A stretch of 64,000 bases of DNA from positions 124,001 through 188,000 of the forward strand of contig JAGPUW010000014.1 of the NCBI GenBank assembly GCA_018069465.1, written 5' to 3'. The notes beneath the pieces were generated by a model. It worked only from the letters and a program-made list of their open reading frames with translations. It did not search any database and had not been told where the DNA came from. This DNA is from Gammaproteobacteria bacterium (GTDB lineage: Bacteria > Pseudomonadota > Gammaproteobacteria > Pseudomonadales > Porticoccaceae). Made by a program: the position numbers and the translations under genes. Shown piece after piece: positions 1 through 64,000 of the stretch. Within the stretch, counting starts at the first letter, position 1, and each line of letters starts with the position of its first letter.

Positions 1-54
1 CATAATGCGGACCGCAATTTCGCCACGGTTGGCGACGAGTAGTGATTTGATCAT
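1..54 (-). CDS. Biotin carboxylase (acyl-CoA carboxylase alpha) subunit, N-terminal fragment
   Basis: Only the first 18 codons are inside the window. They read MIKSLLVANRGEIAVRIM, the ATP-grasp biotin carboxylase N-terminus with its LVANRGEIAVRI motif. The ATG is at 54 on the minus strand. It lies 63 bases downstream of the carboxyltransferase stop, so the two genes should form one operon encoding the alpha and beta subunits of a biotin-dependent acyl-CoA carboxylase. The biotinyl domain that would confirm an alpha subunit is outside the window. The family call is firm; the substrate (methylcrotonyl-, geranyl- or another acyl-CoA) cannot be settled here. Confidence 0.88.
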   Translation of the reverse strand, partial: MIKSLLVANRGEIAVRIM

Positions 55-117
55 AGTGGCTGACTCAAATTTGATGGGGCAAAAGGGTGCTGTTGGCGCC
101 AGGCAGATAATGCCCCG

Positions 118-1719
118 TCACATGCGATAGACCGGTGATGGCCCGGTGTCGGGTTCTTTGGCGGCGGCCAGCGCCAGGCACAGGCCCATCACGTCGCGGG
201 TGTCGGCGGGTTCGATAATGCCGTCATCCCAGAGGCGCGACGTGGCGTAGTAGGGGTCGCTCTGCTCGCCGTACTGGGCGCGCACGCCATCTTCAATTTC
301 CTGCAACTCTGCAGCGCTGGCCGGGCCACCTTTAATACTGGAGCGGCGCAACTCTGTCATTACATTGCTGGCGATATCGGCGCTCATGGTGGCGCAGTTA
401 GCCGAGGGCCAGGTGAACAGGAAGTTGGGCCAGAAACCGCGACCGGCCATGCCGTAGTTACCGGCACCGTAGGAGCCGCCGACAATTACCGAAAACTTAG
501 CCACCCGCGATGTCGCCTGGGCGTACACCAGCTTGGCGCTGTTTTTGGCGATGCCACCGCGCTCGGCCTCACTGCCCACCATAAAGCCGGTGATGTTGTG
601 CAGAAAGAGGAGGGGGGTATTGCGTTGATTGCAGAGCTCAATAAAGTGCGCGCCTTTTAAGGAAGATTCAGAAAATAAGGCGCCGTTGTTGCCGATCAAC
701 CCAACCGGATAGCCGTGAATATACGCCGTGCCGCAGACGAGTGTGTCACCGTAGAGCGGCTTGTATTCGTGGAAGTCGCTGTCGTCGACCAGTCGAGCGA
801 TAATTTCGCGCACATCGTAGGGCATCTTCGGGTTGGCGCTGACCACGCCGGGCAGCTCTTCGGGGCTGTGGCGCGGTGGCAGTACGGGGCGGGTGTCGGC
901 GTGGCATTTTGTTGGCCAGTTGAGCTTGGCCGTGATTTCACGAATGCGCGCCAGCGCCTCATCTTCGTCTTCAGCCAGATAATCACTGACGCCGGAAACC
1001 TTGCTGTGCATCTCGGCACCCCCCAACGTTTCGCCATCGACTTCTTCATTGATGGCGACTTTGACAATCGATGGCCCACCGAGGTGAATCCGCGCATTGC
1101 CCCTGACCATAATATTTTCATCCGACAGGGCGGGAATATACGCGCCACCCGCCGTACAGCCACCAAACACCGCCGAAATTTGCGGCAGCCCCTGGGCGGA
1201 CATTTGGCACTGGCGATAAAAAGTATTGCCGAAGTGCTCTTTGTCGGGGAACACCCTGTCTTGCTCGGGCAGGTAAGCGCCGCCGCAGTCGACCAGATAA
1301 ATACAGGGCAACTTGTGTAGCTCGGCAATTTCCTGAGCGCGGACATGCTTTTTAACGGTTTCATGGAAAAATGAACCACCCTTCACCGTCGCATCGTTGG
1401 CGATAATCATGCAAGTGACGCCGCAAATCTGGCCGATGCCGGTAACGATGCCCGCCGAGGGCACCTCATTTTTGTACTGCCCGTAGGCGGCGAGAGGGGA
1501 GAGTTCGAGAAAGGCGGTGTGGCTGTCGACCAGCTGGTCGATGCGCTCGCGGGCGAGCATTTTACCGCGCTCGCGGTGGCGCACAATCAGCTTCTCGCGG
1601 ATGCCGGTGGCCGCTTCGCTGTGGCGCTCTCGCAATTGTTCGAGAAGCTTTGAGTAGTGCTCAAAATTCTCTTTATAGGCGGCGGACTGGGGGTTGATAG
1701 CGGATTGAATGCGGCTCAT
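118..1719 (-). CDS. Acyl-CoA carboxylase carboxyltransferase (beta) subunit, methylcrotonyl/geranyl-CoA carboxylase type
   Basis: This 533-aa protein matches the length and motifs of the LiuB/AtuC carboxyltransferase family, which transfers CO2 from carboxybiotin to a branched unsaturated acyl-CoA in leucine or acyclic-terpene degradation. Visible hallmarks are GIVTGIG near residue 90, NDATVKGGSFF, the crotonase-fold segment YLVDCGGAYLP, the oxyanion-type FGGCTAGGAYIPA in the N-half, and GGSYGAGNYGMAGRGF in the C-half. The biotin carboxylase subunit follows 63 bp downstream. The neighbouring acyl-CoA dehydrogenases and SDR fit a catabolic role. A perfect 18-bp palindrome lies about 92 bp upstream of the start. 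MCC and GCC cannot be told apart from sequence reading alone, so no symbol is given. Confidence 0.88.
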   Translation of the reverse strand: MSRIQSAINPQSAAYKENFEHYSKLLEQLRERHSEAATGIREKLIVRHRERGKMLARERIDQLVDSHTAFLELSPLAAYGQYKNEVPSAGIVTGIGQICGVTCMIIANDATVKGGSFFHETVKKHVRAQEIAELHKLPCIYLVDCGGAYLPEQDRVFPDKEHFGNTFYRQCQMSAQGLPQISAVFGGCTAGGAYIPALSDENIMVRGNARIHLGGPSIVKVAINEEVDGETLGGAEMHSKVSGVSDYLAEDEDEALARIREITAKLNWPTKCHADTRPVLPPRHSPEELPGVVSANPKMPYDVREIIARLVDDSDFHEYKPLYGDTLVCGTAYIHGYPVGLIGNNGALFSESSLKGAHFIELCNQRNTPLLFLHNITGFMVGSEAERGGIAKNSAKLVYAQATSRVAKFSVIVGGSYGAGNYGMAGRGFWPNFLFTWPSANCATMSADIASNVMTELRRSSIKGGPASAAELQEIEDGVRAQYGEQSDPYYATSRLWDDGIIEPADTRDVMGLCLALAAAKEPDTGPSPVYRM

Positions 1720-1810
1720 ACGGCGTCTCTTTGTGGGGCTTTGTTGACTACTTTTTTAGGCTTGGGGAATCTGGCAAATAGGCAGTGCTAATTCAATGCA
1801 GTGTTATATC

Positions 1811-1828
1811 GTTGACGTTAACGTCAAC
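1811..1828. promoter_or_regulatory. Perfect 18-bp palindrome, candidate LiuR-like operator
   Basis: The sequence GTTGACGTTAACGTCAAC is its own reverse complement. It sits 92 bp upstream of the carboxyltransferase start. A further half-site TTGACGT lies at 1883-1889. MerR-family LiuR regulators of branched-chain acyl-CoA genes bind A/T-flanked ACGT palindromes of this general form. The palindrome is directly seen; the regulator assignment is inference. Confidence 0.5.
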
Positions 1829-1910
1829 TCTGAGCTTGGAATCTAGCAAGTGGGTCGTGTTAATTCAACTTAATGTCAATGCCTTGACGTGAATGCGGTG
1901 TCGAACGACG

Positions 1911-1964
1911 CGCTGACCTGACCCAAAAAAGCTTTGCAGCCATTTACTGAGCGCCAGGTCAGCG
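1911..1964. repeat. 10-bp perfect inverted repeat with 34-nt loop
   Basis: CGCTGACCTG at 1911-1920 is the exact reverse complement of 1955-1964. It lies in the non-coding stretch between the MAPEG gene end and the carboxylase promoter. It could form a hairpin in the transcript running out of the MAPEG gene. There is no adjoining T-run, so I do not call it an intrinsic terminator. Confidence 0.35.
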
Positions 1965-2009
1965 TGGTCATTTTTTGTTCAGAAAGTGTTAGTTCGACCT
2001 TGAGTACCG

Positions 2010-2384
2010 TTAAAAAACAAGGCCCCACAGGGCCGTAACGAGTAGCAATATATTGGCGAAAAAGCCCATCATCATGCCCGTGCCACGAGTGCTGGGGTCG
2101 GCAATATAGGCTTTGCGATAGACCATGCGACCCGCGAAAAAAACCAGCCCCATAGTGCCGGCAAAGCCTGTGCTGAAGTAGTTGGCGCAAATCCATAGCG
2201 CGGGCAGTGTGACCATCAACTGCTCAAGTGTGTTGAGTTGCACGCGCAGAATCCGCTCGAACACTTCATCGCCGGTAGTGGCCGGTGCCTTGATGCCCAG
2301 CTCGTCCCGAGCCTTGCCCGTCATGGCCATAAAAAACAGGTATTGGGAAATTAAAAGCAGGGTGACGAAGGCGACAAAATCCAT
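2010..2384 (-). CDS. MAPEG family membrane protein
   Basis: The 124-aa, very hydrophobic protein has four predicted membrane segments: residues about 5-23, 55-72, 76-92 and 104-122. It carries MAPEG-family features (eicosanoid and glutathione metabolism): ERILRVQLNTLEQLMVTLPALW in the second helix region and FAGRMVYRKAYIADPSTRGTG before the last helix. Members are usually glutathione-dependent transferases or peroxidases at the inner membrane; the specific reaction is unknown here. The start is supported by GGAGA about 6 bases upstream of the ATG. An intrinsic terminator overlaps its 3' end. It is monocistronic and lies between the SDR and the carboxylase genes. Confidence 0.82.
   Translation of the reverse strand: MDFVAFVTLLLISQYLFFMAMTGKARDELGIKAPATTGDEVFERILRVQLNTLEQLMVTLPALWICANYFSTGFAGTMGLVFFAGRMVYRKAYIADPSTRGTGMMMGFFANILLLVTALWGLVF
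2012..2034 (-). terminator. Intrinsic terminator overlapping the MAPEG stop codon
   Basis: On the minus strand GGCCC, a TGTG loop and GGGCC are followed by TTGTTTTTT. The hairpin encodes the last residues and the T-run runs into the TAA stop. The spacing fits a Rho-independent terminator. Confidence 0.6.
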
Positions 2385-2470
2385 GGTGTTTCTCCATTGT
2401 TATAAACATAAGTGATAGGGGCAGAAAGATAGGGGCAAAGCGAGAAACTCATCTGGCTTTGCCCCTGCTC

Positions 2471-3235
2471 TTATATTGCCACACAACCACCGTCGACGGG
2501 CATGGCGTGGCCGGTGACAAAGGAGGCGTCATCGGAACACAAAAAGACCACTACCTTACCCACTTCGGCGGGGTCACCGAGGCGGCCGATGGGCTGTAGT
2601 TTGAGTAGTTGCTTTTCCACCCAGGGTTTTTCATCGAGGGCGCGCTGCAGCATTTCAGTGCGAATACCGCCGGGGCAGACAGCGTTAACGCGAATGCCTT
2701 TTTTGGCAAATTCAACGGCCGCCGTTTTGGTCAAACCAACGACGCCGTGCTTGGCGGCCACGTAGGCGGGCACGCCCTTGGCCGCCACCAGACCGGCAAC
2801 CGATGCCGTGTTGACGATGGCGCCACCGCCACCCTGGGCGAGGAACTGGTTGATCTGGTATTTCATGCACATAAAGACGCCCTTCAAATTGACGTCGATA
2901 TTGAGATCGAAGTTTTCAATACTGCAATTGGGCGTGGTGGCCGCTTCGCCCTCAACACCGGCGTTATTAAAGGCGATATCAAGCCGCCCATAGGTGTCCA
3001 CGGCCCTTTTGACCAGGGCGATAACATCTTCCTCGCTGGCGACATTACAGCGCTGAAAAACAGCTTCGCCCCCGGCACCAATAATGCGCTCAACGGTGGC
3101 CTGTCCCCCGGCTTCGTTAATATCGGAGACCACGACTTTGGCCCCTTTCTGGGCGAATATTTCCGCCGTCGCTGCACCAATGCCACTGGCGGCACCGGTG
3201 ACCAGCGCGATTTTTCCCTGAAGTGTTTCAGACAT
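2471..3235 (-). CDS. Short-chain dehydrogenase/reductase (classical SDR)
   Basis: A 254-aa NAD(P)-dependent oxidoreductase. The TGxxxGxG cofactor motif is at residues 14-20, NNAG at 90-93, the catalytic Ser at 145 and YxxxK at Tyr158/Lys162, so the catalytic set is complete. Asp38 at the end of the second strand (VVVSDI) suggests a preference for NAD over NADP. The C-terminus GHAMPVDGGCVAI is typical of the FabG-like group. The start has GAGGA 8 bases upstream. It stands alone on the minus strand next to acyl-CoA genes, so a hydroxyacyl-CoA or alcohol substrate is likely but unproven. Confidence 0.85.
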   Translation of the reverse strand: MSETLQGKIALVTGAASGIGAATAEIFAQKGAKVVVSDINEAGGQATVERIIGAGGEAVFQRCNVASEEDVIALVKRAVDTYGRLDIAFNNAGVEGEAATTPNCSIENFDLNIDVNLKGVFMCMKYQINQFLAQGGGGAIVNTASVAGLVAAKGVPAYVAAKHGVVGLTKTAAVEFAKKGIRVNAVCPGGIRTEMLQRALDEKPWVEKQLLKLQPIGRLGDPAEVGKVVVFLCSDDASFVTGHAMPVDGGCVAI

Positions 3236-3493
3236 AATTTATTCCTCTTGTTAAATGCAAAGTTAATGAAAAGTGAAATGCTTAAATGATGAGTGCTCGC
3301 CGACCGTAAAGGCTGTTGAATAGGTATTCACTGCGTGACAGTGAGGCTGCCGTGGGTGGGCGCGTTATATTTTGGCGTCAATTCAACACCATAAGCTGGG
3401 GAATCTCAATAAGCATCTGGTCGGCTATTTTGCTGGGCAGAGGGGGATTGCCTCGTGCTAATATGCATTTTTATTTTTTGCGAGTAATGATCC

Positions 3494-4114
3494 ATGTCAG
3501 AAAAATACACCTCAACCGAGCAGAAAGTCAGCTACGGCATCGGCCGACAAATGGGCGATCAGCTCGCTGGCAGCCCCTTTGATGAACTCGACCTGCAGTC
3601 TGTGCTCGATGGTATTAGCGATGCTTTTACCAGTCAGCCATCACAGATCTCTACAGAAGAAATGAAGGCCGCTTTTGAAGCGGTGAACGAAAGGGTACAG
3701 AAAAAGCAGGCCGAAACCGCTGGTCAACTGACGGCAGAGGGCGAAAAATTCCTCGCCGACAACGCCCAGCGCGCGGGTATTACCGTCACCGCATCGGGCC
3801 TGCAGTATGAAGTTTTATCGGAAGGTAAGGGCGCAATGCCCAGCAGTAGCGCCAAAGTCAGAACCCACTACCACGGCACTCTGCTCGACGGCACTGTGTT
3901 TGACAGTTCTTACGATCGTGGCGAGCCCGCAGAATTCCCCGTCAACGGCGTTATCGCCGGCTGGACCGAAGCCTTGCAGCTGATGAAAGAAGGCGCGAAG
4001 TGGCGCTTGTATGTGCCCTCAGCACTGGCCTATGGCGAAAAGGGCGCCGGTGGTGCGATTGGTCCCCACGCGACACTGATTTTTGATGTCGAGCTATTGG
4101 CGATCGTTGACTAA
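3494..4114 (+). CDS. fklB: FKBP-type peptidyl-prolyl cis-trans isomerase, FklB-like
   Basis: The 206-aa protein has the same length as E. coli FklB. An N-terminal dimerisation region (about residues 1-95, EQKVSYGIGRQMGDQL) precedes a C-terminal FKBP domain. That domain contains VRTHYHGTLLDGTVFDSSYDRGEP, VIAGWTEALQLM and LAYGEKGAGGAIGPHATLIFDVELL, the active-site signatures of the family. No signal peptide is visible, so it is cytoplasmic like FklB rather than periplasmic like FkpA. It probably catalyses prolyl isomerisation during folding. It is a single gene facing away from the SDR. Confidence 0.9.
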   Translation: MSEKYTSTEQKVSYGIGRQMGDQLAGSPFDELDLQSVLDGISDAFTSQPSQISTEEMKAAFEAVNERVQKKQAETAGQLTAEGEKFLADNAQRAGITVTASGLQYEVLSEGKGAMPSSSAKVRTHYHGTLLDGTVFDSSYDRGEPAEFPVNGVIAGWTEALQLMKEGAKWRLYVPSALAYGEKGAGGAIGPHATLIFDVELLAIVD

Positions 4115-4155
4115 ATAATACCGGCGAACGTAGAGAGCCGGGCGGTACTTACTTT

Positions 4156-4180
4156 GGGAGCCGCTCGGTCGCTCTTTTTT
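4156..4180 (+). terminator. Weak candidate terminator after fklB
   Basis: GAGC and GCTC with a 9-nt loop are followed by six Ts, 45 bases after the fklB stop. The stem is short, so this is only a possible Rho-independent terminator. The remaining non-coding stretch up to 4419 shows nothing I can name. Confidence 0.35.
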
Positions 4181-4419
4181 CAGACTTTTTATACAGGCGA
4201 AATAATAAATACGCCTGAGATGGCTTGAGTTTCTTTCATTCCGCGCTGCGCTTGATTTCGTAGGGATGCTGGATCATTATTACGGATATTATTAATTAGC
4301 TGGCCCTCAACTCTTTATTTGGGGTGGCTATAGACCATTGGTTTCAAAAGGCTCTTGGTTTCTAAGTACTTTTCGTTTCAAAGTACGCTTCGTTTTTAAA
4401 GTGCAAGGATGTGCTGCAA

Positions 4420-4746
4420 ATGATAAAAAAAATTCTGTTTGTCTCTGTACTAATCCCCCTATTTTTCACTATGTCGCCCACGGCCTTTGCCGATTCCGAG
4501 GAGGAAGAAATGGCGGCGATGCAGCGCCAGCTCAATGCGGGCGTCATGGCACAGGCGTTTGATCCCGGTGATCAGGTGAAGCTAGATGCCTATATGAAAG
4601 ATGCCCTGAAAAAAGATATCAAACCCCAGGGCACCCGACCCAGTTATTGGCGCCCCGGTTATACCTGCAATAATATTTACAGCTATGGCTATCGCGCCTG
4701 GCGAAATTGTAATTATCATCGGCGCTATTATGGGCGCTATTGGTAG
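4420..4746 (+). CDS. Small secreted Tyr/Arg-rich protein of unknown function
   Basis: No family was recognised. The ATG at 4420 is chosen because AAGGA ends 10 bases upstream, whereas the GTG at 4411 would sit on top of it. The 108-aa product has a clear Sec signal peptide (MIKK plus a hydrophobic stretch, probable cleavage after AFA around residue 25). An acidic stretch DSEEEEM follows, then a mixed middle. The unusual C-terminus is rich in Tyr, Trp and Arg, with two cysteines (TCNNIYSYGYRAWRNCNYHR). The cysteines could form a disulfide in the periplasm. It precedes the TraT-like lipoprotein by 76 bp on the same strand, so both may act in the envelope. Confidence 0.7.
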   Translation: MIKKILFVSVLIPLFFTMSPTAFADSEEEEMAAMQRQLNAGVMAQAFDPGDQVKLDAYMKDALKKDIKPQGTRPSYWRPGYTCNNIYSYGYRAWRNCNYHRRYYGRYW

Positions 4747-4822
4747 CTAATCTGAGGCCCTAAGGTCAATGATCTGCAGGTTTTGAAAAGGAATAAATTA
4801 ACTTAAGGAAGGGTGTGGCGAT

Positions 4823-5584
4823 ATGTATATCAATGTAAGAAAAAGGCTTGGGCTATCCGCTTTAATGGCGACTCTCTTTGTGCTCGGTGGTTGTGCCGCT
4901 ACGCAAACGGCAATAGGCAAGAAAGATCTTGTTGTACAGACCAAAACCAGTATGTCGGTATTTGTTGATCCCGTTTCTAAATCGAAGCGGACGATTTATA
5001 TGGATATTAAAAGCGGGGTGATGGAGTTTGATCGTCGCGAATTTAAAAAATTCGTCAAAGAACAATTTGCGGCTAACGACTCTGGCTACACTTTAGTGGA
5101 TGACCCGGAACGGGCTCAATTTCAAATGGTGGCCTACGTCTTGAATTTGGAAATAGCCAGCCTTACGGCGGCAGAGGCGGCCTTAAACCAGGGGTATCTG
5201 GGTGGGGCGGTTGCGGGCGGCGCAGCGGTGGGTGCGTTGGCGAATAGCAGCAATCGCTGGGCAGGTGCGGCAGCAGGGGGCCTTCTTGGGGGCGCATTTG
5301 AGGTAATCGGTAGTGCGCTAGTGAAAGACGTGACTTATATGTTGGTCTGCGATGTGCAAATTAGGGAAAAGGCGGCCAAGGGTGTTTTTGTACGCAAAGA
5401 TACGGCGGTAACGGCCAAAATATCTGACTCCGGCACCAGTAAGCAGAGTGTGTCCGAGGTCGGTAAGTACAAGGAATATCGCACGCGCATCGTGACGACC
5501 GCTAATAAGGCCAATTTAAAACTGCCTGAAGCTCAGCCCCTGATGTTTGCGAAAACGGCTTATGCAATGAGTGGCTTCTTTTAA
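4823..5584 (+). CDS. TraT-like outer-membrane lipoprotein
   Basis: The 253-aa protein begins with a lipoprotein signal ending in the lipobox LGGC (Cys24), followed by AATQTAIGKKDLVVQTKTSMSVF. This opening, the Gly/Ala-rich hydrophobic hairpin at about residues 130-175 (GGAVAGGAAVGALAN, AGAAAGGLLGGAF) and the conserved YMLVCDVQI segment match the TraT family of plasmid surface-exclusion and complement-resistance lipoproteins. Chromosomal homologues occur and their role is unclear. AAGGAAGG 10 bases upstream supports the start. There are no conjugation genes nearby, so surface exclusion is not a safe inference. A strong hairpin and a terminator follow. Confidence 0.8.
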   Translation: MYINVRKRLGLSALMATLFVLGGCAATQTAIGKKDLVVQTKTSMSVFVDPVSKSKRTIYMDIKSGVMEFDRREFKKFVKEQFAANDSGYTLVDDPERAQFQMVAYVLNLEIASLTAAEAALNQGYLGGAVAGGAAVGALANSSNRWAGAAAGGLLGGAFEVIGSALVKDVTYMLVCDVQIREKAAKGVFVRKDTAVTAKISDSGTSKQSVSEVGKYKEYRTRIVTTANKANLKLPEAQPLMFAKTAYAMSGFF

Positions 5585-5605
5585 GTGGCACTTTTAAAAT
5601 GAAGA

Positions 5606-5646
5606 GCTCTATTTAAGAGTTCATAAGGCGAGCTCTTAAATAGAGC
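5606..5646. repeat. 14-bp perfect inverted repeat after the traT-like gene
   Basis: The arm at 5606-5619 is exactly complementary in reverse to 5633-5646, with a 13-nt loop. It lies 21 bases after the lipoprotein stop and just before the terminator. It may protect the 3' end of the mRNA or contribute to termination. Confidence 0.6.
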
Positions 5647-5653
5647 GTCCCAC

Positions 5654-5683
5654 TAAAAAAGGCACCTAATAAGGTGCCTTTTT
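5654..5683. terminator. Bidirectional intrinsic terminator
   Basis: GGCACC (5661-5666) and GGTGCC (5673-5678) flank a 6-nt loop, with six As before and five Ts after. It can serve both the plus-strand lipoprotein gene and the convergent DUF5610 gene. Confidence 0.8.
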
Positions 5684-5728
5684 ACTATCTGCTGAAAGCC
5701 AGCCGTTTCTAGCGACCGGATTTAGTAC

Positions 5729-6337
5729 TCATTCAAGCCCCAATTGTTGTTCTGCTGATTGCTCCGCGGGCTCGGGCTCACTACTTAAATTGTCGACAAA
5801 GGCCGACAATTTGTCCTGTACCAGTTGATAGGTGGTGTCGATATTGCTGGCGATATCGCCAGTGAGGACCTGCAGTCCATCGAGTATTTCTCGGGCCTCG
5901 GCGAAGCCCTGGTCAATACCGCCGCTAATCACATCGACAAATTGATTGAGCGCGGTGTCAAAATCGAGCTCTGGATTGGCTTCTTGATAGGCGCCAAAAA
6001 AAGCGGTGCTTAATGACACAATGCGCTCAGCCGTTGCCTCTGGGCTGACATCAATACCGGTATCTACCGCCGCTTGAATCGCGCCGCTGCCCAATGTCGG
6101 TGCTAGCTCGGCATTAATACCTTCGAGTGCTGTTTTTAGCACCAGTGTTAATGAGCTATTGGCATCGCCGACGCTGAGGGATAAATTGGTGTTGACGATG
6201 GCGGCGTCGAGGCTGGGGCTTTCGCTGGTTTTCTTTCCATGGGCCATCGCGGAGACGGTTTGCCCGAAGGGGGCGGCCTGCTTGTCGGTGGTGTGTGCCA
6301 GGTTGGAGATGTTGGAGCCGAAGTTTGCAGTTTCCAT
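5729..6337 (-). CDS. DUF5610-domain protein
   Basis: The 202-aa protein has no signal peptide or membrane segment. The central part (residues about 25-175) reads like the DUF5610 domain: GQTVSAMAHGKK, AIVNTNLSLSVGDANSSLTLVLKTALEGINAEL, a very regular SPEATAERIVSLSTAFFGAYQEANPE, and ISGGIDQGFAEAREILDGLQVLTGDIASNIDTTY. Its function is unknown. Comparable proteins often occur singly or near flagellar genes, but no such genes are in this window. The C-terminus is acidic and low in complexity (SSEPEPAEQSAEQQ). Its end converges on the bidirectional terminator shared with the TraT-like gene. Confidence 0.7.
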   Translation of the reverse strand: METANFGSNISNLAHTTDKQAAPFGQTVSAMAHGKKTSESPSLDAAIVNTNLSLSVGDANSSLTLVLKTALEGINAELAPTLGSGAIQAAVDTGIDVSPEATAERIVSLSTAFFGAYQEANPELDFDTALNQFVDVISGGIDQGFAEAREILDGLQVLTGDIASNIDTTYQLVQDKLSAFVDNLSSEPEPAEQSAEQQLGLE

Positions 6338-6567
6338 GATGCCTTCCTACTCGTCTTTTGAGTTCAAGAATCCACTTTAGAAAGAGTGATGCTAATCGTA
6401 TCGGTTCAATTTACAGGAACTTGAGGGCGGTTTTGCCGAAAATCTATATCATTTAGCAACAAGGGCCGGGTTGAATATAGCTGAAAAACATTAACTCTTG
6501 AGCCCTTATTTAAACCGGTGTTATTCGCCTGATCAAGAGAGGGTTTGGCCGGGGCGCTGAACGTGGT

Positions 6568-7707
6568 TTAAAAACCGCTGAGGCTGGCAAAGCGCTCGCG
6601 GTGATAGCTGCTGTCGCCGAGGGTGATTTCAGCCACCCGGGCGCGCTTCATGTACAGGCCGATATCCTCTTCGTCCGTCATGCCAATACCGCCAAACATT
6701 TGCACCGATTCGCGGCCGATAAGGTTGGCGACATCGGCCGTTCGCGCTTTGGCGGCGCTGACCATGAGCGGCATATCGTCGCGCCGCTCGTCGAGTGCAC
6801 GCAGTGCCTCCAGGGTTAAAGAGGCGGCCAGTTCGCACTCACAGAACATATCGGCGGCGCGGTGTTTCAAGGCTTGAAAAGAGCCGATCAGTGCGCCGAA
6901 TTGCTGGCGGGTTTTTAAGTAGTCGAGGGTGCGCTCGAAGGCTTCTGAGAGGGTGCCGAGCAGCTCGGCATTGAGCCCGGCGCTGGCACAATCGAAAACA
7001 ATATCGAGGATCTCCGCCGCCTTGCCGAGTTCACCCAATAACTGGCTGGCGGGAACCGTGGCTTTATCAAAATTCAGCACTGCGGCGTTGCGACTGTCGA
7101 GCAGGCGCTGGGGCGTGGTTTCAAGGCCCGGTGTGTCGGGAGCCATCAGAAAGAGGCTGAGGCCTTCTTTTTCACCACTTGCGCCAGAGGTGCGGGCCAG
7201 CACCAGCAGCTGATCCGCGCCGCAGGCACCGAGTACAAAGCGCTTTTCACCGCTGATACAAAAGCCATCGGCGACCACTTCGGCGCGGGTTTCGACCTGC
7301 CAGGGCGAGAAGCGCCCGCTTTCCTGAAAGGCCAGGGCGAGGGTGCTTTCACCGGCGCAGATACCGGGCAGCCAGCGTTGCTTTTGCGCCTCACTGCCAC
7401 CCAGCAGCAAGGTGTTACCGGCGAGCAGTACGGTCGATAAAAAGGGTTGGGCGGCTAGTGCGCGGCCCAGCTCTTCGAGCACCACGCCCAGCTCGGCATA
7501 GCCCAGGCCGAGGCCGCCGTATTCCTCCGGGAAGATAATGCCGGCCCATCCCAGTGCGGCCATTTGTTGCCACAACTCGCGGCAGTAGCACAGCGGGTCG
7601 CCGCCATCGCGCAGCTGGCGCACCTGGTCGACGGGGAAGTTGGCCTTTACAAATTCCCGGGCCGAGTTTTTCAGCAGTTGCTGTTCTTCGCTCAGTACTA
7701 ATGCCAT
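6568..7707 (-). CDS. Acyl-CoA dehydrogenase, apparently the non-catalytic partner of a heteromeric pair
   Basis: The 379-aa protein shows the three-domain acyl-CoA dehydrogenase layout: N-terminal helices (EEQQLLKNSAREFV, GWAGIIFPEEYGGLGLGYAELGVVLEELGR), the central beta domain (LALAFQESG, VLGACGADQLLVLAR) and C-terminal helices (TLDYLKTRQQFGALIGSFQALKHRAADMF, VQMFGGIGMTDEEDIGLYMKRA). Where most enzymes have the catalytic Glu in a YEGTxxIQ motif, this one has AEITLGDSSYHRERF, with no Glu at that spot. The adjacent upstream gene keeps the motif. Such pairs form alpha2-beta2 dehydrogenases in steroid side-chain degradation (FadE28/FadE29 type). The gap to the upstream gene is 62 bp. Substrate is unknown. 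Confidence 0.85.
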   Translation of the reverse strand: MALVLSEEQQLLKNSAREFVKANFPVDQVRQLRDGGDPLCYCRELWQQMAALGWAGIIFPEEYGGLGLGYAELGVVLEELGRALAAQPFLSTVLLAGNTLLLGGSEAQKQRWLPGICAGESTLALAFQESGRFSPWQVETRAEVVADGFCISGEKRFVLGACGADQLLVLARTSGASGEKEGLSLFLMAPDTPGLETTPQRLLDSRNAAVLNFDKATVPASQLLGELGKAAEILDIVFDCASAGLNAELLGTLSEAFERTLDYLKTRQQFGALIGSFQALKHRAADMFCECELAASLTLEALRALDERRDDMPLMVSAAKARTADVANLIGRESVQMFGGIGMTDEEDIGLYMKRARVAEITLGDSSYHRERFASLSGF

Positions 7708-7769
7708 GGTTTATTTTCCTGTCGCGCTGATCAAAGCTGGTGAGCAGAGCGATGACTTAATGAGAGGTT

Positions 7770-8954
7770 TTATTCGGGTAGGTCGAGCACCCGTTTGGCG
7801 ATCACGTTGCGCTGAATCTCGTTGCTGCCACCCTCGATGGAATTGCCCTTGGCGCGCAACCACTGGCGGGTGGTGCGCAGGGCCGCTGGGGTAAAGCCCT
7901 CGCCTTCCCAGCCGATGCCATCGGCACCGCGAATGGAGATCATCAGCTCGTGGCGACGGTTGGTCAGCTCGCTGCCGTAGAGTTTGAACATCGAGGCGAT
8001 ATGGGGGCTGCCCCTTCCCGCTCGGGCCTCGTCGGCACTGCGGCTCATGGTCAGGCGCAGTGCCAGGCTGTCGAGTTCGCACTGGGCCACGCGGTCGCGG
8101 ATTGTCGGGTCGTCGAGCTGCTGTTGTGTGTTCAGCCCCATTTCCTGAATCGCCAGCTCGGGCAGGGTGAGGGCACGGCGGGCATCGCCTCGGCCGATGG
8201 AGCCGAGGGCCTGGCGCTCGTGCTGGAGCAGTTGTTTGGCCAGCGTCCAGCCCTGACCCAGTTGGCCCATGATGTTGTCTTTGGGCACCCGCACATCGTC
8301 AAAAAATGTTTGGCAAAACGCGGAGGGGCCGCTGATTAAGCGAATAGGGGCGACGGAAATGCCGGGGGTCGTCATGTCGATCAGCAAAAAGCTGATGCCC
8401 TCGTGCTTCGACGCATCGCGGTCGGTGCGCACCAGGCAGAACATCCAGTCGGCGGAGTCGGCGTGGGAGGTCCATATCTTTTGCCCGTTAACCACGAACT
8501 CATCGCCCACCAGCTCGGCGCGAGTACTGAGGCTGGCGAGGTCGGAGCCCGAGCCCGGTTCACTGTAACCCTGGCACCAGGACACTGTGTTGTGGGCGAT
8601 TCTGGGTAGATGGCGGGCTTTTTGCTCCGCCGTGCCGTGTTCTAGCAGTACTGGGCCGAGCAGGGAGAGGCCGGCGCTGATCGGCGGCGATCTGACCAGT
8701 GCTGATCTCAGCTCCTGATTGAGTATGCGCACCTGCTCGCTCGACAGCCCCGCGCCGCCGTACTCCCGAGGCCAACTGGGCGCTAAAAAGCCACGCTCAG
8801 CGAGTCGGGTGAGCCAGTCTTGCTCGTGGCTTTTTAACTGCCGTGGATCCTGCCCCTCGGCACCGGGGCTTGAGCGCAGTTGCTGGGGGTAATGCTGCTC
8901 TATCCACTGCGCCGTTGTGCTGCGGAATTGTTCGAGTTCATTGGGCTCATTCAT
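7770..8954 (-). CDS. Acyl-CoA dehydrogenase, catalytic-type subunit of a heteromeric pair
   Basis: The 394-aa protein has a typical N-terminal LTRLAERGFLAPSWPREYGGAGLSSEQ. The FAD/acyl-binding stretch CQGYSEPGSGSDLASLSTRAELVGDEFVVNGQKIWTSHA follows. The C-terminal KGNSIEGGSNEIQRNVIAKRVL contains the Glu of the usual catalytic motif. It oxidises an acyl-CoA to the 2-enoyl-CoA, passing electrons to ETF. The gene runs from the APH-type kinase (26 bp apart) into the second dehydrogenase, so the three are probably cotranscribed. Together with the motif-less partner this suggests an alpha2-beta2 enzyme for a bulky substrate such as a steroid or terpenoid side chain; that is inference. Confidence 0.87.
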   Translation of the reverse strand: MNEPNELEQFRSTTAQWIEQHYPQQLRSSPGAEGQDPRQLKSHEQDWLTRLAERGFLAPSWPREYGGAGLSSEQVRILNQELRSALVRSPPISAGLSLLGPVLLEHGTAEQKARHLPRIAHNTVSWCQGYSEPGSGSDLASLSTRAELVGDEFVVNGQKIWTSHADSADWMFCLVRTDRDASKHEGISFLLIDMTTPGISVAPIRLISGPSAFCQTFFDDVRVPKDNIMGQLGQGWTLAKQLLQHERQALGSIGRGDARRALTLPELAIQEMGLNTQQQLDDPTIRDRVAQCELDSLALRLTMSRSADEARAGRGSPHIASMFKLYGSELTNRRHELMISIRGADGIGWEGEGFTPAALRTTRQWLRAKGNSIEGGSNEIQRNVIAKRVLDLPE

Positions 8955-8980
8955 AATAGGTACAGTGATTACTGCCTTGT

Positions 8981-10195
8981 TTAGGCTTTTTCCAGCAGCC
9001 GTGCGAGTTCGGAGGCGGCGAGAAAGCCGACGCCGCCGATTAAATTCATCATCGCGTCGAGGTGGGTTTTTTTAGCGTGGGCAATGCGCAGGCTGGTGCA
9101 GGAAATTGAGGTCATCTTGTAATAGGTGAAAATGTCGTACCACTTCAGCCTCTCCATATCGACGGTGTAGCCGGTGTAGGCCTGATACTTTTCGACAAAC
9201 TCATCAAAATACAGCAGGCCACTACAGCGAAAGCCACCTTTGCCGTCGGGGGTGCCGAGCATTTTGCAGCGGTTGTAGGCGAGATCTTCGTGGAAATCGC
9301 CGATATGGCACAGCTCCCAGTCGAGAATGGCGTTGATCTGCGCTTTGCTGTCGCCCTGGCTGTGGTCGTACATAAAATTGCCGCTGCGATAATCGCCGTG
9401 CTGAATAACGGGATTCTCGACCACGGGCATGTTTTCTTTCAGCCAGATGGCCGCCTGCTCCATGATCGGGTGGGCCTCCATGGTGTCTTCCTGCCAGATG
9501 CGCTCCCAGGCACCGAGCGACCATTCGTTGGCCTGTTTGGTGCCTGCCTCGGGGGCATCGAAGGCGCTGAGATCTTTACTGCGCCAGTCGACAGTGTGAA
9601 TGGTGGCGAGGTGGCGCACGAACTGGTCGCGCAGGGTTTCGCGCAACCGGGGCTCGAACGACATACCCAACCCGGTGACCTTGCCGCCATCTTCGGGCTG
9701 TACGGTGCCGACCACAAAAGCGGCGATTAGAAAGGGGTGGCCCAGATATTCATCCGAGTGCTCCACCCAGAAAACCTCCGGCACTGGCACTTCGCCCCAC
9801 ATCGCACGCAGTACCTGGGCTTCGCGCAGACGGTGGGTTTCCACCACCGATTCGGAGGGATCCATGCGCAGCATCAGCTTGCGAGTGGCGCGTGCGCCCG
9901 AGTCTTGATTCCAGGTCAGGTTGAAAGTGAACTGCTCTTTCGACGCCCCGCCCGTTAGGCGTTGCAGGTCGGTGAGTTGCAGATCATGTTGCCCGGTGGT
10001 GTTTTTCAGGTAGCTGACCAGGTGGGATTCAAGATGGTCGAAGTCGGTCTTGTGGGCCTGGGTTTGGTTGCGATTCTGCAATTTGCGAGTGAGCACGTTG
10101 TCGATGGCTGTTTCCACCGGATAGCGAGCTCTAACGGCGGCTATCCACTCCGGCGTCGGTTGATCTCGCAGTTTTAGCGTTTCTGTATAGATCAT
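8981..10195 (-). CDS. APH-type phosphotransferase family protein (ACAD10/FadE36-like kinase)
   Basis: A 404-aa protein of the aminoglycoside phosphotransferase/choline kinase fold. It opens with the family's RLTGGASKEQFTF nucleotide-loop region near residue 83. The catalytic Brenner motif HGDYRSGNFMYD is around residue 263 and the Mg-binding AILDWELCHIGDFHEDLAY around residue 285. Members encoded beside acyl-CoA dehydrogenases are thought to phosphorylate a hydroxyacyl-CoA or an alcohol group during fatty-acid or steroid breakdown, as in mammalian ACAD10/11. Antibiotic resistance is not implied. It is the first gene of the operon with the two dehydrogenases. An 11-bp tandem repeat lies about 100 bp upstream. 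Confidence 0.85.
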   Translation of the reverse strand: MIYTETLKLRDQPTPEWIAAVRARYPVETAIDNVLTRKLQNRNQTQAHKTDFDHLESHLVSYLKNTTGQHDLQLTDLQRLTGGASKEQFTFNLTWNQDSGARATRKLMLRMDPSESVVETHRLREAQVLRAMWGEVPVPEVFWVEHSDEYLGHPFLIAAFVVGTVQPEDGGKVTGLGMSFEPRLRETLRDQFVRHLATIHTVDWRSKDLSAFDAPEAGTKQANEWSLGAWERIWQEDTMEAHPIMEQAAIWLKENMPVVENPVIQHGDYRSGNFMYDHSQGDSKAQINAILDWELCHIGDFHEDLAYNRCKMLGTPDGKGGFRCSGLLYFDEFVEKYQAYTGYTVDMERLKWYDIFTYYKMTSISCTSLRIAHAKKTHLDAMMNLIGGVGFLAASELARLLEKA

Positions 10196-10294
10196 GGTTT
10201 TGGTCTTTTTATTATGGGAGATCTTTTATACGCCGGCTCAAATTGCGCAGGCCTTAAGCGAGGGTGGCAACACAGACGCAACAGTGCGGCATAA

Positions 10295-10326
10295 ATTGCG
10301 CCAAAAGTGCGCCAAAAGTGCGCAAT
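10295..10326. repeat. 11-bp tandem direct repeat framed by a 7-bp inverted repeat
   Basis: GCGCCAAAAGT occurs twice back to back (10298-10308 and 10309-10319) and is followed by GCGCAAT. ATTGCGC (10295-10301) and GCGCAAT (10320-10326) form perfect outer inverted arms. It lies upstream of the APH kinase in a 334-bp gene-free gap (10196-10529). The 11-bp period equals one helical turn, as expected for an operator bound cooperatively. The rest of the gap shows nothing else I can name. Confidence 0.4.
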
Positions 10327-10529
10327 GTGGCCTTGCTTAAAAATGCCTGAGTCGGGTGCATGCTCTGGTATCGAGGCGGCCAAAGCCTTCCCGGCTCGCG
10401 TCGGGCAGGCTTTGCTCAAGCGCTTATTGATACCGGGCAAAGGCCCGCAGGGTAAAGATCTCTATTTATAGTTTTTTTACTGGGCCGGCCCAATTTGGGG
10501 CCGCCCAGCACTGGCGATGTCAGCGCTAC

Positions 10530-11453
10530 TTACATACTGACGTCTTGTACTTCTCCCCAGCCGACCACGCCGTCGAGATTCCAACGCAGGAAGGATTGAG
10601 TGCAGTACACGAAGGGCCACGGCTGCCAGGGGTTAGAGGTAAAGGCGGTGCCATTAAAGTTATGCACCTTGCCGCGCTTATCTTCGACCTGCAGCTCCAT
10701 GTACTGGTGGAGGCGGCCGTCGCGCACTAGTTTGCCGGAGCCTTTGGTCAGCCCGTAAACCTGATCGCCCTCGCGCACGTAACCGTGGGCAATGGCCTGG
10801 TAATCGTTGGGATCGTCGGGGTTAATGGCCCACAGGCAGTGGATGCTGACATCGTTGTCGAAATTGGCATTGAGCCAGCAGAAGTTGACGAACTGATCTT
10901 CTTTGCGCTCGCCCCAGCTGTGATCCATGCTCGACACGCAGTTGATATCGTAGGTCTTGCCGTCGATGGTGAACTTGCCGGTGACGCGGCCAGTTTGGTC
11001 CCAGTGCCCGGCATAGGCGGTGGAGGAAACTTTATCGTCGGCGGCGGCCAGTGGATCCTGCTCGGGATCGTGAATGTCGTAGGGTTCCATCAGCGCTTTG
11101 TATTGCACGTCAATCTTAACGCCGCGCTGGTCGTCGAATTTAATATCGTAGTCCATCACCGGCTTGGTGCACTTAATAGACAGACCGTTGCCCAGTGTGT
11201 AATCGTCGAAATCGCTTTTCGGGAAAGGCAGGTGAACCTGATTATTGCTGTACTTAACCAGGTGTGGGGTGTTGGAAAAGCCATCGGTCACCGTCACGCT
11301 GGAGAGCACAACACCGGCGTTTTGTCGGGTCAGTACGTAGACGTTTACGTGTATGGCTTCTTCCGGGATATAAAAGCCGAAATAGTTGGTTTCCGCCCAG
11401 TAGTGGTCATCGGAGGTTGGCGTGTGAAAGTACATGTCTTTTTCGGTAATCAT
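10530..11453 (-). CDS. DUF7064/DUF7065 (AttH/CrtC-like) protein
   Basis: The 307-aa protein has no signal peptide. It resembles the AttH/hydroxyneurosporene-synthase-like beta-barrel proteins now split into DUF7064 and DUF7065. Visible features are an N-terminal HYWAETNYFGFYIPEEAIHVNVYVLTR, GHWDQTGRVTGKFTIDGKTYDI in the middle, the strongly conserved SSMDHSWGER at about residue 179, and GTAFTSNPWQPWPF near the C-terminus. Members occur in lipid, steroid and terpene degradation clusters. No reaction is established. It is on the same strand as the acyl-CoA dehydrogenase operon but separated by 334 bp, so it probably has its own promoter. Confidence 0.75.
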   Translation of the reverse strand: MITEKDMYFHTPTSDDHYWAETNYFGFYIPEEAIHVNVYVLTRQNAGVVLSSVTVTDGFSNTPHLVKYSNNQVHLPFPKSDFDDYTLGNGLSIKCTKPVMDYDIKFDDQRGVKIDVQYKALMEPYDIHDPEQDPLAAADDKVSSTAYAGHWDQTGRVTGKFTIDGKTYDINCVSSMDHSWGERKEDQFVNFCWLNANFDNDVSIHCLWAINPDDPNDYQAIAHGYVREGDQVYGLTKGSGKLVRDGRLHQYMELQVEDKRGKVHNFNGTAFTSNPWQPWPFVYCTQSFLRWNLDGVVGWGEVQDVSM

Positions 11454-11607
11454 TATTATTTCCTTGTAAAAGCCAGAAGAAAAACTGTATTTATTATTTT
11501 TAATAGCGCTTAAGTTACTGCAAAAATGTGCCGAATAGAAGTCAATTTTTTTGCCTGATAATTTTAACAGGGCCTATGTTTGGTAATAGAGCTGTTCTAA
11601 CGGGGCG

Positions 11608-13380
11608 CTAAGTAAGGCTGCCAAACTGAGCAGCGGCGAGCTTGGCGTAGAGTTCGCTGTCTTTTAAAAGTTGTTGGTGGGTGCCGCTGGCGACTTGTTT
11701 GCCGTGGTCCATCACTACGATTTTGTCGGCGTGGAGAATGGTCGACAGGCGATGGGCAATAATCAGCGTGGTGCGGTTCTGCATCAGCGTTTCCAGTGCC
11801 AGCTGCACTTGCTGTTCACTGTGGGTGTCGAGGGCGCTGGTGGCTTCATCGAGCAACAGCAGGCGAGGGTTTTTGAGAATGGCGCGGGCGATGGCGATGC
11901 GCTGTTTTTGCCCCCCCGATAAACGCACGCCCTGCTCGCCGAGGAAGCTGGCATAGCCCTCGGGCAGCTGTTCGATAAAGTCGTGGGCGTAGGCGGCCCT
12001 GGCGGCAGCCTGCACTTCCTCGTCACTGGCATCGGGCTTGCCGTAGCGAATATTGTGGCTGACATCGGCACTGAACAGGGCGGGGTGCTGGGAGACGACA
12101 CCGAGTTGCTGGCGCAGATCGGTCGGTGACAGTGCGCGAATATCGCTGTCACCGAGCAGCACGGCGCCGGATTGGGGGTCGTAAAAGCGCTGCATCAGTT
12201 CGAATACGGTGGACTTGCCCGCTCCAGAGGGGCCTACCAGCGCCACCACCTTGCCCTCGGGAATGTGCATGGAAAAATCGTCCAGGGCCTTTTGCTCGGG
12301 GCGCGAGGGGTAGCTGAAATTGACCTGCTTAAAGCTGACTTCGGCGGCGAGTTTAGCGGCCGTCACTTCGATGGAGTCGGGGGGCAGAATGGTGGCTTTG
12401 GCTGTCATTAAGTCGACCAGCCGGTCGGTGGCGCCAACGGCTCGTTGTAAATCGCCGTAGACTTCCGACATTGTCGCCACGCCCATCGCCACCAACATGG
12501 CATAAAACACAAAGGCGCCGAGATCGCCGGCGCTCATGGTGCCATTTAAGACATCGTTGCCGCCGACCCAGAGCATGCCACTCAGGGCGCCAAAGACCAG
12601 TACGATCACGGCTGCCATCAACACCGCGCGCTGTTTGACCCGCCGCCGGGCGATGGCAAAGGCGCTCTCCACCTCTGCGCCGAAAGCCTCGCGTTCATAG
12701 TCTTCGCGGGTGTAGCTTTGCACGGTTTTTAATTGCGTGATGATTTCCCCGGCGTAGGTGCCGACATTGGCGATGGAGTCCTGACTTTGCCGCGACAGGG
12801 CGCGGACCCGGCGACCAAAGATCAAAATGGGCGCTAGCACCAGCGGCACACAGGCAAGAATCACCAGGGTTAATTTGAGGTTGGTGATCACTAAAATAAT
12901 CAGTGCGCCCGTGGTCGAAATAGAGCTGCGCAGGGCGAGGGAAAACGAACTGCCGACAATGCTTTGCAGCAGGGTGGTGTCGGTGGTGAGGCGGGACATG
13001 ATCTCGCCACTGCGATTGTTGTCAAAGTAGCCGGGGCTGAGGGAGACAATATTGTTGAATACGGCGTTGCGAATATCGGCACTGACCCGCTCGCCGAGCC
13101 ATGAGACCAAATAAAAGCGCACAAACGTACCGCCCGCCATGAGTACCGATAAGCCCAGCAGCAAATAAATACCCTGTTGCAGCTGACTCGCGGAGCCCGC
13201 TACAAAGCCGTCATCAATCACCATGCGCACGCCCTGGCCGATGGTCAGGGTAATCCCCGCTGTAAATAACAGGGCGATAACGGCGCAGACCCAGCGCCAG
13301 CGGTAGGGTGCTATCAGGCGCAGCAGCTGGGCGATCGATGAAAGCTTGGTGGCGGGTGGCTGTTCAGTGGTTGCAGGCAT
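11608..13380 (-). CDS. ABC exporter with fused membrane and ATPase domains (MsbA-related)
   Basis: A 590-aa half-transporter that would work as a homodimer in the inner membrane. The transmembrane domain (about residues 20-310, six helices) includes ISLSPGYFDNNRSGEIMSRLTTDT, the intracellular-loop signature of type IV exporters. The nucleotide-binding domain has Walker A GPSGAGKST near residue 385, the Q-loop, signature LSGGQKQRIAIARA near residue 490, Walker B LLLLDEATSALD and the switch His in IIAHRLST. It matches the MsbA-related group of proteobacterial lipid and drug exporters, but MsbA itself is usually followed by lpxK, which is absent here. Substrate is unknown. Single gene. Confidence 0.87.
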   Translation of the reverse strand: MPATTEQPPATKLSSIAQLLRLIAPYRWRWVCAVIALLFTAGITLTIGQGVRMVIDDGFVAGSASQLQQGIYLLLGLSVLMAGGTFVRFYLVSWLGERVSADIRNAVFNNIVSLSPGYFDNNRSGEIMSRLTTDTTLLQSIVGSSFSLALRSSISTTGALIILVITNLKLTLVILACVPLVLAPILIFGRRVRALSRQSQDSIANVGTYAGEIITQLKTVQSYTREDYEREAFGAEVESAFAIARRRVKQRAVLMAAVIVLVFGALSGMLWVGGNDVLNGTMSAGDLGAFVFYAMLVAMGVATMSEVYGDLQRAVGATDRLVDLMTAKATILPPDSIEVTAAKLAAEVSFKQVNFSYPSRPEQKALDDFSMHIPEGKVVALVGPSGAGKSTVFELMQRFYDPQSGAVLLGDSDIRALSPTDLRQQLGVVSQHPALFSADVSHNIRYGKPDASDEEVQAAARAAYAHDFIEQLPEGYASFLGEQGVRLSGGQKQRIAIARAILKNPRLLLLDEATSALDTHSEQQVQLALETLMQNRTTLIIAHRLSTILHADKIVVMDHGKQVASGTHQQLLKDSELYAKLAAAQFGSLT

Positions 13381-13558
13381 GGGGTGTTTTGCACTCGCTA
13401 AATAAGGTGGCTGATCACGACATCAACATCGAAATCAAAAGAAGCAGGGCGTGCAGTCTACGTCAGTGGCTGCAGTAAGTGGGGCCTGGCGCATGGTGAG
13501 GGGGCGGATTGCGACAACAGGGGTGCAAAGAGTGACAGCGGGTTTGCGCTGTGGCTGT

Positions 13559-14098
13559 CTAAAATGATGAACCGGGCTGTTTTAGAAAGGCCAGTTCTGC
13601 GGCGCTAGACGTCCGCCCCAGTATTTTGTTGCGGTGGGGATAGCGACCGAAGCGCTCGATGATGGCGCGGTGACGCTCGGCGGATGACAGATGGCTGTCA
13701 AGGCCGGGCTGGCTGAACAGTTGTACCGATTGTTTTTGTATTTCTCGCGACTCGCTGTGCATAAACGGCATATAGAGGAAGCCCTGATGTTTGGTGCACA
13801 AACGCTTCGCTATGCCAGCGGCAATAGCCTGCTGAGCCAGCGCCAGCGCTAGGTTGTCGTGGGCAAAGGCCTGGCATTGGTTGCGCGAGAGATGGCGAGA
13901 AAATTGATCGAGAACAATGATTTCTGCCAGACGTCCTAGGGGGCGACGGCGCCATGCAAAGAGCTCGCAACGAGTGGCCGCCCGATGCAGGTCGGCAAAT
14001 CTTTTGTCGATCAAGGCGTCGAATGCAGGGCTTTTTTGCCACCACTGAGCGGGCGTGATTTCTTCAAACCAGAACTCGATGACAGACATATAGGGCAT
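13559..14098 (-). CDS. DUF924 family protein
   Basis: The 179-aa protein shows the DUF924 pattern: VIEFWFEEITPAQWWQKSPAFDALIDKRF at the N-terminus, then RPLGRLAEIIVLDQFSRHLSRN, and FLYMPFMHSESREIQKQSVQLF in the C-half. It is all helical and cytoplasmic with no known activity. The ATG at 14098 has AGAGAG about 5 bases upstream; a second Met three codons later (14089) is possible. It is transcribed divergently from the ABC-2 efflux operon. The 342-bp divergent gap (14099-14440) must hold both promoters but shows no clear operator. Confidence 0.8.
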   Translation of the reverse strand: MPYMSVIEFWFEEITPAQWWQKSPAFDALIDKRFADLHRAATRCELFAWRRRPLGRLAEIIVLDQFSRHLSRNQCQAFAHDNLALALAQQAIAAGIAKRLCTKHQGFLYMPFMHSESREIQKQSVQLFSQPGLDSHLSSAERHRAIIERFGRYPHRNKILGRTSSAAELAFLKQPGSSF

Positions 14099-14440
14099 GC
14101 CAACTCTCTTTTTTTATAGCCGCTATTTTAGTTTTAAAGCCTGATGATGACGGCAACGGTCGGGCTTGGGTCGTGTAAATTAGGACTTGATTGCATAAAA
14201 ATAAATCAATATATTGAGCCCTTCGCCAAATAGCGCCAGCCAAACTGTCAGTAATAGGCAGTCGCGCCAAGCGCTTTTCTAATGGCAAGATAGACCAAAA
14301 ACAGCACATCGAAAAGTCATACATGGATTTTTGGAGTTTTCGCAAGGACAGGCCATCGGAGCACCGGCCCTTTGCGAAGCCCTTTTGTGTGGCTTGCGAA
14401 TAAGTTTATAGATAACAATTTTGACAGGGGTAGTTTACCA

Positions 14441-15397
14441 ATGAAGAGCTGGATAATAACGCCGTTAATGGTGGTTTTGATCGCTGCAGGATCTTACTTT
14501 TTTTATATTTCTACCCTACCACCTGAGCTGGATGAGGGCTTCCTCTACGGTAACGGGCATATCGAAGGTACGGAGGTGAATATCAGCGCCGAGGTGTCTG
14601 GGCGAGTGCTGAAATCCAATTTGCTCGAGGGCTCAACGATGAAAAAAGGCGAGCTGCTGGTCGAGCTCGACGCCACTGAGCAGACGGCGGCACTGGCCGT
14701 GGCCGCTGCCCAGCGCAACGCCCTGGAGTTTGAGCAAAAACATATCGTCGAGCAATTACAGACCTGGCAGGACAATCTGGCGACCGCCGATCGAGACCTG
14801 GTGCGTTACACAGCGCTGCGCAAGCGCGGCATTGTGACGGTGCAAAAACTCGATCAAATCACCCTGGTGCGCACCGTGGCTCTGGGTAAAGTACGCGCCT
14901 TTAAAGCGCAGTTGGAGCAGGCTAAAGCCAATGTCACCGTAGCGGCAAAGAATGTTGAGCTGCTACAAATCACCATCGATAAGTCAAAAATCCATACGCC
15001 CATGGATGCGACTATTTTGTCCAAATCTATTGAGCTGGGGGAGCTGGCAACGTCTGAGCGGCTTATCGCGGTATTGGTCGATATGCAAGATCTTGAGCTC
15101 AAGGCCTATTTACCCGAGGCGGTGATCGGCAAAATCAAGCTCGATGCCCCGGCAAAAGTACGTGTTAGCGCTTTTTCAGAGCGCTATTTCAATGCGCGCG
15201 TTAAGCGCGTTGACCAGCGCGCCCAGTTTACGCCGCGCGATATCAATATGCCCGAAGAGCGGGTGCGTATGGTTTTCGGTGTGGTGTTGGCTCTCGATAA
15301 CAAGGAGGGCTTTCTCAAGCCGGGTATGCCCGCCGATGCGTGGATACGCTGGGATGAGGCAAAGGACTGGCCGCAACCTCTCGTTATTCCTCATTAA
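14441..15397 (+). CDS. HlyD-family periplasmic adaptor (YhiI-like)
   Basis: The 318-aa membrane-fusion protein has an N-terminal anchor (about residues 5-25). The first lipoyl half-domain follows (GHIEGTEVNISAEVSGRVLKSNLLEGSTMKKGELLVELD), then a coiled-coil hairpin (about residues 75-170). The second half-lipoyl and beta-barrel parts come next (IHTPMDATILSKSIELGELAT). The ATG at 14441 has AGGGG 10 bases upstream; the longer frame from a TTG at 14372 is less likely. It is the first gene of a four-gene operon with a two-domain ATPase and two ABC-2 permeases, the arrangement of yhiI-rbbA-yhhJ. It should link the inner-membrane pump to an outer-membrane channel encoded elsewhere. Confidence 0.87.
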   Translation: MKSWIITPLMVVLIAAGSYFFYISTLPPELDEGFLYGNGHIEGTEVNISAEVSGRVLKSNLLEGSTMKKGELLVELDATEQTAALAVAAAQRNALEFEQKHIVEQLQTWQDNLATADRDLVRYTALRKRGIVTVQKLDQITLVRTVALGKVRAFKAQLEQAKANVTVAAKNVELLQITIDKSKIHTPMDATILSKSIELGELATSERLIAVLVDMQDLELKAYLPEAVIGKIKLDAPAKVRVSAFSERYFNARVKRVDQRAQFTPRDINMPEERVRMVFGVVLALDNKEGFLKPGMPADAWIRWDEAKDWPQPLVIPH

Positions 15398-15451
15398 GTT
15401 GCGCCCCATTAACTGGCGTTTGTCGGTGAGCGGACAGCGGAGCAGAGTGAT

Positions 15452-17290
15452 ATGAGCACATTAAACAGCACTGAGAGCAGTATTGAGCGAGCCGTCAAAG
15501 GCTCGCCACAAGCTGACACGACTACCCCCACGGGCGAGCGCAAAGCGATTATTGAGGCCCGCAATCTCGGTCGCGCCTTCAATAAGCAAATGGTACTCAA
15601 AGAAGTTGACCTGACCATTTATGAGGCCGAAATCTTCGGTCTGCTGGGTCCCGATGGCGCGGGTAAAACCACCTTAATGCAGCTGATGGCGGCCATCCTC
15701 GACCCCAGTGAAGGCCACTGCACGGTGATGGGCCACGATACCGTCAAAGACGATTACTGGATCAACTCCCATATTGGCTACATGTTTCAGGGTTTCACCC
15801 TCTACGATAAATTGACGATTGCCGAAAACATGGAGTTTTCGGCCGATATTCGCGGCATACCCAAAGAGCTTTACCTGGAGCGCCAGGAGCGGCTGCTGAA
15901 AATGGCGGGCTTGTATCGTTTTCTCGACAGGGCGGCGGGCAATTTGTCCGGCGGCATGCGCAAGAAATTATCGCTGTGTACCAATTTGATGCACGAACCT
16001 CGCCTCTTATTACTGGACGAACTCAGTCTCGGCGTTGATCCGGCTTCACGGCATGAGCTGTGGGCCATGCTCAATGACTTCCGCGATGACGGTGTGACGG
16101 TAGTGATGAGCACACCCTATATGGATGAGGCCGAACACTGCGACCGCATCGCCTTTCTGCACGAGGGTGAAATCATTGGCGTGGACAAGGTCGAGACCCT
16201 CCACCAGCGTTGTGCGGGCCATGTTTACGAGCTACACACTAAAGACCGGGGCCGCGCCCATAACCGTTTGGTTGAGCACCCCGACGTCCTGAGTATTCGC
16301 CATTTGGCGGAGAGCGTGCACTTTCAACTGCACACCGCCAATTATATTGAAGCGGATTTGGCGGCCGACCTGAAAGCAGACGGTGGGCGAATAGAGTCGG
16401 TGGAACCGACGCTGGATGATGCCTACACCATGCTCAGTGGGGGTGAAAAAAGCACGGCTTATGCCGAGTCGCCACCGAAAATTCATTTGCCGGAAAGGTT
16501 GCCCGAGGGCGGTCTGATTCGCACCAAAGATATGCGCGTTGAGTTTGGTGACTTTGTCGCCAACGACGACGTCACTCTAGAGATTAAAGCGGGTGAAGTG
16601 TTTGGCTTCCTCGGTGCAAACGGAGCGGGTAAAACCACCTTTATTCGCGCTTTGTGTGGTCTGCAAAAATTGACCAGCGGCGATGCCTGGATTGGCGGCG
16701 TCAGCATTATTGACGATCCCAAGCGCTTGCGTAACCACATTGGCTATATGTCCCAGCGCTTTTCCCTCTATCCCGATCTTACTGTGGCGGAGAACCTGTC
16801 GTTTTTTGCCGGCGTTTACGGTCTCCAAAAAGGCGATAAGAAAAAGGCCATGGATTGGGCGATCAGCGTCACCGACCTCAGCGGTGTGATGAATCAGCTA
16901 GTGGCCGACATGTCGGGTGCCCTGAGTCAGCGTTTGGCCCTGGCCTGCGCGATTATGCACGAGCCCGCCGTAGTGTTTTTGGATGAACCCACCTCGGGGG
17001 TGAGTCCGGCGGCGCGCTATAAATTCTGGCAGTTAATTCAAACACTGGCCGAAAGTGGCACCACTATTTTTGTCACCACTCACTATATGGAAGAGGCCAA
17101 TTACTGCCACCGTCTGGGCTTAATGCACCAGGGGCGACTGATTGGTATTGGTCCTGCAGATGAGCTCACCGCCGCACTGCCAGCCGATGTAGAGGCAGAG
17201 ACTATCGAAGATATGTTCCTCGCCTATATCAAAATAGAAGATGCCCGTCTGGAGAAAGAACGTCAGGCAGCAAGCGGGGGAGGCATTTAA
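15452..17290 (+). CDS. Tandem-domain ABC ATPase of an ABC-2 efflux system (RbbA/YhiH-like)
   Basis: A 612-aa protein carrying two ATPase domains. Domain 1 has Walker A GPDGAGKTT at residues 66-74, signature LSGGMRKKLSL and an altered Walker B region LLLDELSLGVDPA. Domain 2 has Walker A GANGAGKTT near residue 388, a degenerate signature MSGALSQRLAL and a normal FLDEPTSGVSP. The altered domain-1 DELSLG and domain-2 SGALSQ suggest asymmetric ATP sites. It lies between the HlyD adaptor (54 bp) and the first permease, with which it overlaps by one base (TAATG), implying coupled translation. Unlike E. coli RbbA it lacks the fused membrane domain; two separate permeases follow. It energises export of an unknown compound. 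Confidence 0.88.
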   Translation: MSTLNSTESSIERAVKGSPQADTTTPTGERKAIIEARNLGRAFNKQMVLKEVDLTIYEAEIFGLLGPDGAGKTTLMQLMAAILDPSEGHCTVMGHDTVKDDYWINSHIGYMFQGFTLYDKLTIAENMEFSADIRGIPKELYLERQERLLKMAGLYRFLDRAAGNLSGGMRKKLSLCTNLMHEPRLLLLDELSLGVDPASRHELWAMLNDFRDDGVTVVMSTPYMDEAEHCDRIAFLHEGEIIGVDKVETLHQRCAGHVYELHTKDRGRAHNRLVEHPDVLSIRHLAESVHFQLHTANYIEADLAADLKADGGRIESVEPTLDDAYTMLSGGEKSTAYAESPPKIHLPERLPEGGLIRTKDMRVEFGDFVANDDVTLEIKAGEVFGFLGANGAGKTTFIRALCGLQKLTSGDAWIGGVSIIDDPKRLRNHIGYMSQRFSLYPDLTVAENLSFFAGVYGLQKGDKKKAMDWAISVTDLSGVMNQLVADMSGALSQRLALACAIMHEPAVVFLDEPTSGVSPAARYKFWQLIQTLAESGTTIFVTTHYMEEANYCHRLGLMHQGRLIGIGPADELTAALPADVEAETIEDMFLAYIKIEDARLEKERQAASGGGI

Positions 17291-18387
17291 TGAAACTGCA
17301 TCGCTTATATGCCGTTATGCGCAAAGAGACGCGCGAAATTGTGCGCGATCACGTCACCCTGGCCACCGCCTTTTTGTTTCCGGTGGTGATGCTGTTTATG
17401 TTTGGCTACGCGATTTCCCTCGAGGTGGAGAATGTAAGCCTGGGCGTGCTCGATCAGGATCAAACGCCATCCAGTGCCAATTTGGTCGACGCCTTTACCG
17501 AGAGCGCCTATTTCAAGTTAGTCAGAAATTACAGCTCGGAATTGCAAATTCGCAAATCCATGGAGGTCAACGAGGTCAAGCTGGTGCTGGTTATTCCCCC
17601 CGGTTTTAATGCCTTAGTGGGCCGGGAAAATAACCCCGAAGTGCAGCTGTTAATTGATGGCACTTATTCTGCAACCGCGCTGGTGGCATTGAATTACGGT
17701 ATGACCATCGTCTCGCGCTTTAATGAAGAGGACGATAATTCACTGATCGATGTGCAAACCCGTATTTGGTACAACCCCAGTTTGCGCAGTTTAATTTATG
17801 TGGTGTCTGGCTTGTACGCCGTTATTATTGCCGCCTTCCCGCCGCTGCTCACCACGCTGGCTATTGTGCGAGAAAAAGAGAGCGGCTCGATTCAGCAAAT
17901 TTATGCCTCGCCATTAACGGTGCCCGAATTCCTGCTCGGCAAGTTGATCCCCTACGGCTTTATTGCTTCTTTGCAGCTCGCCTCGATTGTCGCGCTGGGC
18001 TATTACTGGTTCGGTCTGCCCTTTAACGGCAGCCTGGGGTATTTGGCGATTGCCGGCGGTATTTACGTTTTCTGTAATGTTGGCATTGGCCTGTTGGTTT
18101 CGACCATTACCAACAGTCAGTTGCTGGCGGTACTACTGGCCCTGGTGATCACCATGATGCCGTCGATACTGTTTTCAGGTTTTGTCTTCCCCATTTATGC
18201 CATGGCCGAGCCGGTGCAGCTCTATACCCATATTTTCCCCGGGCGTTATTTTGTCGATGTGTCGCGGGGTATTATTTTGAAGGGTGCCGGGCCGGCGGAA
18301 ATGGTGCGGCCACTGAGCTTCTTATTGGTCTACACTTTTGGGGTGTTTTTTGCCGCCGTGGCAATCTTTAAAAAGAAAGTTGCTTAA
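17290..18387 (+). CDS. ABC-2 type permease, first of two (YhhJ-like)
   Basis: The 365-aa membrane protein has an N-terminal helix, a large periplasmic loop (about residues 40-175) and five C-terminal helices, the type V exporter layout. Family marks are the coupling-helix motif IVREKESGSIQQIYASPLTVPEFLLGKLIPY and the terminal HIFPGRYFVDVSRGIILKG. It starts inside the stop of the ATPase gene (TAATG). It should pair with the next permease as a heterodimer under the two-domain ATPase. Drug or envelope-compound efflux is the usual role; the substrate is not deducible. Confidence 0.87.
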   Translation: MKLHRLYAVMRKETREIVRDHVTLATAFLFPVVMLFMFGYAISLEVENVSLGVLDQDQTPSSANLVDAFTESAYFKLVRNYSSELQIRKSMEVNEVKLVLVIPPGFNALVGRENNPEVQLLIDGTYSATALVALNYGMTIVSRFNEEDDNSLIDVQTRIWYNPSLRSLIYVVSGLYAVIIAAFPPLLTTLAIVREKESGSIQQIYASPLTVPEFLLGKLIPYGFIASLQLASIVALGYYWFGLPFNGSLGYLAIAGGIYVFCNVGIGLLVSTITNSQLLAVLLALVITMMPSILFSGFVFPIYAMAEPVQLYTHIFPGRYFVDVSRGIILKGAGPAEMVRPLSFLLVYTFGVFFAAVAIFKKKVA

Positions 18388-18414
18388 CTCTTTATTTGAT
18401 TTAGGAGAGCCACC

Positions 18415-19524
18415 ATGTGGAGCCGTCTTAAAAGTTTAATGCTCAAGGATGTGATCCAGTTTTCTCGCGATAAAACCATTCTCGGGGTCGTGGCCTGGCT
18501 GTACACCATGGAGGTTTTGATCTGCGGTTATGCCATGACGTTTGAGGTGAAGGATTTACCCATCGCCGTGATTGATCACGACCGCAGCGTGGTCAGCCGC
18601 AATTTAATTGATAAATTTACCTTGTCTGAAGCCTTCGAAGTGGCTGGTTATCCCGATAATCAGGAACAGGCCGAGAGCTGGATGCGCAGTGGCAAGGTTA
18701 AATACGTGATGGTGGTGCCGAATAATTTTGGCCAGGATTTGCGTCGCGGTGAAACACCGGGTTTACAGATACTGCTCGACGGTACCAACTCCAACGCCGC
18801 CTCGCTGGCAAAAGATTACACTGCGGCGATTGTGAAAAGCTTTGAGGCGGAGTTCAGCCCCGAGTCCTCGCGAGCCAACAGCACCGTGCGGCCCGCCGTA
18901 CAAATCTGGTACAACCGGGCGCAAACCTTAGAGTCCTTCGTGGTGCTGTCGATGATAGTCGCGGCGATTATGATGGTCGGCACCATTCACTCCGCCGCCT
19001 CCATTACCCGTGAAAAAGAAGTCGGTACGGTCGACCAGCTAATGGTGACACCGACCCGCGTTTGGGAGATTTTTGTCGCCAAAACTATTCCCACTCTGGG
19101 GGTTGGCATCCTCGCCTTTTTCCCCAGCCTCTTTATTATCTGGTGGTTTGGCGTGCCGATTAAAGGCAGCTTGCTGCTGTTTGTTTTTTTTATGGCTATC
19201 TTTTTAGTCAGCGCCATTGCTATCGGTGTCTTGATTGCCTCGATAACAAAAACCCTACAGCAAACCTTACTGCTGTGTTTTTTCGGCTTATTCCCCATCC
19301 TTTTTCTATCGGGCACCATGACCCCAATAGAATCAATGCCCAGCTTTATGCAGCCTTTTGCCTACCTAAGCCCGGTTAAATATTTTATGGATATTTGCAT
19401 GGGCGTCTTTCTCAAAGGTGTTGGCTTTGCCGAGCTATGGCCCGCTGCATTGAATATGGCGGTGATTGGTTTGGTGCTTTATGTGATTGCCGCGTGGCGC
19501 TTTAAGCACAATCTATCATCCTGA
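18415..19524 (+). CDS. ABC-2 type permease, second of two (YhhJ-like)
   Basis: The 369-aa paralogue of the preceding permease has the same topology. It shows ITREKEVGTVDQLMVTPTRVWEIFVAKTIPT, LFPILFLSGTMTPIESMP and YLSPVKYFMDICMGVFLKGVG. TTAGGAGAGCC ends just before the ATG, giving a strong ribosome-binding site 28 bp after the previous stop. It completes the adaptor, ATPase, permease, permease operon. The outer-membrane factor is not encoded here, so a TolC-type protein from elsewhere would be needed. Confidence 0.87.
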   Translation: MWSRLKSLMLKDVIQFSRDKTILGVVAWLYTMEVLICGYAMTFEVKDLPIAVIDHDRSVVSRNLIDKFTLSEAFEVAGYPDNQEQAESWMRSGKVKYVMVVPNNFGQDLRRGETPGLQILLDGTNSNAASLAKDYTAAIVKSFEAEFSPESSRANSTVRPAVQIWYNRAQTLESFVVLSMIVAAIMMVGTIHSAASITREKEVGTVDQLMVTPTRVWEIFVAKTIPTLGVGILAFFPSLFIIWWFGVPIKGSLLLFVFFMAIFLVSAIAIGVLIASITKTLQQTLLLCFFGLFPILFLSGTMTPIESMPSFMQPFAYLSPVKYFMDICMGVFLKGVGFAELWPAALNMAVIGLVLYVIAAWRFKHNLSS

Positions 19525-19554
19525 TATGAGCGGGCGGGGCTGTTAGTCCGCATT

Positions 19555-20184
19555 TTAGCGGGCTAAGTACTCACTGATGGAGCCGACCATTTTATCGGGC
19601 TGTATTTCCCAGTTGTAGGATTCCACTAGCCTGTCATCCGGCGTCATTAGATAGAGCACTGAGCTGTGGCTCATCGAATAGTTTTCCTCTGTGGCCTCGC
19701 CTTCGGCCGTGGCAATTTTTGCCCGGTTGGCCTTCCAGGCTTTTAATACCTTGGCGATTTCCTCTGCTGAGCCCGTTAAATAAATGATGCGCGGATCAAA
19801 GGCTTTGGCATATTCTTTGAGGCGCGCCGGTGTGTCGCGCTCCGGGTCGACGGTAATAAACAAGGGATAGAGTTTGTCGTTCAGCGGCCCCAGTTGGCTC
19901 AGTGCCTGAGTCATGCGGCTGAGGGTGGTGGGGCAGACATCGGGGCAGTTGGTAAAGCCAAAAAAGATCAATTTATAGCGATCGGAAAAATTATCATTAC
20001 TCACCGGCTCGCCGTTTTGATCGATTAAAGAAAACACACCGCCAATTTGCGCCTCCGTGCCCGGTGGTACCGTGCCCTCGCTGCGGCCCAGTTGGACGAG
20101 ATAGTCGACAAGGGCAATGCCGCCAATAATCACTGCTGACAATACGACGGTGAGTAGTCCACGTTTAAGGGTTTGAGTTTTCAT
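19555..20184 (-). CDS. SCO1/SenC family copper chaperone
   Basis: The 209-aa protein has an N-terminal membrane anchor (about residues 8-30) and a periplasmic thioredoxin-like domain. The copper-binding set is complete: FFGFTNCPDVCP gives Cys80 and Cys84, and SMSHSSVLYLM gives His173. TVDPERDTPARLKEYAKAF is the conserved family segment. SCO proteins load the CuA centre of cytochrome c oxidase or act as thiol reductases. No oxidase genes are in the window, so the partner is elsewhere. It is convergent with the ABC efflux operon and divergent from the gene at 20263. Confidence 0.88.
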   Translation of the reverse strand: MKTQTLKRGLLTVVLSAVIIGGIALVDYLVQLGRSEGTVPPGTEAQIGGVFSLIDQNGEPVSNDNFSDRYKLIFFGFTNCPDVCPTTLSRMTQALSQLGPLNDKLYPLFITVDPERDTPARLKEYAKAFDPRIIYLTGSAEEIAKVLKAWKANRAKIATAEGEATEENYSMSHSSVLYLMTPDDRLVESYNWEIQPDKMVGSISEYLAR

Positions 20185-20262
20185 AGGGCAGCGTCTTACT
20201 TTGCAGGGTGAGAGTGGCTATGCTACTTGTCAGATAACATATTAGGACTTGATAATACGCGG

Positions 20263-21066
20263 ATGAAGCATCATCGACAAAATAAATTACGCTGGCTGAT
20301 CTTTGCGCTTTTGCTGCTGCTAACAATGGGTGCTGGCTATTTCCACTATCGCCAGCAAATTTTTGAATTCTTTGCTGCGGGTACCGAGTGGGTGCTGGTG
20401 ACCTGTGGCTTTCAGCCCGAAGAAGAGGCCGAGCGCAGTGAAAGCCTGCAAAGTGATCAGTTGCGAAAATTGTTTTATGCCGCACGCATGTTCAACAGTC
20501 CGCCGCCGCCCGAGATGTCGGCAGAAGACGCCCGCGCCGATGAAAAATACCCCGGAGTTGGCTTTGGTTTGGTACATACCTTTAGCGTCAAGCCCGTGCC
20601 CATGGTGATTGGCGGCTGGCTGTTTAGCATCCCCTGTACCTATTTTGCCGATGCGCGAGATTGCCAGAAAACAGGGACTGGCGTGGCCCGCCTCAAGGTC
20701 AGTGCAGCGGGTTTTGGCGCAATCAGCAAGAATGATATTGCAGCATTTTTAGCCGCCGCCTCGCCCCAGGTGGCCGCTATTACTATTGCCGGGCTCAATG
20801 GGCGGCCGCAACAATGGTGGCAGCAGGGCGCTGTTGCCAAGGGCTATCAGCCCTACGTGCCGAGTGGCTTCACCGAGGGTCGTGGTGATCTTATTTGTAC
20901 AGACCCGCAGGCGGTGAACGGTGTAATGGCGCATTGCCTACTGCGCTTTATGCACGGCGAGGAGGTGTTTGTGGCGGTGAAGTTTGCCTTTGAGTTGCGC
21001 GACGACTGGGCCAAATTAGAGCAACAGGCCGAGGCTTTGATTGCTAGTTTTCAGGTGAGACGTTAG
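20263..21066 (+). CDS. Membrane-anchored protein of unknown function
   Basis: No family was recognised. From the ATG at 20263 (a TTG at 20227 would add 12 residues) the 267-aa product starts with a basic stretch and one hydrophobic helix (about residues 11-32). The rest is soluble, so it is probably an inner-membrane protein with a periplasmic domain. That domain contains several cysteines (VTCGFQ, IPCTYF, RDCQK, LICTDP, AHCLL), compatible with disulfides. It is divergent from the SCO1-like gene with only 78 bp between, so they share a promoter region, and a redox or metal link is possible but unsupported. Confidence 0.7.
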   Translation: MKHHRQNKLRWLIFALLLLLTMGAGYFHYRQQIFEFFAAGTEWVLVTCGFQPEEEAERSESLQSDQLRKLFYAARMFNSPPPPEMSAEDARADEKYPGVGFGLVHTFSVKPVPMVIGGWLFSIPCTYFADARDCQKTGTGVARLKVSAAGFGAISKNDIAAFLAAASPQVAAITIAGLNGRPQQWWQQGAVAKGYQPYVPSGFTEGRGDLICTDPQAVNGVMAHCLLRFMHGEEVFVAVKFAFELRDDWAKLEQQAEALIASFQVRR

Positions 21067-21168
21067 TGTTAACTGATTCAACCTTGCGTGTTGTATTAGT
21101 GACGTTGAATTGTATATTGAGAGCCGTACGTTAATGGCAATATATTGAAATAATAACGGAGAATAAAA

Positions 21169-21534
21169 ATGATCAGTTACGTAACCATTGGTACCAACGA
21201 TCTCGAAAGAGCCGCAGTATTTTACGATGCCGTTCTCGCGCCTCTCGGCGGTAAGCGCGGCCCGGAGACAGAGCGCTATAAATCCTGGGTTGGGCCAACG
21301 AGAGGTCCCATGTTAATGGTGATGAAGCCTTTCGACGGCGAGCCAGCCACCGTGGGTAACGGTGTGATGATTGCCCTGGGTGCGGAATCGCCCGCAGTGG
21401 TTGATGCCGTTTATAAAGCTGCCCTAGCTGCCGGTGGCACCGACGCTGGTGAGCCGGGTGAGCGGCGCCCGGGATTATATGTAGGCTATTTTCGCGATCT
21501 GGACGGCAATAAGCTCGATGCAATTTCTATGTAA
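21169..21534 (+). CDS. VOC-family (glyoxalase-like) protein
   Basis: The 121-aa single-domain protein begins MISYVTIGTNDLERAAVFYDAVLAPLGGKR, the usual opening of vicinal-oxygen-chelate proteins, and ends GYFRDLDGNKLDAISM with the second beta-alpha-beta unit. Close relatives have this short form and no assigned substrate. The metal ligands cannot be assigned confidently. GGAGAATAAAA precedes the ATG. It is convergent with the Baeyer-Villiger monooxygenase, with a strong hairpin between the two. Confidence 0.8.
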   Translation: MISYVTIGTNDLERAAVFYDAVLAPLGGKRGPETERYKSWVGPTRGPMLMVMKPFDGEPATVGNGVMIALGAESPAVVDAVYKAALAAGGTDAGEPGERRPGLYVGYFRDLDGNKLDAISM

Positions 21535-21612
21535 TTGTTGGAGTCATTATTATAAAAAATGGCTTCTTTAACTGGTTTTTTATGGGCTGATTTTATTTTA
21601 TTGGCCTGATGA

Positions 21613-21646
21613 TGCAAGTGGCTTGCGTAAAGACAAGCCACTTGCA
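21613..21646. terminator. 13-bp perfect hairpin between convergent genes
   Basis: TGCAAGTGGCTTG at 21613-21625 pairs perfectly with 21634-21646 across an 8-nt loop. It sits between the VOC gene (plus) and the monooxygenase gene (minus). No T-run follows on either strand, so it may stabilise 3' ends or act with Rho rather than as an intrinsic terminator. Confidence 0.45.
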
Positions 21647-21668
21647 CTTACGAGTTGAGCTCTGCTTA

Positions 21669-23465
21669 CTATTTAGAAAATTTAAAGTGTTTTTCCAGAT
21701 TCGTTTCAATATCTGTCATTTCTGCCATATATTTCACAAAGCCACCGTTGTAAGTGCCATCCTGGCGGCGATTATCGGCGCCTTCAAAATTGTAGTAGCC
21801 GGGGGTGCATTGTTTATTGCGATCGGTCTTGCCACGGAATTTAATCACTTCTTGCACCCAGAATTCTTCCGACTCTTCGGTGACATCCAGTGACTGGTAA
21901 TCGTGTTTGCGCGCATAGTCGATGCAGGCGGCAATATGTCCACCCTGGCTTTGCATCATGTCGGTGAGGTTAAACTGGAAGGAGGCCTGATAGCCATTCA
22001 TGATGAACAGGTTGGGGTAGCCCTTCGAGTGAATGCCCAGCAGTGTGCGAATGCCATCGGCATATTTGTCGTTAAGCTCGACGCCATTGTCGCCAATAAT
22101 CTCGTTATAAATACCGGTTTTTTGTATTTCAAAACCAGTGGCGAAAATCAGCAGGTCTAGCTCGTATTCTTTGCCATCGACAATTACGCCTTTTTCGGTA
22201 ATCTCGGTAACACCTTTGCCTTTGGTGTCGACGAGATGGACGCTGGGACGGTTAAAGGTCGGCAGATAGTCCTCATGAAAGCAGGGCCGCTTGCACATCA
22301 TCATGTACCAGGGCTTGAGCGCTTCGGCGGTGTCTTTGTCGGTAACGATTTCTTCAATGCGTTGGTGAATGCGCATCATGGCATCCATGTTGGCGTTTTC
22401 CTGGCGGCGCAGTTTTTCTTCACGGGGCATGGCTTTAATTTTGGCCAGTCCCTCGGCGCTTAACTGGGGTGGACGCAGGGATATTTCACGGCGCTTTGCC
22501 TGCCAGTCGGCGGGTAGGCTGTGCGCCCACTTTTTATCAGTTTCCCAGTCATCGCGCACATCGATGGATGAGGGCGTGCGTTGGAAAACAAATAATTCTT
22601 TTGCATTGGCACCAAGGCCGGGAACCGCTTGCACCGCTGTTGCACCGGTGCCGATGATGCCAACGCGTTTATCCTTTAATTTGCTAAGGTCATCGCCAGT
22701 GTAGTCGTAGTCCCAGCGCGATGTGTGAAAGGTGTGGCCTTTGAAAGTTTGCATGCCTTTTATTTTGGTGAGCTTGGGTTTGGACAAAATACCGTTGGCA
22801 CAGATCACAAAACGCGCTTTCATGTGGTCGCCGCGATTGGTTTTTATATGCCACAGCTGCTCTTCTTTATTCCAGACTGTCGCGGTAACTGTGGTCTGAA
22901 AAACAGCGAGCTTGTAGAGATCGTATTTTTTAGCGATGGCCTGGCAATGCTCATATATTTCTTCGCCGCGGGCATAGCGGTGTTTGGGCACGTAATCCAT
23001 TTCGTCGAGCAGGGGCAGGTAGTCGTAGGAGGGTACATCGCAGGCGATACCGGGGTAGCGGTTCCAATACCAGGTGCCACCGACATCGGCACCGCGTTCG
23101 ACGATGCGAATACTATCGACGCCAATTTCTCGGAGCCGGGCAGAGGTTAATAATGCCGAAAACCCGCCGCCAATGAATAAACATTCAACGGTATCGGTTA
23201 GCGCTTCGCGAGCAATAATTTCGCCGCCATGGGGGTCATCGTCATACTTTGCCAGCACACCTTGTAATTCGGTGTCGTACTGGGCAGCACCTTCGGGGCG
23301 GTAATTAAGGCGTATCTCGCGCTCTTCGGCAAAGCGTTGCTTGATAGCGTCATAATACGCTTGTGGTTGCGTTTCTTCTGACAGCGGGTCCATAACACCA
23401 AACTGGGGTGAGTCCAGCCTGATGGCGCCTTGCATAATAATGTCTTCTATTGTGTTGTCGCTCAT
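21669..23465 (-). CDS. Type I Baeyer-Villiger monooxygenase
   Basis: A 598-aa FAD- and NADPH-dependent flavoprotein that inserts oxygen next to a ketone to give an ester or lactone. The BVMO fingerprint FxGxxxHxxxW(P/D) is present as FKGHTFHTSRWD at residues 241-252. GGTWYWNRYPG at 129-139 is also typical. Two Rossmann motifs are visible, at residues 98-104 (a slightly degenerate IGGGFSA) and 270-277 (IGTGATA). The N-terminal extension of about 90 residues before the first Rossmann fold recalls the cyclopentadecanone/4-hydroxyacetophenone monooxygenase group, which favours large or cyclic ketones. It is transcribed alone. It fits the acyl-CoA and terpenoid or steroid flavour of the window. 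Substrate is unknown. Confidence 0.88.
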   Translation of the reverse strand: MSDNTIEDIIMQGAIRLDSPQFGVMDPLSEETQPQAYYDAIKQRFAEEREIRLNYRPEGAAQYDTELQGVLAKYDDDPHGGEIIAREALTDTVECLFIGGGFSALLTSARLREIGVDSIRIVERGADVGGTWYWNRYPGIACDVPSYDYLPLLDEMDYVPKHRYARGEEIYEHCQAIAKKYDLYKLAVFQTTVTATVWNKEEQLWHIKTNRGDHMKARFVICANGILSKPKLTKIKGMQTFKGHTFHTSRWDYDYTGDDLSKLKDKRVGIIGTGATAVQAVPGLGANAKELFVFQRTPSSIDVRDDWETDKKWAHSLPADWQAKRREISLRPPQLSAEGLAKIKAMPREEKLRRQENANMDAMMRIHQRIEEIVTDKDTAEALKPWYMMMCKRPCFHEDYLPTFNRPSVHLVDTKGKGVTEITEKGVIVDGKEYELDLLIFATGFEIQKTGIYNEIIGDNGVELNDKYADGIRTLLGIHSKGYPNLFIMNGYQASFQFNLTDMMQSQGGHIAACIDYARKHDYQSLDVTEESEEFWVQEVIKFRGKTDRNKQCTPGYYNFEGADNRRQDGTYNGGFVKYMAEMTDIETNLEKHFKFSK

Positions 23466-23641
23466 TGTCTCTGTTCCTTTGAGAATTGTTATTTGAAGAT
23501 AATCAATTGAATGATTTTGTTATTAATAATTAGCGCCGACATCATACGTGTCGCTGGCGATAGCGCCAAATGGCTTTACAGGGGGAGGGGAGGAAGACAG
23601 GCTTGAGCGGTGGTTTATTGCGCTGGAAACGGAGATTTTAA

Positions 23642-23676
23642 ATAAAAAAAACGGAGATCGCATAGCGACCTCCGAT
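23642..23676 (-). terminator. Intrinsic terminator of the YeeE/YedE operon
   Basis: On the minus strand a 10-bp stem with one mismatch (23674-23665 with 23661-23652) and a 3-nt loop is followed by a run of eight Ts (the A-run at 23644-23651). It lies 33 bases after the last YeeE/YedE stop. Confidence 0.75.
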
Positions 23677-23708
23677 AAAAACCATCGGCTGGATGGGTTA
23701 ATCAGAAA

Positions 23709-24140
23709 TCAAAAAACTTTTGCCAGGGGCTTGGCCAGTAACATGCCGAGAATCATTACGGGCACAAAAATGAGGGTTGTTGTGTAGCCATAGCTCAAGC
23801 CAGCAATGGCTGGGCCGGGGCAGTAACCCACTAGGCCCCAGCCTGCGCCGAATAGAACGGCACCAATTATCAGGGGCTTGTCGATGTCCGTTCTGGTGGG
23901 TAGGTGGAAGGTGTCATCAAATAATGGCGCGGGGTTTTTCAATATAAATTTGTAACCAATAAAGGTGACGAACATACCGCCGGCCATAACGAAGGCGAGG
24001 GTTGGATCCCATGCCCCGGCGAGGTCGAGAAAGCCCTGCACTCTTTGTGTGTTGGTCATGCCCGATATGGCCATGCCGAGGCCAAAGACGATGCCGGAGG
24101 CAAGGGATGCCATGAGTCGATATCTTTTCTGCAGAGTCAT
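23709..24140 (-). CDS. YeeE/YedE family membrane protein, second copy (DUF6691-like)
   Basis: The 143-aa protein has four hydrophobic helices. It shows the YeeE/YedE signature GIVFGLGMAISGMTNTQRVQGFLDLAGAWDPTLAFVMAGG in the first half and GAGWGLVGYCPGPAIAGLSYG in the second, including the conserved Cys of GYCPGPA. YeeE-type proteins move thiosulfate or other reduced sulfur across the inner membrane, and half-size pairs like this one accompany persulfide-detoxification genes under BigR control. Three bases separate it from the preceding copy, so they are cotranslated and probably form one complex. Confidence 0.85.
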   Translation of the reverse strand: MTLQKRYRLMASLASGIVFGLGMAISGMTNTQRVQGFLDLAGAWDPTLAFVMAGGMFVTFIGYKFILKNPAPLFDDTFHLPTRTDIDKPLIIGAVLFGAGWGLVGYCPGPAIAGLSYGYTTTLIFVPVMILGMLLAKPLAKVF

Positions 24141-24143
24141 TTC

Positions 24144-24563
24144 TTATCCTCCAAAAACATGTTTGAGTAGGTAAACACAGATAAAGCCTGCGGCCATAAA
24201 TGTGCAGGTGGCGACCATTGATCGCGGCGAGAGGCGCGAAATGCCGCAAATACCGTGGCCGCTGGTGCAGCCGCTACCCAGGCCTGTGCCGAGGCCCACG
24301 GCGAGGCCACCGATGATGACGAGGATGGTACTGGTGTCGGGTACGGGGGGGGCAAAACTGTCAGATATCAGCGTGGGGATGGCGCCACCAAGGGCGATGC
24401 CAAGCACAAACAGAATACGCCAAAGGCGCTCGCCACTGCTGTCGGAAAAGACGCCCGACAAAATGCCACTGACGCCAGCGATGCGGCCTTTAAGGCCCAT
24501 CATCATCACGGCGGCGAGACCGACGAGGCCACCGCCAATAAGTGCTAGTACGAATGGGTGCAT
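24144..24563 (-). CDS. YeeE/YedE family membrane protein, first copy
   Basis: The 139-aa half-size sulfur transporter homologue has four helices. It carries GGLVGLAAVMMMGLKGRIAGVSGILSG near the N-terminus and GLGTGLGSGCTSGHGICGISRLSPRS near residue 95, the diagnostic YeeE loop with its Cys pair (SGCTSGHGICG). It lies 46 bp downstream of the persulfide-dioxygenase-like gene and directly upstream of its partner. The hydrolase plus two half-YeeE order matches BigR-controlled operons known from Agrobacterium and Xylella. Its likely role is export or uptake of a sulfur species such as sulfite or thiosulfate. Confidence 0.86.
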   Translation of the reverse strand: MHPFVLALIGGGLVGLAAVMMMGLKGRIAGVSGILSGVFSDSSGERLWRILFVLGIALGGAIPTLISDSFAPPVPDTSTILVIIGGLAVGLGTGLGSGCTSGHGICGISRLSPRSMVATCTFMAAGFICVYLLKHVFGG

Positions 24564-24609
24564 AATTTTTACCTGTATTTGCGTTGGTGTTCGAAAGCGC
24601 CTGTGCGCT

Positions 24610-25461
24610 TTATTTGCCGATTTGATTCAAGGGTATTTTCAAGTACGCCACACCGTTATCTTCTGGTGTCGGTAATTGGCCGGCGCGGATATTAACCTGA
24701 ATAGCCGGCAATATCAGTACTGGCATTTCGAGGGCAGCGTCACGTTCCTTGCGCAGCTTGATAAAGTCATCGGCACCCGATCCCTGCACATGGATGTTGT
24801 TGCGCTGATCGGCAACCGTGCATAAGTACTGGGGGTCGCTGCCCGCTTCAGGGTAGTCGTGGCAAAGGTAGATGCGAGTGTCGTCGGGAAAGCTGAGAAT
24901 GCGCTCTAGCGATTGATAAAGGGTGCTGGCATCGCCGCCGGGAAAGTCGGCGCGGGCAGTGCCGTAACGGGGTGCCAGGAAGGTGTCACCGATAAAAAGG
25001 GCATCGCCGATTTGGTAGGACACGCAAGCGGGTGTGTGTCCCGGTGTTGACAGTACTTTAATGCTCAACTCACCCAAGGTGAGGGTATCACCTTCGCCCA
25101 GTAGCAGATCAAACTGGCTGCCATCGGTGGCAAAATCCTGCATATTGAAAACGCCTTTGAACACTTCCTGCACCGCAGGCACATTGGCACCGATGCCGGT
25201 TTGCCCACCGCATTGCTCTTTGAAATGGGGAGCTGCGCTCAAATGGTCGGCATGGGCGTGGGTTTCAAGAATATATTTGAGGCTCAGATCTCGCTGTTTA
25301 AGGTCGCTAATAACCGCGTCGGCCGAGTGGGTGGCTGTGCGCCCCGAGCGATAGTTGAAGTCGAGCACCGGGTCGATAATAGCCGCCTGCCTGGAGCTTG
25401 TATCCCACACCAGATGGGTAAAGGTTGCGGTGTCTTTGTCGAAATAGGTTTTAACTTCCAT
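24610..25461 (-). CDS. MBL-fold persulfide dioxygenase-like hydrolase (Blh/ETHE1 type)
   Basis: A 283-aa metallo-beta-lactamase-fold protein. It has HAHADH at residues 68-73, TPGHTPACVSY with the next metal His, FIGDTFLAPRYGTARADFPGGDA with the bridging Asp, and LCHDYP. The RADFPGGDA and LCHDYPEAG segments belong to the ETHE1/Blh group, which oxidises glutathione persulfide to sulfite using a mononuclear iron. It is the first gene of an operon with two YeeE/YedE proteins. Its upstream region (25462-25771) carries A/T-rich elements shared with the divergent ArsR-RND promoter region. This is probably a sulfide and persulfide detoxification unit. Confidence 0.86.
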   Translation of the reverse strand: MEVKTYFDKDTATFTHLVWDTSSRQAAIIDPVLDFNYRSGRTATHSADAVISDLKQRDLSLKYILETHAHADHLSAAPHFKEQCGGQTGIGANVPAVQEVFKGVFNMQDFATDGSQFDLLLGEGDTLTLGELSIKVLSTPGHTPACVSYQIGDALFIGDTFLAPRYGTARADFPGGDASTLYQSLERILSFPDDTRIYLCHDYPEAGSDPQYLCTVADQRNNIHVQGSGADDFIKLRKERDAALEMPVLILPAIQVNIRAGQLPTPEDNGVAYLKIPLNQIGK

Positions 25462-25512
25462 GGTATAGACCTCAGGGCTAAGCGAGGTCTTATTATATTA
25501 GTTATTTATACA

Positions 25513-25530
25513 TTAGCAATATATAAAGTA
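25513..25530. promoter_or_regulatory. Candidate ArsR/BigR operator, copy 1
   Basis: TTAGCAATATATAAAGTA, 52 bp upstream of the persulfide-dioxygenase-like start, matches the element at 31189-31206 at 16 of 18 bases. It is embedded in a strongly A/T-rich stretch (25487-25550) with further ATTAG/CTAAT half-sites. Confidence 0.6.
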
Positions 25531-25561
25531 TACTAATCTAATATATGAAAAGGGTTTTATA

Positions 25562-25579
25562 TAAGCAATACATAAGTGA
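25562..25579. promoter_or_regulatory. Candidate ArsR/BigR operator, weaker copy 2
   Basis: TAAGCAATACATAAGTGA shares AGCAATACATAA with the element at 31189-31206 and lies 32 bp beyond copy 1. It may be a second binding site in the same promoter region. The rest of the 310-bp gap up to 25771 shows no gene. Confidence 0.4.
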
Positions 25580-25771
25580 TTTACGGAAAAGCCGGGACAA
25601 GTCGTTGCTCGCACTCGACGGCGATGCCGATGAAGGCATCATTAGCGGCACTGGTTAGTGGTATTCACAAAGCGCAGGTGAGTGCTAATCACAAGGGATA
25701 AGCATGATCAGGCTGGGCAGGAAATATAACGCCAGGTCAATGTGCCACATGGCGTCATAGGAGGCATGCCT

Positions 25772-26143
25772 TTAATCATCAATGCCTTCGGGAATGGCCT
25801 GGTCTTTACTCCAGGCGTCAAAACCACCATTGAGGCTGTAGATGTTGGAAAAGCCCATGCCTTGCAGGGTCGCGGCGGCAAGAGCAGAGCGGCCTCCCGA
25901 TTTGCAATAAACAATGATGGCTCCGTCGCGGTCGGCAAAGGCGGGGTTATTTTCAATGCGCATTTCGAGTACCCCGCGAGAAATATGCTGGGATCCCTCG
26001 ATATGCCCGGCGTCGTTTTCAACTTTTTCTCTGACATCGAGCAGGCTGATATTGCCCTTGCCAATCAGCTCTTTGGCCTCGGCAAGTTCAATGCAGCGGA
26101 CTTTAGATTTGGCTTCTTTAATAAGGTCGAGTGCACTGGTCAT
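25772..26143 (-). CDS. Single-domain rhodanese (sulfurtransferase)
   Basis: The 123-aa protein has the rhodanese fold with the active-site loop IVYCKSGGRSALAA, whose Cys carries the persulfide. It also has LLDVREKVENDAGHIEGSQHISRG, the usual CH2A-type region. It would transfer sulfane sulfur between thiols such as glutathione and thiosulfate. It is the last gene of the run that starts with the RND transporter (69 bp after the barrel gene) and lies just upstream of the persulfide dioxygenase promoter. This is a second reason to tie the transporter run to sulfur metabolism. Confidence 0.88.
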   Translation of the reverse strand: MTSALDLIKEAKSKVRCIELAEAKELIGKGNISLLDVREKVENDAGHIEGSQHISRGVLEMRIENNPAFADRDGAIIVYCKSGGRSALAAATLQGMGFSNIYSLNGGFDAWSKDQAIPEGIDD

Positions 26144-26212
26144 GGTTTTCTCCGTTAAAAAATACTGTGGTTGGCGGTTTGGTAAAGCTTGCTGTTATTG
26201 ATACTTGATCCC

Positions 26213-27637
26213 CTAAAAACTATAGCGCAGCCTGGCAAAAAAATTGCTGTTCTCTTCAAACTGGCCAAAGAAAGTATAGTCATCCTGGCCACCGAACAGG
26301 TTTGCACCCACTTCGCCAGACCAGCTGTCAGACAAGCGGTAGGTCACTTTTGGCATGGCGAAAAAATCATCGTCCGTGGGGGAATAAAAGACAAAAAGCG
26401 AAAGCGTTAATTTATCCTGATAGGCGCGGTAGTTCAGCCGGGTGGTGATTAAGTGCCGATACTCTTCGACTTCTTTATCGGGCAGCGGCGAATTTTTTTT
26501 CAGCGCACTGTAATCCTGAGTCCACTCCAGGTAGTACTGCAGGCCGAGGGTCAGGCGGGTGATGAGCTCCCGCTCGAAGCCGCTTAAAAAGCGCAGCTGG
26601 CTGTTGGGGATGAAAGGGTCGGTGCCGTCGCTATCGTCGCGGGACTGATACCAGGCGACTTCCATATTGGCGATGCCACCTTGTACCGTACCGCGCACAC
26701 TGGCGCCAATAGACGATAGTTTGGGGAAGTAATTCAAGCCATTGTTTGGATTGAAGGCGGCGGGGGTTTTGAAATAACCGTGGTAGCCGTAGAGAGCCCA
26801 CTCATAGCCACCAATGTTTTTATAAACCCTGAGGGCGAGTTCACCGTCATCGAGCTGGCTTCCCGGTTGCTCTGTTGATAGGCGGGGCGGGGCGGCGACA
26901 ATGTCGTTGGCCAGAGGTGAAAAGTAGCTGAAGCGCTCGCCGCGAATAAACGTATCCGCGTCGAATTTCGGCGTCCACACCAGGTCGATATTGGCAAGTT
27001 TATGAAAATAGCTGGCCTTAATCGCGTCGGAGGGGGCTTTCAGGTACTCCATGTCGCGGCCGGCAAAAAAGGATACCCAGTCTTTGGGGAAGAGGTCGTT
27101 GAGAAAGAGCAGATCGCCGGTGCCCCAGGTCAGTACCTGGCGGCCGAGGTAAAGGTCACTGTTGGCACTGGGTGAGAAGCGCAGCAGGGCTTCCCGGCTT
27201 TTGGTTTCGATAAAGGCGCCGCCCCAGCTGAGATCGTCAACAAAGGCATCGCCCTTGTAGCCAATATAGAGGGGGCCAAAATAGTCGGAATACTCGATGC
27301 GCAGTCGCGTTTCGTTCAGGGTGTCGTGCCGGTCAATCCATGGATTGCTTTGACTGCGGGTGCCGTAGGCGACTTCGATAAAACCGTGAAAGGGCGATTT
27401 GCTCTCGGCCTCGTCACCCCACTTTTCGCTGCCCCAGCCTTGATCTGAACTTTCGTCGCTGGAGCTTTCGTTATTGGTGTTTTCATTATTGGAGCTTTCG
27501 CTATCGGAACTGGCGACAGTAAAGCTCGCGTCCCAGGCGGGTGCGGTGGGCAGAGCCTCGGGCGTTGCGGCGCAGGCGAGCGCCGGGCCAAGCAGCAGGG
27601 CGGCGGCAAGCAGGGGGCGCAAGGCAGCTATAGTCAT
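26213..27637 (-). CDS. Outer-membrane beta-barrel protein of the RND operon (DUF1302-like)
   Basis: I place the start at the ATG at 27637, 8 bases after the previous stop; a GTG at 27664 is also open. The 474-aa product has a signal peptide (LAAALLLGPALACA) and then an Asn/Ser/Glu-rich linker (SSDSESSNNENTNNESSSDE, about residues 45-65). A long run of alternating aromatic strands ends in a C-terminal Phe (FFARLRYSF), as in outer-membrane barrels. Segments such as RLRIEYSDYFGPLYIGYKGDAFVDDL and LYLGRQVLTWGTGDLLFLNDLFPKDWVSFFAGRD resemble the DUF1302/porin-like partners often encoded with MMPL transporters. It is probably the outer-membrane part of the export system. Confidence 0.75.
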   Translation of the reverse strand: MTIAALRPLLAAALLLGPALACAATPEALPTAPAWDASFTVASSDSESSNNENTNNESSSDESSDQGWGSEKWGDEAESKSPFHGFIEVAYGTRSQSNPWIDRHDTLNETRLRIEYSDYFGPLYIGYKGDAFVDDLSWGGAFIETKSREALLRFSPSANSDLYLGRQVLTWGTGDLLFLNDLFPKDWVSFFAGRDMEYLKAPSDAIKASYFHKLANIDLVWTPKFDADTFIRGERFSYFSPLANDIVAAPPRLSTEQPGSQLDDGELALRVYKNIGGYEWALYGYHGYFKTPAAFNPNNGLNYFPKLSSIGASVRGTVQGGIANMEVAWYQSRDDSDGTDPFIPNSQLRFLSGFERELITRLTLGLQYYLEWTQDYSALKKNSPLPDKEVEEYRHLITTRLNYRAYQDKLTLSLFVFYSPTDDDFFAMPKVTYRLSDSWSGEVGANLFGGQDDYTFFGQFEENSNFFARLRYSF

Positions 27638-27645
27638 TAGCGGGG

Positions 27646-28446
27646 CTATTTTCTTTTGAACCACTGCTGAGGTGGGTTGCGCAGTGAGCGCTCGGAAAAA
27701 ATGTCATCCGGTAAGCCAATGCCGTAGTGAATGTAGCGCATTTCGGTGAGGGTCGAGCCGCCCGAGCGCAGGTCTGATGCCTTCATTTTTGTGGCGGTGG
27801 CAAAGCCGTCAATATCCTTGATTTGCAGGGCTTCAATGCGGCGGTAAACCTTGCCTGCGCTATCGGTGTACTCGGTTTTTACCGGCATCCAGTTGCCCTT
27901 GTCTATCCACACGGTATAAAAGGCAAACTCGACGCTGGCGGGGTCCAGCGGTGTGTTTTTTACGACATAGTGCTGCTCTGTGCCAGCTAACAGTTCGTGC
28001 TTATCGGCGCTCAGACTGCGCCCTGAAATGTCTTCATAAAAGAAATGGGAGCCGACAAAGCTGGTTCTTTTATCGCCAGAGGAGATACGTTTCACCAGGT
28101 CGAGGCCGGGCAGGTAGAGCCAGCGGTCATCACTGCCGCCGATATGTTTGATGACGCGAAACATTGTATTGCGAACATCGGCGGGCCGACTGAAGAGCAC
28201 CAGAAAATCCTGATCGGCATCGTCCGGCTCGTTGCGATCTTTGCGCAGAATGGTGAATTGGCGAACCTGTTTATTGCCTCCGCCGTCGGTAATGAGCATG
28301 CGAGACTCTGCGCGGCCATCGACGCCCTGATAAAAAGCGACGTGGTTGGCCTTGCTGACGATCAGATTGACATCGCTTTCATTGGCACTGGCGACATTTA
28401 TTGCGCACGCCGCACTGAGCCCAAGGCATTTAAAAAAGTGATTCAT
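27646..28446 (-). CDS. LolA-like outer-membrane lipoprotein-sorting protein
   Basis: The 266-aa protein has a signal peptide (cleavage near ASA, residue 20). The mature part belongs to the outer membrane lipoprotein-sorting group with a LolA-like fold: MLITDGGGNKQVRQFTILRKD, FLVLFSRPADVRNTMFRVIKHIGGSDDRWLYLPGLDLVKRISSGDKRTSFVGSHFFYEDISGR, and WIDKGNWMPVKTEYTDSAGKVYRRIEAL. Such proteins are thought to carry a lipid from an MMPL-type pump across the periplasm. Its ATG overlaps the transporter stop (ATGA), so the two are translationally coupled. The barrel gene follows 8 bases later. Confidence 0.83.
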   Translation of the reverse strand: MNHFFKCLGLSAACAINVASANESDVNLIVSKANHVAFYQGVDGRAESRMLITDGGGNKQVRQFTILRKDRNEPDDADQDFLVLFSRPADVRNTMFRVIKHIGGSDDRWLYLPGLDLVKRISSGDKRTSFVGSHFFYEDISGRSLSADKHELLAGTEQHYVVKNTPLDPASVEFAFYTVWIDKGNWMPVKTEYTDSAGKVYRRIEALQIKDIDGFATATKMKASDLRSGGSTLTEMRYIHYGIGLPDDIFSERSLRNPPQQWFKRK

Positions 28447-31037
28447 TGTGCTTTCTCCTGATGTTTTCCAAACAGTGGGCCTTTAAGGTAGGTCATCAAT
28501 ATAGGCAATATCACCAGGGTGGTGAGGCAGGAAATAATCATAATCGCCGCGAGAAACATGCCCACGGTGTTGTAGGGCACCAGTGGCGATAGTAAAAGCG
28601 GCAGGAAACCAATGGCGATAACAATGGCATTTCTTGAGATTGCCCGCGCCGGTTGTTCAAACATCAGTGGGATTGCCTTGTCGAAACTGCCGTGTTTATC
28701 GACCAGCTCCCGCAGACGCTGGACAAAGTGAATGGCAAAGTCGACGGACAAGCCCAGTGACAGCGCCGATAGTATGGCCACGGGCATGTCGTAGTCTTTA
28801 CCTGCCCAGCCAACGATACCGTAGATAAAGAGGATGGTGGCCGACAGCGGAATCATGGCGAGTAAGCCAAAGAGGATGGAGCGAAACAGGAAAATCATCA
28901 TCATCGAGACCACGGCAAAGGCGCCGAGCAGGCTGGTGACCATGCCGTTGACCATGGCTTCCTGCCAAACAACGTTGATATAGGTCAGCCCAGCCCAGCG
29001 CATTTCTACTCCGGCAGGTAGTGGGTGGCTGAGCCGGTAGTCGTCAACAAAGTCGACCACCTGGCTCATGTCGACGTTATCGCCACTTTTTAGCTGTAGC
29101 CAGATTGAGGCAGAGCGCTGGTCGGGTGTCACCAGTCGCCATAAATCCTGGGGTCGGTGGGATGACTGATAGCTAAGTAAGGTCTGCGCCACGGCCGCCG
29201 ATGAATCGGGGATGCGGTAATTGTCGGCGCTGCCCCCGTTCAATTCGCGGTACACGGTTTTCACCACATCGGTGACGGAGTTACTTTTACCGACGATGCC
29301 CGTCGTCAACAGTGCTTGCTGTAGCGACTCTATATAGGCCAGCGCCTCGGGCTGTTGAAAATATTTGCTGGCACTGAGTTGCTCGTCGGTTGCCGCTAAT
29401 AAGGCGTCGAGATACACCCCTTGATCTTCGGCAGCGGCGAACAGTTGGTCGTCGAGTTGCAGGGCCAGGTTTTGCAGTAGTAGCACCAGTGGGCTGCCGG
29501 CGTCGCCAGCTGCTATCGATGTTTTGGCCTTTTCTTGCAGCTGTTGCCACAGGGGTGCTAGCTCGATGCCCGCAGCTTTAGCTCGCTCAATAATGGCCTG
29601 AGTGTTGTTGTCGAAGTCAGTTTTGAGTTCGGCTTCGTTGTGTTGCTCGAGCACCAGAAAGGCATTGTAAGTACCGGCAAAGTGCTGGTTGAGTATTTTA
29701 TCGGCGACCCGCAAGCGGTGAGATTCCTGAAACCACTGAAAGGGGTTGTCATTGATGATTATTTTGCTAACCCCGATAACACTGACGACGGTAATGAGTG
29801 AGAAGGCGAGCAGTAGGATTTTGGGACGCGCCAGGCTGCCCTTACCCAACGTTTTTAAACTGCGGGCCAGAGGACTGTGGTTGTCATCGTGGGGGGTGGT
29901 TGCCGCCAGCTTTTGCAGCCGCTCGGGCGATAGGGAAATAACGTAGGCGGGAATAAAGGTAATGGTCAGGAAAAAGGCCAGCATCACCCCGAAGGCGATA
30001 AACAGGCCGAAGACTTGCACCGGCGGGATGGGGGTGAGGGCAAGTGCGGCAAAGCCGATGGCCGAGGTCAGTGAGGTGTAGAGCATCGGCGTGTATAAAT
30101 GCTCGATCACCTCGCGCATGGCCGCTTCTGGCGTGGTGTCCTTATGGTAGCGATCGGAAAACTCGGAGAGCAGGTGCACCGAATCGACCACGGCGATGGG
30201 CATCAAAAAAATCATGATCATTGAGCTCATGATGTGCACGGTATAGCCCATACCAATCAGCAGCCCCATGGTGCAGATGATGCTCACCATCGCCAGAATC
30301 ATCGGCGAGGCGATCAGTGACAGGCTGCGGAAAAAGTACCACATCAACAGAAATACCAGCAGCCCGGCAACGGGGGCGGAGGTGGCCATTTGCAAAAACA
30401 TTTCCACACCAAAGGTGTCTTCGGCGACCGGTAGCCCGGTGATGTAAAAGCTGTCCTCGCTGTCGAGGGTGTCAATAATATCCTCGACTTCGGCGACGAT
30501 CCTGTAGGACTGATCTTTGTGCAGAATTGGTATGTACACCGCGGTGGCAATGCCGTCGGGTGAGACGATGGTGTTGTTGAGGAAGGGTAGATTTTCGACG
30601 GCGCTGCGAATTTCGCTGGCGGCCTGGCTGGTGCTCGGTGGCTGATTCATCATCCACTGAAAGCGAATGGTGCCGGGGCCATCCTGGGAAATATTGTCGA
30701 CTGTGGCCAGTGAGAGCACGTCCTGGGGCACGATGCCGTCGATTTTTAATATTTCATTGGAGAGCTTGTGCAGGGCCTCGAGGGAGCGAGGGTTGTAGAT
30801 GCCCTGTGCCCCTTCATTGATCATGCCGACGACGATCAGGTCGTTGATGCCAAATTTCTTTTTTACCTCTTCGTGGAAAACCCGGTCGGCCTGGTCGGAG
30901 GGCAGCATGTTTTCGGGATCGGTATCGATAATAATTTTGGGCAACATGGCACCGAAGACGATCACTGCGAGCAGCATTAACTGAAATACGCGTTTCGGGT
31001 GATGGAAGGCAAAGTTAATCAGGTGTTCTTTGATCAT
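28443..31037 (-). CDS. MMPL/RND family transporter
   Basis: An 864-aa inner-membrane protein from the ATG at 31037, preceded by AGAG 8 bases upstream (the frame is open further, to 31121). Two repeats each have a helix, a large periplasmic loop and five helices. The first set includes MILAMVSIICTMGLLIGMGYTVHIMSSMIMIFLMPIAVVDSVHLLSEF, with the proton-relay Asp in helix 4. The second includes LSALSLGLSVDFAIHFVQRLRELV. This is the SSD-bearing MMPL layout for moving lipids or sterol-like molecules. It is the first gene of the transporter, LolA-like, barrel and rhodanese run, divergent from the ArsR regulator. Confidence 0.87.
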   Translation of the reverse strand: MIKEHLINFAFHHPKRVFQLMLLAVIVFGAMLPKIIIDTDPENMLPSDQADRVFHEEVKKKFGINDLIVVGMINEGAQGIYNPRSLEALHKLSNEILKIDGIVPQDVLSLATVDNISQDGPGTIRFQWMMNQPPSTSQAASEIRSAVENLPFLNNTIVSPDGIATAVYIPILHKDQSYRIVAEVEDIIDTLDSEDSFYITGLPVAEDTFGVEMFLQMATSAPVAGLLVFLLMWYFFRSLSLIASPMILAMVSIICTMGLLIGMGYTVHIMSSMIMIFLMPIAVVDSVHLLSEFSDRYHKDTTPEAAMREVIEHLYTPMLYTSLTSAIGFAALALTPIPPVQVFGLFIAFGVMLAFFLTITFIPAYVISLSPERLQKLAATTPHDDNHSPLARSLKTLGKGSLARPKILLLAFSLITVVSVIGVSKIIINDNPFQWFQESHRLRVADKILNQHFAGTYNAFLVLEQHNEAELKTDFDNNTQAIIERAKAAGIELAPLWQQLQEKAKTSIAAGDAGSPLVLLLQNLALQLDDQLFAAAEDQGVYLDALLAATDEQLSASKYFQQPEALAYIESLQQALLTTGIVGKSNSVTDVVKTVYRELNGGSADNYRIPDSSAAVAQTLLSYQSSHRPQDLWRLVTPDQRSASIWLQLKSGDNVDMSQVVDFVDDYRLSHPLPAGVEMRWAGLTYINVVWQEAMVNGMVTSLLGAFAVVSMMMIFLFRSILFGLLAMIPLSATILFIYGIVGWAGKDYDMPVAILSALSLGLSVDFAIHFVQRLRELVDKHGSFDKAIPLMFEQPARAISRNAIVIAIGFLPLLLSPLVPYNTVGMFLAAIMIISCLTTLVILPILMTYLKGPLFGKHQEKAQ

Positions 31038-31169
31038 GGTTTCGACTCTTTTTATTTTTTTAAAGAGGTGTGAGCGAACCAGCTGCGTTTGGCGTGCATG
31101 AAATTGTGTACACCAAGGCAATGTTCCTGGTTACCGTAAAATCTCAGACCAATATAGATATAGCTTTAT

Positions 31170-31206
31170 TGTATTAGCATATATTATTTTAGCAATACAT
31201 AATGTA
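31170..31206. promoter_or_regulatory. Candidate ArsR/BigR operator in the divergent promoter
   Basis: TGTATTAGC (31170-31178) and AGCAATACA (31191-31199) form an imperfect inverted repeat. The right half extends to TTAGCAATACATAATGTA (31189-31206), which matches 25513-25530 at 16 of 18 bases. It lies midway between the RND start (31037) and the regulator start (31275), so it could control both. Confidence 0.6.
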
Positions 31207-31274
31207 GTGACATGGAATTCACCAGAACGGCTAGATAATCGCTATTCAATAAAATACAGAGGGGGATTGACACA

Positions 31275-31583
31275 GTGGATGTAGATTTAGCTGACTTGGC
31301 TGCTCATGCCAGTGAGGCGGAGGCTTTACTCAAGGGGCTGTCGAACAGCAATCGCTTAATGGTGCTTTGTGCCTTGAGTGATGGCGAGTTGTCGGTGACG
31401 GAGTTGAATGAGCGCATACCCCTCAGTCAGTCGGCGCTGTCCCAGCATTTGGCGACCTTGCGCAAGGCGGGCATGGTGGCGACGCGGCGGGAATCGCAGA
31501 CCATTTACTACCGTCTCGACGACCCCAAGGTGAGTATTATTATTGAGGCTCTGCACGGCATGTTTTGTGGGGCGCTCGCATAA
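31275..31583 (+). CDS. ArsR-family repressor of the BigR/SqrR/YgaV type
   Basis: A 102-aa winged-helix regulator. Residues 18-31 (LLKGLSNSNRLMVL) form the first helices, ELNERIPLSQSALSQHLATLRKAGMV the recognition helix, and ATRRESQTIYYRL the wing. The metal-site CxC of arsenic sensors is absent. Instead there are two cysteines, Cys32 (VLCAL) and Cys98 (MFCGALA), at the places used by BigR, YgaV and SqrR to sense sulfide and persulfides through a disulfide or polysulfide bridge. The GTG start follows GAGGGGG. It is divergent from the RND operon, with a shared palindromic element between. It probably represses itself, that operon and the persulfide dioxygenase operon. Confidence 0.88.
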   Translation: MDVDLADLAAHASEAEALLKGLSNSNRLMVLCALSDGELSVTELNERIPLSQSALSQHLATLRKAGMVATRRESQTIYYRLDDPKVSIIIEALHGMFCGALA

Positions 31584-31621
31584 CAGGCGCTTTTAAAAGC
31601 AGCTGGAAAAGCCCTGCTAAA

Positions 31622-32413
31622 CTATTTAAAACCGTGTTCCGGCTCGGGGAAGTCACCGCCGCGCACGGCATCGGCGTAGGCTTTTAGTGCCTCCTGTACA
31701 CCGGCGGAATCGGCGAGAAAGTTTTTGGTGAACTTGGGGATGCGCGGTGAAAAGCCGAGCATGTCGTAGAGCACCAGTACCTGGGCATCGGTGTTGGGGC
31801 CTGCGCCAATACCAACCACGGGAATATCCAAAGCCTCGGTAATGCTGGTCGCCAGTTCAGTGGGCACACATTCCAGTACCAGCATATCGGCACCGGCCTC
31901 CTGCAAAATTTTGGCGTCGCGCAGGATCAACTCGGCGCTTTCCTCATCGCGCCCCTGCACTTTATAGCCACCCAGTTTATTAAACGATTGGGGCGTCAGG
32001 CCCAGGTGGCCGCAGACCGGAACACCGCGCTGGCTGAGGCTGAAAACCGACTCCTCAAGCCAGGCGCCGCCTTCAACTTTCACCATCTGTGCGCCCGCCT
32101 GCATCAGCAGGGCGGCATTGTCGAGGGTGGCCTCTTCCGTGGCGTAAGACATAAAGGGCATATCGGCAATAATGAGTGACTTGCTGTTGCCGCGGCTGAC
32201 TGCGCCGGTGTGGTGGAGCATGTCATCCATGGTCACTGGCACGGTGCTGTCATAGCCGAGGATGACATTGCCCAGTGAGTCGCCAACGAGAATCACGTCA
32301 ATACCCGCAAGCTCAATTTGCCGGGCAAAGGCGCTGTCGTAGGCGGTGATCACGGGAAACTTTTCACCAGCTGCTTTGTAATTGTTGAGGGTGTTGATGG
32401 TGACAGACTTCAT
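31622..32413 (-). CDS. panB: 3-methyl-2-oxobutanoate hydroxymethyltransferase
   Basis: The 263-aa enzyme of pantothenate synthesis transfers a hydroxymethyl group from methylene-tetrahydrofolate to 2-oxoisovalerate. The start at 32413 gives MKSVTINTLNNYKAAGEKFPVITAYDSAFA, aligned with E. coli PanB (264 aa). DVILVGDSLGNVILGYDSTVPVTMDDMLHHT, with the Mg-binding Asp residues, and KVEGGAWLEE are diagnostic. The longer frame that runs back into the kinase gene is rejected. It is last in the dksA-to-panB block. panC, which often follows panB, is not present: the next gene is the convergent ArsR regulator. Confidence 0.95.
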   Translation of the reverse strand: MKSVTINTLNNYKAAGEKFPVITAYDSAFARQIELAGIDVILVGDSLGNVILGYDSTVPVTMDDMLHHTGAVSRGNSKSLIIADMPFMSYATEEATLDNAALLMQAGAQMVKVEGGAWLEESVFSLSQRGVPVCGHLGLTPQSFNKLGGYKVQGRDEESAELILRDAKILQEAGADMLVLECVPTELATSITEALDIPVVGIGAGPNTDAQVLVLYDMLGFSPRIPKFTKNFLADSAGVQEALKAYADAVRGGDFPEPEHGFK

Positions 32414-32426
32414 CGGCTTGTCTCGT

Positions 32427-33110
32427 TTACAGGTGAGCTTGGGGGTTGTAGTAGTGGCGACCGCTTTTGATGCTGAGTAAATACTCGACCAGACTGCGGT
32501 AGTCTTCTTCGTTGTTGATCGGGTCAATGTCCGCCGCGTTAATAATCAACAGCGGCGCGGCCTCATAGTAATGGAAAAACGCCATATAGGCCTCATTAAG
32601 CTGGGTCAGATAGGCCAGGTCAATATTGCGTTCGCTGGCAACGCCACGGGCGTTGATACGCTCCATCAGCACGTCGGCGGGTGCCTGCAGGTAAATCACC
32701 AGGTCGGGTTTGGGTTTGTTGAGGCTTAGCTGCTGGTACACCGCCTGGTAAATTTTCAATTCGTCGGCGTCGAGGGTGACGCGGGCGAAGAGGGGGTCTT
32801 TGTCCATCAAAAAGTCGGCAACGCGCGAAGGCTGAAACATATCGCCCTGGCGCAAGTCTTCAATTTGCTCGGCTCTTTGTAATAAAAAGTGCAGCTGGGT
32901 GGGCAGCGCGGCCGCTTGTCTATCCTGATAAAAGCGTGTCAGGAAAGGGTTGTCTGCTGTTTTTTCAAGCAAAGTATCGTAATGGAAGCTTGCGGCCAGA
33001 CGTTTGGCGAGGGATGTTTTGCCAACACCGACGGGCCCTTCAACCGCGATAAAGCGGGGCAAGGTAGCGATTTCCAGATCGAGATTAATAGTCTTAGCCA
33101 GCACGTCCAC
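32427..33110 (-). CDS. Deoxynucleoside kinase family protein
   Basis: A 227-aa P-loop kinase of the dNK family (deoxyguanosine/deoxyadenosine kinase-like). Walker A is EGPVGVGKTSLA near residue 25. TADNPFLTRFYQD, the family's DRxxxxD-equivalent MFQPSRVADFLMDKDPLFA and LVIYLQAPADVLMERINARG follow. A GGAGG at 33116-33120 lies 5 bases before a GTG at 33110 and decides the start; an ATG at 33137 would lie in front of that site and deepen the overlap with folK. It would phosphorylate salvaged deoxynucleosides. It sits between folK and panB in the operon. Confidence 0.85.
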   Translation of the reverse strand: MDVLAKTINLDLEIATLPRFIAVEGPVGVGKTSLAKRLAASFHYDTLLEKTADNPFLTRFYQDRQAAALPTQLHFLLQRAEQIEDLRQGDMFQPSRVADFLMDKDPLFARVTLDADELKIYQAVYQQLSLNKPKPDLVIYLQAPADVLMERINARGVASERNIDLAYLTQLNEAYMAFFHYYEAAPLLIINAADIDPINNEEDYRSLVEYLLSIKSGRHYYNPQAHL

Positions 33111-33603
33111 CACTTCCTCCAGCGTTGAGGCGGACAATACCTGCTGGCGAACTCTTTGCCAATAGGCTTGCCAGTGACGTGCCGTCGGGCAAGTTTAAGC
33201 CGGGGGCGATATCGGCCAGTGGGTAGAGCACAAAATTGCGCTCGCCAAGTCGCGGGTGGGGGATTTGCAGGCGTCGCGTATGCAGTGCCTGGTTGGCGTA
33301 GAGCAGAATATCGAGGTCCAGAGTGCGTGGCCCCCAGCGCACGATGCGCTTCCTGCCCTGTTGTTGTTCTATCTGCTGTAAAGCCTGGAGCAGGGCTCGG
33401 GGTTTGAGCACGGTGTCTATTTCTACTGCGGTGTTGATGTAGCGCGGCTGACTACCGGGGCCAATGGCGATACTTTGATACCAGGGCGCGCAGCACTTTA
33501 GTCGGGTGCCGGGTAGCTTGGCAATGGCCTGAATGGCGCTTTTGATTTGCCGGGGGGGGTGGTTGAGATTGCTGCCCAGGCCGAGATAAGCCCTAGCTGG
33601 CAT
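33094..33603 (-). CDS. folK: 2-amino-4-hydroxy-6-hydroxymethyldihydropteridine pyrophosphokinase
   Basis: The 169-aa enzyme of folate synthesis transfers pyrophosphate from ATP to 6-hydroxymethyl-7,8-dihydropterin. It has AYLGLGSNLNHPPRQI at the N-terminus, the signature RWGPRTLDLDILLY with the Mg-binding Asp pair near residue 95, and IPHPRLGERNFVLYPLADIAP. Its start overlaps the pcnB end by 11 bases, and its end overlaps the kinase start. It is the third gene of the gluQ-pcnB-folK-dNK-panB series. Confidence 0.94.
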   Translation of the reverse strand: MPARAYLGLGSNLNHPPRQIKSAIQAIAKLPGTRLKCCAPWYQSIAIGPGSQPRYINTAVEIDTVLKPRALLQALQQIEQQQGRKRIVRWGPRTLDLDILLYANQALHTRRLQIPHPRLGERNFVLYPLADIAPGLNLPDGTSLASLLAKSSPAGIVRLNAGGSGGRAG

Positions 33604-34942
33604 GATCCGCTTTAGGTTTGCGTCGGGGGCGTCGGCCCCTCTTGCCCGACTTGGGTTTGGGTAGCGCGGCGATCATGGCCTCGCGCTCGTCTTCATCAAC
33701 TTCTTGATAGAGGGTCCACCAGTCACCCAGTCCCTCGGTTTGCTCGCCGGCCTGCTCGCGAAGCAGCAGGAAATCATAGGCGGCGCGAAAGCGGGGGTGG
33801 CTGAACAGGCGGGCCGCATTTTGGCCGTTGCGTTTATTGAGGCGGGCCTGGAGATCCCAGATTTCTTTCATCATTGCCGTAAAGCGCTTGGGAATAGCAG
33901 TGCGCTTTATTTGTTGATGGATCACGTCGCTACCGGCTTGTTGCAGGGAGTAGAGGGGCGAGTCACCTTTGGCAATGTATTGTTTGCGCTGCTCGACAAG
34001 GGGGGGCCACAGTAGCGCGGCGTAAATAAAGGCCGGTGTGACGCGCTGGCGATTATTGATGCGGGCATCGGTGTTGCGCATAGCTTGGGCGATCAAGGCT
34101 TGATAAAAGTCATCGTCGAGTAGCTGGGCCGTTTGTGGATACAGCTGGGCAAAGAGCTCTAGCTGGCAGAGTTGCTGGTAAGTCGCGAAGGCCATGCCAC
34201 TCATTAGTAGCTTTAAACTTTCATCGAAGAGTCGAGCCGAGGAAATATCACCGAGTAAGGCCGCGCATTCAGGGATGGGGGCGAAGGTCTTTTGGTCGAG
34301 TTGAAAATCCAGCTTGGCGGCAAAGCGCGCGGCGCGCAGCATGCGTACCGGGTCTTCTCGGTAGCGGGTGGCGGCGTCGCCGATAATACGTAAGGTTTTT
34401 TGTTCGAGATCTTGCAGGCCGTCAGCATAATCGTAAATGGTGTTGTCGGTGGGGTGGTAGTACATAGCATTGATGCTGAAGTCGCGACGACTGGCATCTT
34501 CATCTATCGAACCGAAAACATTATCGCGTAACAGCATGCCCTCTTTAGACTGGCGAGACAGATTTTTGTCTTTGCTGGGACTGTTGGTGTGGTGGGCGCG
34601 GAAGGTGGTGACTTCAATGACCTCGCGGCCAAAGCGAACGTGGACAATGCGAAAGCGTCGGCCAATAATTTGCGCCCGCCTGAAAACGGCTTTCACCTCT
34701 TCTGGCGTGGCGTTAGTGGCGACGTCAAAATCTTTGGGTTTGAGGCCAAGCAAGAGGTCGCGAACACAGCCGCCAACCACATAGGCGGTGTAGCCTGCCT
34801 GTTCTAATCCGCTAACGACTTCAGAGGCGCCACGGCTCATATCCTCGGGCACGATGGGATGAGAGCCGGGTGGCACAATATGGGGTCCACTGGCAGTGCG
34901 TTTTTTTTTGAAGCCTAAGGTTTTAGCGATCCGCTTTAGCAT
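33593..34942 (-). CDS. pcnB: Poly(A) polymerase I
   Basis: A 449-aa class II nucleotidyltransferase that adds 3' A-tails to RNA and so promotes decay of mRNAs and sRNAs. I choose the ATG at 34942 (MLKRIAKTLGFKKKR); upstream codons give no family-like sequence. The catalytic head YVVGGCVRDLLLGLKPKDFDVATNATPEEVKAVF is near residue 55, then RRDFSINAMYYH and EDPVRMLRAARFAAKLDF. The Arg/Lys-rich C-terminus (KSGKRGRRPRRKPKADH) fits RNA binding. It lies directly downstream of the tandem sRNA-like elements and overlaps folK by 11 bases. Confidence 0.93.
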   Translation of the reverse strand: MLKRIAKTLGFKKKRTASGPHIVPPGSHPIVPEDMSRGASEVVSGLEQAGYTAYVVGGCVRDLLLGLKPKDFDVATNATPEEVKAVFRRAQIIGRRFRIVHVRFGREVIEVTTFRAHHTNSPSKDKNLSRQSKEGMLLRDNVFGSIDEDASRRDFSINAMYYHPTDNTIYDYADGLQDLEQKTLRIIGDAATRYREDPVRMLRAARFAAKLDFQLDQKTFAPIPECAALLGDISSARLFDESLKLLMSGMAFATYQQLCQLELFAQLYPQTAQLLDDDFYQALIAQAMRNTDARINNRQRVTPAFIYAALLWPPLVEQRKQYIAKGDSPLYSLQQAGSDVIHQQIKRTAIPKRFTAMMKEIWDLQARLNKRNGQNAARLFSHPRFRAAYDFLLLREQAGEQTEGLGDWWTLYQEVDEDEREAMIAALPKPKSGKRGRRPRRKPKADHAS

Positions 34943-35153
34943 GGAGGGGTTTAGAAACCTTGTGGTACGAAGAAATAAGGGCGTGAGTCTAGCATATAGG
35001 CTGTGATGGATGCTGATGGCAGGTAAATCGTTTTGCCGGAGTGTTGCCGACGGGTACAAGGGGTCTAAACTACTTGTCTGCTTTGTCTATGGCTTGGGCT
35101 TTCTATGCTGAAACTATGCTGAAAAAAGGGTGGAGATGAAGAGGGGTAGCAGC

Positions 35154-35183
35154 AAAAAGGGAAGCCCGAGGGCTTCCCTTTTT
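35154..35183. terminator. Intrinsic terminator A
   Basis: GGGAAGCC (35159-35166), a 4-nt loop and GGCTTCCC (35171-35178) are flanked by five As and five Ts, so it works in either direction. On minus it would end candidate sRNA copy A. Confidence 0.85.
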
Positions 35184-35310
35184 AATACGCCATCTGTTTC
35201 TGGATCTAACCCACCCCTAAACGCATAGCAACTCATCTATTTTATTCTTATTGTTTATTGTTATTCTTTTCAGTCATTATTCAGATGACTTGCAGTTATA
35301 ATAACCAATG
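35154..35310 (-). ncRNA. Candidate small RNA, copy A (crcZ-position element)
   Basis: Read on the minus strand, an A-rich stretch containing AAUAACAAUAAACAAUAAG (plus 35247-35265) leads into a core at 35190-35237 that is nearly identical to copy B. It ends in a terminator stem GGGAAGCC/GGCUUCCC with a CUCG loop and five Us (35154-35183). No ORF is conserved between copies. A possible promoter upstream is TTTACA and TATTAT about 18 bases apart, near 35300-35335. The AANAANAA repeats resemble Hfq/Crc-binding motifs of Pseudomonas CrcZ, whose gene also precedes pcnB. The 5' end is a guess; transcription is untested. Confidence 0.55.
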
Positions 35311-35478
35311 GCTCGGTAGTATGTAAAGGCTTTTACAAAAAAATATTAGATATTTTCCCTGGCAAGACGGTAAATAGAAAATCGTGCAGGTCCGTTGAAT
35401 GTTGCTGCGTCGCTTGAACGATATTATCGCGCCGGGTTCAAGCGCTTTAAAAAACCGCCTGAAAAAAAGACGGACATT

Positions 35479-35507
35479 AAAAAGGGAAGCCCGAGGGCTT
35501 CCCTTTT
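35479..35507. terminator. Intrinsic terminator B
   Basis: GGGAAGCC (35484-35491), CGAG loop and GGCTTCCC (35496-35503) with an A-run before and four Ts after. It would end candidate sRNA copy B on the minus strand. Confidence 0.82.
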
Positions 35508-35640
35508 AAAATATGCCATGTGTTTCTGGATCTAACCCACCCTTAAAACGTATAGCAACTCATCATATTTTATTATTATTCTCTATTGTTATTATTATAT
35601 TTTTAGCATTCTGCACATTCATTATTGTTATAAGTGGAAA
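35479..35640 (-). ncRNA. Candidate small RNA, copy B (crcZ-position element)
   Basis: Second copy of the element, about 326 bp upstream of copy A in the same orientation. A 22-base core (35521-35542) is identical to 35195-35216, and a 13-base block (35552-35564) equals 35225-35237. The terminator stem is the same eight bases with the same loop. The A-rich 5' part (AAUAAUAAUAACAAUAGAG on minus) has diverged in sequence but keeps its composition. A TATAAT lies upstream on the minus strand near 35650. Conservation of core and terminator across a duplication argues for function. The 168 bp between copies shows no gene. Confidence 0.55.
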
Positions 35641-35746
35641 TTATATTACTGAGAAAGTGTGAACTGTGCAAAGCTTTTCTTAGAAAAAAAGATGCTTAAA
35701 CTAGATTGCTGTTATAGCTAAATGTGTTTAGTTGTGACATTTCGGT

Positions 35747-36649
35747 TCATTTGTCACTTTCTGTCACCCTGGTGAGAGAGGGTATGTTAGCGAGCTGCCA
35801 GTGCTCAATGGCCCAGCCTAGCACTTGCTGTGTTGAGGCCCTGTCCAGTTCCGAGGGCGTGCTGAAACCCAATAGCCTCAGGCAATCCAGTAGATTCGAT
35901 AATGCCTCGCTGGCGTTGAGTTCGGGGGCATGGTTTTGCTTGCTGAGTTTTTGGCCTTGCCTGTTACTGAGTACCGGGATATGACCGTATCGCGGTGTCT
36001 CCAGGTTCAGGCAGCGCAACAGGTGCATTTGCCGGGGACTCGAGTCGAGCAGGTCGCTGCCGCGAATAACGTGGCTGATATTTTGGTAGCCGTCATCCAG
36101 GCTGCAGGCCAGTTGATAGGCGGGAAGATGATCGCGACGCCAGAGAATAAAGTCGCCGGCCGCGCTGAGATTAAATTCGAGCTGGCCCTGAATTAAATCA
36201 TCGACAGTGATGGAACTTGGTTCAGGTAGTTGAATGCGGATGGCGTGGGGCTTGTCGGGAACGACTGAGCTGGAATTAATCGTATAAAGCCGACAGGCAC
36301 CATCGTAGCAGCCGCCCAGGGTGCGAAGCCGCGCCCGGTTACAGTAGCAGGCGTATAACAGCCCGGCATGGGCAAGTCGCTGTAGTGCCTCCCGATAGGC
36401 TGGCAGGCGTGTGCTTTGGTAGAGCACGGAGCCATCCCAGTGCAAGCCGTGTTCATCCAGTTGCCGGAGAATAAGGTCGGCGGCGCCGGGGACTTCCCGT
36501 GGTGGATCGAGGTCTTCAATACGTACCAACCACTGTCCGTGGTTGGCGCGGGCGTCGAGAAAACTTGCCAGGGCGGCAAGTAGGGAGCCTTTGTGAAGAG
36601 GGCCGGTGGGCGAGGGTGCAAACCGGCCAATGTATGAGCTAACAGCCAT
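35747..36649 (-). CDS. gluQ: Glutamyl-Q tRNA(Asp) synthetase
   Basis: A 300-aa paralogue of the glutamyl-tRNA synthetase catalytic core that attaches glutamate to queuosine in tRNA(Asp). It has GRFAPSPTGPLHKGSLLAALASFLDAR (HIGH-type motif), LVRIEDLDPPRE, the zinc-binding CYCNRARLRTLGGCYDGAC, and the KLSKQN lysine loop. The anticodon-binding domain is missing, as expected for GluQ-RS. It lies 50 bp downstream of dksA, the usual gammaproteobacterial arrangement. The candidate sRNAs and then pcnB follow. Confidence 0.94.
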   Translation of the reverse strand: MAVSSYIGRFAPSPTGPLHKGSLLAALASFLDARANHGQWLVRIEDLDPPREVPGAADLILRQLDEHGLHWDGSVLYQSTRLPAYREALQRLAHAGLLYACYCNRARLRTLGGCYDGACRLYTINSSSVVPDKPHAIRIQLPEPSSITVDDLIQGQLEFNLSAAGDFILWRRDHLPAYQLACSLDDGYQNISHVIRGSDLLDSSPRQMHLLRCLNLETPRYGHIPVLSNRQGQKLSKQNHAPELNASEALSNLLDCLRLLGFSTPSELDRASTQQVLGWAIEHWQLANIPSLTRVTESDK

Positions 36650-36699
36650 GGGCTAGCCGTTGTGGGCCCGCAATAGTGGGCTCGCAGTTGAGACCTTCG

Positions 36700-37149
36700 T
36701 TAGTTGCCGCTAACCTGCTTCTCTTTAATTTCGTCGAGGGTTTTACAGTCGACACAGAGCGTGGCAGTGGGTCGGGCTTCGAGTCGGCGGATACCAATAT
36801 CGACGCCACACTGATCACAATAACCGTAGTCGTCGGTATCAATCAGCTCCATGGTGGAGTCAATTTTCTTGATCAGCTTGCGCTCTCTATCGCGGGTGCG
36901 TAATTCGAGGCTGAACTCTTCTTCCTGTGTGGCTCGGTCCGCTGGGTCGGGGAAGTTCGCCGCTTCGTCTTTCATGTGGCTGACGGTGCGGTCGACCTCT
37001 TCCATTAATTCCTGCTTCCACCCCAGCAACAGCGCTTTAAAGTGCTTCTGCTGGTTTTCATTCATATACTCTTCGCCCTTTTTCTCCTTGTAGGGAGCCT
37101 GGCCGTGAAGGGTTAGGGCGGATGCTTTGGCCGCTTTTTTCTTGGGCAT
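36700..37149 (-). CDS. dksA: RNA polymerase-binding transcription factor DksA
   Basis: A 149-aa protein that acts with ppGpp in the secondary channel of RNA polymerase to tune rRNA and amino-acid promoters. The coiled-coil tip DPADRATQEEEF holds the essential Asp-x-x-Asp-x-Ala. The C-terminal zinc finger YCDQCGVDIGIRRLEARPTATLCVDCK is complete. The lysine-rich start MPKKKAAK is common in Pseudomonas-like DksA. It is the first gene of the block and is divergent from the aminotransferase. Confidence 0.95.
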   Translation of the reverse strand: MPKKKAAKASALTLHGQAPYKEKKGEEYMNENQQKHFKALLLGWKQELMEEVDRTVSHMKDEAANFPDPADRATQEEEFSLELRTRDRERKLIKKIDSTMELIDTDDYGYCDQCGVDIGIRRLEARPTATLCVDCKTLDEIKEKQVSGN

Positions 37150-37290
37150 GGATGTGTTCCGTTTTTAATGCTATCGCGAGGCAGGACGTTATAGTGCCAC
37201 CGAGCAAATTTTTCAAGTCTATTTTGTACTACCGGTGCGGATTCATGGCCTACAATGGTAAATTTTTTGGGATCTAAGCAGGAAATAGCC

Positions 37291-38466
37291 ATGACTGGTG
37301 GAATTCATCGTCAATACGCCTCAAGAATTGAGGGTATGACATCCTTTAAAGTCGTCGACTTCCTAGAGGCTGCCGTGAAAATGGAGGCCCAGGGGCGCGA
37401 TATTGTGCGCATGGAGGCCGGTGAGCCGGCTTTCCCCACGGCACCGGCAATTATTGAAGCGGCAAAAACGGCCCTGGCTGATGAAAAAACCTTCTACACC
37501 CCCTCCCTGGGCATTATCGAACTGCGTGAAGCCATCGCCAATTTCTATGACACCCGCTACGGCTTGAACATACCAGCGCAGCGCATCGTGGTCACCACGG
37601 GCAGTAGTGCCGCACTGGGCTTGATTTGCGACCTCATTATTAACCCGGGTGATGGCTTGCAGCTGACCGACCCGGGCTATCCCTGCAACGCCAATTTTGT
37701 GCGCCGGGCCGGTGGCGAGCCCCAGCTTATCCCGGTGGATGCACGCAATGCCTACCAACTGAGCCCCGAGCTTGTTGCCGAACATTGGCGGGACAATACG
37801 GTAGGGGTGCTGGTGGCGTCGCCCAGTAATCCCACCGGAGAAATGCTTTCCCGGGACAACCAGCGCGGCATTAACCAGGTGGTGAGCGGCCACAATGGGG
37901 TGATGATTATGGATGAGCTCTACCATGGGCTGGTTTATGACCAGCAAGAGAATTCTATTCTCGAAATCAATGATGACGCCATGGTTATTAACAGTTTTTC
38001 AAAATACTTCGGCATGACCGGCTGGCGCCTGGGTTGGATGGTGGTGCCGGAAGACGCCCTTGAAGCCATCAAAATTATGGCGCAAAACTTTTATATCTCA
38101 CCGCCCAGTATTTCTCAATATGCCGCCATTGCGGCTTTTGAACCCGCGACAATCGAGATTATGGAGGCTCGCCGTGCAGAGTTTCGCCAGCGTCGGGACT
38201 ATCTCGTACCGGCACTGCGCGAGCTTGGGTTTAGTATTCCCCATACACCCGCGGGCGCCTTCTACATTTATGCCGGCATAGAGAAGCTGGCTGATGATAG
38301 TGAGGCCTTTTGCTGGGATATGCTTGAGCGAGCCGGCGTGGCGTTTACACCGGGCACTGATTTTGGCGAGTATCTGGCGCGCCAGCATGTGCGCTTCTCC
38401 TATACCCAGCCGCTGGACAGGCTGGAGCTGGCCGTGGAGCGTCTGGGCAAAGCGCTTGCGAGCTGA
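37291..38466 (+). CDS. Fold-type I aminotransferase (pyridoxal phosphate-dependent)
   Basis: A 391-aa class I/II aminotransferase from the ATG at 37291 (AGGAA 9 bases upstream); an in-frame start at 37255 is less likely. It shows DIVRMEAGEPAFPTAPAIIEAA, VTTGSSAALGLICDLIINPGD, VGVLVASPSNPTGEML, MIMDELYHGLVYD and the PLP-Lys motif INSFSKYFGMTGWRLGWMV. The closing motif HVRFSYTQP supplies the carboxylate-binding Arg. The amino-acid specificity is not clear; alanine or aspartate-type donors are common in this group. sfsA follows 42 bp downstream, probably in one transcript. Confidence 0.88.
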   Translation: MTGGIHRQYASRIEGMTSFKVVDFLEAAVKMEAQGRDIVRMEAGEPAFPTAPAIIEAAKTALADEKTFYTPSLGIIELREAIANFYDTRYGLNIPAQRIVVTTGSSAALGLICDLIINPGDGLQLTDPGYPCNANFVRRAGGEPQLIPVDARNAYQLSPELVAEHWRDNTVGVLVASPSNPTGEMLSRDNQRGINQVVSGHNGVMIMDELYHGLVYDQQENSILEINDDAMVINSFSKYFGMTGWRLGWMVVPEDALEAIKIMAQNFYISPPSISQYAAIAAFEPATIEIMEARRAEFRQRRDYLVPALRELGFSIPHTPAGAFYIYAGIEKLADDSEAFCWDMLERAGVAFTPGTDFGEYLARQHVRFSYTQPLDRLELAVERLGKALAS

Positions 38467-38508
38467 CTACCCGGCGTTGAATACCTTGAATAAAAAGACG
38501 AGCTGTCG

Positions 38509-39225
38509 ATGAAAATTTCCCCAGCCTTTGAAATGGCGACCTTTATTAAGCGCTACAAGCGTTTTTTTGCCGATATTGAGCTGAGCGATGGCAGTGAGCT
38601 AACGATTCACTGCGCCAATACGGGCTCGATGAAAAACTGCCTGAGCCCGGGCCAGCCCTGCTGGTTTTCCCGCTCCGATAACCCCAAGCGAAAGCTGCCG
38701 GGCACCCTGGAAATCATTACCACTGCTGGGGGTCGCCTGGCGGGTGTGAATACCGCGCGACCCAATAAGCTGGTCGTCGAGGCCATTGAAAATGGTGTGA
38801 TCAGTGAATTACAGGCCTACGACACCTTGCGTACCGAGGTGCGCTACGGCGAGGAAAATAGCCGCATCGACATTTTGCTCGAAGAGGGCGATGCGCAATG
38901 CTTTATAGAAGTGAAAAGCGTCACTCTTGAGGCGGAGGGCCAGCGGGCCTGCTTTCCCGATGCCGTTACTGCCCGTGGCAGCAAACACCTGCGCGAATTG
39001 ATGCACGTTGTCGAACAGGGGCAGCGCGGGGTGCTGGTTTTCTGTGTGCAGTTGACGGATATTGAAGAGGTCGCAGCAGCGCAGCAGATTGACCCGGTAT
39101 ATGCCCAGACGCTGGCGCAGGCTATGGCGGCTGGTGTTGAAGTGCTGGTTTATGGCTGTCGCCTCAGTCCGGATGAAATTGTTATCGATAGACAACTGCG
39201 ATTTTTGGCGCCGCCGCTTGTGTAG
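38509..39225 (+). CDS. sfsA: Sugar fermentation stimulation protein SfsA
   Basis: The 238-aa protein has the full SfsA pattern: FIKRYKRFFADIELSDGSELTIHCANTGSMKNCLSPGQPCWFS, NTARPNKLVVEAIENGVI, SRIDILLEEGDAQCFIEVKSVTL and FPDAVTARGSKHLRELMHVVEQGQRGVLVFCVQ. The central part is a PD-(D/E)xK nuclease-like fold, and a DNA-binding role has been proposed. It is often encoded near dksA, as here. A strong terminator follows. Confidence 0.94.
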   Translation: MKISPAFEMATFIKRYKRFFADIELSDGSELTIHCANTGSMKNCLSPGQPCWFSRSDNPKRKLPGTLEIITTAGGRLAGVNTARPNKLVVEAIENGVISELQAYDTLRTEVRYGEENSRIDILLEEGDAQCFIEVKSVTLEAEGQRACFPDAVTARGSKHLRELMHVVEQGQRGVLVFCVQLTDIEEVAAAQQIDPVYAQTLAQAMAAGVEVLVYGCRLSPDEIVIDRQLRFLAPPLV

Positions 39226-39234
39226 CCCGCAGAC

Positions 39235-39276
39235 AAAAAAAGCCCCCGTCTCTAATAAAGAGATAGGGGCTTTTTT
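39235..39276. terminator. Bidirectional intrinsic terminator after sfsA
   Basis: A-run, AGCCCC..TCTCT, a short AATAA loop, AGAGA..GGGGCT and six Ts form a strong stem with small internal mismatches. It ends sfsA on plus and can end the convergent SnoaL-like gene on minus. Confidence 0.85.
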
Positions 39277-39345
39277 GTTAACCTTGATAACAACGGTGCG
39301 TTATTCAGGGCTAATTTGAACCTTGGTGCATGGCGGCAAAGGCCA

Positions 39346-39735
39346 TTACATTTTTCCGTCAATACCCACTACGCGCTGCTTGAATTTCCACTGGCCGTCA
39401 ACTCTAACGACGGCATCGATATAGCGGCCAGAGTTAACAACGCTCACTTTATCGCCACAATCGACGAGGATCAGGTAGGCATCGTGGGTGCCGGTATCGC
39501 CGTCAACTTCAACGATGGCATCGGTGGTGCAATGCTTAACTTTCATAGTGGGGATCATTTTTTTGGCGAAAGCCAGCAGGTCTTCGCTACCAGCAGCGAG
39601 TTTTTTACCGCCCATTTCAAAGCTGCCATCTGCGGTAAAGCACTCGACCCAGGCTTCGGGGTTGCCGTAATCGAAAGCGCGGTTGTAGCGGGCGGCCAGC
39701 TCGCGAATGGCGATATGATCTTCTACTTTACTCAT
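39346..39735 (-). CDS. SnoaL-like (NTF2-fold) protein
   Basis: The 129-aa alpha+beta cone-fold protein shows EDHIAIRELAARYNRAFDYGNPEAWVECFTADGSFEMGG, the common N-terminus of SnoaL_4 proteins, followed by VKHCTTDAIVEVDGDTGTHDAYLILVD and GQWKFKQRVVGID. Members include steroid isomerases, hydratases and dehydratases, but many have no known activity, and catalytic residues cannot be assigned by eye. It is monocistronic. Confidence 0.8.
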   Translation of the reverse strand: MSKVEDHIAIRELAARYNRAFDYGNPEAWVECFTADGSFEMGGKKLAAGSEDLLAFAKKMIPTMKVKHCTTDAIVEVDGDTGTHDAYLILVDCGDKVSVVNSGRYIDAVVRVDGQWKFKQRVVGIDGKM

Positions 39736-39828
39736 GATGAGATTCCTTTGATGTGTGGGGTGGATGGAGATTCGTTAGCGAAGGGATTGTATTGCATATA
39801 GCCCCGGTCGAACAGTGGATGGACAGGG

Positions 39829-40191
39829 CTAGTCCTGGCTGTTTAGAGGGTTTTCACTGAGATAAAGCTGGCCATCGATAATCGTGTGGGCGACGGGGCT
39901 GAGCCGGGTGCCGGGGCAGGGGCCGGAAACACAAGCGCCGCTGTCGATTTCAAAGAGTGCACCGTGGGCGGCACAGAGTATGTAGTCGCGACTTCTGTCG
40001 AGAAAGCGGTCGGGCATCCAGTTGAGTTCGAGGCTGGCGTGGGGACAGCGATTGCGATAGAGGTAGAGTTCATCGTCCCTGCGCACGGCGAAAATACTGT
40101 TGAACTTGTCTATCTGAAAACCCTTTGCGCTATCGATGGGAATGTCGTCAATGGCGCAAAGGCGTAGTGGATACGTGTTCTCGGGGGGCAA
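39829..40191 (-). CDS. Rieske [2Fe-2S] ferredoxin-like protein
   Basis: The 120-aa protein contains the Rieske cluster ligands CPHASLELNW and CAAHGALFEI, that is CxH and CxxH. The open frame extends back to 40278 inside htpX, but that part is unlike the family. The TTG at 40191, two bases after the htpX stop, gives a family-like start (PPENTYPLRLCAIDDI). It is probably translationally coupled to htpX. Short stand-alone Rieske proteins serve as electron carriers to oxygenases or as nitrite-reductase-like small subunits; no such partner is adjacent. Confidence 0.78.
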   Translation of the reverse strand: MPPENTYPLRLCAIDDIPIDSAKGFQIDKFNSIFAVRRDDELYLYRNRCPHASLELNWMPDRFLDRSRDYILCAAHGALFEIDSGACVSGPCPGTRLSPVAHTIIDGQLYLSENPLNSQD

Positions 40192-40192
40192 A

Positions 40193-41083
40193 TTACACGC
40201 CCCGGCGCAGCGCTTCGATGCGCGCTTCGAGGGGTGGGTGCGACATAAAAAGTTTGCTGGCGTGTTTTTTCCAGCCACCTGAAATACTCAGAGCTACCAT
40301 GGTATCGGGCATTTCGCTGGGCACTTGGGCCTGGGTTTCAGCCTGTAGTTTTTGCAGTGCGCCAATCATTGCGCCCCGCGTGGCGAGGTGGGCACCGGCC
40401 GCGTCAGCGCGGTACTCGCGCCAGCGTGAAAAGGCCAGGACAATGGTGGAGGCAAGAATGCCGAGCACCACTTGCAGCACCATGACAGTGACAAAATAAC
40501 CAATGCCGGGACGGTCATTTTTAAACACCGCCTTGTCGATAAACGAGCCGATAATACGGGCAAAAAACATTACAAAGGTATTCACTACGCCCTGAATCAG
40601 GGTCAGGGTGATCATATCGCCATTGGCGACATGGCCGATTTCGTGGGCCAGTACGGCTTTGATTTCGTCTTTGTTAAAACGACTGAAGAGCCCGCTGCTG
40701 ACGGCAACCAGGGCCTTGTTTTTATTCCAGCCGGTGGCGAAAGCGTTGGATTGCTGGGCCTGAAAAATACCCACCTCAGGCATGCCAATATCGGCTTTGC
40801 GTGCCAGTTCGGCGACAGTTTCCAATAACCAGCGCTCGTCGGCGTTCGTCGGCTCGGTAATAATTTGGGTGCCGGTGCCCCTTTTTGCCATCCACTTTGA
40901 CATGAACAGTGAGATGAGCGAGCCGGCAAAACCGAATACCGCACACATCAGCAATAGAGCGCCGAGGTTGGTGTGTACCCCCTGAGTGGCGAGGTACTGC
41001 TCGAGGCCGAAAATTTGAAAAACGGCACTGACCAGCATGAGTATGGCGATGTTAGTCGCGAGAAATAGGCCAATTCGTAACAC
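40193..41083 (-). CDS. htpX: Membrane zinc metalloprotease HtpX
   Basis: A 296-aa M48 protease of the inner membrane that degrades damaged membrane proteins, a stress partner of FtsH. It starts at a GTG at 41083 with CAAAGGAG 6 bases upstream, giving [17 protein letters not shown] like E. coli HtpX. The zinc motif HEIGH is near residue 140 ([30 protein letters not shown]). [10 protein letters not shown] supplies the third ligand and [14 protein letters not shown] ends the protein. The longer frame to 41146 is rejected. It is divergent from the CDF transporter. Confidence 0.94.
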
Positions 41084-41153
41084 GTAAAACTCCTTTGATG
41101 ATGGCGTGACAAGCCTTGTGTCTATTAAGATGCGCCCTGATGACAAAAATTCA

Positions 41154-42080
41154 ATGGTTGATGCAAATATGTCCCAGGGTGCGGATCCGCTAAAAAGTAT
41201 TTTCTATGCGCTATTTGCCAATGGTGCCATTGCGATCGCCAAAGGCTTTGCCGCGTGGATTACCGGTTCCGGGGCGATGCTGGCCGAAGCTATCCACTCG
41301 GTTGCCGATTGTAGCAATCAACTTCTCCTGTTGCTCGGTATCAAAAAGGCCAAGCGCCCGCCTTCACCCGATTACCCCCTGGGTTACGGTAAGGAAATCT
41401 ATTTCTGGTCATTTTTGGTGGCCCTGATGCTCTTTACCCTCGGTGGTGTTTTTTCCATCTATGAGGGCTGGCACAAGCTGCACCAACCTGAGGCGCTGAG
41501 CTCACCCTGGTTAGCCATCGGTGTGCTGGTATTTGCCATGGTGGCCGAGGGCTTGTCGCTGCTCGGTTGTATAAGGGAGATCAATAAAATTCGTCCCTCG
41601 GGCCAAAGTTACTGGCGCTGGTTTCGCGATACCCGCCACAGTGACCTGATGGTGGTATTTGGTGAAGAACTGGCGGCATTGCTGGGCCTTAGTTTGGCCT
41701 TGACTGCCTTATTTGCTGTCATGGTGACGGGCAATCCCATTTATGATGCCTGGGGTAGTATCGCGATTGGCCTGTTGTTGGTAGTGGTGGCGGTCTTAAT
41801 TGGCGTGGAGATTAAGGCCCTGCTGGTGGGTCAGGGTGTCGAGGCTCATACTCGTGTGGAAATGATCGACTTTCTCGAAAATGAATCGAGTGTCGATAAG
41901 GTGTTTAATTTACTGACCCTGCAGTTGGGCAACGATGTGATGGTGGCCGTGAAAGCAAAAATGGCGACAATGGATGGGGCTAGGGAGTTGGTGGCCGATA
42001 TTAATCAAACTGAGACGCTGTTTCGACAGCGCTTTCCCCAGGTGCAATGGCTGTTCTTCGAACCGGATGTGGAGGATTAG
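41154..42080 (+). CDS. Cation diffusion facilitator family transporter
   Basis: The protein is about 308 aa from the ATG at 41154; starts at 41106 or 41169 are also possible, and none has a clear ribosome-binding site. Six membrane helices include the metal site [23 protein letters not shown] (HSxxD) and the longer second-site region with a large [27 protein letters not shown]. It belongs to the CDF/ZntB-like group that exports Zn, Fe or other divalent metals using the proton gradient. The C-terminal cytoplasmic domain is short. The end is 4 bp from the next start, so the LEA-like lipoprotein is coupled. Confidence 0.85.
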
Positions 42081-42084
42081 CCGG

Positions 42085-42567
42085 GTGAAGAGCTTGGCTG
42101 GGTCTTTTAGACGTACCTTTTACTCCAGCGTGGCTGTATTACTGGCTGTTCTGCTGTCGTCCTGTGCGCTGCTCGATCCAGCCTATGAAAAACCAGCGGT
42201 GCATTTGGTGAAAATAGCGCCGCTGTCTTCCCGTGGGCTAGAGCAACGTTTTCGCGTTGACCTTAAAATTATCAACCCCAATCGCTCGGGGCTGAGTGTT
42301 TCGGGGATGTCCTACACCTTGAAACTTAACGGTGAAAAGGTCGTCAAGGGTGTCACTGGACAAATATCCGAGATTCCCCCCTACTCCGAAACTATTGTGC
42401 AAGTTGAGGCGTCGACCAACATACTGGCAGGCCTGCGCTTGATCTCCTCCCTGTTAAATAAGCCCGGTAGGGAGTTGCACTACGAGCTGGAAACAAAGCT
42501 GCGTTCTGGCTGGTGGCCGCTGCCGATTAACATCATTGAAAGTGGCGACATAGCTCTGCCACAGTGA
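42085..42567 (+). CDS. LEA type 2 (WHy-domain) lipoprotein
   Basis: The 160-aa protein from a GTG at 42085 has GGAGGA 9 bases upstream, which decides this start. The signal peptide ends in LLSSC, a lipobox with Cys around residue 24. The mature part has the WHy/LEA14 pattern: LEQRFRVDLKIINPNRSGLSVSGMSYTLKLNGEKVVKGVTGQISEIPPYSETIVQVEAS. Such lipoproteins are found widely in gammaproteobacteria and are implicated in desiccation or hypo-osmotic stress, without a firm mechanism. slyX follows 42 bp later. Confidence 0.82.
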   Translation: MKSLAGSFRRTFYSSVAVLLAVLLSSCALLDPAYEKPAVHLVKIAPLSSRGLEQRFRVDLKIINPNRSGLSVSGMSYTLKLNGEKVVKGVTGQISEIPPYSETIVQVEASTNILAGLRLISSLLNKPGRELHYELETKLRSGWWPLPINIIESGDIALPQ

Positions 42568-42609
42568 ATCATCTTCTGTATACATAAACGGTCTTTGAAT
42601 GAGTAGGTT

Positions 42610-42816
42610 ATGAGTGATCAACGCTGCACTGAACTAGAAATCAAGCTGGCCTACCAGGAGGATGTTGTCAAAGCCCTCAACGATGTGGTGTGTCGCCAGC
42701 AGAAGAGTATTGATAGGCTTGAGCAGACTTGCCGTTATCTGATGCAGCGAGTACAGGAGGATACGCAGAGCCCCGTCGCCGAAGCACCTGATCAGGAACG
42801 CCCTCCGCATTATTGA
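42610..42816 (+). CDS. slyX: SlyX protein
   Basis: The 68-aa, wholly helical protein with the SlyX pattern ELEIKLAYQEDVVKALNDVVCRQQKSIDRLEQTCRYLMQRV is a short coiled coil, and it ends in the conserved ERPPHY. Its function is unknown. In E. coli slyX lies near fkpA and slyD; here it follows the LEA-like lipoprotein. Confidence 0.9.
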   Translation: MSDQRCTELEIKLAYQEDVVKALNDVVCRQQKSIDRLEQTCRYLMQRVQEDTQSPVAEAPDQERPPHY

Positions 42817-43058
42817 ATGTGCCTTGTTTGAGACAGTTTTCCCGCTCTCCAAAACCTGCCGCAGCATTGACGTTGTCACCCTTATACGACTGTGAACTAG
42901 TGCACTGATAAAAGTGGGCGTTGCCACTAGTCTATGCGCCTGAGAGTGCGGGGCCGATTGGTGTAGTTTTAAGGCCTGATACTAATAATAAAGGACGAAA
43001 CGTAATAAGGGACATAGCGTTTGTTCAAGCAGATGACTTAAATGTCTTCGGGGTGTCG

Positions 43059-44693
43059 ATGTCAAATAATGTGGAAGCGATTTTAAACCAGTTGCGCGGA
43101 GTGATTGTCAGTGGTGATGCTGACGGCGTTAATGTTTGGCTAAAGGATTTGACCAATGAGTCTAATCAAGAGGCCGTCAATGATGCCATTCGTGAATTGG
43201 GTCGGATTGATGTCAACTTAATTGTTTTCCTGGCGCGTTTTATTGCCCAGAACAGAGGTGTCTCGACGACCCATCCCTTGCTCGAAGATCTGCTATTTGA
43301 ACAGGTGTTAGCCAGCCCCGATATGCTGGTGGAAATGCTGGCCAATAGTGATGATGTTCAGGAAATTGCCTATTACATTCACTGCATTGAATCTCTCGCT
43401 CTAGAGTCTGCGACCCTGGGCCTGGAGACGAAACTGGCGGCAGTGTCGGATGAGGGCCTGTTAATCAGTATGCTGGGTGCCATCGCTAAAATTGGCTATT
43501 GTCATAATCCACAAAATCTTGCCGATTACCTCTATGCCTCTAATCGCGACATTATTGCCGCCGCCATTGGCGCTCTGGGCAGCATTGGCTCCCATGAAGC
43601 GGTGCAGTTATTGAGTGACAGAATGGGCACGGACAGTGATTTTGACCGCTTGATTCTCGATCAATTTGCTGAAATCCAGGACCAGTTCTGTATTGAAAAG
43701 CTCAGTGAAACACTGGCTTCGCATATCACTCATGTGAGGAACTACGGCAAGGCAAAGCTCGCTGAAATGGGCGCCAAGGTGATTCCTGTCATCATTGAAA
43801 ACCTGAGCAGCGATGATACCGACCTGGTTGTTCACACCTTGAATGTACTCGGTGATATCTTCGATGAAAGTGCCGTAAAGCCAATAAAAAATTTACTCCA
43901 TAATCACCCGGCAGATGCCAATATTCGCTTTGCAGCTTATGAAACACTGGGTCGATTGCCCAGTCAGAAAATTGCTCTCGCCCTTGCTGACGGCCTCAAT
44001 GACAAAGACGACAATGTGCGTCTGGCGGCCTCCAGAGCCATCAATAACAACTATTCACGGATGTTGGGGGTGGGTGTGAAAAACCTGCTGCACTCAACAG
44101 TGTTTGATAGCGAGAACATTATTGCCGCCATTGTGGAGTCGGAGTCGGATAATATTTTCCTCGATTTATTGGACGAGGAAAACGTAAGGGATGCCCTGTT
44201 TACCTATATCCGGGAGCAAGCACACAGTGATGTGGTTAAATTTTTCAATGTCATTCTGGCGAAGAATGACAGGGGTGACCTGCTGAGCTTTATTCAACCC
44301 AAGCAGCAGCCTGAGCAGAAAACGAAAACACTGGTGTATGCGATTGATGACTCGCGAATGATTTTGAATATCTACCGCAGTGCCTTACATAAGCTCGGCT
44401 ATGAATTTAAACTTTTTGAGTTTCCCGAAACAGCCTTGAAAAATATTGAACAAGATGCCCCGGAATTTGTGTTTACCGATTTGAATATGCCGCTTATTTC
44501 CGGCATCGACCTGACTCGGAAAATACGTGAAATCTACTCCGCCGACGAGTTGCCCATTGTGATGGTGACAACCCAGAGTGAAGATGACTCTAAGGATGAT
44601 GCGCTCGCCGCTGGTGTTAGCGAGGTAATTGGTAAACCCTTCAACGCCGATGCTTTAAAACAGGCGATAGAGCGAAATTACAAGCCGAAGTGA
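43059..44693 (+). CDS. HEAT-repeat protein with a C-terminal response-regulator receiver domain
   Basis: The ATG at 43059 gives 544 aa; the frame is open upstream to a TTG at 42921 but that part is not protein-like. Residues about 20-390 are helical HEAT repeats (EAVNDAIRELGRID, YASNRDIIAAAIGALGSIGSHEAVQLL, VHTLNVLGDIFDESAVKPIKNLL, DDNVRLAASRAINN). Residues about 425-540 form a receiver domain: YAIDDSRMILNIY with the acidic pair, FTDLNMP with the phospho-acceptor Asp474, VTTQSEDD with the Thr, and GKPF with the Lys. All phosphorylation residues are intact. No histidine kinase lies nearby. It is likely a scaffold whose partner binding is phosphorylation-dependent. Confidence 0.85.
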   Translation: MSNNVEAILNQLRGVIVSGDADGVNVWLKDLTNESNQEAVNDAIRELGRIDVNLIVFLARFIAQNRGVSTTHPLLEDLLFEQVLASPDMLVEMLANSDDVQEIAYYIHCIESLALESATLGLETKLAAVSDEGLLISMLGAIAKIGYCHNPQNLADYLYASNRDIIAAAIGALGSIGSHEAVQLLSDRMGTDSDFDRLILDQFAEIQDQFCIEKLSETLASHITHVRNYGKAKLAEMGAKVIPVIIENLSSDDTDLVVHTLNVLGDIFDESAVKPIKNLLHNHPADANIRFAAYETLGRLPSQKIALALADGLNDKDDNVRLAASRAINNNYSRMLGVGVKNLLHSTVFDSENIIAAIVESESDNIFLDLLDEENVRDALFTYIREQAHSDVVKFFNVILAKNDRGDLLSFIQPKQQPEQKTKTLVYAIDDSRMILNIYRSALHKLGYEFKLFEFPETALKNIEQDAPEFVFTDLNMPLISGIDLTRKIREIYSADELPIVMVTTQSEDDSKDDALAAGVSEVIGKPFNADALKQAIERNYKPK

Positions 44694-44741
44694 GTCGTTT
44701 TTTACACCCTTAAAAGAGTCACTTTACTCGCTGCTTAAAAT

Positions 44742-45398
44742 CTAAAGCAGAATGATCTGAAAGTATTCTGGCTCAGAACTGTCTGGCAGTCGAACGACGG
44801 AGTAGTGGCTGCGCACCTCATCTTGATCGAGGCGCGTTATTGCCCCCCTGTCAGTCTTATTGCTTAGCTCAGACACACCGACCTGTACGCCGTTGCGATC
44901 AAACAAAAGAATTTTGAATGCTGGCTGCAAAGCGGCGTCACGGTTTTCCAGTACGACTTTATATTCATACAATTGGGCGCCTTTTTTGCCGGTGCGGGTG
45001 AAAACGATGTTCTTCACATATTGCTTGTCAACTTGAATAACATCATCGTAATTCAGGCCAATAAGGCCGGGTAGTCGCTTCAGTGTGAGTTCTTTTATTT
45101 CATGTTCGAGTGTTTTTATCTGGCTCGTCTGGCTCTCAGACTGCTCGGAGAAATCCGTTAGTTGTTGCCGCAAGCTGCCGCTGACACCCGATGCTAGATT
45201 CGCTTTGCGAACGTAGCTAGCCAGGGCAATAGCCATCAGCAGGTTGATCATCAGAGAAAGAGCGAGTGCGATGCCCAATACCTGGATTAAGCGAGTTCTA
45301 CTGTGGTGAGACCCCGTCACTCTTGATGAAGATCGGCGGCGTGAAGAGTGTTTTGATTCTGGGGTTGCACTTAATTGCGGGTCTATAAATGATGTCAT
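44742..45398 (-). CDS. Single-pass membrane protein with coiled coil, unknown function
   Basis: No family was recognised. The 218-aa protein has a basic Ser/Arg-rich N-terminus (residues 15-36), one membrane helix (about 37-63), and a coiled coil (about 75-108, LRQQLTDFSEQSESQTSQIKTLEHEIKELTLKR). A beta-rich C-terminal domain follows (KNIVFTRTGKKGAQLYEYKVVLENRDAALQPAFKILLFDRNGVQVG) that resembles FxLYD-like extracytoplasmic domains. Its ATG overlaps the MscS stop (ATGA), so it is translationally coupled to the channel and may be a periplasmic modulator or partner of it. Confidence 0.75.
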   Translation of the reverse strand: MTSFIDPQLSATPESKHSSRRRSSSRVTGSHHSRTRLIQVLGIALALSLMINLLMAIALASYVRKANLASGVSGSLRQQLTDFSEQSESQTSQIKTLEHEIKELTLKRLPGLIGLNYDDVIQVDKQYVKNIVFTRTGKKGAQLYEYKVVLENRDAALQPAFKILLFDRNGVQVGVSELSNKTDRGAITRLDQDEVRSHYSVVRLPDSSEPEYFQIILL

Positions 45399-46237
45399 TT
45401 TTCGAAGGAGTCATTGTCGTTGGATTTCAGCAGGCGTATTTCCCGCTGTGGGAAGGGTATTTCGATGCCGGCAAGGTGTAATGCTTTGAAGAGTTGGTCG
45501 TTGACGTTAAAGCGAAGCTGGTGGTACTTGCCAGTCGGCAGCCAATAGCGAATACCGAAATTAATGCTGCTGTCGCCTAATTCATCGATGCCGATCTGTG
45601 GTGGTCGATTTGTGTCGACGCCCAGTTCGTGGAGCACACCTTTAATTGTGGTGGTAACCCGGTCGATGTCGCTGCCATAGGCGACACCTAAGGTGCTTTC
45701 GACGACCTTGAATTCCTTTGAGTTATGAATGATTTCGCCGACGATGTGGCGGTTGGGAATTAAAATAGTGACATCATCTTCGTCGCTGAGAATGGTTTGT
45801 GCCAGGCGCACCTCTTTAACAATACCAGTTACGCCCTGTACGCTAATGGTGTCGCCGACAACAAAGGGGCGAGTGAGGATAATGTTAAAGCCGGCGCCGT
45901 AGTTGGACAGCAAGCCCTGCATGGCCAGACCTGCACCCAGAGACAGGGCGCCGATAGCAGCGATAAAAGGCGTTACGCTGATACCAATTTTGCCGAGGCA
46001 GATAACAGACACGGCAACGATAATAATAATTTTTGTACAGCTGGCGAGAAAGCGGCTCAAGGTGACATCGAGCCCGTGTTTGTCGCAGGTTCGATTGACC
46101 AGTCGTGCGACCCGGTTCGAAACCAGCAAGCCGATGAGCAAGATAATCAGCGCGCCGATAAGTTGAAAGCTATAGGTGACGAAAAAGGTGACGATAAGAT
46201 CGTAAACTTCTTTGAATTGGTCGAGTTCTTGTTTCAT
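45395..46237 (-). CDS. Small-conductance mechanosensitive channel (MscS family)
   Basis: The 280-aa channel has three membrane helices. The pore-lining TM3 reads LGKIGISVTPFIAAIGALSLGAGLAMQGLLSNYGAGFNIILTRPF, rich in Gly and Ala as in MscS. VGDTISVQGVTGIVKEVRLAQTILSDEDDVTILIPN forms the beta domain of the cytoplasmic cage. It is the same size as E. coli MscS (286 aa). It releases solutes on hypo-osmotic shock. It precedes and overlaps the membrane/coiled-coil gene. Confidence 0.9.
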   Translation of the reverse strand: MKQELDQFKEVYDLIVTFFVTYSFQLIGALIILLIGLLVSNRVARLVNRTCDKHGLDVTLSRFLASCTKIIIIVAVSVICLGKIGISVTPFIAAIGALSLGAGLAMQGLLSNYGAGFNIILTRPFVVGDTISVQGVTGIVKEVRLAQTILSDEDDVTILIPNRHIVGEIIHNSKEFKVVESTLGVAYGSDIDRVTTTIKGVLHELGVDTNRPPQIGIDELGDSSINFGIRYWLPTGKYHQLRFNVNDQLFKALHLAGIEIPFPQREIRLLKSNDNDSFEK

Positions 46238-46290
46238 GGGTTTTGTTTGTACGGATGAAATATCAATAGGTTATGGGCGCCAGTATAAAG

Positions 46291-47967
46291 CTAATGCTTG
46301 ATGAATGCCTGCGCCCCAGAGCCGTTTTTGTAGAGGGCTTGTTGGCAGGGCTTAATGGTTTGTACGGCCTTGAGTAAGTTTTGGTTCGATACATAGATTT
46401 CCCGGTTGATATTAAACAAGGTTGGCAGGGTGATTTCGCTGTTATGCGTGTGCGAATAAGCGCGCATTTTCTGGTGAAGCTGGTCGTGGGATTGGGCGAT
46501 GGCGGCATTGATTTTAACAATGGCGTCATCGGCCCAGTCCTTTTCGGACGTTTCCAGAAGACTAAAAATGGCCTTGTATAGAGTGATTATGTCTGTATCT
46601 ATTTGCTTGAGCAGCTCGGCAACCCCCTCCTGTTGGCGAATATCGATGAGATTGGCTCTGATGTCTTTCAGGCTTTTGGTGCTATAGCTGGCGTCGCGTG
46701 CGGCTTCAAGCAAGTTGGCGAGTATTTGTCGCTCGCTATCGTCGAGATCTGCGTCGGGTAGTTGGTGGCTATAGTGTTGGAGCTGCTCTTCGTGGGTCTT
46801 AATATCGGCGTATTGCTCATCAAAGCTCAAAGCTCGTTTTTTTAAACGCTGTTTGATTTCAAGGGCCTGTTTGCTACTGGGCAGCGTTTCTGGGGGCGAT
46901 TTTAAAATGCGTAAATTGAGTAGCAAGGCCTTGTTGATTAGCTCATCGGTATCTCGCTCAATGGCGCGTAGAGCAGCCTCTGGTACCGTCGCTGGCACCA
47001 GCTTGATATGGCTGCAACCGAGCACGCCGGTTTCAGTAAAGCATTGTTCAAGCCACCGGGCAAAGGGTTTTGTGAAAGGCAGAAACAGCGCGATGCCCAT
47101 CAAATTAAACAGGGAGTGAAAGCAGACCAGAGCATACATCGTGTCCTTAATGCCCAGGGTCAACGTGATAAAAGCCAACAGGGGCGTAAGCAACAGCAGA
47201 GCGAGCCCGCTGGTGCCCACGTTGAACAAAAAATGACTGAGGGCGACCCGCCGGGTATTCGATGAACCCTTTACTGAACCCAGCATCAAAGTGGCAGTGG
47301 TGCCTAGATCGGAACCGATAGCGATAGCGGCTGCGGTCGACAGCGGTATTATGTCTGCATTGACGGCACTGAGGATAATGACCATCGTCGCGGAGCTGGA
47401 TTGAATCAGTGCGGTAAACACTACACCGCCAAAGAAATAGATAATCAGGGGGTAATCTTGAAACAAGGATGCATCCACCTGCGTGCCGAGAAAGGACATG
47501 CTCTCCTTCATCCACGAAAGGCCCAGTAATAATAGACCGAAGCCAAATAATAAAGCGGCCTGGTGGTAGCGGAGGGACCCTGCTTTGAAAGTGGCGTAGG
47601 CGAGGGAGCCAAGCGCAATCAAAATTAAGGAGTAGCCATTGAGGTCGAGCTTGAAACCGATAGCAGTGACGATCCAGCCGGTGAACGTAGTGCCCAGGTT
47701 GGCACCAAAAATAATGCCCAGGGCATTTTGAAGGGGCAATATCCCCGAGCCAACAAAGGCCAGTACAAACAAGCCGACCAGAGAACTGCTCTGTAAAAAA
47801 GCCGTGCTGATCGTCCCCACCGCCACCCCCTGTAGAGGTGAGCGAGTGTGATAGCGCAACAGGGTGCGCAGATGGCGGGTACTCAGAGCGCGCAAACTCT
47901 GCTCGAGTATTTTCATGGCGTAAATAAACACGCCGAGCCCCGCGAGCAATTGCCAGAACTGAAACAT
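46291..47967 (-). CDS. Na/Pi cotransporter family protein with PhoU-like domain
   Basis: The 558-aa protein has about nine membrane helices holding two inverted QSSS repeats: STAFLQSSSLVGLFVLAFVGSG and FTALIQSSSATMVIILSAVNADIIPLSTAAAIAIGSDLGTT, diagnostic of the PNaS family. The C-terminal helical region (about residues 340-535) is PhoU-like. It may move phosphate with sodium, though several bacterial members have regulatory roles. Single gene; its promoter lies in the 200-bp divergent gap toward the M15 peptidase. Confidence 0.87.
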   Translation of the reverse strand: MFQFWQLLAGLGVFIYAMKILEQSLRALSTRHLRTLLRYHTRSPLQGVAVGTISTAFLQSSSLVGLFVLAFVGSGILPLQNALGIIFGANLGTTFTGWIVTAIGFKLDLNGYSLILIALGSLAYATFKAGSLRYHQAALLFGFGLLLLGLSWMKESMSFLGTQVDASLFQDYPLIIYFFGGVVFTALIQSSSATMVIILSAVNADIIPLSTAAAIAIGSDLGTTATLMLGSVKGSSNTRRVALSHFLFNVGTSGLALLLLTPLLAFITLTLGIKDTMYALVCFHSLFNLMGIALFLPFTKPFARWLEQCFTETGVLGCSHIKLVPATVPEAALRAIERDTDELINKALLLNLRILKSPPETLPSSKQALEIKQRLKKRALSFDEQYADIKTHEEQLQHYSHQLPDADLDDSERQILANLLEAARDASYSTKSLKDIRANLIDIRQQEGVAELLKQIDTDIITLYKAIFSLLETSEKDWADDAIVKINAAIAQSHDQLHQKMRAYSHTHNSEITLPTLFNINREIYVSNQNLLKAVQTIKPCQQALYKNGSGAQAFIKH

Positions 47968-48167
47968 TTACGGTGTCCGATTGATCTTGTCTGGAGTTTA
48001 GCAAGTAATATCGATAGGTGAGCAGGCCAGTGGAGTCTATCGCTTGATGCCGATCAATTGTGGCTATAAGGCCTGCCGGTGTCCGCCGGTGCCCAGTATT
48101 GCGCTGCGGGGTTCTTCAGGGGGTATTCCTGTATCCTCAGTGCTGGGTTTTTGAGGTGTCAGGGAGC

Positions 48168-48848
48168 ATGGAGCAGTCAGAATTAAGCGCTCAGTGTACG
48201 GGCCAATCGATGAGTCATTTACAGGAGGTATTTCCCGGTCACTTTTTGCACCGAGACGTGGTGGATGCCTACCTGCCATTAGTTGAACAAGCGGCTAAAG
48301 AGGGTATCGCCCTGCGTCTGGCCAGTGGCTTTCGCTCCTTCGAGCGACAATTGTCGATCTGGAATGCAAAGGCCAGGGGTGAGAGGCCCGTTGTCGATAG
48401 TGAGGGCAAGCCCGTGGCAATGGCCGCGTTGAGTGAGCGCGATCAGGTGTTGGCGATATTGCGCTGGTCGGCTTTGCCGGGGGCATCTCGCCATCATTGG
48501 GGCAGCGATATGGATGTCTGGGACAGCGCAGCCGTGAGTGATGATTATCAACTGCAGCTGACCCCGGATGAGTACGCGCCGGGCGGGCCGTTTTATCGCT
48601 GCTCCCTGTGGCTTGATGGGGTGATCCATCGTGGCGAGACTGATTTCTTCCGCCCCTACAATGGGGCTAAAGCCGGTGGTGTGGCAGCAGAACCCTGGCA
48701 CCTGAGCTATCGTCCATTGGCCGCTGTTTGTGAAAAGGCGCTAACGCTGGAGGTGCTGCGCAAGCTGATCGAGAACACAGATATCTGCCTGCAAGGGGCG
48801 ATTCTCGATGATCTTGATGAGATTTATTCACGCTTTATTACTTTGTAG
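48168..48848 (+). CDS. M15B D-alanyl-D-alanine carboxypeptidase family protein
   Basis: The 226-aa protein is taken from the ATG at 48168; the frame is open to 48060 but upstream residues are not family-like. Catalytic marks of VanY/LdcB-type zinc peptidases are RLASGFRSFERQLSIWN, the zinc ligands in SRHHWGSDMDVWD and EPWHLSYRP with the catalytic Glu and third His. These enzymes trim D-Ala or similar from peptidoglycan peptides. No signal peptide is visible from this start, unlike exported relatives, which is odd; it may be cytoplasmic recycling or use another export route. cysE follows 79 bp later. Confidence 0.85.
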   Translation: MEQSELSAQCTGQSMSHLQEVFPGHFLHRDVVDAYLPLVEQAAKEGIALRLASGFRSFERQLSIWNAKARGERPVVDSEGKPVAMAALSERDQVLAILRWSALPGASRHHWGSDMDVWDSAAVSDDYQLQLTPDEYAPGGPFYRCSLWLDGVIHRGETDFFRPYNGAKAGGVAAEPWHLSYRPLAAVCEKALTLEVLRKLIENTDICLQGAILDDLDEIYSRFITL

Positions 48849-48927
48849 TATTGAATCTACAGCGCCTTTCGGCCATATTTCGCCCCTTGTAACAATTGGC
48901 GTTGACGCTGCGAGCGGTACCTTCTCT

Positions 48928-49719
48928 ATGACTCCCCAGCCCGATATCTTGTGGCAGGAAATTCTTGCCGAAGCCCGTGTGTTCTCCGATGACGAGCCGG
49001 TGCTAGCGAGTTTTTTTCACGCCGCCATTCTCAGTCACGATTCGCTCGAAACAGCCCTCGGCTACACGCTGGCCGAAACCCTCGGCAATGTGACCCTTTC
49101 CAAATTGTCCATTCGCCAGGTGTTTGCCGAGGTGCTGCGGGCTGACACGAGTATTAGCGAAAAAATACACCGCGATCTTATTGCCTATCGAGAGCGGGAC
49201 CCGGCTTGTGACAAGTTCGCCATGCCGCTGCTGTATTTCAAGGGTTTTCACGCGCTGCAAATACATCGCATTGGCCATTATCTGTGGCTCCATCAGCGCC
49301 AGGCCCTGGCGGTGCATTTGCAAAGTCTTTGTAGCGAAGTGTTTGCTGTCGATATCCACCCTGGCGCAACAATTGGTGGCGGCATTATGATTGACCACGC
49401 CACCGGCCTGGTGATCGGCGAAACGGCTGTTGTTGAAGATAATGTGTCGATGCTCCACGCCGTGACCCTCGGTGGCATCGGCAATGAGAGCGGTGATCGC
49501 CATCCGAAAATCCGCAGCGGCGTGCTGATTGCAGCGGGGGCTAAAATACTCGGTAATATTGAAATCGGGGAGGGTGCCAAAGTGGGCGCGGGTACATTGG
49601 TGCTGGAGTCGGTGAGCCCGCACACCACGGTGGCGGGGGTGCCGGCGCGCCTGGTCGGCAGACCGCGAGAGGCGGCGCCAGCGCTGGAGATGGATCAGCG
49701 CATCAATTCAACTTCCTAA
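48928..49719 (+). CDS. cysE: Serine O-acetyltransferase
   Basis: A 263-aa hexapeptide-repeat acyltransferase, the first step of cysteine synthesis from serine and acetyl-CoA. The ATG at 48928 gives MTPQPDILWQEILAEARVFSDDEPVLASFFHAAILSHDSLETAL, aligned with E. coli CysE. KFAMPLLYFKGFHALQIHRIGHYLW, VDIHPGATIGGGIMIDHATGLVIGETAVVEDNVSMLHAVTLGG and the left-handed beta-helix up to HTTVAGVPARLVGRP are all present. Feedback inhibition by cysteine is usual. It is cotranscribed with the M15 peptidase by position. Confidence 0.94.
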   Translation: MTPQPDILWQEILAEARVFSDDEPVLASFFHAAILSHDSLETALGYTLAETLGNVTLSKLSIRQVFAEVLRADTSISEKIHRDLIAYRERDPACDKFAMPLLYFKGFHALQIHRIGHYLWLHQRQALAVHLQSLCSEVFAVDIHPGATIGGGIMIDHATGLVIGETAVVEDNVSMLHAVTLGGIGNESGDRHPKIRSGVLIAAGAKILGNIEIGEGAKVGAGTLVLESVSPHTTVAGVPARLVGRPREAAPALEMDQRINSTS

Positions 49720-49776
49720 ACCCGGCACAAAGCCTTTGTCGGGCTTTAACCCAACTAACTAATTCAGCTAACTAAT

Positions 49777-49808
49777 CCAACCAACCAACCAACCAACCAA
49801 CCAACCAA
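49777..49808. repeat. Tetranucleotide microsatellite (CCAA)8
   Basis: Eight perfect CCAA units, flanked on both sides by related CTAACTAATT/CAACTAA units from about 49751 to 49825. It lies in the cysE-dgkA gap, about 105 bp before the dgkA start, and is not inside a gene. Confidence 0.9.
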
Positions 49809-49913
49809 CTAATTCAATTAACTAAGGCTACTGATAATTGGCGGCTTCAAAGTCAATAATAGTCAGCTACGCATGTGGAAAAAAGTCTGATGCATCGAAC
49901 CGAAGGTGGGTTT

Positions 49914-50288
49914 ATGTCCTTGCTGTACCGACGTCTGGTGGGCGCAACGGGGTTTTCTATACAGGGCTTAAAGTCCTGTTTTCGCTATGAAGAAGCCTTT
50001 CGCGTTGAAGTGTTTCTGGTTGTCGTGCTGTCTCCTCTGGGGTTTTATATTGGTGATTCAGCGGGGGATTTCGCCCTGTTGTTTGGCGCCATGTTAATCG
50101 TGCTGATAACAGAATTACTCAATTCTGCCGTTGAGGCCGTCGTCGACCTGGTGACGTCTGACAAAGCCGAATTGGCGGGCCGAGCTAAAGATCAGGCTTC
50201 GGCGGCAGTGATGCTCAGTATGATCTTGTTTGTACTTGTCTGGGCTACCCTGGCCTGGCCGCTTTTTGCGGATACGGCGGTGAAGTGA
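49914..50288 (+). CDS. dgkA: Diacylglycerol kinase
   Basis: The 124-aa inner-membrane enzyme recycles diacylglycerol to phosphatidic acid. The ATG at 49914 is chosen because GAAGGTGG lies 4 bases upstream and the length matches E. coli DgkA (122 aa). An ATG at 49890 and a GTG at 49875 are open but less likely. The family signature ITELLNSAVEAVVDLVTSDKAELAGRAKDQASAAVML holds the active-site Glu and Asn residues, with three membrane helices. The upstream gap contains the CCAA microsatellite. Confidence 0.92.
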   Translation: MSLLYRRLVGATGFSIQGLKSCFRYEEAFRVEVFLVVVLSPLGFYIGDSAGDFALLFGAMLIVLITELLNSAVEAVVDLVTSDKAELAGRAKDQASAAVMLSMILFVLVWATLAWPLFADTAVK

Positions 50289-50374
50289 GAACCGCGTGGC
50301 TGAAATACTCGCCGCGCTAATAAATAATGGCTCAATTGTTGGCAGAAGTTGCCAGTCTACGAAGGGTGCTAAAA

Positions 50375-50842
50375 ATGAGTGATCAACAGTTTGATGTTTT
50401 TTTTCGTGGCGACATCGTTGCGGGACAGGCTGTCGTCGAGGTGAAAGAGCGTTTGGCTGGGCTGTTTAAGCTCGAAGCCGCTCAGGTTGAACAATTATTT
50501 TCGGGCCGTCCCAATGCCATTCGGCGCAATCTGGATGAGGCCAGCGCCAAAAAATACGAACAGGCGCTGTTAAAAATTGGCGCGGTTGCGGAGTTGCGTC
50601 CGGCGAAAGAGGAGGCTAGTCCATCTCCCCAAGCCACTGGTGAAGGTGGTCTTTCTCTGGCTCCGGCGGGTAGTGATGTGCTGCGCCCCGATGAGCGTGC
50701 CAGCGTTGCCGCTGCAGAGGTTGATGTCAGCGCTCTGGCGCTGGAGCCCGGCGGGGGTGAGATTTTGCGTGATGATGAAAAGCGCTCGGTCGAGGCAAAG
50801 GCGGTTGATACCTCTCACCTCGAGGTGCTGCCGCCCCGCTAA
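50375..50842 (+). CDS. Conserved hypothetical protein with an N-terminal FFxGD-type domain
   Basis: The 155-aa product is taken from the ATG at 50375 with GAAGGG 8 bases upstream. Residues 1-75 (FDVFFRGDIVAGQAVVEVKERLAGLFKLEAAQVEQLFSGRPNAIRRNLDEASAKKYEQALLKIGA) form a small alpha/beta domain seen at the N-terminus of several gammaproteobacterial proteins of unknown role. The second half is low-complexity with two internally similar segments, GSDVLRPDERASVAAAEVDVSAL and GGEILRDDEKRSVEAKAVDTSHL. No signal peptide or membrane segment is visible. A terminator follows. Confidence 0.72.
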   Translation: MSDQQFDVFFRGDIVAGQAVVEVKERLAGLFKLEAAQVEQLFSGRPNAIRRNLDEASAKKYEQALLKIGAVAELRPAKEEASPSPQATGEGGLSLAPAGSDVLRPDERASVAAAEVDVSALALEPGGGEILRDDEKRSVEAKAVDTSHLEVLPPR

Positions 50843-50903
50843 GGCTTAGCGCCCTACATTTGAAGTATTAAACGTCGTCTGTTGAATCTGCCCCTTGCAT
50901 TGC

Positions 50904-50936
50904 CGCCCACGCGTTCTTGAGGCGCGGGCGTTTTTT
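50904..50936 (+). terminator. Intrinsic terminator
   Basis: GCCC(A)CGCG and CGCGGGC pair with one bulge around a 9-nt loop and are followed by six Ts, 62 bases after the preceding stop. Confidence 0.7.
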
Positions 50937-51075
50937 CCGCATCGCCATAAAAATAATATGTAAGTCACTTGCTATACTTCTTCGCTTAACTTTTTAATCC
51001 ATTGCCGGATTTTGAGCGCCTGAGGTTACACTGCGCTGTTGTAAATATCCGCTGATAATAAAGGAATAGGAGCGA

Positions 51076-54000
51076 GTGACTTTGGCCGTAGCGCTAGATG
51101 ACAAATATACCTGCACCACTGGCAGGGCCTACCTGACCGGTATTGAAGCGCTGGTGCGCCTGCCCATTTTGCAAAGTCAGCGGGACAGGGCCAAGGGCCT
51201 GTCGACCGCCGGATTTATTTCCGGCTATCGAGGTTCCCCCATCGGCGGTTATGACAATGCCCTGTGGCGAGCCGATAGCTTCCTCAAGCAGCACCATATT
51301 CATTTTCAACCCGGAGTTAACGAGGAGTTGGCCGCCACGGCCTTGATGGGTAGCCAGCAGGTTAACCTCTTCCCCGAAGCCAAATATGACGGCGTTTTCG
51401 GTCTTTGGTACGGCAAGGGGCCGGGCCTCGACCGGGCGATGGATGCGATTAAACACGCTAATAATACCGGTGCCAGTCAGTTTGGCGGTGTATTGGCGGT
51501 GGTCGGTGACGACCACATGGCCAAGTCATCAACCCTGGCCTACCAGAGTGAGCCGATGTTTATCGGTGCCTCCGTACCCGTGTTGAATCCGGCGGGGGTG
51601 CAGGACGTGCTCGACCTGGGTTTGATCGGCTGGGCGATGTCTCGCTTCAGCGGTTGCTGGGTGGGCATGAAGGTCACCGCTGAAAATATGGACGCGGCCA
51701 TTGCCGCCGATATGAACCCCCAGCGCCTTGAGTTAATCGAGCCGGAAGGCTTTGAGATGCCCGGCAACGGCGTTCACAGCCGTTGGCCCGATCCCTTTTT
51801 GGAGCAGGAAGAGCGCCTGCAGCAGCATAAAATTCGCGCCGCCCAGGCCTTCGCCCGCGCCAATCGTATCGACAAAATCACGCTCGATTGCAGCCAACCC
51901 CGCTTTGGCATTATCGCCACCGGCAAAGCGTATTTTGAAGTGTTACACGCGCTGGCCGATCTCGGTATTGACGAGGCCAGGCGCGAGGCCCTGGGTCTGC
52001 AAGTGTATAAAGTCGCCATGAGCTGGCCGCTGGAACCGCTGGGCATTACTGAATTTGCGACGGGGCTGGAAGAAATTTTGGTGGTCGAAGAAAAGCGCCC
52101 GCTGGTGGAGGATCAGCTGAAAAGCCTGCTCTACTCCCTGGCGGACGAGCAGCGCCCACGCGTGGTCGGCAAGCGCGATGAGCTCGGTGAACCCCTGCTC
52201 AGTAGTATCGCCGAGCTGAATGCGGGTGATGTCGCGAAAGCCATTGCCGTGCGCATCGAAAAATCATCGTCGGCCAGTTCGCTATTGCTACCTGCCGTGG
52301 CTTTGTCCGAGAGCGACCTGCCTGCAGCACCCGCCGCTACTTTGCCCCAGCGCAAGCCCTGGTTTTGCGCGGGCTGCCCCCACAACACTTCAACCAAGGT
52401 GCCCGAGGGTAGTCGCGCCCTGGCCGGCATCGGTTGCCACTTTATGGTCACCTGGATGGACCGGGACACCGAGACCTTCACCCAGATGGGTGGCGAGGGT
52501 GCCTCGTGGATAGGTCAGGCGCCCTTCACCAACACGCGGCATGTGTTCCAGAATATTGGCGATGGCACTTACTTTCACTCGGGTATTCTCGCCATCCGTG
52601 CGGCTATCGCCTCCGGTGCCAATATCACCTATAAAATTCTCTACAACGATGCGGTGGCGATGACCGGTGGCCAGCATGTCGATGGCAGCCTGACCGTCGA
52701 ACAGATGGTCTATCAGCTCAAGGGCGAGGGCGTAAAGCGCATCGCCGTGGTCAGTGACCTGCCAGAAAAATACGCCACTGACTTCCCTCAATTCGACGGC
52801 CTCAGTGTCGATCATCGCGATAGCCTGAATACTCTGCAAAAAGCCTTGCGCGAACTCGACGGCACCAGCGTGATTATTTACGAGCAAACGTGTGCCACTG
52901 AAAAGCGCCGTCGTCGAAAGCGCGGCCTGCTCGAAGATCCCGATAAGCGGGTGTTTATTAATTCGGGGGTTTGCGAGGGTTGCGGTGATTGCGGGGTGCA
53001 ATCGAACTGTCTCGCCGTGGCACCGAAGGCAACGGCCCTGGGCCGCAAGCGGGTGATTGATCAAAATGCCTGCAACAAAGATTATTCCTGCGTTAAGGGT
53101 TTTTGCCCAAGTTTTGTCACCGTTACCGGCGCAACACTGCATAAGCCTGCCGCTGTGGCGACGGGCCTGCCGTTCCCCGACTTACCCCAACCAAGGCCTC
53201 AGCCCCAGTTTGCCAGCGCTGGCGGCGCACTCACCGAGCCCTACAATATCTTGCTCACCGGTGTGGGCGGCATGGGCGTGTTAACCATCGGTTCGATTAT
53301 TGGTATGGCGGCCCATATTGAAGGTAAGGGCGTCGCGGTGTTGACCCAAACCGGGCTCGCGCAAAAGTTTGGTGCGGTCAGCTGCCATGTGCGCATCGCC
53401 CATCGGCAGAGCGATATTCACGGGGTCAGAGTGCCCGCAGGCAAGGGCCAGTTGCTGCTCGGTGCCGATATGGTGGTGTCTTCGGCCCAGGCATCGCTGG
53501 CCTGTTTAGACAGTGCCACGGGGGTGGCGGTGGTCAATAATCACGACTCCCCCACGGCTGACTTCACCCACGATCCCGATGCCCCCTTCCCGGAAAAAAC
53601 CATGGAAGGTGTGATTGGCGCGGCGACGGGGGCGGCCCACTTTTTCGACGCCAGTGTGCTGGGTACAGCCCTGCTGGGCGATGCGATGACCAGCAACTTG
53701 ATTTTGCTCGGTTTCGCCTGGCAAAAGGGTCTGGTGCCGCTGGGTCTGGGTGCGCTGGAGCAGGCCGTACGTTTGAATGGCGTTGCCGTCGATGCCAATT
53801 TGCAGGCCTTTTTGTGGGGCCGCCGTTTGGCTGAGCAGCCCAACAAAGTAGCTGATATTGCGGGGCTTGACCTCCCGGCTGGAACTCAGGCTGAGAGCCA
53901 GATTGAGAGTAATAGCACTCAAGCGGCTGAGTCCGAACAGCTCGAAGACATCGTCGCTTTTCGTGTCGCGCAATTGTGCCAATATCAGAATCGGGCCTAT

Positions 54001-54618
54001 GCTCGGCGCTATCGAGCGCTGGTCGACAAAGTGAAGGCGGTGGAAGAGAAAATAGACGCGGGGGGCGAGTTGGCTTTAACAAAAAATGTCGCCCGCTATT
54101 ATCACCAGCTGTTGGCCTATAAAGATGAGTACGAAGTGGCGCGACTGTACACCGATGGTGAGTTTGCCGAAGCCCTGAAACAACAGTTCGACGGCGACTA
54201 CAAATTGCGCTTTCATCTGGCGCCGCCACTGCTGTCAAAGCGCGACCCCGATACCGGGCATTTGATCAAAAAAGAATTTGGCCCGTGGATGCTGCAAGCG
54301 TTTCGAGTACTGGCAAAGTTTAAGTTCCTCCGTGGCTCACGCTTCGATATTTTTGCCCGCACGCAAGAGCGCAAGCAGGAACGCGGCTTAATCACTGACT
54401 ACGAGCAGCAAATCGACCAGCTGCTGGCCGGACTGTCCGTGGATAAACTCGCGCTGGCGACAGAGATTGCCGCTCTGCCCCACTTTATTCGCGGCTTTGG
54501 CCACGTTAAAGAAAATAATATCGCCACCGTGCAGCGTCGGGCGGCAACGTTAATGCAGCAGCTGAATGCCGAGCCAATCCCCGTGGTGAATATTCACCAG
54601 CCCGAGGCCGTGCATTAG
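51076..54618 (+). CDS. Fused indolepyruvate ferredoxin oxidoreductase (IorAB-type 2-oxoacid oxidoreductase)
   Basis: A 1180-aa single-chain enzyme combining the alpha and beta parts of indolepyruvate:ferredoxin oxidoreductase, which decarboxylates aryl-pyruvates to aryl-acetyl-CoA with thiamine diphosphate. The N-terminal part starts LTGIEALVRLPILQSQRDRAKGLSTAGFISGYRGSPIGGYD. FCAGCPHNTSTKVPEGSRALAGIGCHFM near residue 430 and GGEGASWIGQAPF belong to the ThDP domain. CEGCGDCGVQSNC near residue 632 is a 4Fe-4S motif. The gamma-like domain GVGGMGVLTIGSIIGMAAHIEGKG is near residue 735. The GTG at 51076 follows AATAGGAG. It is the large aerobic proteobacterial form for aromatic amino-acid breakdown. 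Confidence 0.9.
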   Translation: MTLAVALDDKYTCTTGRAYLTGIEALVRLPILQSQRDRAKGLSTAGFISGYRGSPIGGYDNALWRADSFLKQHHIHFQPGVNEELAATALMGSQQVNLFPEAKYDGVFGLWYGKGPGLDRAMDAIKHANNTGASQFGGVLAVVGDDHMAKSSTLAYQSEPMFIGASVPVLNPAGVQDVLDLGLIGWAMSRFSGCWVGMKVTAENMDAAIAADMNPQRLELIEPEGFEMPGNGVHSRWPDPFLEQEERLQQHKIRAAQAFARANRIDKITLDCSQPRFGIIATGKAYFEVLHALADLGIDEARREALGLQVYKVAMSWPLEPLGITEFATGLEEILVVEEKRPLVEDQLKSLLYSLADEQRPRVVGKRDELGEPLLSSIAELNAGDVAKAIAVRIEKSSSASSLLLPAVALSESDLPAAPAATLPQRKPWFCAGCPHNTSTKVPEGSRALAGIGCHFMVTWMDRDTETFTQMGGEGASWIGQAPFTNTRHVFQNIGDGTYFHSGILAIRAAIASGANITYKILYNDAVAMTGGQHVDGSLTVEQMVYQLKGEGVKRIAVVSDLPEKYATDFPQFDGLSVDHRDSLNTLQKALRELDGTSVIIYEQTCATEKRRRRKRGLLEDPDKRVFINSGVCEGCGDCGVQSNCLAVAPKATALGRKRVIDQNACNKDYSCVKGFCPSFVTVTGATLHKPAAVATGLPFPDLPQPRPQPQFASAGGALTEPYNILLTGVGGMGVLTIGSIIGMAAHIEGKGVAVLTQTGLAQKFGAVSCHVRIAHRQSDIHGVRVPAGKGQLLLGADMVVSSAQASLACLDSATGVAVVNNHDSPTADFTHDPDAPFPEKTMEGVIGAATGAAHFFDASVLGTALLGDAMTSNLILLGFAWQKGLVPLGLGALEQAVRLNGVAVDANLQAFLWGRRLAEQPNKVADIAGLDLPAGTQAESQIESNSTQAAESEQLEDIVAFRVAQLCQYQNRAYARRYRALVDKVKAVEEKIDAGGELALTKNVARYYHQLLAYKDEYEVARLYTDGEFAEALKQQFDGDYKLRFHLAPPLLSKRDPDTGHLIKKEFGPWMLQAFRVLAKFKFLRGSRFDIFARTQERKQERGLITDYEQQIDQLLAGLSVDKLALATEIAALPHFIRGFGHVKENNIATVQRRAATLMQQLNAEPIPVVNIHQPEAVH

Positions 54619-54665
54619 ATGGCGGCTGTCGTCACTAAAGCCGCGATGCTGGAAGATGAACTGGG

Positions 54666-55379
54666 GTGAATAATGGCGTAGAAGTGCTCGCGCTGGCGGA
54701 TTTGTCACTGGCCTTTATTCCGGTGGTCGCCGTATTGTTCATGCTTTACCGCTGGTCGTTGGGGCCGGGCAATGCATTTTATGCGGTGATTCGCATGCTG
54801 GGTCAGCTGCTGATCGTCGGCTATTTTCTGACCTTTATTTTCGAATCTGATGCCAGCTGGGTAGTGGTGTTAGTACTCACAGTGATGGTTTTTGCCGCCA
54901 GCTGGATAGGCCTGGGGAGTGTCAAAGCTCACCGCCACATGCTTTACAGGCGGGCGTTATTGGCTATCGGTCTCGGGGGTGGGCTGGTGCTGTTGTTGGT
55001 AACCCAGGGTGTGCTGCAACTCGAGCCGTGGTACAGCGCGCGCTATATGATCCCCCTCGCCGGAATGATCTTTGCCAACGCCATGAATGCGGTCAGTCTG
55101 GCCTGTGAACGCCTCTACGCGGAGCTTGAGCGCGACGTGCCGTGGCTGGAGGCGCGCAATATCGCCTGCCATGCGGCCTTGATTCCGATCATTAATTCTT
55201 TATTTGCCGTGGGCCTGGTGTCTTTGCCGGGCATGATGACGGGCCAGATTTTGTCCGGTGTTCCACCGCTGGTGGCAGCGCGCTATCAAATTCTGGTGAT
55301 GTGCATGATATTTGGCGCCTCGGGAATCGCCACCCTGTGCTTTTTAAGCGGGTCGCGGCCACCGGTCGAAAAACGCTGA
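54666..55379 (+). CDS. FetB/UPF0014-type ABC permease (orphan)
   Basis: The 237-aa protein has about seven membrane helices. It carries the UPF0014 pattern ARYMIPLAGMIFANAMNAVSLACERLYAELERDVPWLEARNIACHAALIPIINSLFAVGLVSLPGMMTGQILSGVPPLVAARYQILVM, diagnostic of FetB-like permeases tied to iron efflux in E. coli. In most genomes the ATPase gene fetA precedes it; here the upstream gene, 47 bp away, is the indolepyruvate oxidoreductase, and no ATPase is next to it on either side. The GTG start at 54666 has only a weak ribosome-binding site. The IS3 element lies 250 bp downstream. Confidence 0.83.
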   Translation: MNNGVEVLALADLSLAFIPVVAVLFMLYRWSLGPGNAFYAVIRMLGQLLIVGYFLTFIFESDASWVVVLVLTVMVFAASWIGLGSVKAHRHMLYRRALLAIGLGGGLVLLLVTQGVLQLEPWYSARYMIPLAGMIFANAMNAVSLACERLYAELERDVPWLEARNIACHAALIPIINSLFAVGLVSLPGMMTGQILSGVPPLVAARYQILVMCMIFGASGIATLCFLSGSRPPVEKR

Positions 55380-55672
55380 TTGCCTCGCCTTGATTACTCC
55401 TAAGTCTGACAGACTCTCGGGATTAGGGCGGGGGCGGGCGGGGTGCTGAGAATAGGTGTAGCACTTAAATATTTACCGACTAGCGCCTCAAACCCAATTA
55501 AGGCAAGAGGCTCTGTCGATAGCTATTAATTTAGCTTTTAGGATAATCACGAGAACATCATTCCTTGACGGCTGTTGATGCCAAAGGTATTGATATCTCA
55601 AAGCGTATGAGTTTTTTGACCACACAGGGAAGGGTAACCCCCCCATTTTTAACCGAAGTTAAAGATGGAAAG

Positions 55673-56500
55673 TTAAGCAGCTAGCGCCAATTTCTGCATT
55701 GGTGTTATGCCACCAAGGCCCATATTGGGTCGCTCGTTGTTGTAAGTCCAGAGCCAGCGTGTCGCGTAATCCTGCACTTCAGCGATACTGTCAAACAGAT
55801 ATTGACTGAGCCAGTCGTAACGGACCGTGCGGTTGTAGCGCTCCACATAGGCATTTTGTTGCGGGTTGCCCGGCTGGATAAAACACAATTCAATACCGCG
55901 ATCTTCAGCCCATGCTGCCAATACAGCACTGATGTATTCAGGCCCATTGTCACAGCGAATTTGTCGGGGCTTGCCTCTCCATTCAATGGTTTGATCCAGT
56001 GCTCGCTTCACCCTCTCAGCAGGCAAAGAAAAGTCGACATCGATGGTTAAACCCTCACGATTGAAGTCGTCGATCACATTGAACAGCCGATAACAGCGAC
56101 CATCTGAAAGTTGATCATGCATAAAATCCATGGACCAACAGTTATTCATTTGGGTCGGAACTTCGAGAGGTTCAGGCTTTTCCCGCACCAATCGCTTCTT
56201 GGGTTTGATCCGTAAATTAAGCTCCAGCTCTCGATAAATCCGGTACACCCGTTTGTGGTTCCATGGATAATTTTTCACATTTCGAAGATACAAGAAGCAC
56301 AGCCCAAAACCCCAGTTCCGTCGATTGTGGGTTAGCCTGATTAGCCAGTCAGCAATCTGTTCATTCTCCCAGCTCAACTTGGGCTGATAGCGGTAGCAGG
56401 TCTCGCTGACGACAAAAATACAACAGGCCAATCGAATGCTTACCCTTCCTCGGCCTACCGCCTCCTGCGCCATTTCGCGGCGCTGGGACGGCTTTACCAC
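55673..56500 (-). CDS. IS3-family transposase OrfB (DDE integrase-like)
   Basis: The 275-aa catalytic part has a HTH_21/rve layout. It begins in the -1 frame relative to orfA and would be made as an OrfAB fusion by frameshifting at AAAAAAG (56500-56506). The DDE triad is visible: [10 protein letters not shown] (first Asp), [11 protein letters not shown] (second Asp) and [16 protein letters not shown] (Glu). [18 protein letters not shown] is the usual C-terminus of the IS407 group. No stop or frameshift breaks it, so it may be active. Confidence 0.92.
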
Positions 56501-56760
56501 TTTTTTGCCATGGCCTCCTGGATGATTTCGGATTTAAGCCGTTCTTCAGCGTACATCTTCTTTAGACGCCGATTTTCATCATCTAATTCCTTGAGCCGGC
56601 TCATCATCGAAGCATCCATGCCGCCGTATCTGCTGCGCCACTTGTAGAACGTTGCCGTACTCATGCCATGCTCTCGACACAGCTCCGGCACAGGGGTTAC
56701 AGCCTCGCCCTGCTTGAGTATGGCCATGATTTGACTGTCTGAATATCTTGATTTTTTCAT
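56494..56760 (-). CDS. IS3-family transposase OrfA (HTH_Tnp_1)
   Basis: The 88-aa DNA-binding part has a helix-turn-helix ([41 protein letters not shown]) followed by a leucine-zipper-like helix ([30 protein letters not shown]). It ends AMAKKW; the AAAAAAG at 56500-56506 just before its stop is the programmed -1 frameshift site used to make OrfAB. GGAGATCCAC precedes the start. Confidence 0.92.
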
Positions 56761-56952
56761 GTGGATCTCCTGCGTATAGGTTACGAGAAAACTCCACCTT
56801 CAACCTCAGTTATTTTTCGGGGGGATTACCGAAGGACCGACACAGCCTGTTCCCCGTGAACGGGTAATCGCTGCCCGATGTCAGTTATCTCGCTTTACCG
56901 TCCCCGGGGCGGCTTTTTTCACTGCACGCTGGGTGACTATACCTTTCCAGAC

Positions 56953-58617
56953 CTAATTCGCAGTATCGCCGGTCCATCCTGATGTTGGAGGGCATGAACC
57001 TGATCTTTCGAGTGATAATGCTCGATGATACAGGGCGTTAAGCTGCTTCTCGGCTACATCTGAATGCTTTTTCTCGAGCGCGTCAATTCGGTGGAGTTTT
57101 ACTGTCAGTAAATGGCCATGCTTGTCACATAAGCTAGCGGCGATCCACAGAATTTCTTCTCGCAGACTTGTATCGCATCCAACAAACTGAGCACAGGTGT
57201 ATGCACCGGTTTCTCCAACCGTATCAAGCAACTGCGCTGCCTCATCGTTCCAATCGAAATTGGGATAAATCAAAAAATTGTGGGCAGAAAAAGGCCCATC
57301 CAGGCCACTCTTGCCTATGTCAGCCCCAAGGAAATTGAGACTCAAGGTGTTGGTGCCTTCAGTAAGGTACAGTGACGCATTTGCTGCACTACTGATAAGA
57401 GAGTCATCACTACCTCGTATGTCTGTAGAAAGCCCATAGTTTCCTGAACGCGAAACAACAACTTCATAATCAACTTGAAGCATCTCAAAGATGCCATCGT
57501 CATCGTTATCCAGCCCTCGATCGCCAATAACACCAATCACTTTGATAGGTGGTTGCTCCAAAGAAGTAGTATCGATGTCGAGGATCGCATTGATTGGCCA
57601 GAGTCCCAGGGGCCTCGCTCCCTTCCAGGCATCAACAGATGCGACCAGCCATGGCTGGCCATTGAGCGTTTCCAGTTCCTCAATCGAGAAATCGAAAACG
57701 AGCGGTTCTTCAGGGTTTGAGATGAAGATTGCATCACCTATGACCCCACCTTCGGCGCCGTTGATCAGCAACCTCACGTTATATTCACCAGGCTGCCTGG
57801 GAGATGTTTCTTCTACTACGATACGTACTCCATCCGTTTGCCCATTAGCGTTGTTATCAAGTTCGGTATAGTTGATTACGCCACTGATAGAGATGGGTAC
57901 GTTACTGACAACAAAGGGCCTATAGGTGTGTCCGCGATAATCTCCCCAAGCAGTCTCAAAAACGGCCTCATAGTCAGCTTCCCCGTTGACCGAGCTGACA
58001 GCGGTATAGACACCATCTCCCGATGTTAGGTCTGGTGTCACACCATCATCTTTCAGATAAATACTATCCGATACTGTTTGGCCCACATGGTCGTAGAGAG
58101 TGGCCGAAATGGCTGCATTGGTGGCAGGCTGTTGCCCATCTAGTAGGGCAACGGTCAGTGCAAAGAGCTCATTAGAGCCAATGGGTATTCCCGGAACCCC
58201 GACCATTGCCCGGTACTGAGGCGATGGCTGCTCTATTACGGAGAGCCTGGCACCAACACTATCTATAGCGCTAATGGAAAACTGATATACCCCTACAGGA
58301 GCATTTACACCGGCTATTCTCGTTTTGTTTATTGACGGGTCTATGACTGTCGGGACGCTCATCCAGGAGAATCCGTGAAAACCTGAGTTGCCCTCATTCA
58401 AAACCTCACCGTTTGGTAAGGTAATGCTAAAGTCAGTTGTCGAGGCAGTATCGACCAATATATCTACCGTGGTCTGGGAAACAGTAAATGATGAACTAAG
58501 GGTGTTATTTTGATGGATTTTGAAATCCTGGGTTAGGGGGCCGAGGGGCAAAGACATTTCTTGCGCCAAGACACCAGTACCCGCCATCATAATCACTATC
58601 GCTTGAATCCATTTCAT
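56953..58617 (-). CDS. Secreted multidomain protein with choice-of-anchor X-like domain, paired with the lipase
   Basis: The 554-aa protein has a signal peptide (MKWIQAIVIMMAGTGVLAQ). The ATG at 58617 overlaps the lipase TGA (ATGA), so translation is coupled. Residues about 40-230 form beta-rich repeats including LYDHVGQTVSDSIYLKDDGVTPDLTSGDGVYTAV, the choice-of-anchor X pattern of surface and secreted proteins. Acidic DxDxD-like loops follow (DNNANGQTDG near 265, DNDDDGIFE near 375), likely calcium sites. The C-terminal 100 residues hold four or five cysteines (TCAQFVGCD, SLCDK, GSCPP). It may assist folding, anchoring or activity of the lipase. It is adjacent to the IS3 element. Confidence 0.7.
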   Translation of the reverse strand: MKWIQAIVIMMAGTGVLAQEMSLPLGPLTQDFKIHQNNTLSSSFTVSQTTVDILVDTASTTDFSITLPNGEVLNEGNSGFHGFSWMSVPTVIDPSINKTRIAGVNAPVGVYQFSISAIDSVGARLSVIEQPSPQYRAMVGVPGIPIGSNELFALTVALLDGQQPATNAAISATLYDHVGQTVSDSIYLKDDGVTPDLTSGDGVYTAVSSVNGEADYEAVFETAWGDYRGHTYRPFVVSNVPISISGVINYTELDNNANGQTDGVRIVVEETSPRQPGEYNVRLLINGAEGGVIGDAIFISNPEEPLVFDFSIEELETLNGQPWLVASVDAWKGARPLGLWPINAILDIDTTSLEQPPIKVIGVIGDRGLDNDDDGIFEMLQVDYEVVVSRSGNYGLSTDIRGSDDSLISSAANASLYLTEGTNTLSLNFLGADIGKSGLDGPFSAHNFLIYPNFDWNDEAAQLLDTVGETGAYTCAQFVGCDTSLREEILWIAASLCDKHGHLLTVKLHRIDALEKKHSDVAEKQLNALYHRALSLERSGSCPPTSGWTGDTAN

Positions 58618-60139
58618 TTCAGATCCCCCCATCCAAGGCTACTCGTACCGATAGATATCGCGGTAGATTGTGCTGTTCCCTCGATTACCGTGCCGTGATT
58701 CACTCCATCCAGCTCAGTCTGACTTATTGCTCCCGTGGCAGCCAGTGCGCTCGCCACAGTTACCATCGTATCGTTTGGGTTGAGTTGACTATCTCCTATC
58801 AGACTAAGCTCCACACCAGGTACTGGTACTCCGAAGACGTCCCTGTAAACCACTATCCACTCTGCGGAATCATAATAGTAAAGAATATAGTAGAGTTTGT
58901 TTGCCTCACCAACGTCCGTCACCTGATTTCCGAGCACCTCAGTTAGGCTAAGGCTTTGATCATCATTCCCATCCGCAGCTGCCCCAATTACCGCTACCTT
59001 TGCACCTTTACGTGAAGTTAGTGTTGGATTAGCGATCGCCCAAGTGGCAGGTTTAAGATCGCAGAGATCTGTTATGCCGGAACTGAGAACTCCACCGATG
59101 TCCGCCAAGAGGGTACCTAAGTGTGGAGACCCATGTGTGATCAAGCTGCTGGCTTTAAGGTCCTGGTAGACTGGTTGACCATCCATCGTCGCTACCTTGA
59201 CTGGTATGTCAGTGTTTTCAGTTTTTCTTATTAGCATTCGACCATCGAGCCCCCCCATCGAATGGCCTACTAAATGAAATTCATGTGACCCATGCAGCTC
59301 TGAATCTTCCTTGATCTTGTCAATGTGGGAATTGGCGTGGTCCTGAACAGCTGCTAACTCGCCGGGTCTGCAACCGAGCCTGAACGACACGGCGCTGTGA
59401 TCCAATATCTTGGCGCGAAGCCCAGTAGAGCTCTTCACATTATCTATGTAATTTGAATTTTCAAATCCTTGGCTGTTTCCCCCAAGCCCCGTAAGAAGAT
59501 ATACAGGGTCGGCGGCTTCAAATTTAAGTCCTACCCAGTCAATTGATACGCCCCAAACTCTACAGCCCACGTCTCTGTTAGATAGAAGAACACTTCTGTT
59601 GGCAGTATCAATAGCAATTGATACTGTGTTGGTAGCCACTGCCCCGGGAGCAGAAGGGAAGTTCACTTTTGTTATGGGAACAGTGAGGGAGTCATTGAAT
59701 TTCCAGACTGAATCGTCACCCGAAAGCACACCTATAAATTCCCCGTTAAAATAGACCTCATCTACTTCTGGCATGAGACTGTCGGGGATGCCATCGCCGT
59801 CGCAATCTGCCGTAGGTGAGATGTGTTGGTCGACGTCGTAAGCGGGTATTACCAGCCTTGCCGTGGGTGAAAGAGTGCCATTTGATACCGCTTCTGCAAC
59901 ATTTCCACATATCGACTAACTGGTAGCTCTACCTGTATTTGGTATTGTTCTGAGTCAGAAAACTTGTAGGAATCGAGTGTACCTGGCTGCCTATCCGAAA
60001 GTGGGAACTCGGCACTAGGTTCCGCAACTATCGAAAAACTAAATGGTGAATCTCCCGAGTGTTGGGGATATGAACTACTGGCCATAGTCGGCGCAGAAAG
60101 ACAAAAAAAGAGCAGCGTAAAGTACTTCGTGAGTCTCAT
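58614..60139 (-). pseudogene. Secreted alpha/beta-hydrolase lipase, interrupted by one frameshift
   Basis: Frame 1 (60139 to about 59910) encodes a signal peptide (MRLTKYFTLLFFCLSAPTMA) and the opening of the mature protein up to ELPVSRYV. The lipase frame is open from 59915 to 58614 and has no start codon of its own in its first 45 codons. It reads GNVAEAVSNGTLSPTARLVI, then DCDGDGIPD, and the catalytic LVGHSMGGLDGRML (GxSxG) with later Asp and His candidates. A single missing base near 59905-59915 joins both into one protein of about 508 aa. Either it is a recent pseudogene, a sequencing error, or a phase switch. The ATG at 59774 could yield a 386-aa cytoplasmic remnant. Confidence 0.72.
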
Positions 60140-60435
60140 CGCCGTATAACAGGCAGTCGGTACGTCCATGTGTGCTTACCTATATAATTTTCAATTGGAT
60201 CCCATCAATCCCAAACAGGTCACGAGTATGCCATTGCTTCGTTTTCTGATTGAAATGCTATTTTAATGCTCTTCGTATTTCTCCAATAATGCCGGTGAAA
60301 TACGATCCGATGGGACGTATTCCATCGGGGTAATGTGCAGGAAAACCCTGCGTCCTTATGTGCTACTTCAAGTAGCCACTAGGAATTTTAAAATTACATA
60401 TGAATGAGTCTATCTCAACGTCAAAATATTTTTAC

Positions 60436-60462
60436 AAAAAAAGAACCCGGGAGGGCTTCCTT
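60436..60462 (-). terminator. Imperfect intrinsic terminator
   Basis: On minus, GAA(G)CCC and GGGTTC pair with one bulge around a TCCC loop and are followed by seven Ts. It lies downstream of the tiny ORF at 60635-60784 and resembles the sRNA terminators at 35154 and 35479. Confidence 0.5.
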
Positions 60463-60634
60463 TTCTGCAGCATGCTGATGCGTGCCGGGAAGTGCATCGC
60501 TTGGTCTAACCAGCGATGTACTGAGGTGGTCTAGTAAATCTGCACAACCCAGTTAAGGGATAATACCCATCACTGGAGATCAAAATCTCAGTGAACAACG
60601 GCCAGATGTGTGTTCTCGTAAAACCCAGTTTCAC

Positions 60635-60784
60635 TCACATAAATAGAGTGGTGGTCGTCAATCCTGCCGCTGTCAGCCAGTAGAACCCGTGAGGAGGATG
60701 GCCTTTAACGAAATAGATCGCACTTTCGATAATGCTTAAGCCAATCATTACAATTGGGAATAGCTTTTCAATACTAAATGTTAT
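60635..60784 (-). CDS. Tiny hydrophobic ORF, possibly with a non-standard or lost start
   Basis: The frame encodes 49 residues: ITFSIEKLFPIVMIGLSIIE, a second hydrophobic stretch around FYWLTAAGLTTTTLFM, with KGHPPHG between, so two short membrane helices. AAAGGTGA lies 6 bases before an ATA codon at 60784. That is exactly where an ATG would be expected, so the start may be a rare ATA or an ATG lost by one substitution. The first true ATG is at 60748. A terminator follows at 60436. No family name is known to me. Confidence 0.35.
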   Translation of the reverse strand: MTFSIEKLFPIVMIGLSIIESAIYFVKGHPPHGFYWLTAAGLTTTTLFM

Positions 60785-61115
60785 TTAGACTCACCTTTAA
60801 ACGTTGTCAAAAACACTGACAGGGAAGAGACACTTACCCTTACGGGGGTTGGGTTCTTCGAGTGCTGCAAAACAGCACCGGTTAATTAATTATCATCCTC
60901 CTCAATTGATTTCTCAATTGGACGACAAGGATAAATAGCCAAGGTGTGGTCGCCGTACGGTTTGGTGGTCGAATAGCGCGATTGTCGAATAGAGAGGGGG
61001 TTGCTACACTCGCCCCCGGTTTATTATCGTCACACTGGGCTCTCTTCAAGGGAGCGTTGTTTTACCAGCTGAGACTTCATTGATTACAACTACTTGAATA
61101 ACAGGAGAAACACGG

Positions 61116-61382
61116 ATGCAAGCTTTTCTTACCCTCGGCAAATACCTTACTTTAGGCTTTTGGGTGCTGCCCTTGTTGGCATTATTTGGTGCACTGGGCG
61201 AGCAATGGAGCCAATACATGCTATGGGCCGGTGTCTTTGTGTTTTTCGCTCACCTTGGTGAACTGCTGCTGGTACAGGGCAAATTGCGCAGCCACGGCAA
61301 GGCGGGGATTATGGACGCGATTATGGTAATTTTGGTGGGCTTTTTTTACTGGCTACCTATTTTCAAGCAAGAAAAAATGTAG
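61116..61382 (+). CDS. Small membrane protein, DUF1145-like
   Basis: The 88-aa protein has two or three hydrophobic helices (about residues 7-25, 33-53 and 66-82). The opening LTLGKYLTLGFWVLPLLALFG and AGVFVFFAHLGELLLVQGKL recall YhhL/DUF1145 proteins, whose role is unknown. CAGGAGAAACACGG precedes the ATG, a good ribosome-binding site. It is alone between the accessory stretch and the dioxygenase. Confidence 0.65.
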   Translation: MQAFLTLGKYLTLGFWVLPLLALFGALGEQWSQYMLWAGVFVFFAHLGELLLVQGKLRSHGKAGIMDAIMVILVGFFYWLPIFKQEKM

Positions 61383-61528
61383 TTGTTGTGTGCCGGGGCT
61401 GCCACTTAACCCCGGCACACAGTTTCCACCTTTAGTCGATAATAGAAAGTAGTAGATAATAGAAAGGCTCGACGTTAGCAGGACAAAATACTGCAGGATG
61501 CTTAATAACGATAACAAGGCACCTGACG

Positions 61529-62383
61529 ATGAAGGACAATTTGATTACTAGCGCTTGCGCAATTGAAGAAATCAAAACTCAGGGCTACACTGTCATTGAG
61601 GATTTTTTATCGCCTACGCAGTTGCAGGCGGTAAAAGCACTGCTGCCGCGCATTAATGGTCAATACCTGGGGCGCAATAACTTTGAGGGGGGTAAAACCG
61701 AACGTATTTATGCCCTGTTGGCCTATGACAAAATAATTCAGGATGTTGTCGAAGACCCGCGCATTATGGCTTTGTGTGACCAGTTCCTTGAGCCCAATTA
61801 TTTGCTCACCACCAGCCAGTCGATTTGTATTCACCCGGGGGAAACACCTCAGCCCTGGCATTGCGATGACGTGTTTTACAGCATTCCTCGGCCCCGGCCG
61901 ATGGTTGGTTTGTCGACGGTGGTGGCGATCGACGATTTTAGCGAAGAGAATGGCGGCACCGAAATTATCCCCGGCAGCCATTTGTGGAGCGATGACGAGG
62001 TGGGTGGGGATTATCGCAGCGGTGAAGGTGAGCGCGACTCCGCTTTTGCCGAACGCATGCAGGGCCAATCCGTCGCCCTGGAAATGCCCGCTGGGGCCTG
62101 TGTGGTTTTTGCCAGTAATACCTTACATCGCGGTGGTACGAATACCAGCGCCAAGCCTAGACAGGCGCTCTCCAATCAATATTGTCAGCCCTGGGCGAGA
62201 ACCATAGAAAATTTCTATTTGTCGGTGCCTACCGCACTGGTTAACGAAATGAGCCCGAAATTGAAGTCGCTGCTGGGTTATTCCGTACACCTGCCGTTTA
62301 TGGGGCAGGTTTCGGGCTCCCATCCGCTAAAAGCACTGGCTGCTGATTATTTGCCGCCCGTTTCGCGGCGGGATAAAAAATAA
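61529..62383 (+). CDS. Phytanoyl-CoA dioxygenase (PhyH) family protein
   Basis: A 284-aa Fe(II)/2-oxoglutarate-dependent oxygenase of the PhyH fold. It shows GYTVIEDFLSPTQLQAVKALLP at the N-terminus and the metal facial triad from PWHCDD (HxD) and TLHRGGTNTS (distal His), with Arg-containing KPRQALSNQY for the 2-oxoglutarate. ENGGTEIIPGSHLW is the conserved family turn. It likely hydroxylates a lipid or acyl-CoA; substrate is unknown. The barrel gene follows 61 bp later. Confidence 0.88.
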   Translation: MKDNLITSACAIEEIKTQGYTVIEDFLSPTQLQAVKALLPRINGQYLGRNNFEGGKTERIYALLAYDKIIQDVVEDPRIMALCDQFLEPNYLLTTSQSICIHPGETPQPWHCDDVFYSIPRPRPMVGLSTVVAIDDFSEENGGTEIIPGSHLWSDDEVGGDYRSGEGERDSAFAERMQGQSVALEMPAGACVVFASNTLHRGGTNTSAKPRQALSNQYCQPWARTIENFYLSVPTALVNEMSPKLKSLLGYSVHLPFMGQVSGSHPLKALAADYLPPVSRRDKK

Positions 62384-62444
62384 AAATTAAGCGCCTGTTT
62401 TCGGCCTGGCCGGGTCGGGAAAGGATTGAACGCTGAAAAATTTA

Positions 62445-63761
62445 ATGAAAGTAGGGCCAGTCGCGCGCAAGCTTTTATCGCTGTGCCTCACTGTATATTT
62501 CATCGCTGTGCATTCGCCGCTCTATGCTGATATTTATAATGGCGAGAGGCTGAATATTGACGGCGATGCACGTCTCAAGCTAATTGCTATCGATGAGCTG
62601 CCCCTGGATACCGGTACCAAACTACCGGAGTTAAATTATTCCGAGACTATATTGGGTATATGGGCGACCTGGCAGCAGTCCGATAATATTCGTTACAAAG
62701 CCTGGCTGAAAACTGAGTTTCGCAATTACACGACTAATGAACAGGCTAACCGCTATCGTTTTGTCGACGAGTTTATTTTCCATGAGCTGTCGGTGGAATA
62801 CAGCAATCTGTTTGATGGCTTTGTCGATGTCAAAGTCGGTCGTTTTCCCCTCTATTATGGCCATGGCTTGCTGATTCTGGAGAGCAGTCCTCTCGATGCC
62901 GAGCGCAGTTATGGCTTTAATGGCATTAAAACCCGCTTCAAATTCGAGCAGTTTAATCTCGATTTGATGGGCCTTTATGGGTCAAAAGAAGACCCGCTGA
63001 TTATCAACAATAAGCATAAAAAAATTCCCTTGGTGGAAAGTGACGAAGAGGGTTTTGTCGCCTATCTGACTAATAAAAGTCAGGCCAATAAAAACCAGGC
63101 CAATAAAGATCAGCCCTGGCTGCCGAAAGATCTGTACTACATGTACAAGCACGAACAGCCGCGCTTTGGCCGTGGCGATATTTATTTTCACACCCTGGGT
63201 TTTATTGTCGAGGAGTCAGTGGGTGATGGCTTTACAGCCTATTGGGAGCTGGCGGGGCAGCGGGGTCATCGCAGCGGGGGTGGCGACACCAAAGGCTGGT
63301 TGAGCGACAGCATGTTGACTTATGCCTGGTCGGATCTGAGCTGGAAGCCAGAGCTTTTTGTCGGCAATTACTATCTCACTGGCGATGACCCCTCAACGGA
63401 AACGGAAGAGGGCTGGCACGGTTTGTGGGCGCGCTGGCCTCAGTCCTCCTATTTGCTGGTCTGGCAGTTTATTCCCAAAATTGGCGAGTGGAGCAATCTC
63501 AACTGGACGCGGGTTGGCGCTCGCTTTAAGCCCAGTGAGTTAAGTAGTTTTGAAATCAGTTTTGGCCCGGTTAAAGCGCCGGAGAAAGGCCCCGGTGGTG
63601 GTAATGACAGGGGCGATTTGCTGATTCTGCTGTATAAGCAGCAGTTGAGTAAAAAGCTGTCGGTGGCGCTGCGCACTGAGTTTCTTGAATCAGGAGATTA
63701 TCACCCCGAAGAGGGTAATCTTTCCTGGGAGACCCGTGTCGATTTTAAATACAGCTTTTAG
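62445..63761 (+). CDS. Outer-membrane beta-barrel protein, alginate-export-like
   Basis: The 438-aa protein has a signal peptide (LCLTVYFIAVHSPLYA) followed by alternating strands ending in an aromatic C-terminus (WETRVDFKYSF). Segments like KVGRFPLYYGHGLLILESSPLDAERSYGFNGIKTRFKFEQFNLDLMGLYG resemble the AlgE/alginate-export barrel group. The loop NKSQANKNQANKDQ (about residue 215) is a short internal repeat of six-residue units. AAGGA is about 20 bases from the ATG, so the start is uncertain by a few codons. It could export or import a polymer or lipid linked to the PhyH oxygenase upstream. Confidence 0.75.
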   Translation: MKVGPVARKLLSLCLTVYFIAVHSPLYADIYNGERLNIDGDARLKLIAIDELPLDTGTKLPELNYSETILGIWATWQQSDNIRYKAWLKTEFRNYTTNEQANRYRFVDEFIFHELSVEYSNLFDGFVDVKVGRFPLYYGHGLLILESSPLDAERSYGFNGIKTRFKFEQFNLDLMGLYGSKEDPLIINNKHKKIPLVESDEEGFVAYLTNKSQANKNQANKDQPWLPKDLYYMYKHEQPRFGRGDIYFHTLGFIVEESVGDGFTAYWELAGQRGHRSGGGDTKGWLSDSMLTYAWSDLSWKPELFVGNYYLTGDDPSTETEEGWHGLWARWPQSSYLLVWQFIPKIGEWSNLNWTRVGARFKPSELSSFEISFGPVKAPEKGPGGGNDRGDLLILLYKQQLSKKLSVALRTEFLESGDYHPEEGNLSWETRVDFKYSF

Positions 63762-63866
63762 GCTTTCCCCCATTTACAGAGGTGGTGGAAAAAAGAGCTG
63801 ATCGGCGGCGCTGATTAATTGTCTCCCGGCTGCTAAAATGCCGCTTTGAAACTCCAGCACCCCGCC

Positions 63867-64000
63867 ATGCAAACCGCCAAACCTCTGTTCTCCTACACTA
63901 AATACTGGGCCGAATGCTTCGGTACTGCGCCTTTTCTACCGACCACGCGGGAGGAAATGGATCAGCTTGGCTGGGATAGCTGCGATGTAATTATTATTAC
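63867..64000 (+). CDS. ygiQ: Radical SAM protein YgiQ, N-terminal fragment
   Basis: The last 134 bases encode the first 44 residues, [20 protein letters not shown] then [18 protein letters not shown], closely matching the start of the YgiQ family, UPF0313 radical SAM proteins of unknown substrate. The Fe-S motif lies beyond the window. Start ATG at 63867. Confidence 0.88.

Follow-up and report, generated by a model that had tools for sequence, protein, structure and literature searches.

The 64,000-nucleotide stretch of DNA analysed here (the window) raises the question of why an RND-type transporter run should be encoded back to back with an ArsR-family regulator and next to a persulfide dioxygenase operon, and what such a transporter might export. 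Every gene listed in the first-pass annotation was found at its position. The regulator (31275..31583, + strand, GTG start) is divergent from a pump run on the minus strand that comprises an MMPL/HAE3-like RND superfamily inner-membrane pump of 864 aa (28443..31037; the start was set at the ATG at 31037, and the longest frame opens farther upstream), a LolA-like periplasmic carrier (27646..28446), a predicted porin-like outer-membrane beta-barrel (26213..27664) and, last in the run, a single-domain rhodanese (25772..26143). The pump and LolA-like frames overlap by 4 bases and the LolA-like and barrel frames by 19 bases, and the gap between barrel and rhodanese is 69 bp. A 310 bp spacer containing a second promoter separates the rhodanese from a persulfide dioxygenase (PDO; 24610..25461, minus strand), which is followed on the same strand by two half-YeeE genes, one matching Sulf_transp PF04143 (24144..24563) and the other DUF6691 PF20398 (23709..24140), and by a terminator-like hairpin (23652..23674, minus strand) picked up by consensus scan only.

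The regulator has two putative sensor cysteines, one within VLC in helix 2 and the other within MFC near the C terminus, both of which align with those of HlyU and form a pair of the HlyU type. Judged by these residues it belongs with the two-cysteine persulfide-sensing ArsR proteins (HlyU, SqrR, BigR and YgaV), and the nearest solved structures are HlyU, followed by SqrR, BigR and YgaV. It is not a BigR equivalog, scoring 100.9 bits with NF040642 against a cut-off of 155. HlyU of Vibrio, the closest solved relative, reacts with persulfide but not with H2O2, and differs in its described target, a hemolysin, according to the available portion of PMC10509353. The same C1C2 cysteine labels apply to an ArsR protein near each of 20 further loci that encode the pump, LolA-like protein and barrel together (hereafter the triad).

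The pump is of the MMPL type within the RND superfamily (117.7 bits with Pfam MMPL, cut-off 20.5). HAE3 (TIGR00921) is its top-scoring NCBIfam model, but the score of 186.2 bits lies under the cut-off of 351.9 and we therefore call it only HAE3-like. It is weakly similar to the hopanoid transporter HpnN, which with MmpL3 appears among its matches to solved structures (HpnN as 6wu0), and it falls far short of the NCBIfam cut-offs for HpnN itself (50.1 bits against 1100 and 107 against 751.85). The carrier is a member of PF17131 (177.5 bits, cut-off 30) and over its whole length also of DUF1329 (30.1 bits, cut-off 23.1), and its fold matches 9tp6 (Z 27.9, rmsd 2.3, 233 aligned) and 4z48 (Z 26.3, rmsd 2.9, 232 aligned). 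The barrel has no Pfam match at 0.001. Its predicted model (pLDDT 71.6) nevertheless has a beta-barrel fold over the mature protein, as expected of a porin-like outer-membrane protein, with the OprD/Occ and AlgE folds nearest (3jty, Z 20.6, rmsd 3.6, 305 aligned; AlgE 5d5d, Z 20.3, rmsd 4.2, 309 aligned). No cysteine is conserved in the pump, LolA-like protein or barrel across the triads (highest column 23%), which argues against a covalent sulfur carrier.

The closest worked example, by analogy, is AmeABCD of Castellaniella defragrans, which protects against apolar monoterpenes and is proposed to export apolar compounds; in both cases the gene of an HAE3 RND pump (HAE3-like in the window) lies together with those for an outer-membrane protein and a periplasmic protein of the LolA superfamily, DUF1329 (available text of PMC6394551). 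The window run differs in having no additional gene at the AmeC position and no DUF1302 match in the barrel (the barrel of locus L036 has a marginal one, 0.031), and its context is sulfur rather than monoterpene degradation. We accordingly regard the two as working alike and not as members of one type. HpnN is likewise an HAE3-type RND pump, and works without a periplasmic or outer-membrane partner as stated in the same text.

PDO and the two half-YeeE genes near an ArsR gene, together with the promoter element described below, give the locus the apparent make-up of a BigR operon. The accessible parts of PMC5823870 and PMC7315123 describe such operons in Xylella, Agrobacterium and Acinetobacter as an ArsR repressor with a persulfide dioxygenase and membrane proteins, two of the latter lying beside PDO2 in Acinetobacter, and do not include a pump, LolA-like protein or barrel; nor were these three present at the two plasmid loci inspected, both of which have genes for ArsR, PDO and YeeE. 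The window also differs in its regulator, which is under the BigR cut-off, and in its PDO, which corresponds to the dioxygenase part of the fused sulfurtransferase-dioxygenase Blh without the sulfurtransferase part (353.2 bits with NF040641 against 625, with only profile positions 143-422 of 423 matched).

The claim that both promoters share one element proved correct. An element ATTGCTAA-N11-CTAATACAAT lies upstream of the pump gene (31168..31196, minus strand), where it overlaps a sigma-70-like TTGCTA-N16-TACAAT, and ATTGCTAA-N11-CTAATATAAT lies upstream of PDO (25492..25520, minus strand), where it overlaps a promoter-like TTGCTA-N16-TATAAT; both are candidate operators. The best ungapped match between the two promoters is 26/36 over 36 bp, a score reached once when the full intergenic regions were shuffled 1000 times with dinucleotides preserved, and never in 1000 such shuffles of the cores. 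Allowing up to 2 mismatches, the 29-bp pattern ATTGCTAAN11CTAATANAAT occurs exactly twice in the 3.6-Mb genome, at these promoters, and exactly twice in the sister species G003, at the corresponding promoters, although as the pattern was derived from these very sites the finding is one of absence of other sites. Both copies fall on a sigma-70-like promoter (TTGCTA-N16-TAYAAT), so some of what they have in common is core promoter.

Many relatives have ATTAG-N6-CTAAT sites ahead of the pump. The pattern [AT]TTAG-N5-7-CTAA[AT], which was picked after inspecting these same sequences, is found up to 200 bp before the pump at 11 of the 20 loci with a two-cysteine ArsR and at none of 20 control MMPL loci (shuffles: mean 0.17, maximum 2), and a looser T[AT]AG-N6-CT[AT]A at 12/20 of these loci, 6/28 other triads and 1/20 controls. 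The 3.0-Mb genome of G407 has just two exact operator sites, one before the pump and the other before PDO, and G1025 has the same operator at the pump and at a PDO on a separate contig. The exact palindrome is missing from nine of the 20 two-cysteine loci, namely the window, G003 and seven more; the window contains no perfect ATTAG-N6-CTAAT site, and in both it and G003 the CTAA half-sites are arranged differently. In G711, G838 and G906 the triads do bear the palindrome and the distant two-cysteine ArsR genes have none around them, and none lies within two alphaproteobacterial ArsR-PDO promoters that were searched.

The triad is an old unit, found at 57 loci in several phyla, and a quick tree separates 52 triad pumps, as a single clade, from 18 controls (SH-aLRT 100). 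An ArsR, SQR, PDO or rhodanese gene lies within 8 kb at 39/57 triad loci and at 0/20 other MMPL loci of relatives (p 2e-8; one-sided Fisher tests throughout, 57 triad-type against 20 other MMPL loci), and 23 of 37 lineages have at least one of the four kinds. ArsR genes are within this distance at 31/57 triads (0/20 controls, p 3.8e-6) and two-cysteine ArsR genes at 21/57 (0/20, p 5e-4). For SQR, PDO and rhodanese taken together the count is 20/57 (0/20, p 8e-4), with SQR and rhodanese HMM seeds that were drawn from triad loci; a recheck with curated models, covering ArsR and rhodanese only, found Pfam HTH_5 or Rhodanese no farther than 8 kb from 7/8 triads in the 17 genomes with the controls and, to the extent that the contigs allow, near none of the 20 control loci. 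SQR alone (8/57, p 0.08) and PDO alone (5/57, p 0.21) do not reach significance. At the genome level neither SQR of the L052 type (2/14 triad genomes, 23/279 others of the order) nor PDO (10/14 and 163/279) is enriched, and the best SQR match in the window's own genome is only 29%. Locus L041 of Bacteriovoracaceae repeats the gene order ArsR-MMPL-LolA-barrel-rhodanese-PDO. In G010 and G021, of the same family as the window, the locus lacks PDO and the adjacent ArsR.

The coupling of the exporter to a persulfide regulon is well supported by the shared element, the neighbour counts and the operator sites at pump and PDO, and we consider it highly probable that the exporter and the PDO operon share such a regulon. 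Against it stand the 18 of 57 triad loci with none of the four neighbour kinds, the lack of a perfect site in the window, the overlap of the window element with a core promoter, the absence of enrichment of SQR or PDO at the genome level, and the other types of regulator beside some triads. We infer repression, induction, energy source, transport direction and cargo as follows. The two-cysteine ArsR would repress both operons through the related promoter elements, and oxidation of its cysteine pair by persulfides would release both. One operon would carry out the usual chemistry with PDO and two half-YeeE channels; the other would encode a trans-envelope exporter, in which the HAE3-like pump would use the proton gradient to lift a hydrophobic compound out of the inner membrane, the LolA-like protein would ferry it across the periplasm inside a greasy pocket, and the barrel would provide the exit route. 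The likeliest cargo would be sulfane sulfur in a hydrophobic form, be it S8, organic polysulfides or a different membrane-dissolved sulfur adduct, accumulating during sulfide oxidation. On this reading the system would be induced by persulfide and would export a hydrophobic sulfur compound. Sulfane sulfur as cargo is put forward tentatively; the explanation as a whole, with two ArsR-controlled operons, a trans-envelope exporter and this cargo, we place just short of an even chance, and the more novel reading, in which the triad is switched on by the persulfide sensor and is devoted to exporting zero-valent sulfur (S8 or organic polysulfides) dissolved in the membrane, is somewhat doubtful. The earlier suggestion of a sulfur-induced envelope export system is partly supported: an exporter within a BigR/HlyU-type regulon is very likely given the two sensor cysteines, the shared element, the recurrent linkage and the G407 and G1025 operators, and its proposed sulfur-modified lipid cargo or role in membrane repair is possible.

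LolA folds bind acyl chains, and the triad could instead supply the outer membrane with a lipid (hopanoid-like, a glycolipid or a modified fatty acid) as persulfide accumulates, much as HpnN does with hopanoids. A stearic-acid-bound LolA is among the structure matches listed, the L093 cluster includes a fatty-acid hydroxylase gene, and the weak pump similarity to HpnN and MmpL3 points the same way; we nevertheless think lipid export unlikely, as the pump is so far under the HpnN cut-offs and gene maps inspected by eye revealed no recurring lipid-synthesis gene beside the triad. It is rather improbable that the triad is a general hydrophobe or xenobiotic pump taken up by several stress regulators, with sulfur control one among them and a cargo other than sulfur. 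Such a pump would be consistent with the effects of AmeABCD on monoterpene tolerance and Nile Red accumulation (in the part of PMC6394551 available), with iron-responsive Bacteroidota operons that combine MMPL and lipoprotein-sorting genes (PMC10434189, likewise in part), with paralogous MMPL-LolA-barrel sets of the same genus that lie beside neither ArsR nor sulfur genes (L118-L121, L123), and with the 18 of 57 triads near which none of the four neighbour kinds was found. However, linkage to these four sulfur-related gene kinds tracks this one clade and is absent at the 20 other MMPL loci.

That the two operons are adjacent by accident, the shared element being merely a strong core promoter, would fit its sigma-70 consensus and the arrangement in G010 and G021, but is very improbable given that in two genomes the element occurs at no other promoter than these two, that G407 and G1025 have the operator at both pump and PDO, and that the order of ArsR, triad, rhodanese and PDO recurs in Bacteriovoracaceae.

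To our knowledge, known persulfide regulons deal with reactive-sulfur oxidation or small-ion movement. The recurrent placement of the triad by sulfur-sensor genes across many distantly related bacteria suggests that sulfur detoxification has an export arm so far unrecognised. If the persulfide-induced export of hydrophobic sulfur is correct, it would be a third arm besides oxidation (PDO) and ion channels (YeeE/TauE), clearing sulfur in a form to which soluble oxidation enzymes may have no access; it would also offer a candidate route for extracellular sulfur deposition by Gram-negative bacteria, make the exit of elemental sulfur from these cells testable with one deletion, and assign a role to a clade of HAE3-like pump, LolA-like protein and barrel that is widespread and has no name. 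The view that an export chain was not known in BigR operons needs qualifying: one passing sentence of 2025 links two-cysteine ArsR genes with RND efflux pumps (PMC12423496), the only text among the literature matches listed to place RND pumps next to regulators of this kind, but section 2.1 of that paper describes no triad, operator, control or cargo, and the titles and abstract openings of the matches listed do not describe the triad in a sulfur regulon.

Other triads vary in their neighbours. An apparent SQR-MMPL fusion at L095 proved to be merely overlapping frames in a partly masked locus, and an FAD oxidoreductase upstream at L082, whose C-terminal domain is of the rubredoxin-reductase type, was left out of the SQR count; the SQR-like neighbour at L052 matches the solved SQR 3sz0 at 1.2e-149. 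ArsR proteins with other cysteine patterns lie beside L037, L039, L043, L083, L084, L108, L111 and L113, ArsR is fused to rhodanese beside L093 and L095, and regulators of the CsoR family (L046) and a two-component type (L047) are also seen. By eye, the HlyU operator tested in the available portion of PMC10509353 holds ATTAA-TTCAGA-CTAAA, one base from [AT]TTAG-N5-7-CTAA[AT].

Gene and domain searches recover the genes and domains named in the first-pass annotation. The minus-strand run begins with an MMPL-type RND pump of 864 aa, followed in order by a LolA_like protein, a barrel (together the triad, 26213-31037) and a single-domain rhodanese; a persulfide dioxygenase (PDO) and then two half-YeeE proteins (Sulf_transp and DUF6691) lie 310 bp beyond the rhodanese. 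Both cysteines that mark the persulfide-sensing group are present in the divergent ArsR, which among solved structures is closest to HlyU (2.8e-26), with SqrR, BigR and YgaV next; chain 13ct/6o8l, which its own listing titles an ArsR-family regulator, we take to be SqrR. Because it scores under the BigR equivalog cut-off, we refer to it as HlyU/BigR-type. A close relative has a DUF4395-rhodanese gene between the rhodanese and the second operon (L031:15270-16040, the gene on which the Pfam domain call was made), with a similar gene at L032:15388-16164; this gene is absent from the window at 25462-25771.

Relatives of the pump (E <= 1e-90) occur in 15 of 370 class, 12 of 397 phylum and 14 of 293 order genomes, counts that each include the window's own genome and in which some genomes are partial. 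An initial sample of 58 relatives gave 11 pumps that stood out, the window's own included, and collections of named genomes and of plasmids hold 15 loci and one (Ilyobacter) respectively. We examined 57 triad-type loci drawn from these sources, excluding L031-L033 and L040, which the matching lengths of their contigs mark as copies of L053-L055 and L092, and retaining loci truncated at contig ends (L034, L042, L103, L107 and others) as well as L105, in which neither LolA nor barrel is visible. The pump has both a LolA and a barrel gene close by at 51 of the 57 loci, against 7 of 20 control MMPL loci. A quick tree, made without L034, L042, L103, L105, L107 and two controls and flagged by the program for long control branches, places the 52 triad pumps in one clade separate from the 18 controls (support 100). 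The seven controls that are MMPL-LolA-barrel sets too belong to a different clade and are without ArsR. The same genus has a second, different set of this kind (L118, L119, L120, L121, L123), with a pump 26-28% identical, near which no ArsR or sulfur genes were found.

Using HMMs built for this analysis, at least one of ArsR, SQR, PDO and rhodanese was found within 8 kb of the pump at 39/57 triad-type loci and 0/20 controls; the controls belong to 17 same-order genomes, eight of which carry the triad, and 18 triad-type loci have none of the four within that distance. The individual counts among the 57 are ArsR 31 (two-Cys ArsR, the HlyU/SqrR/BigR/YgaV-like sensor, 21), rhodanese 15, SQR 8 and PDO 5, SQR alone (p 0.08) and PDO alone (p 0.21) being not significant against the 20 controls. 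When the count is limited to loci flanked by 3 kb or more on each side, the comparison becomes 31/43 against 0/14 and, as loci from one family are non-independent, we also counted by lineage, each named record being its own (23/37). Because the SQR and rhodanese seeds came from triad loci, a second search of the 17 genomes used Pfam models for two of the four kinds, ArsR and rhodanese: within the sequence that the contigs cover, no control pump has either of them inside 8 kb, and one or the other is present at 7 of the 8 triads, that of G052 having neither. For SQR and PDO the association is not seen at the level of whole genomes. With the triad, SQR and PDO searches (same settings, 293 genomes each) taken as one sample, SQR of the L052 type is found in 2/14 triad genomes versus 23/279 others and PDO in 10/14 versus 163/279, with no enrichment of either. 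Two genomes of the window's family (G010, G021) keep the triad, rhodanese and YeeE pair and are missing PDO and the adjacent ArsR.

Some triad loci have regulators other than the two-Cys ArsR. These include ArsR proteins with a fused rhodanese domain (L093:4311-5027, L095:12417-13088), another subtype of ArsR, encoded divergently from the pump (L083, L084, L108, L111, L113), in which a C-x3-C pair close to the C terminus (LCDIVC, for example) replaces the HlyU pattern, and a CsoR-family repressor (PF02583; L046:11455-11718) directly upstream of the pump, in the place of ArsR.

That the two window promoters share one element, as the first-pass annotation held, stands: 26 of 36 bases match, as good a match arising in 1/1000 shuffles (0/1000 for the cores). 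A 29-bp pattern derived from these same promoters has, at up to 2 mismatches, exactly two matches in the window's genome and two in the sister species G003, all at these two promoters, and none in G010 or G021 (backward control: 0, 1, 2 and 1 matches in the four genomes respectively). As the element overlies a sigma-70-like promoter, it represents core promoter and CTAA half-sites combined; we infer that the window ArsR binds it.

A palindrome, [AT]TTAG-N5-7-CTAA[AT], chosen after inspection of upstream sequences, lies within 200 bp before the pump at 11/20 two-Cys ArsR loci (shuffle mean 0.17, maximum 2, 500 shuffles; the 21st, L091, was left out as it is without upstream sequence), at 4/28 other triad loci (shuffle mean 0.13; these include L088, also counted in the two-Cys list) and at 0/20 controls. 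The window and G003 are among the nine two-Cys loci without it. Triads of G711, G838 and G906 carry the palindrome with no adjacent ArsR and have a two-Cys ArsR elsewhere in the genome, around which no site is found in 16-17 kb. Taken together, 13 genomes with two-Cys ArsR triads contain 76 ATTAG-N6-CTAAT sites (backward control, 39); by comparison with triad coordinates, 15 of these sites, in 11 of the 13 genomes, are at a triad promoter. G407 has two sites, before the pump and before PDO; in G019, G023 and G022, with one, one and two sites respectively, every site precedes the pump. G1025 has two further sites on another contig, before PDO and its neighbour, and nine others besides. This neighbour, a 403-aa protein just upstream of PDO (L178:7340-8551), has no Pfam hit. 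The HlyU operator, in the available part of PMC10509353, contains ATTAATTCAGACTAAA, one base off the [AT]TTAG-N5-7-CTAA[AT] pattern.

The nearest worked example is AmeABCD of Castellaniella defragrans, likewise an HAE3 pump with a LolA-superfamily and an outer-membrane protein; as far as the accessible text of PMC6394551 goes, deletion of these lowers monoterpene tolerance and raises Nile Red accumulation. On this analogy the present triad may export a hydrophobic compound. Since the clade accompanies SQR, PDO, rhodanese and a persulfide-type sensor, our first choice of cargo is a hydrophobic sulfur species, with lipid export second and general efflux third. Weighing against the sulfur reading are the 18 triad-type loci free of these neighbours, the lack of genome-level enrichment of SQR or PDO, the other regulators seen at some loci, and the missing PDO and adjacent ArsR in G010 and G021. 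The structure models give no indication of cargo: the LolA-like model (pLDDT 86.9) aligns with LolA3 from Porphyromonas gingivalis (Z 27.9), with DUF1329 4z48 and with 3bk5, and the barrel (pLDDT 71.6) with OprD/Occ porins and AlgE (Z about 20). Pump, LolA-like protein and barrel have no conserved cysteine; this speaks against covalent carriage of persulfide and is consistent with a dissolved cargo. The first-pass claim that such an export chain is new to BigR operons holds in part. Among the literature matches listed, triad, operator and cargo are nowhere described, but an association of RND pumps with two-Cys ArsR has already been noted: the portion of PMC12423496 available counts RND efflux pumps among the transporters that these ArsR genes seem to target.

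Two loci differ in architecture. At L090:8510-12220 cyclic-nucleotide-binding domains (PF00027, in two stretches) are fused to the N terminus of the triad pump, giving an RND transporter with a regulatory addition; the LolA and barrel of this locus lie upstream, not downstream. On plasmid pILYOP01 of the fusobacterium Ilyobacter polytropus (L082) the order is selD, a TusA-DsrE-type YedF gene, DUF3343, then LolA, barrel and pump, which hints at a sulfur or selenium connection at a locus with no ArsR.
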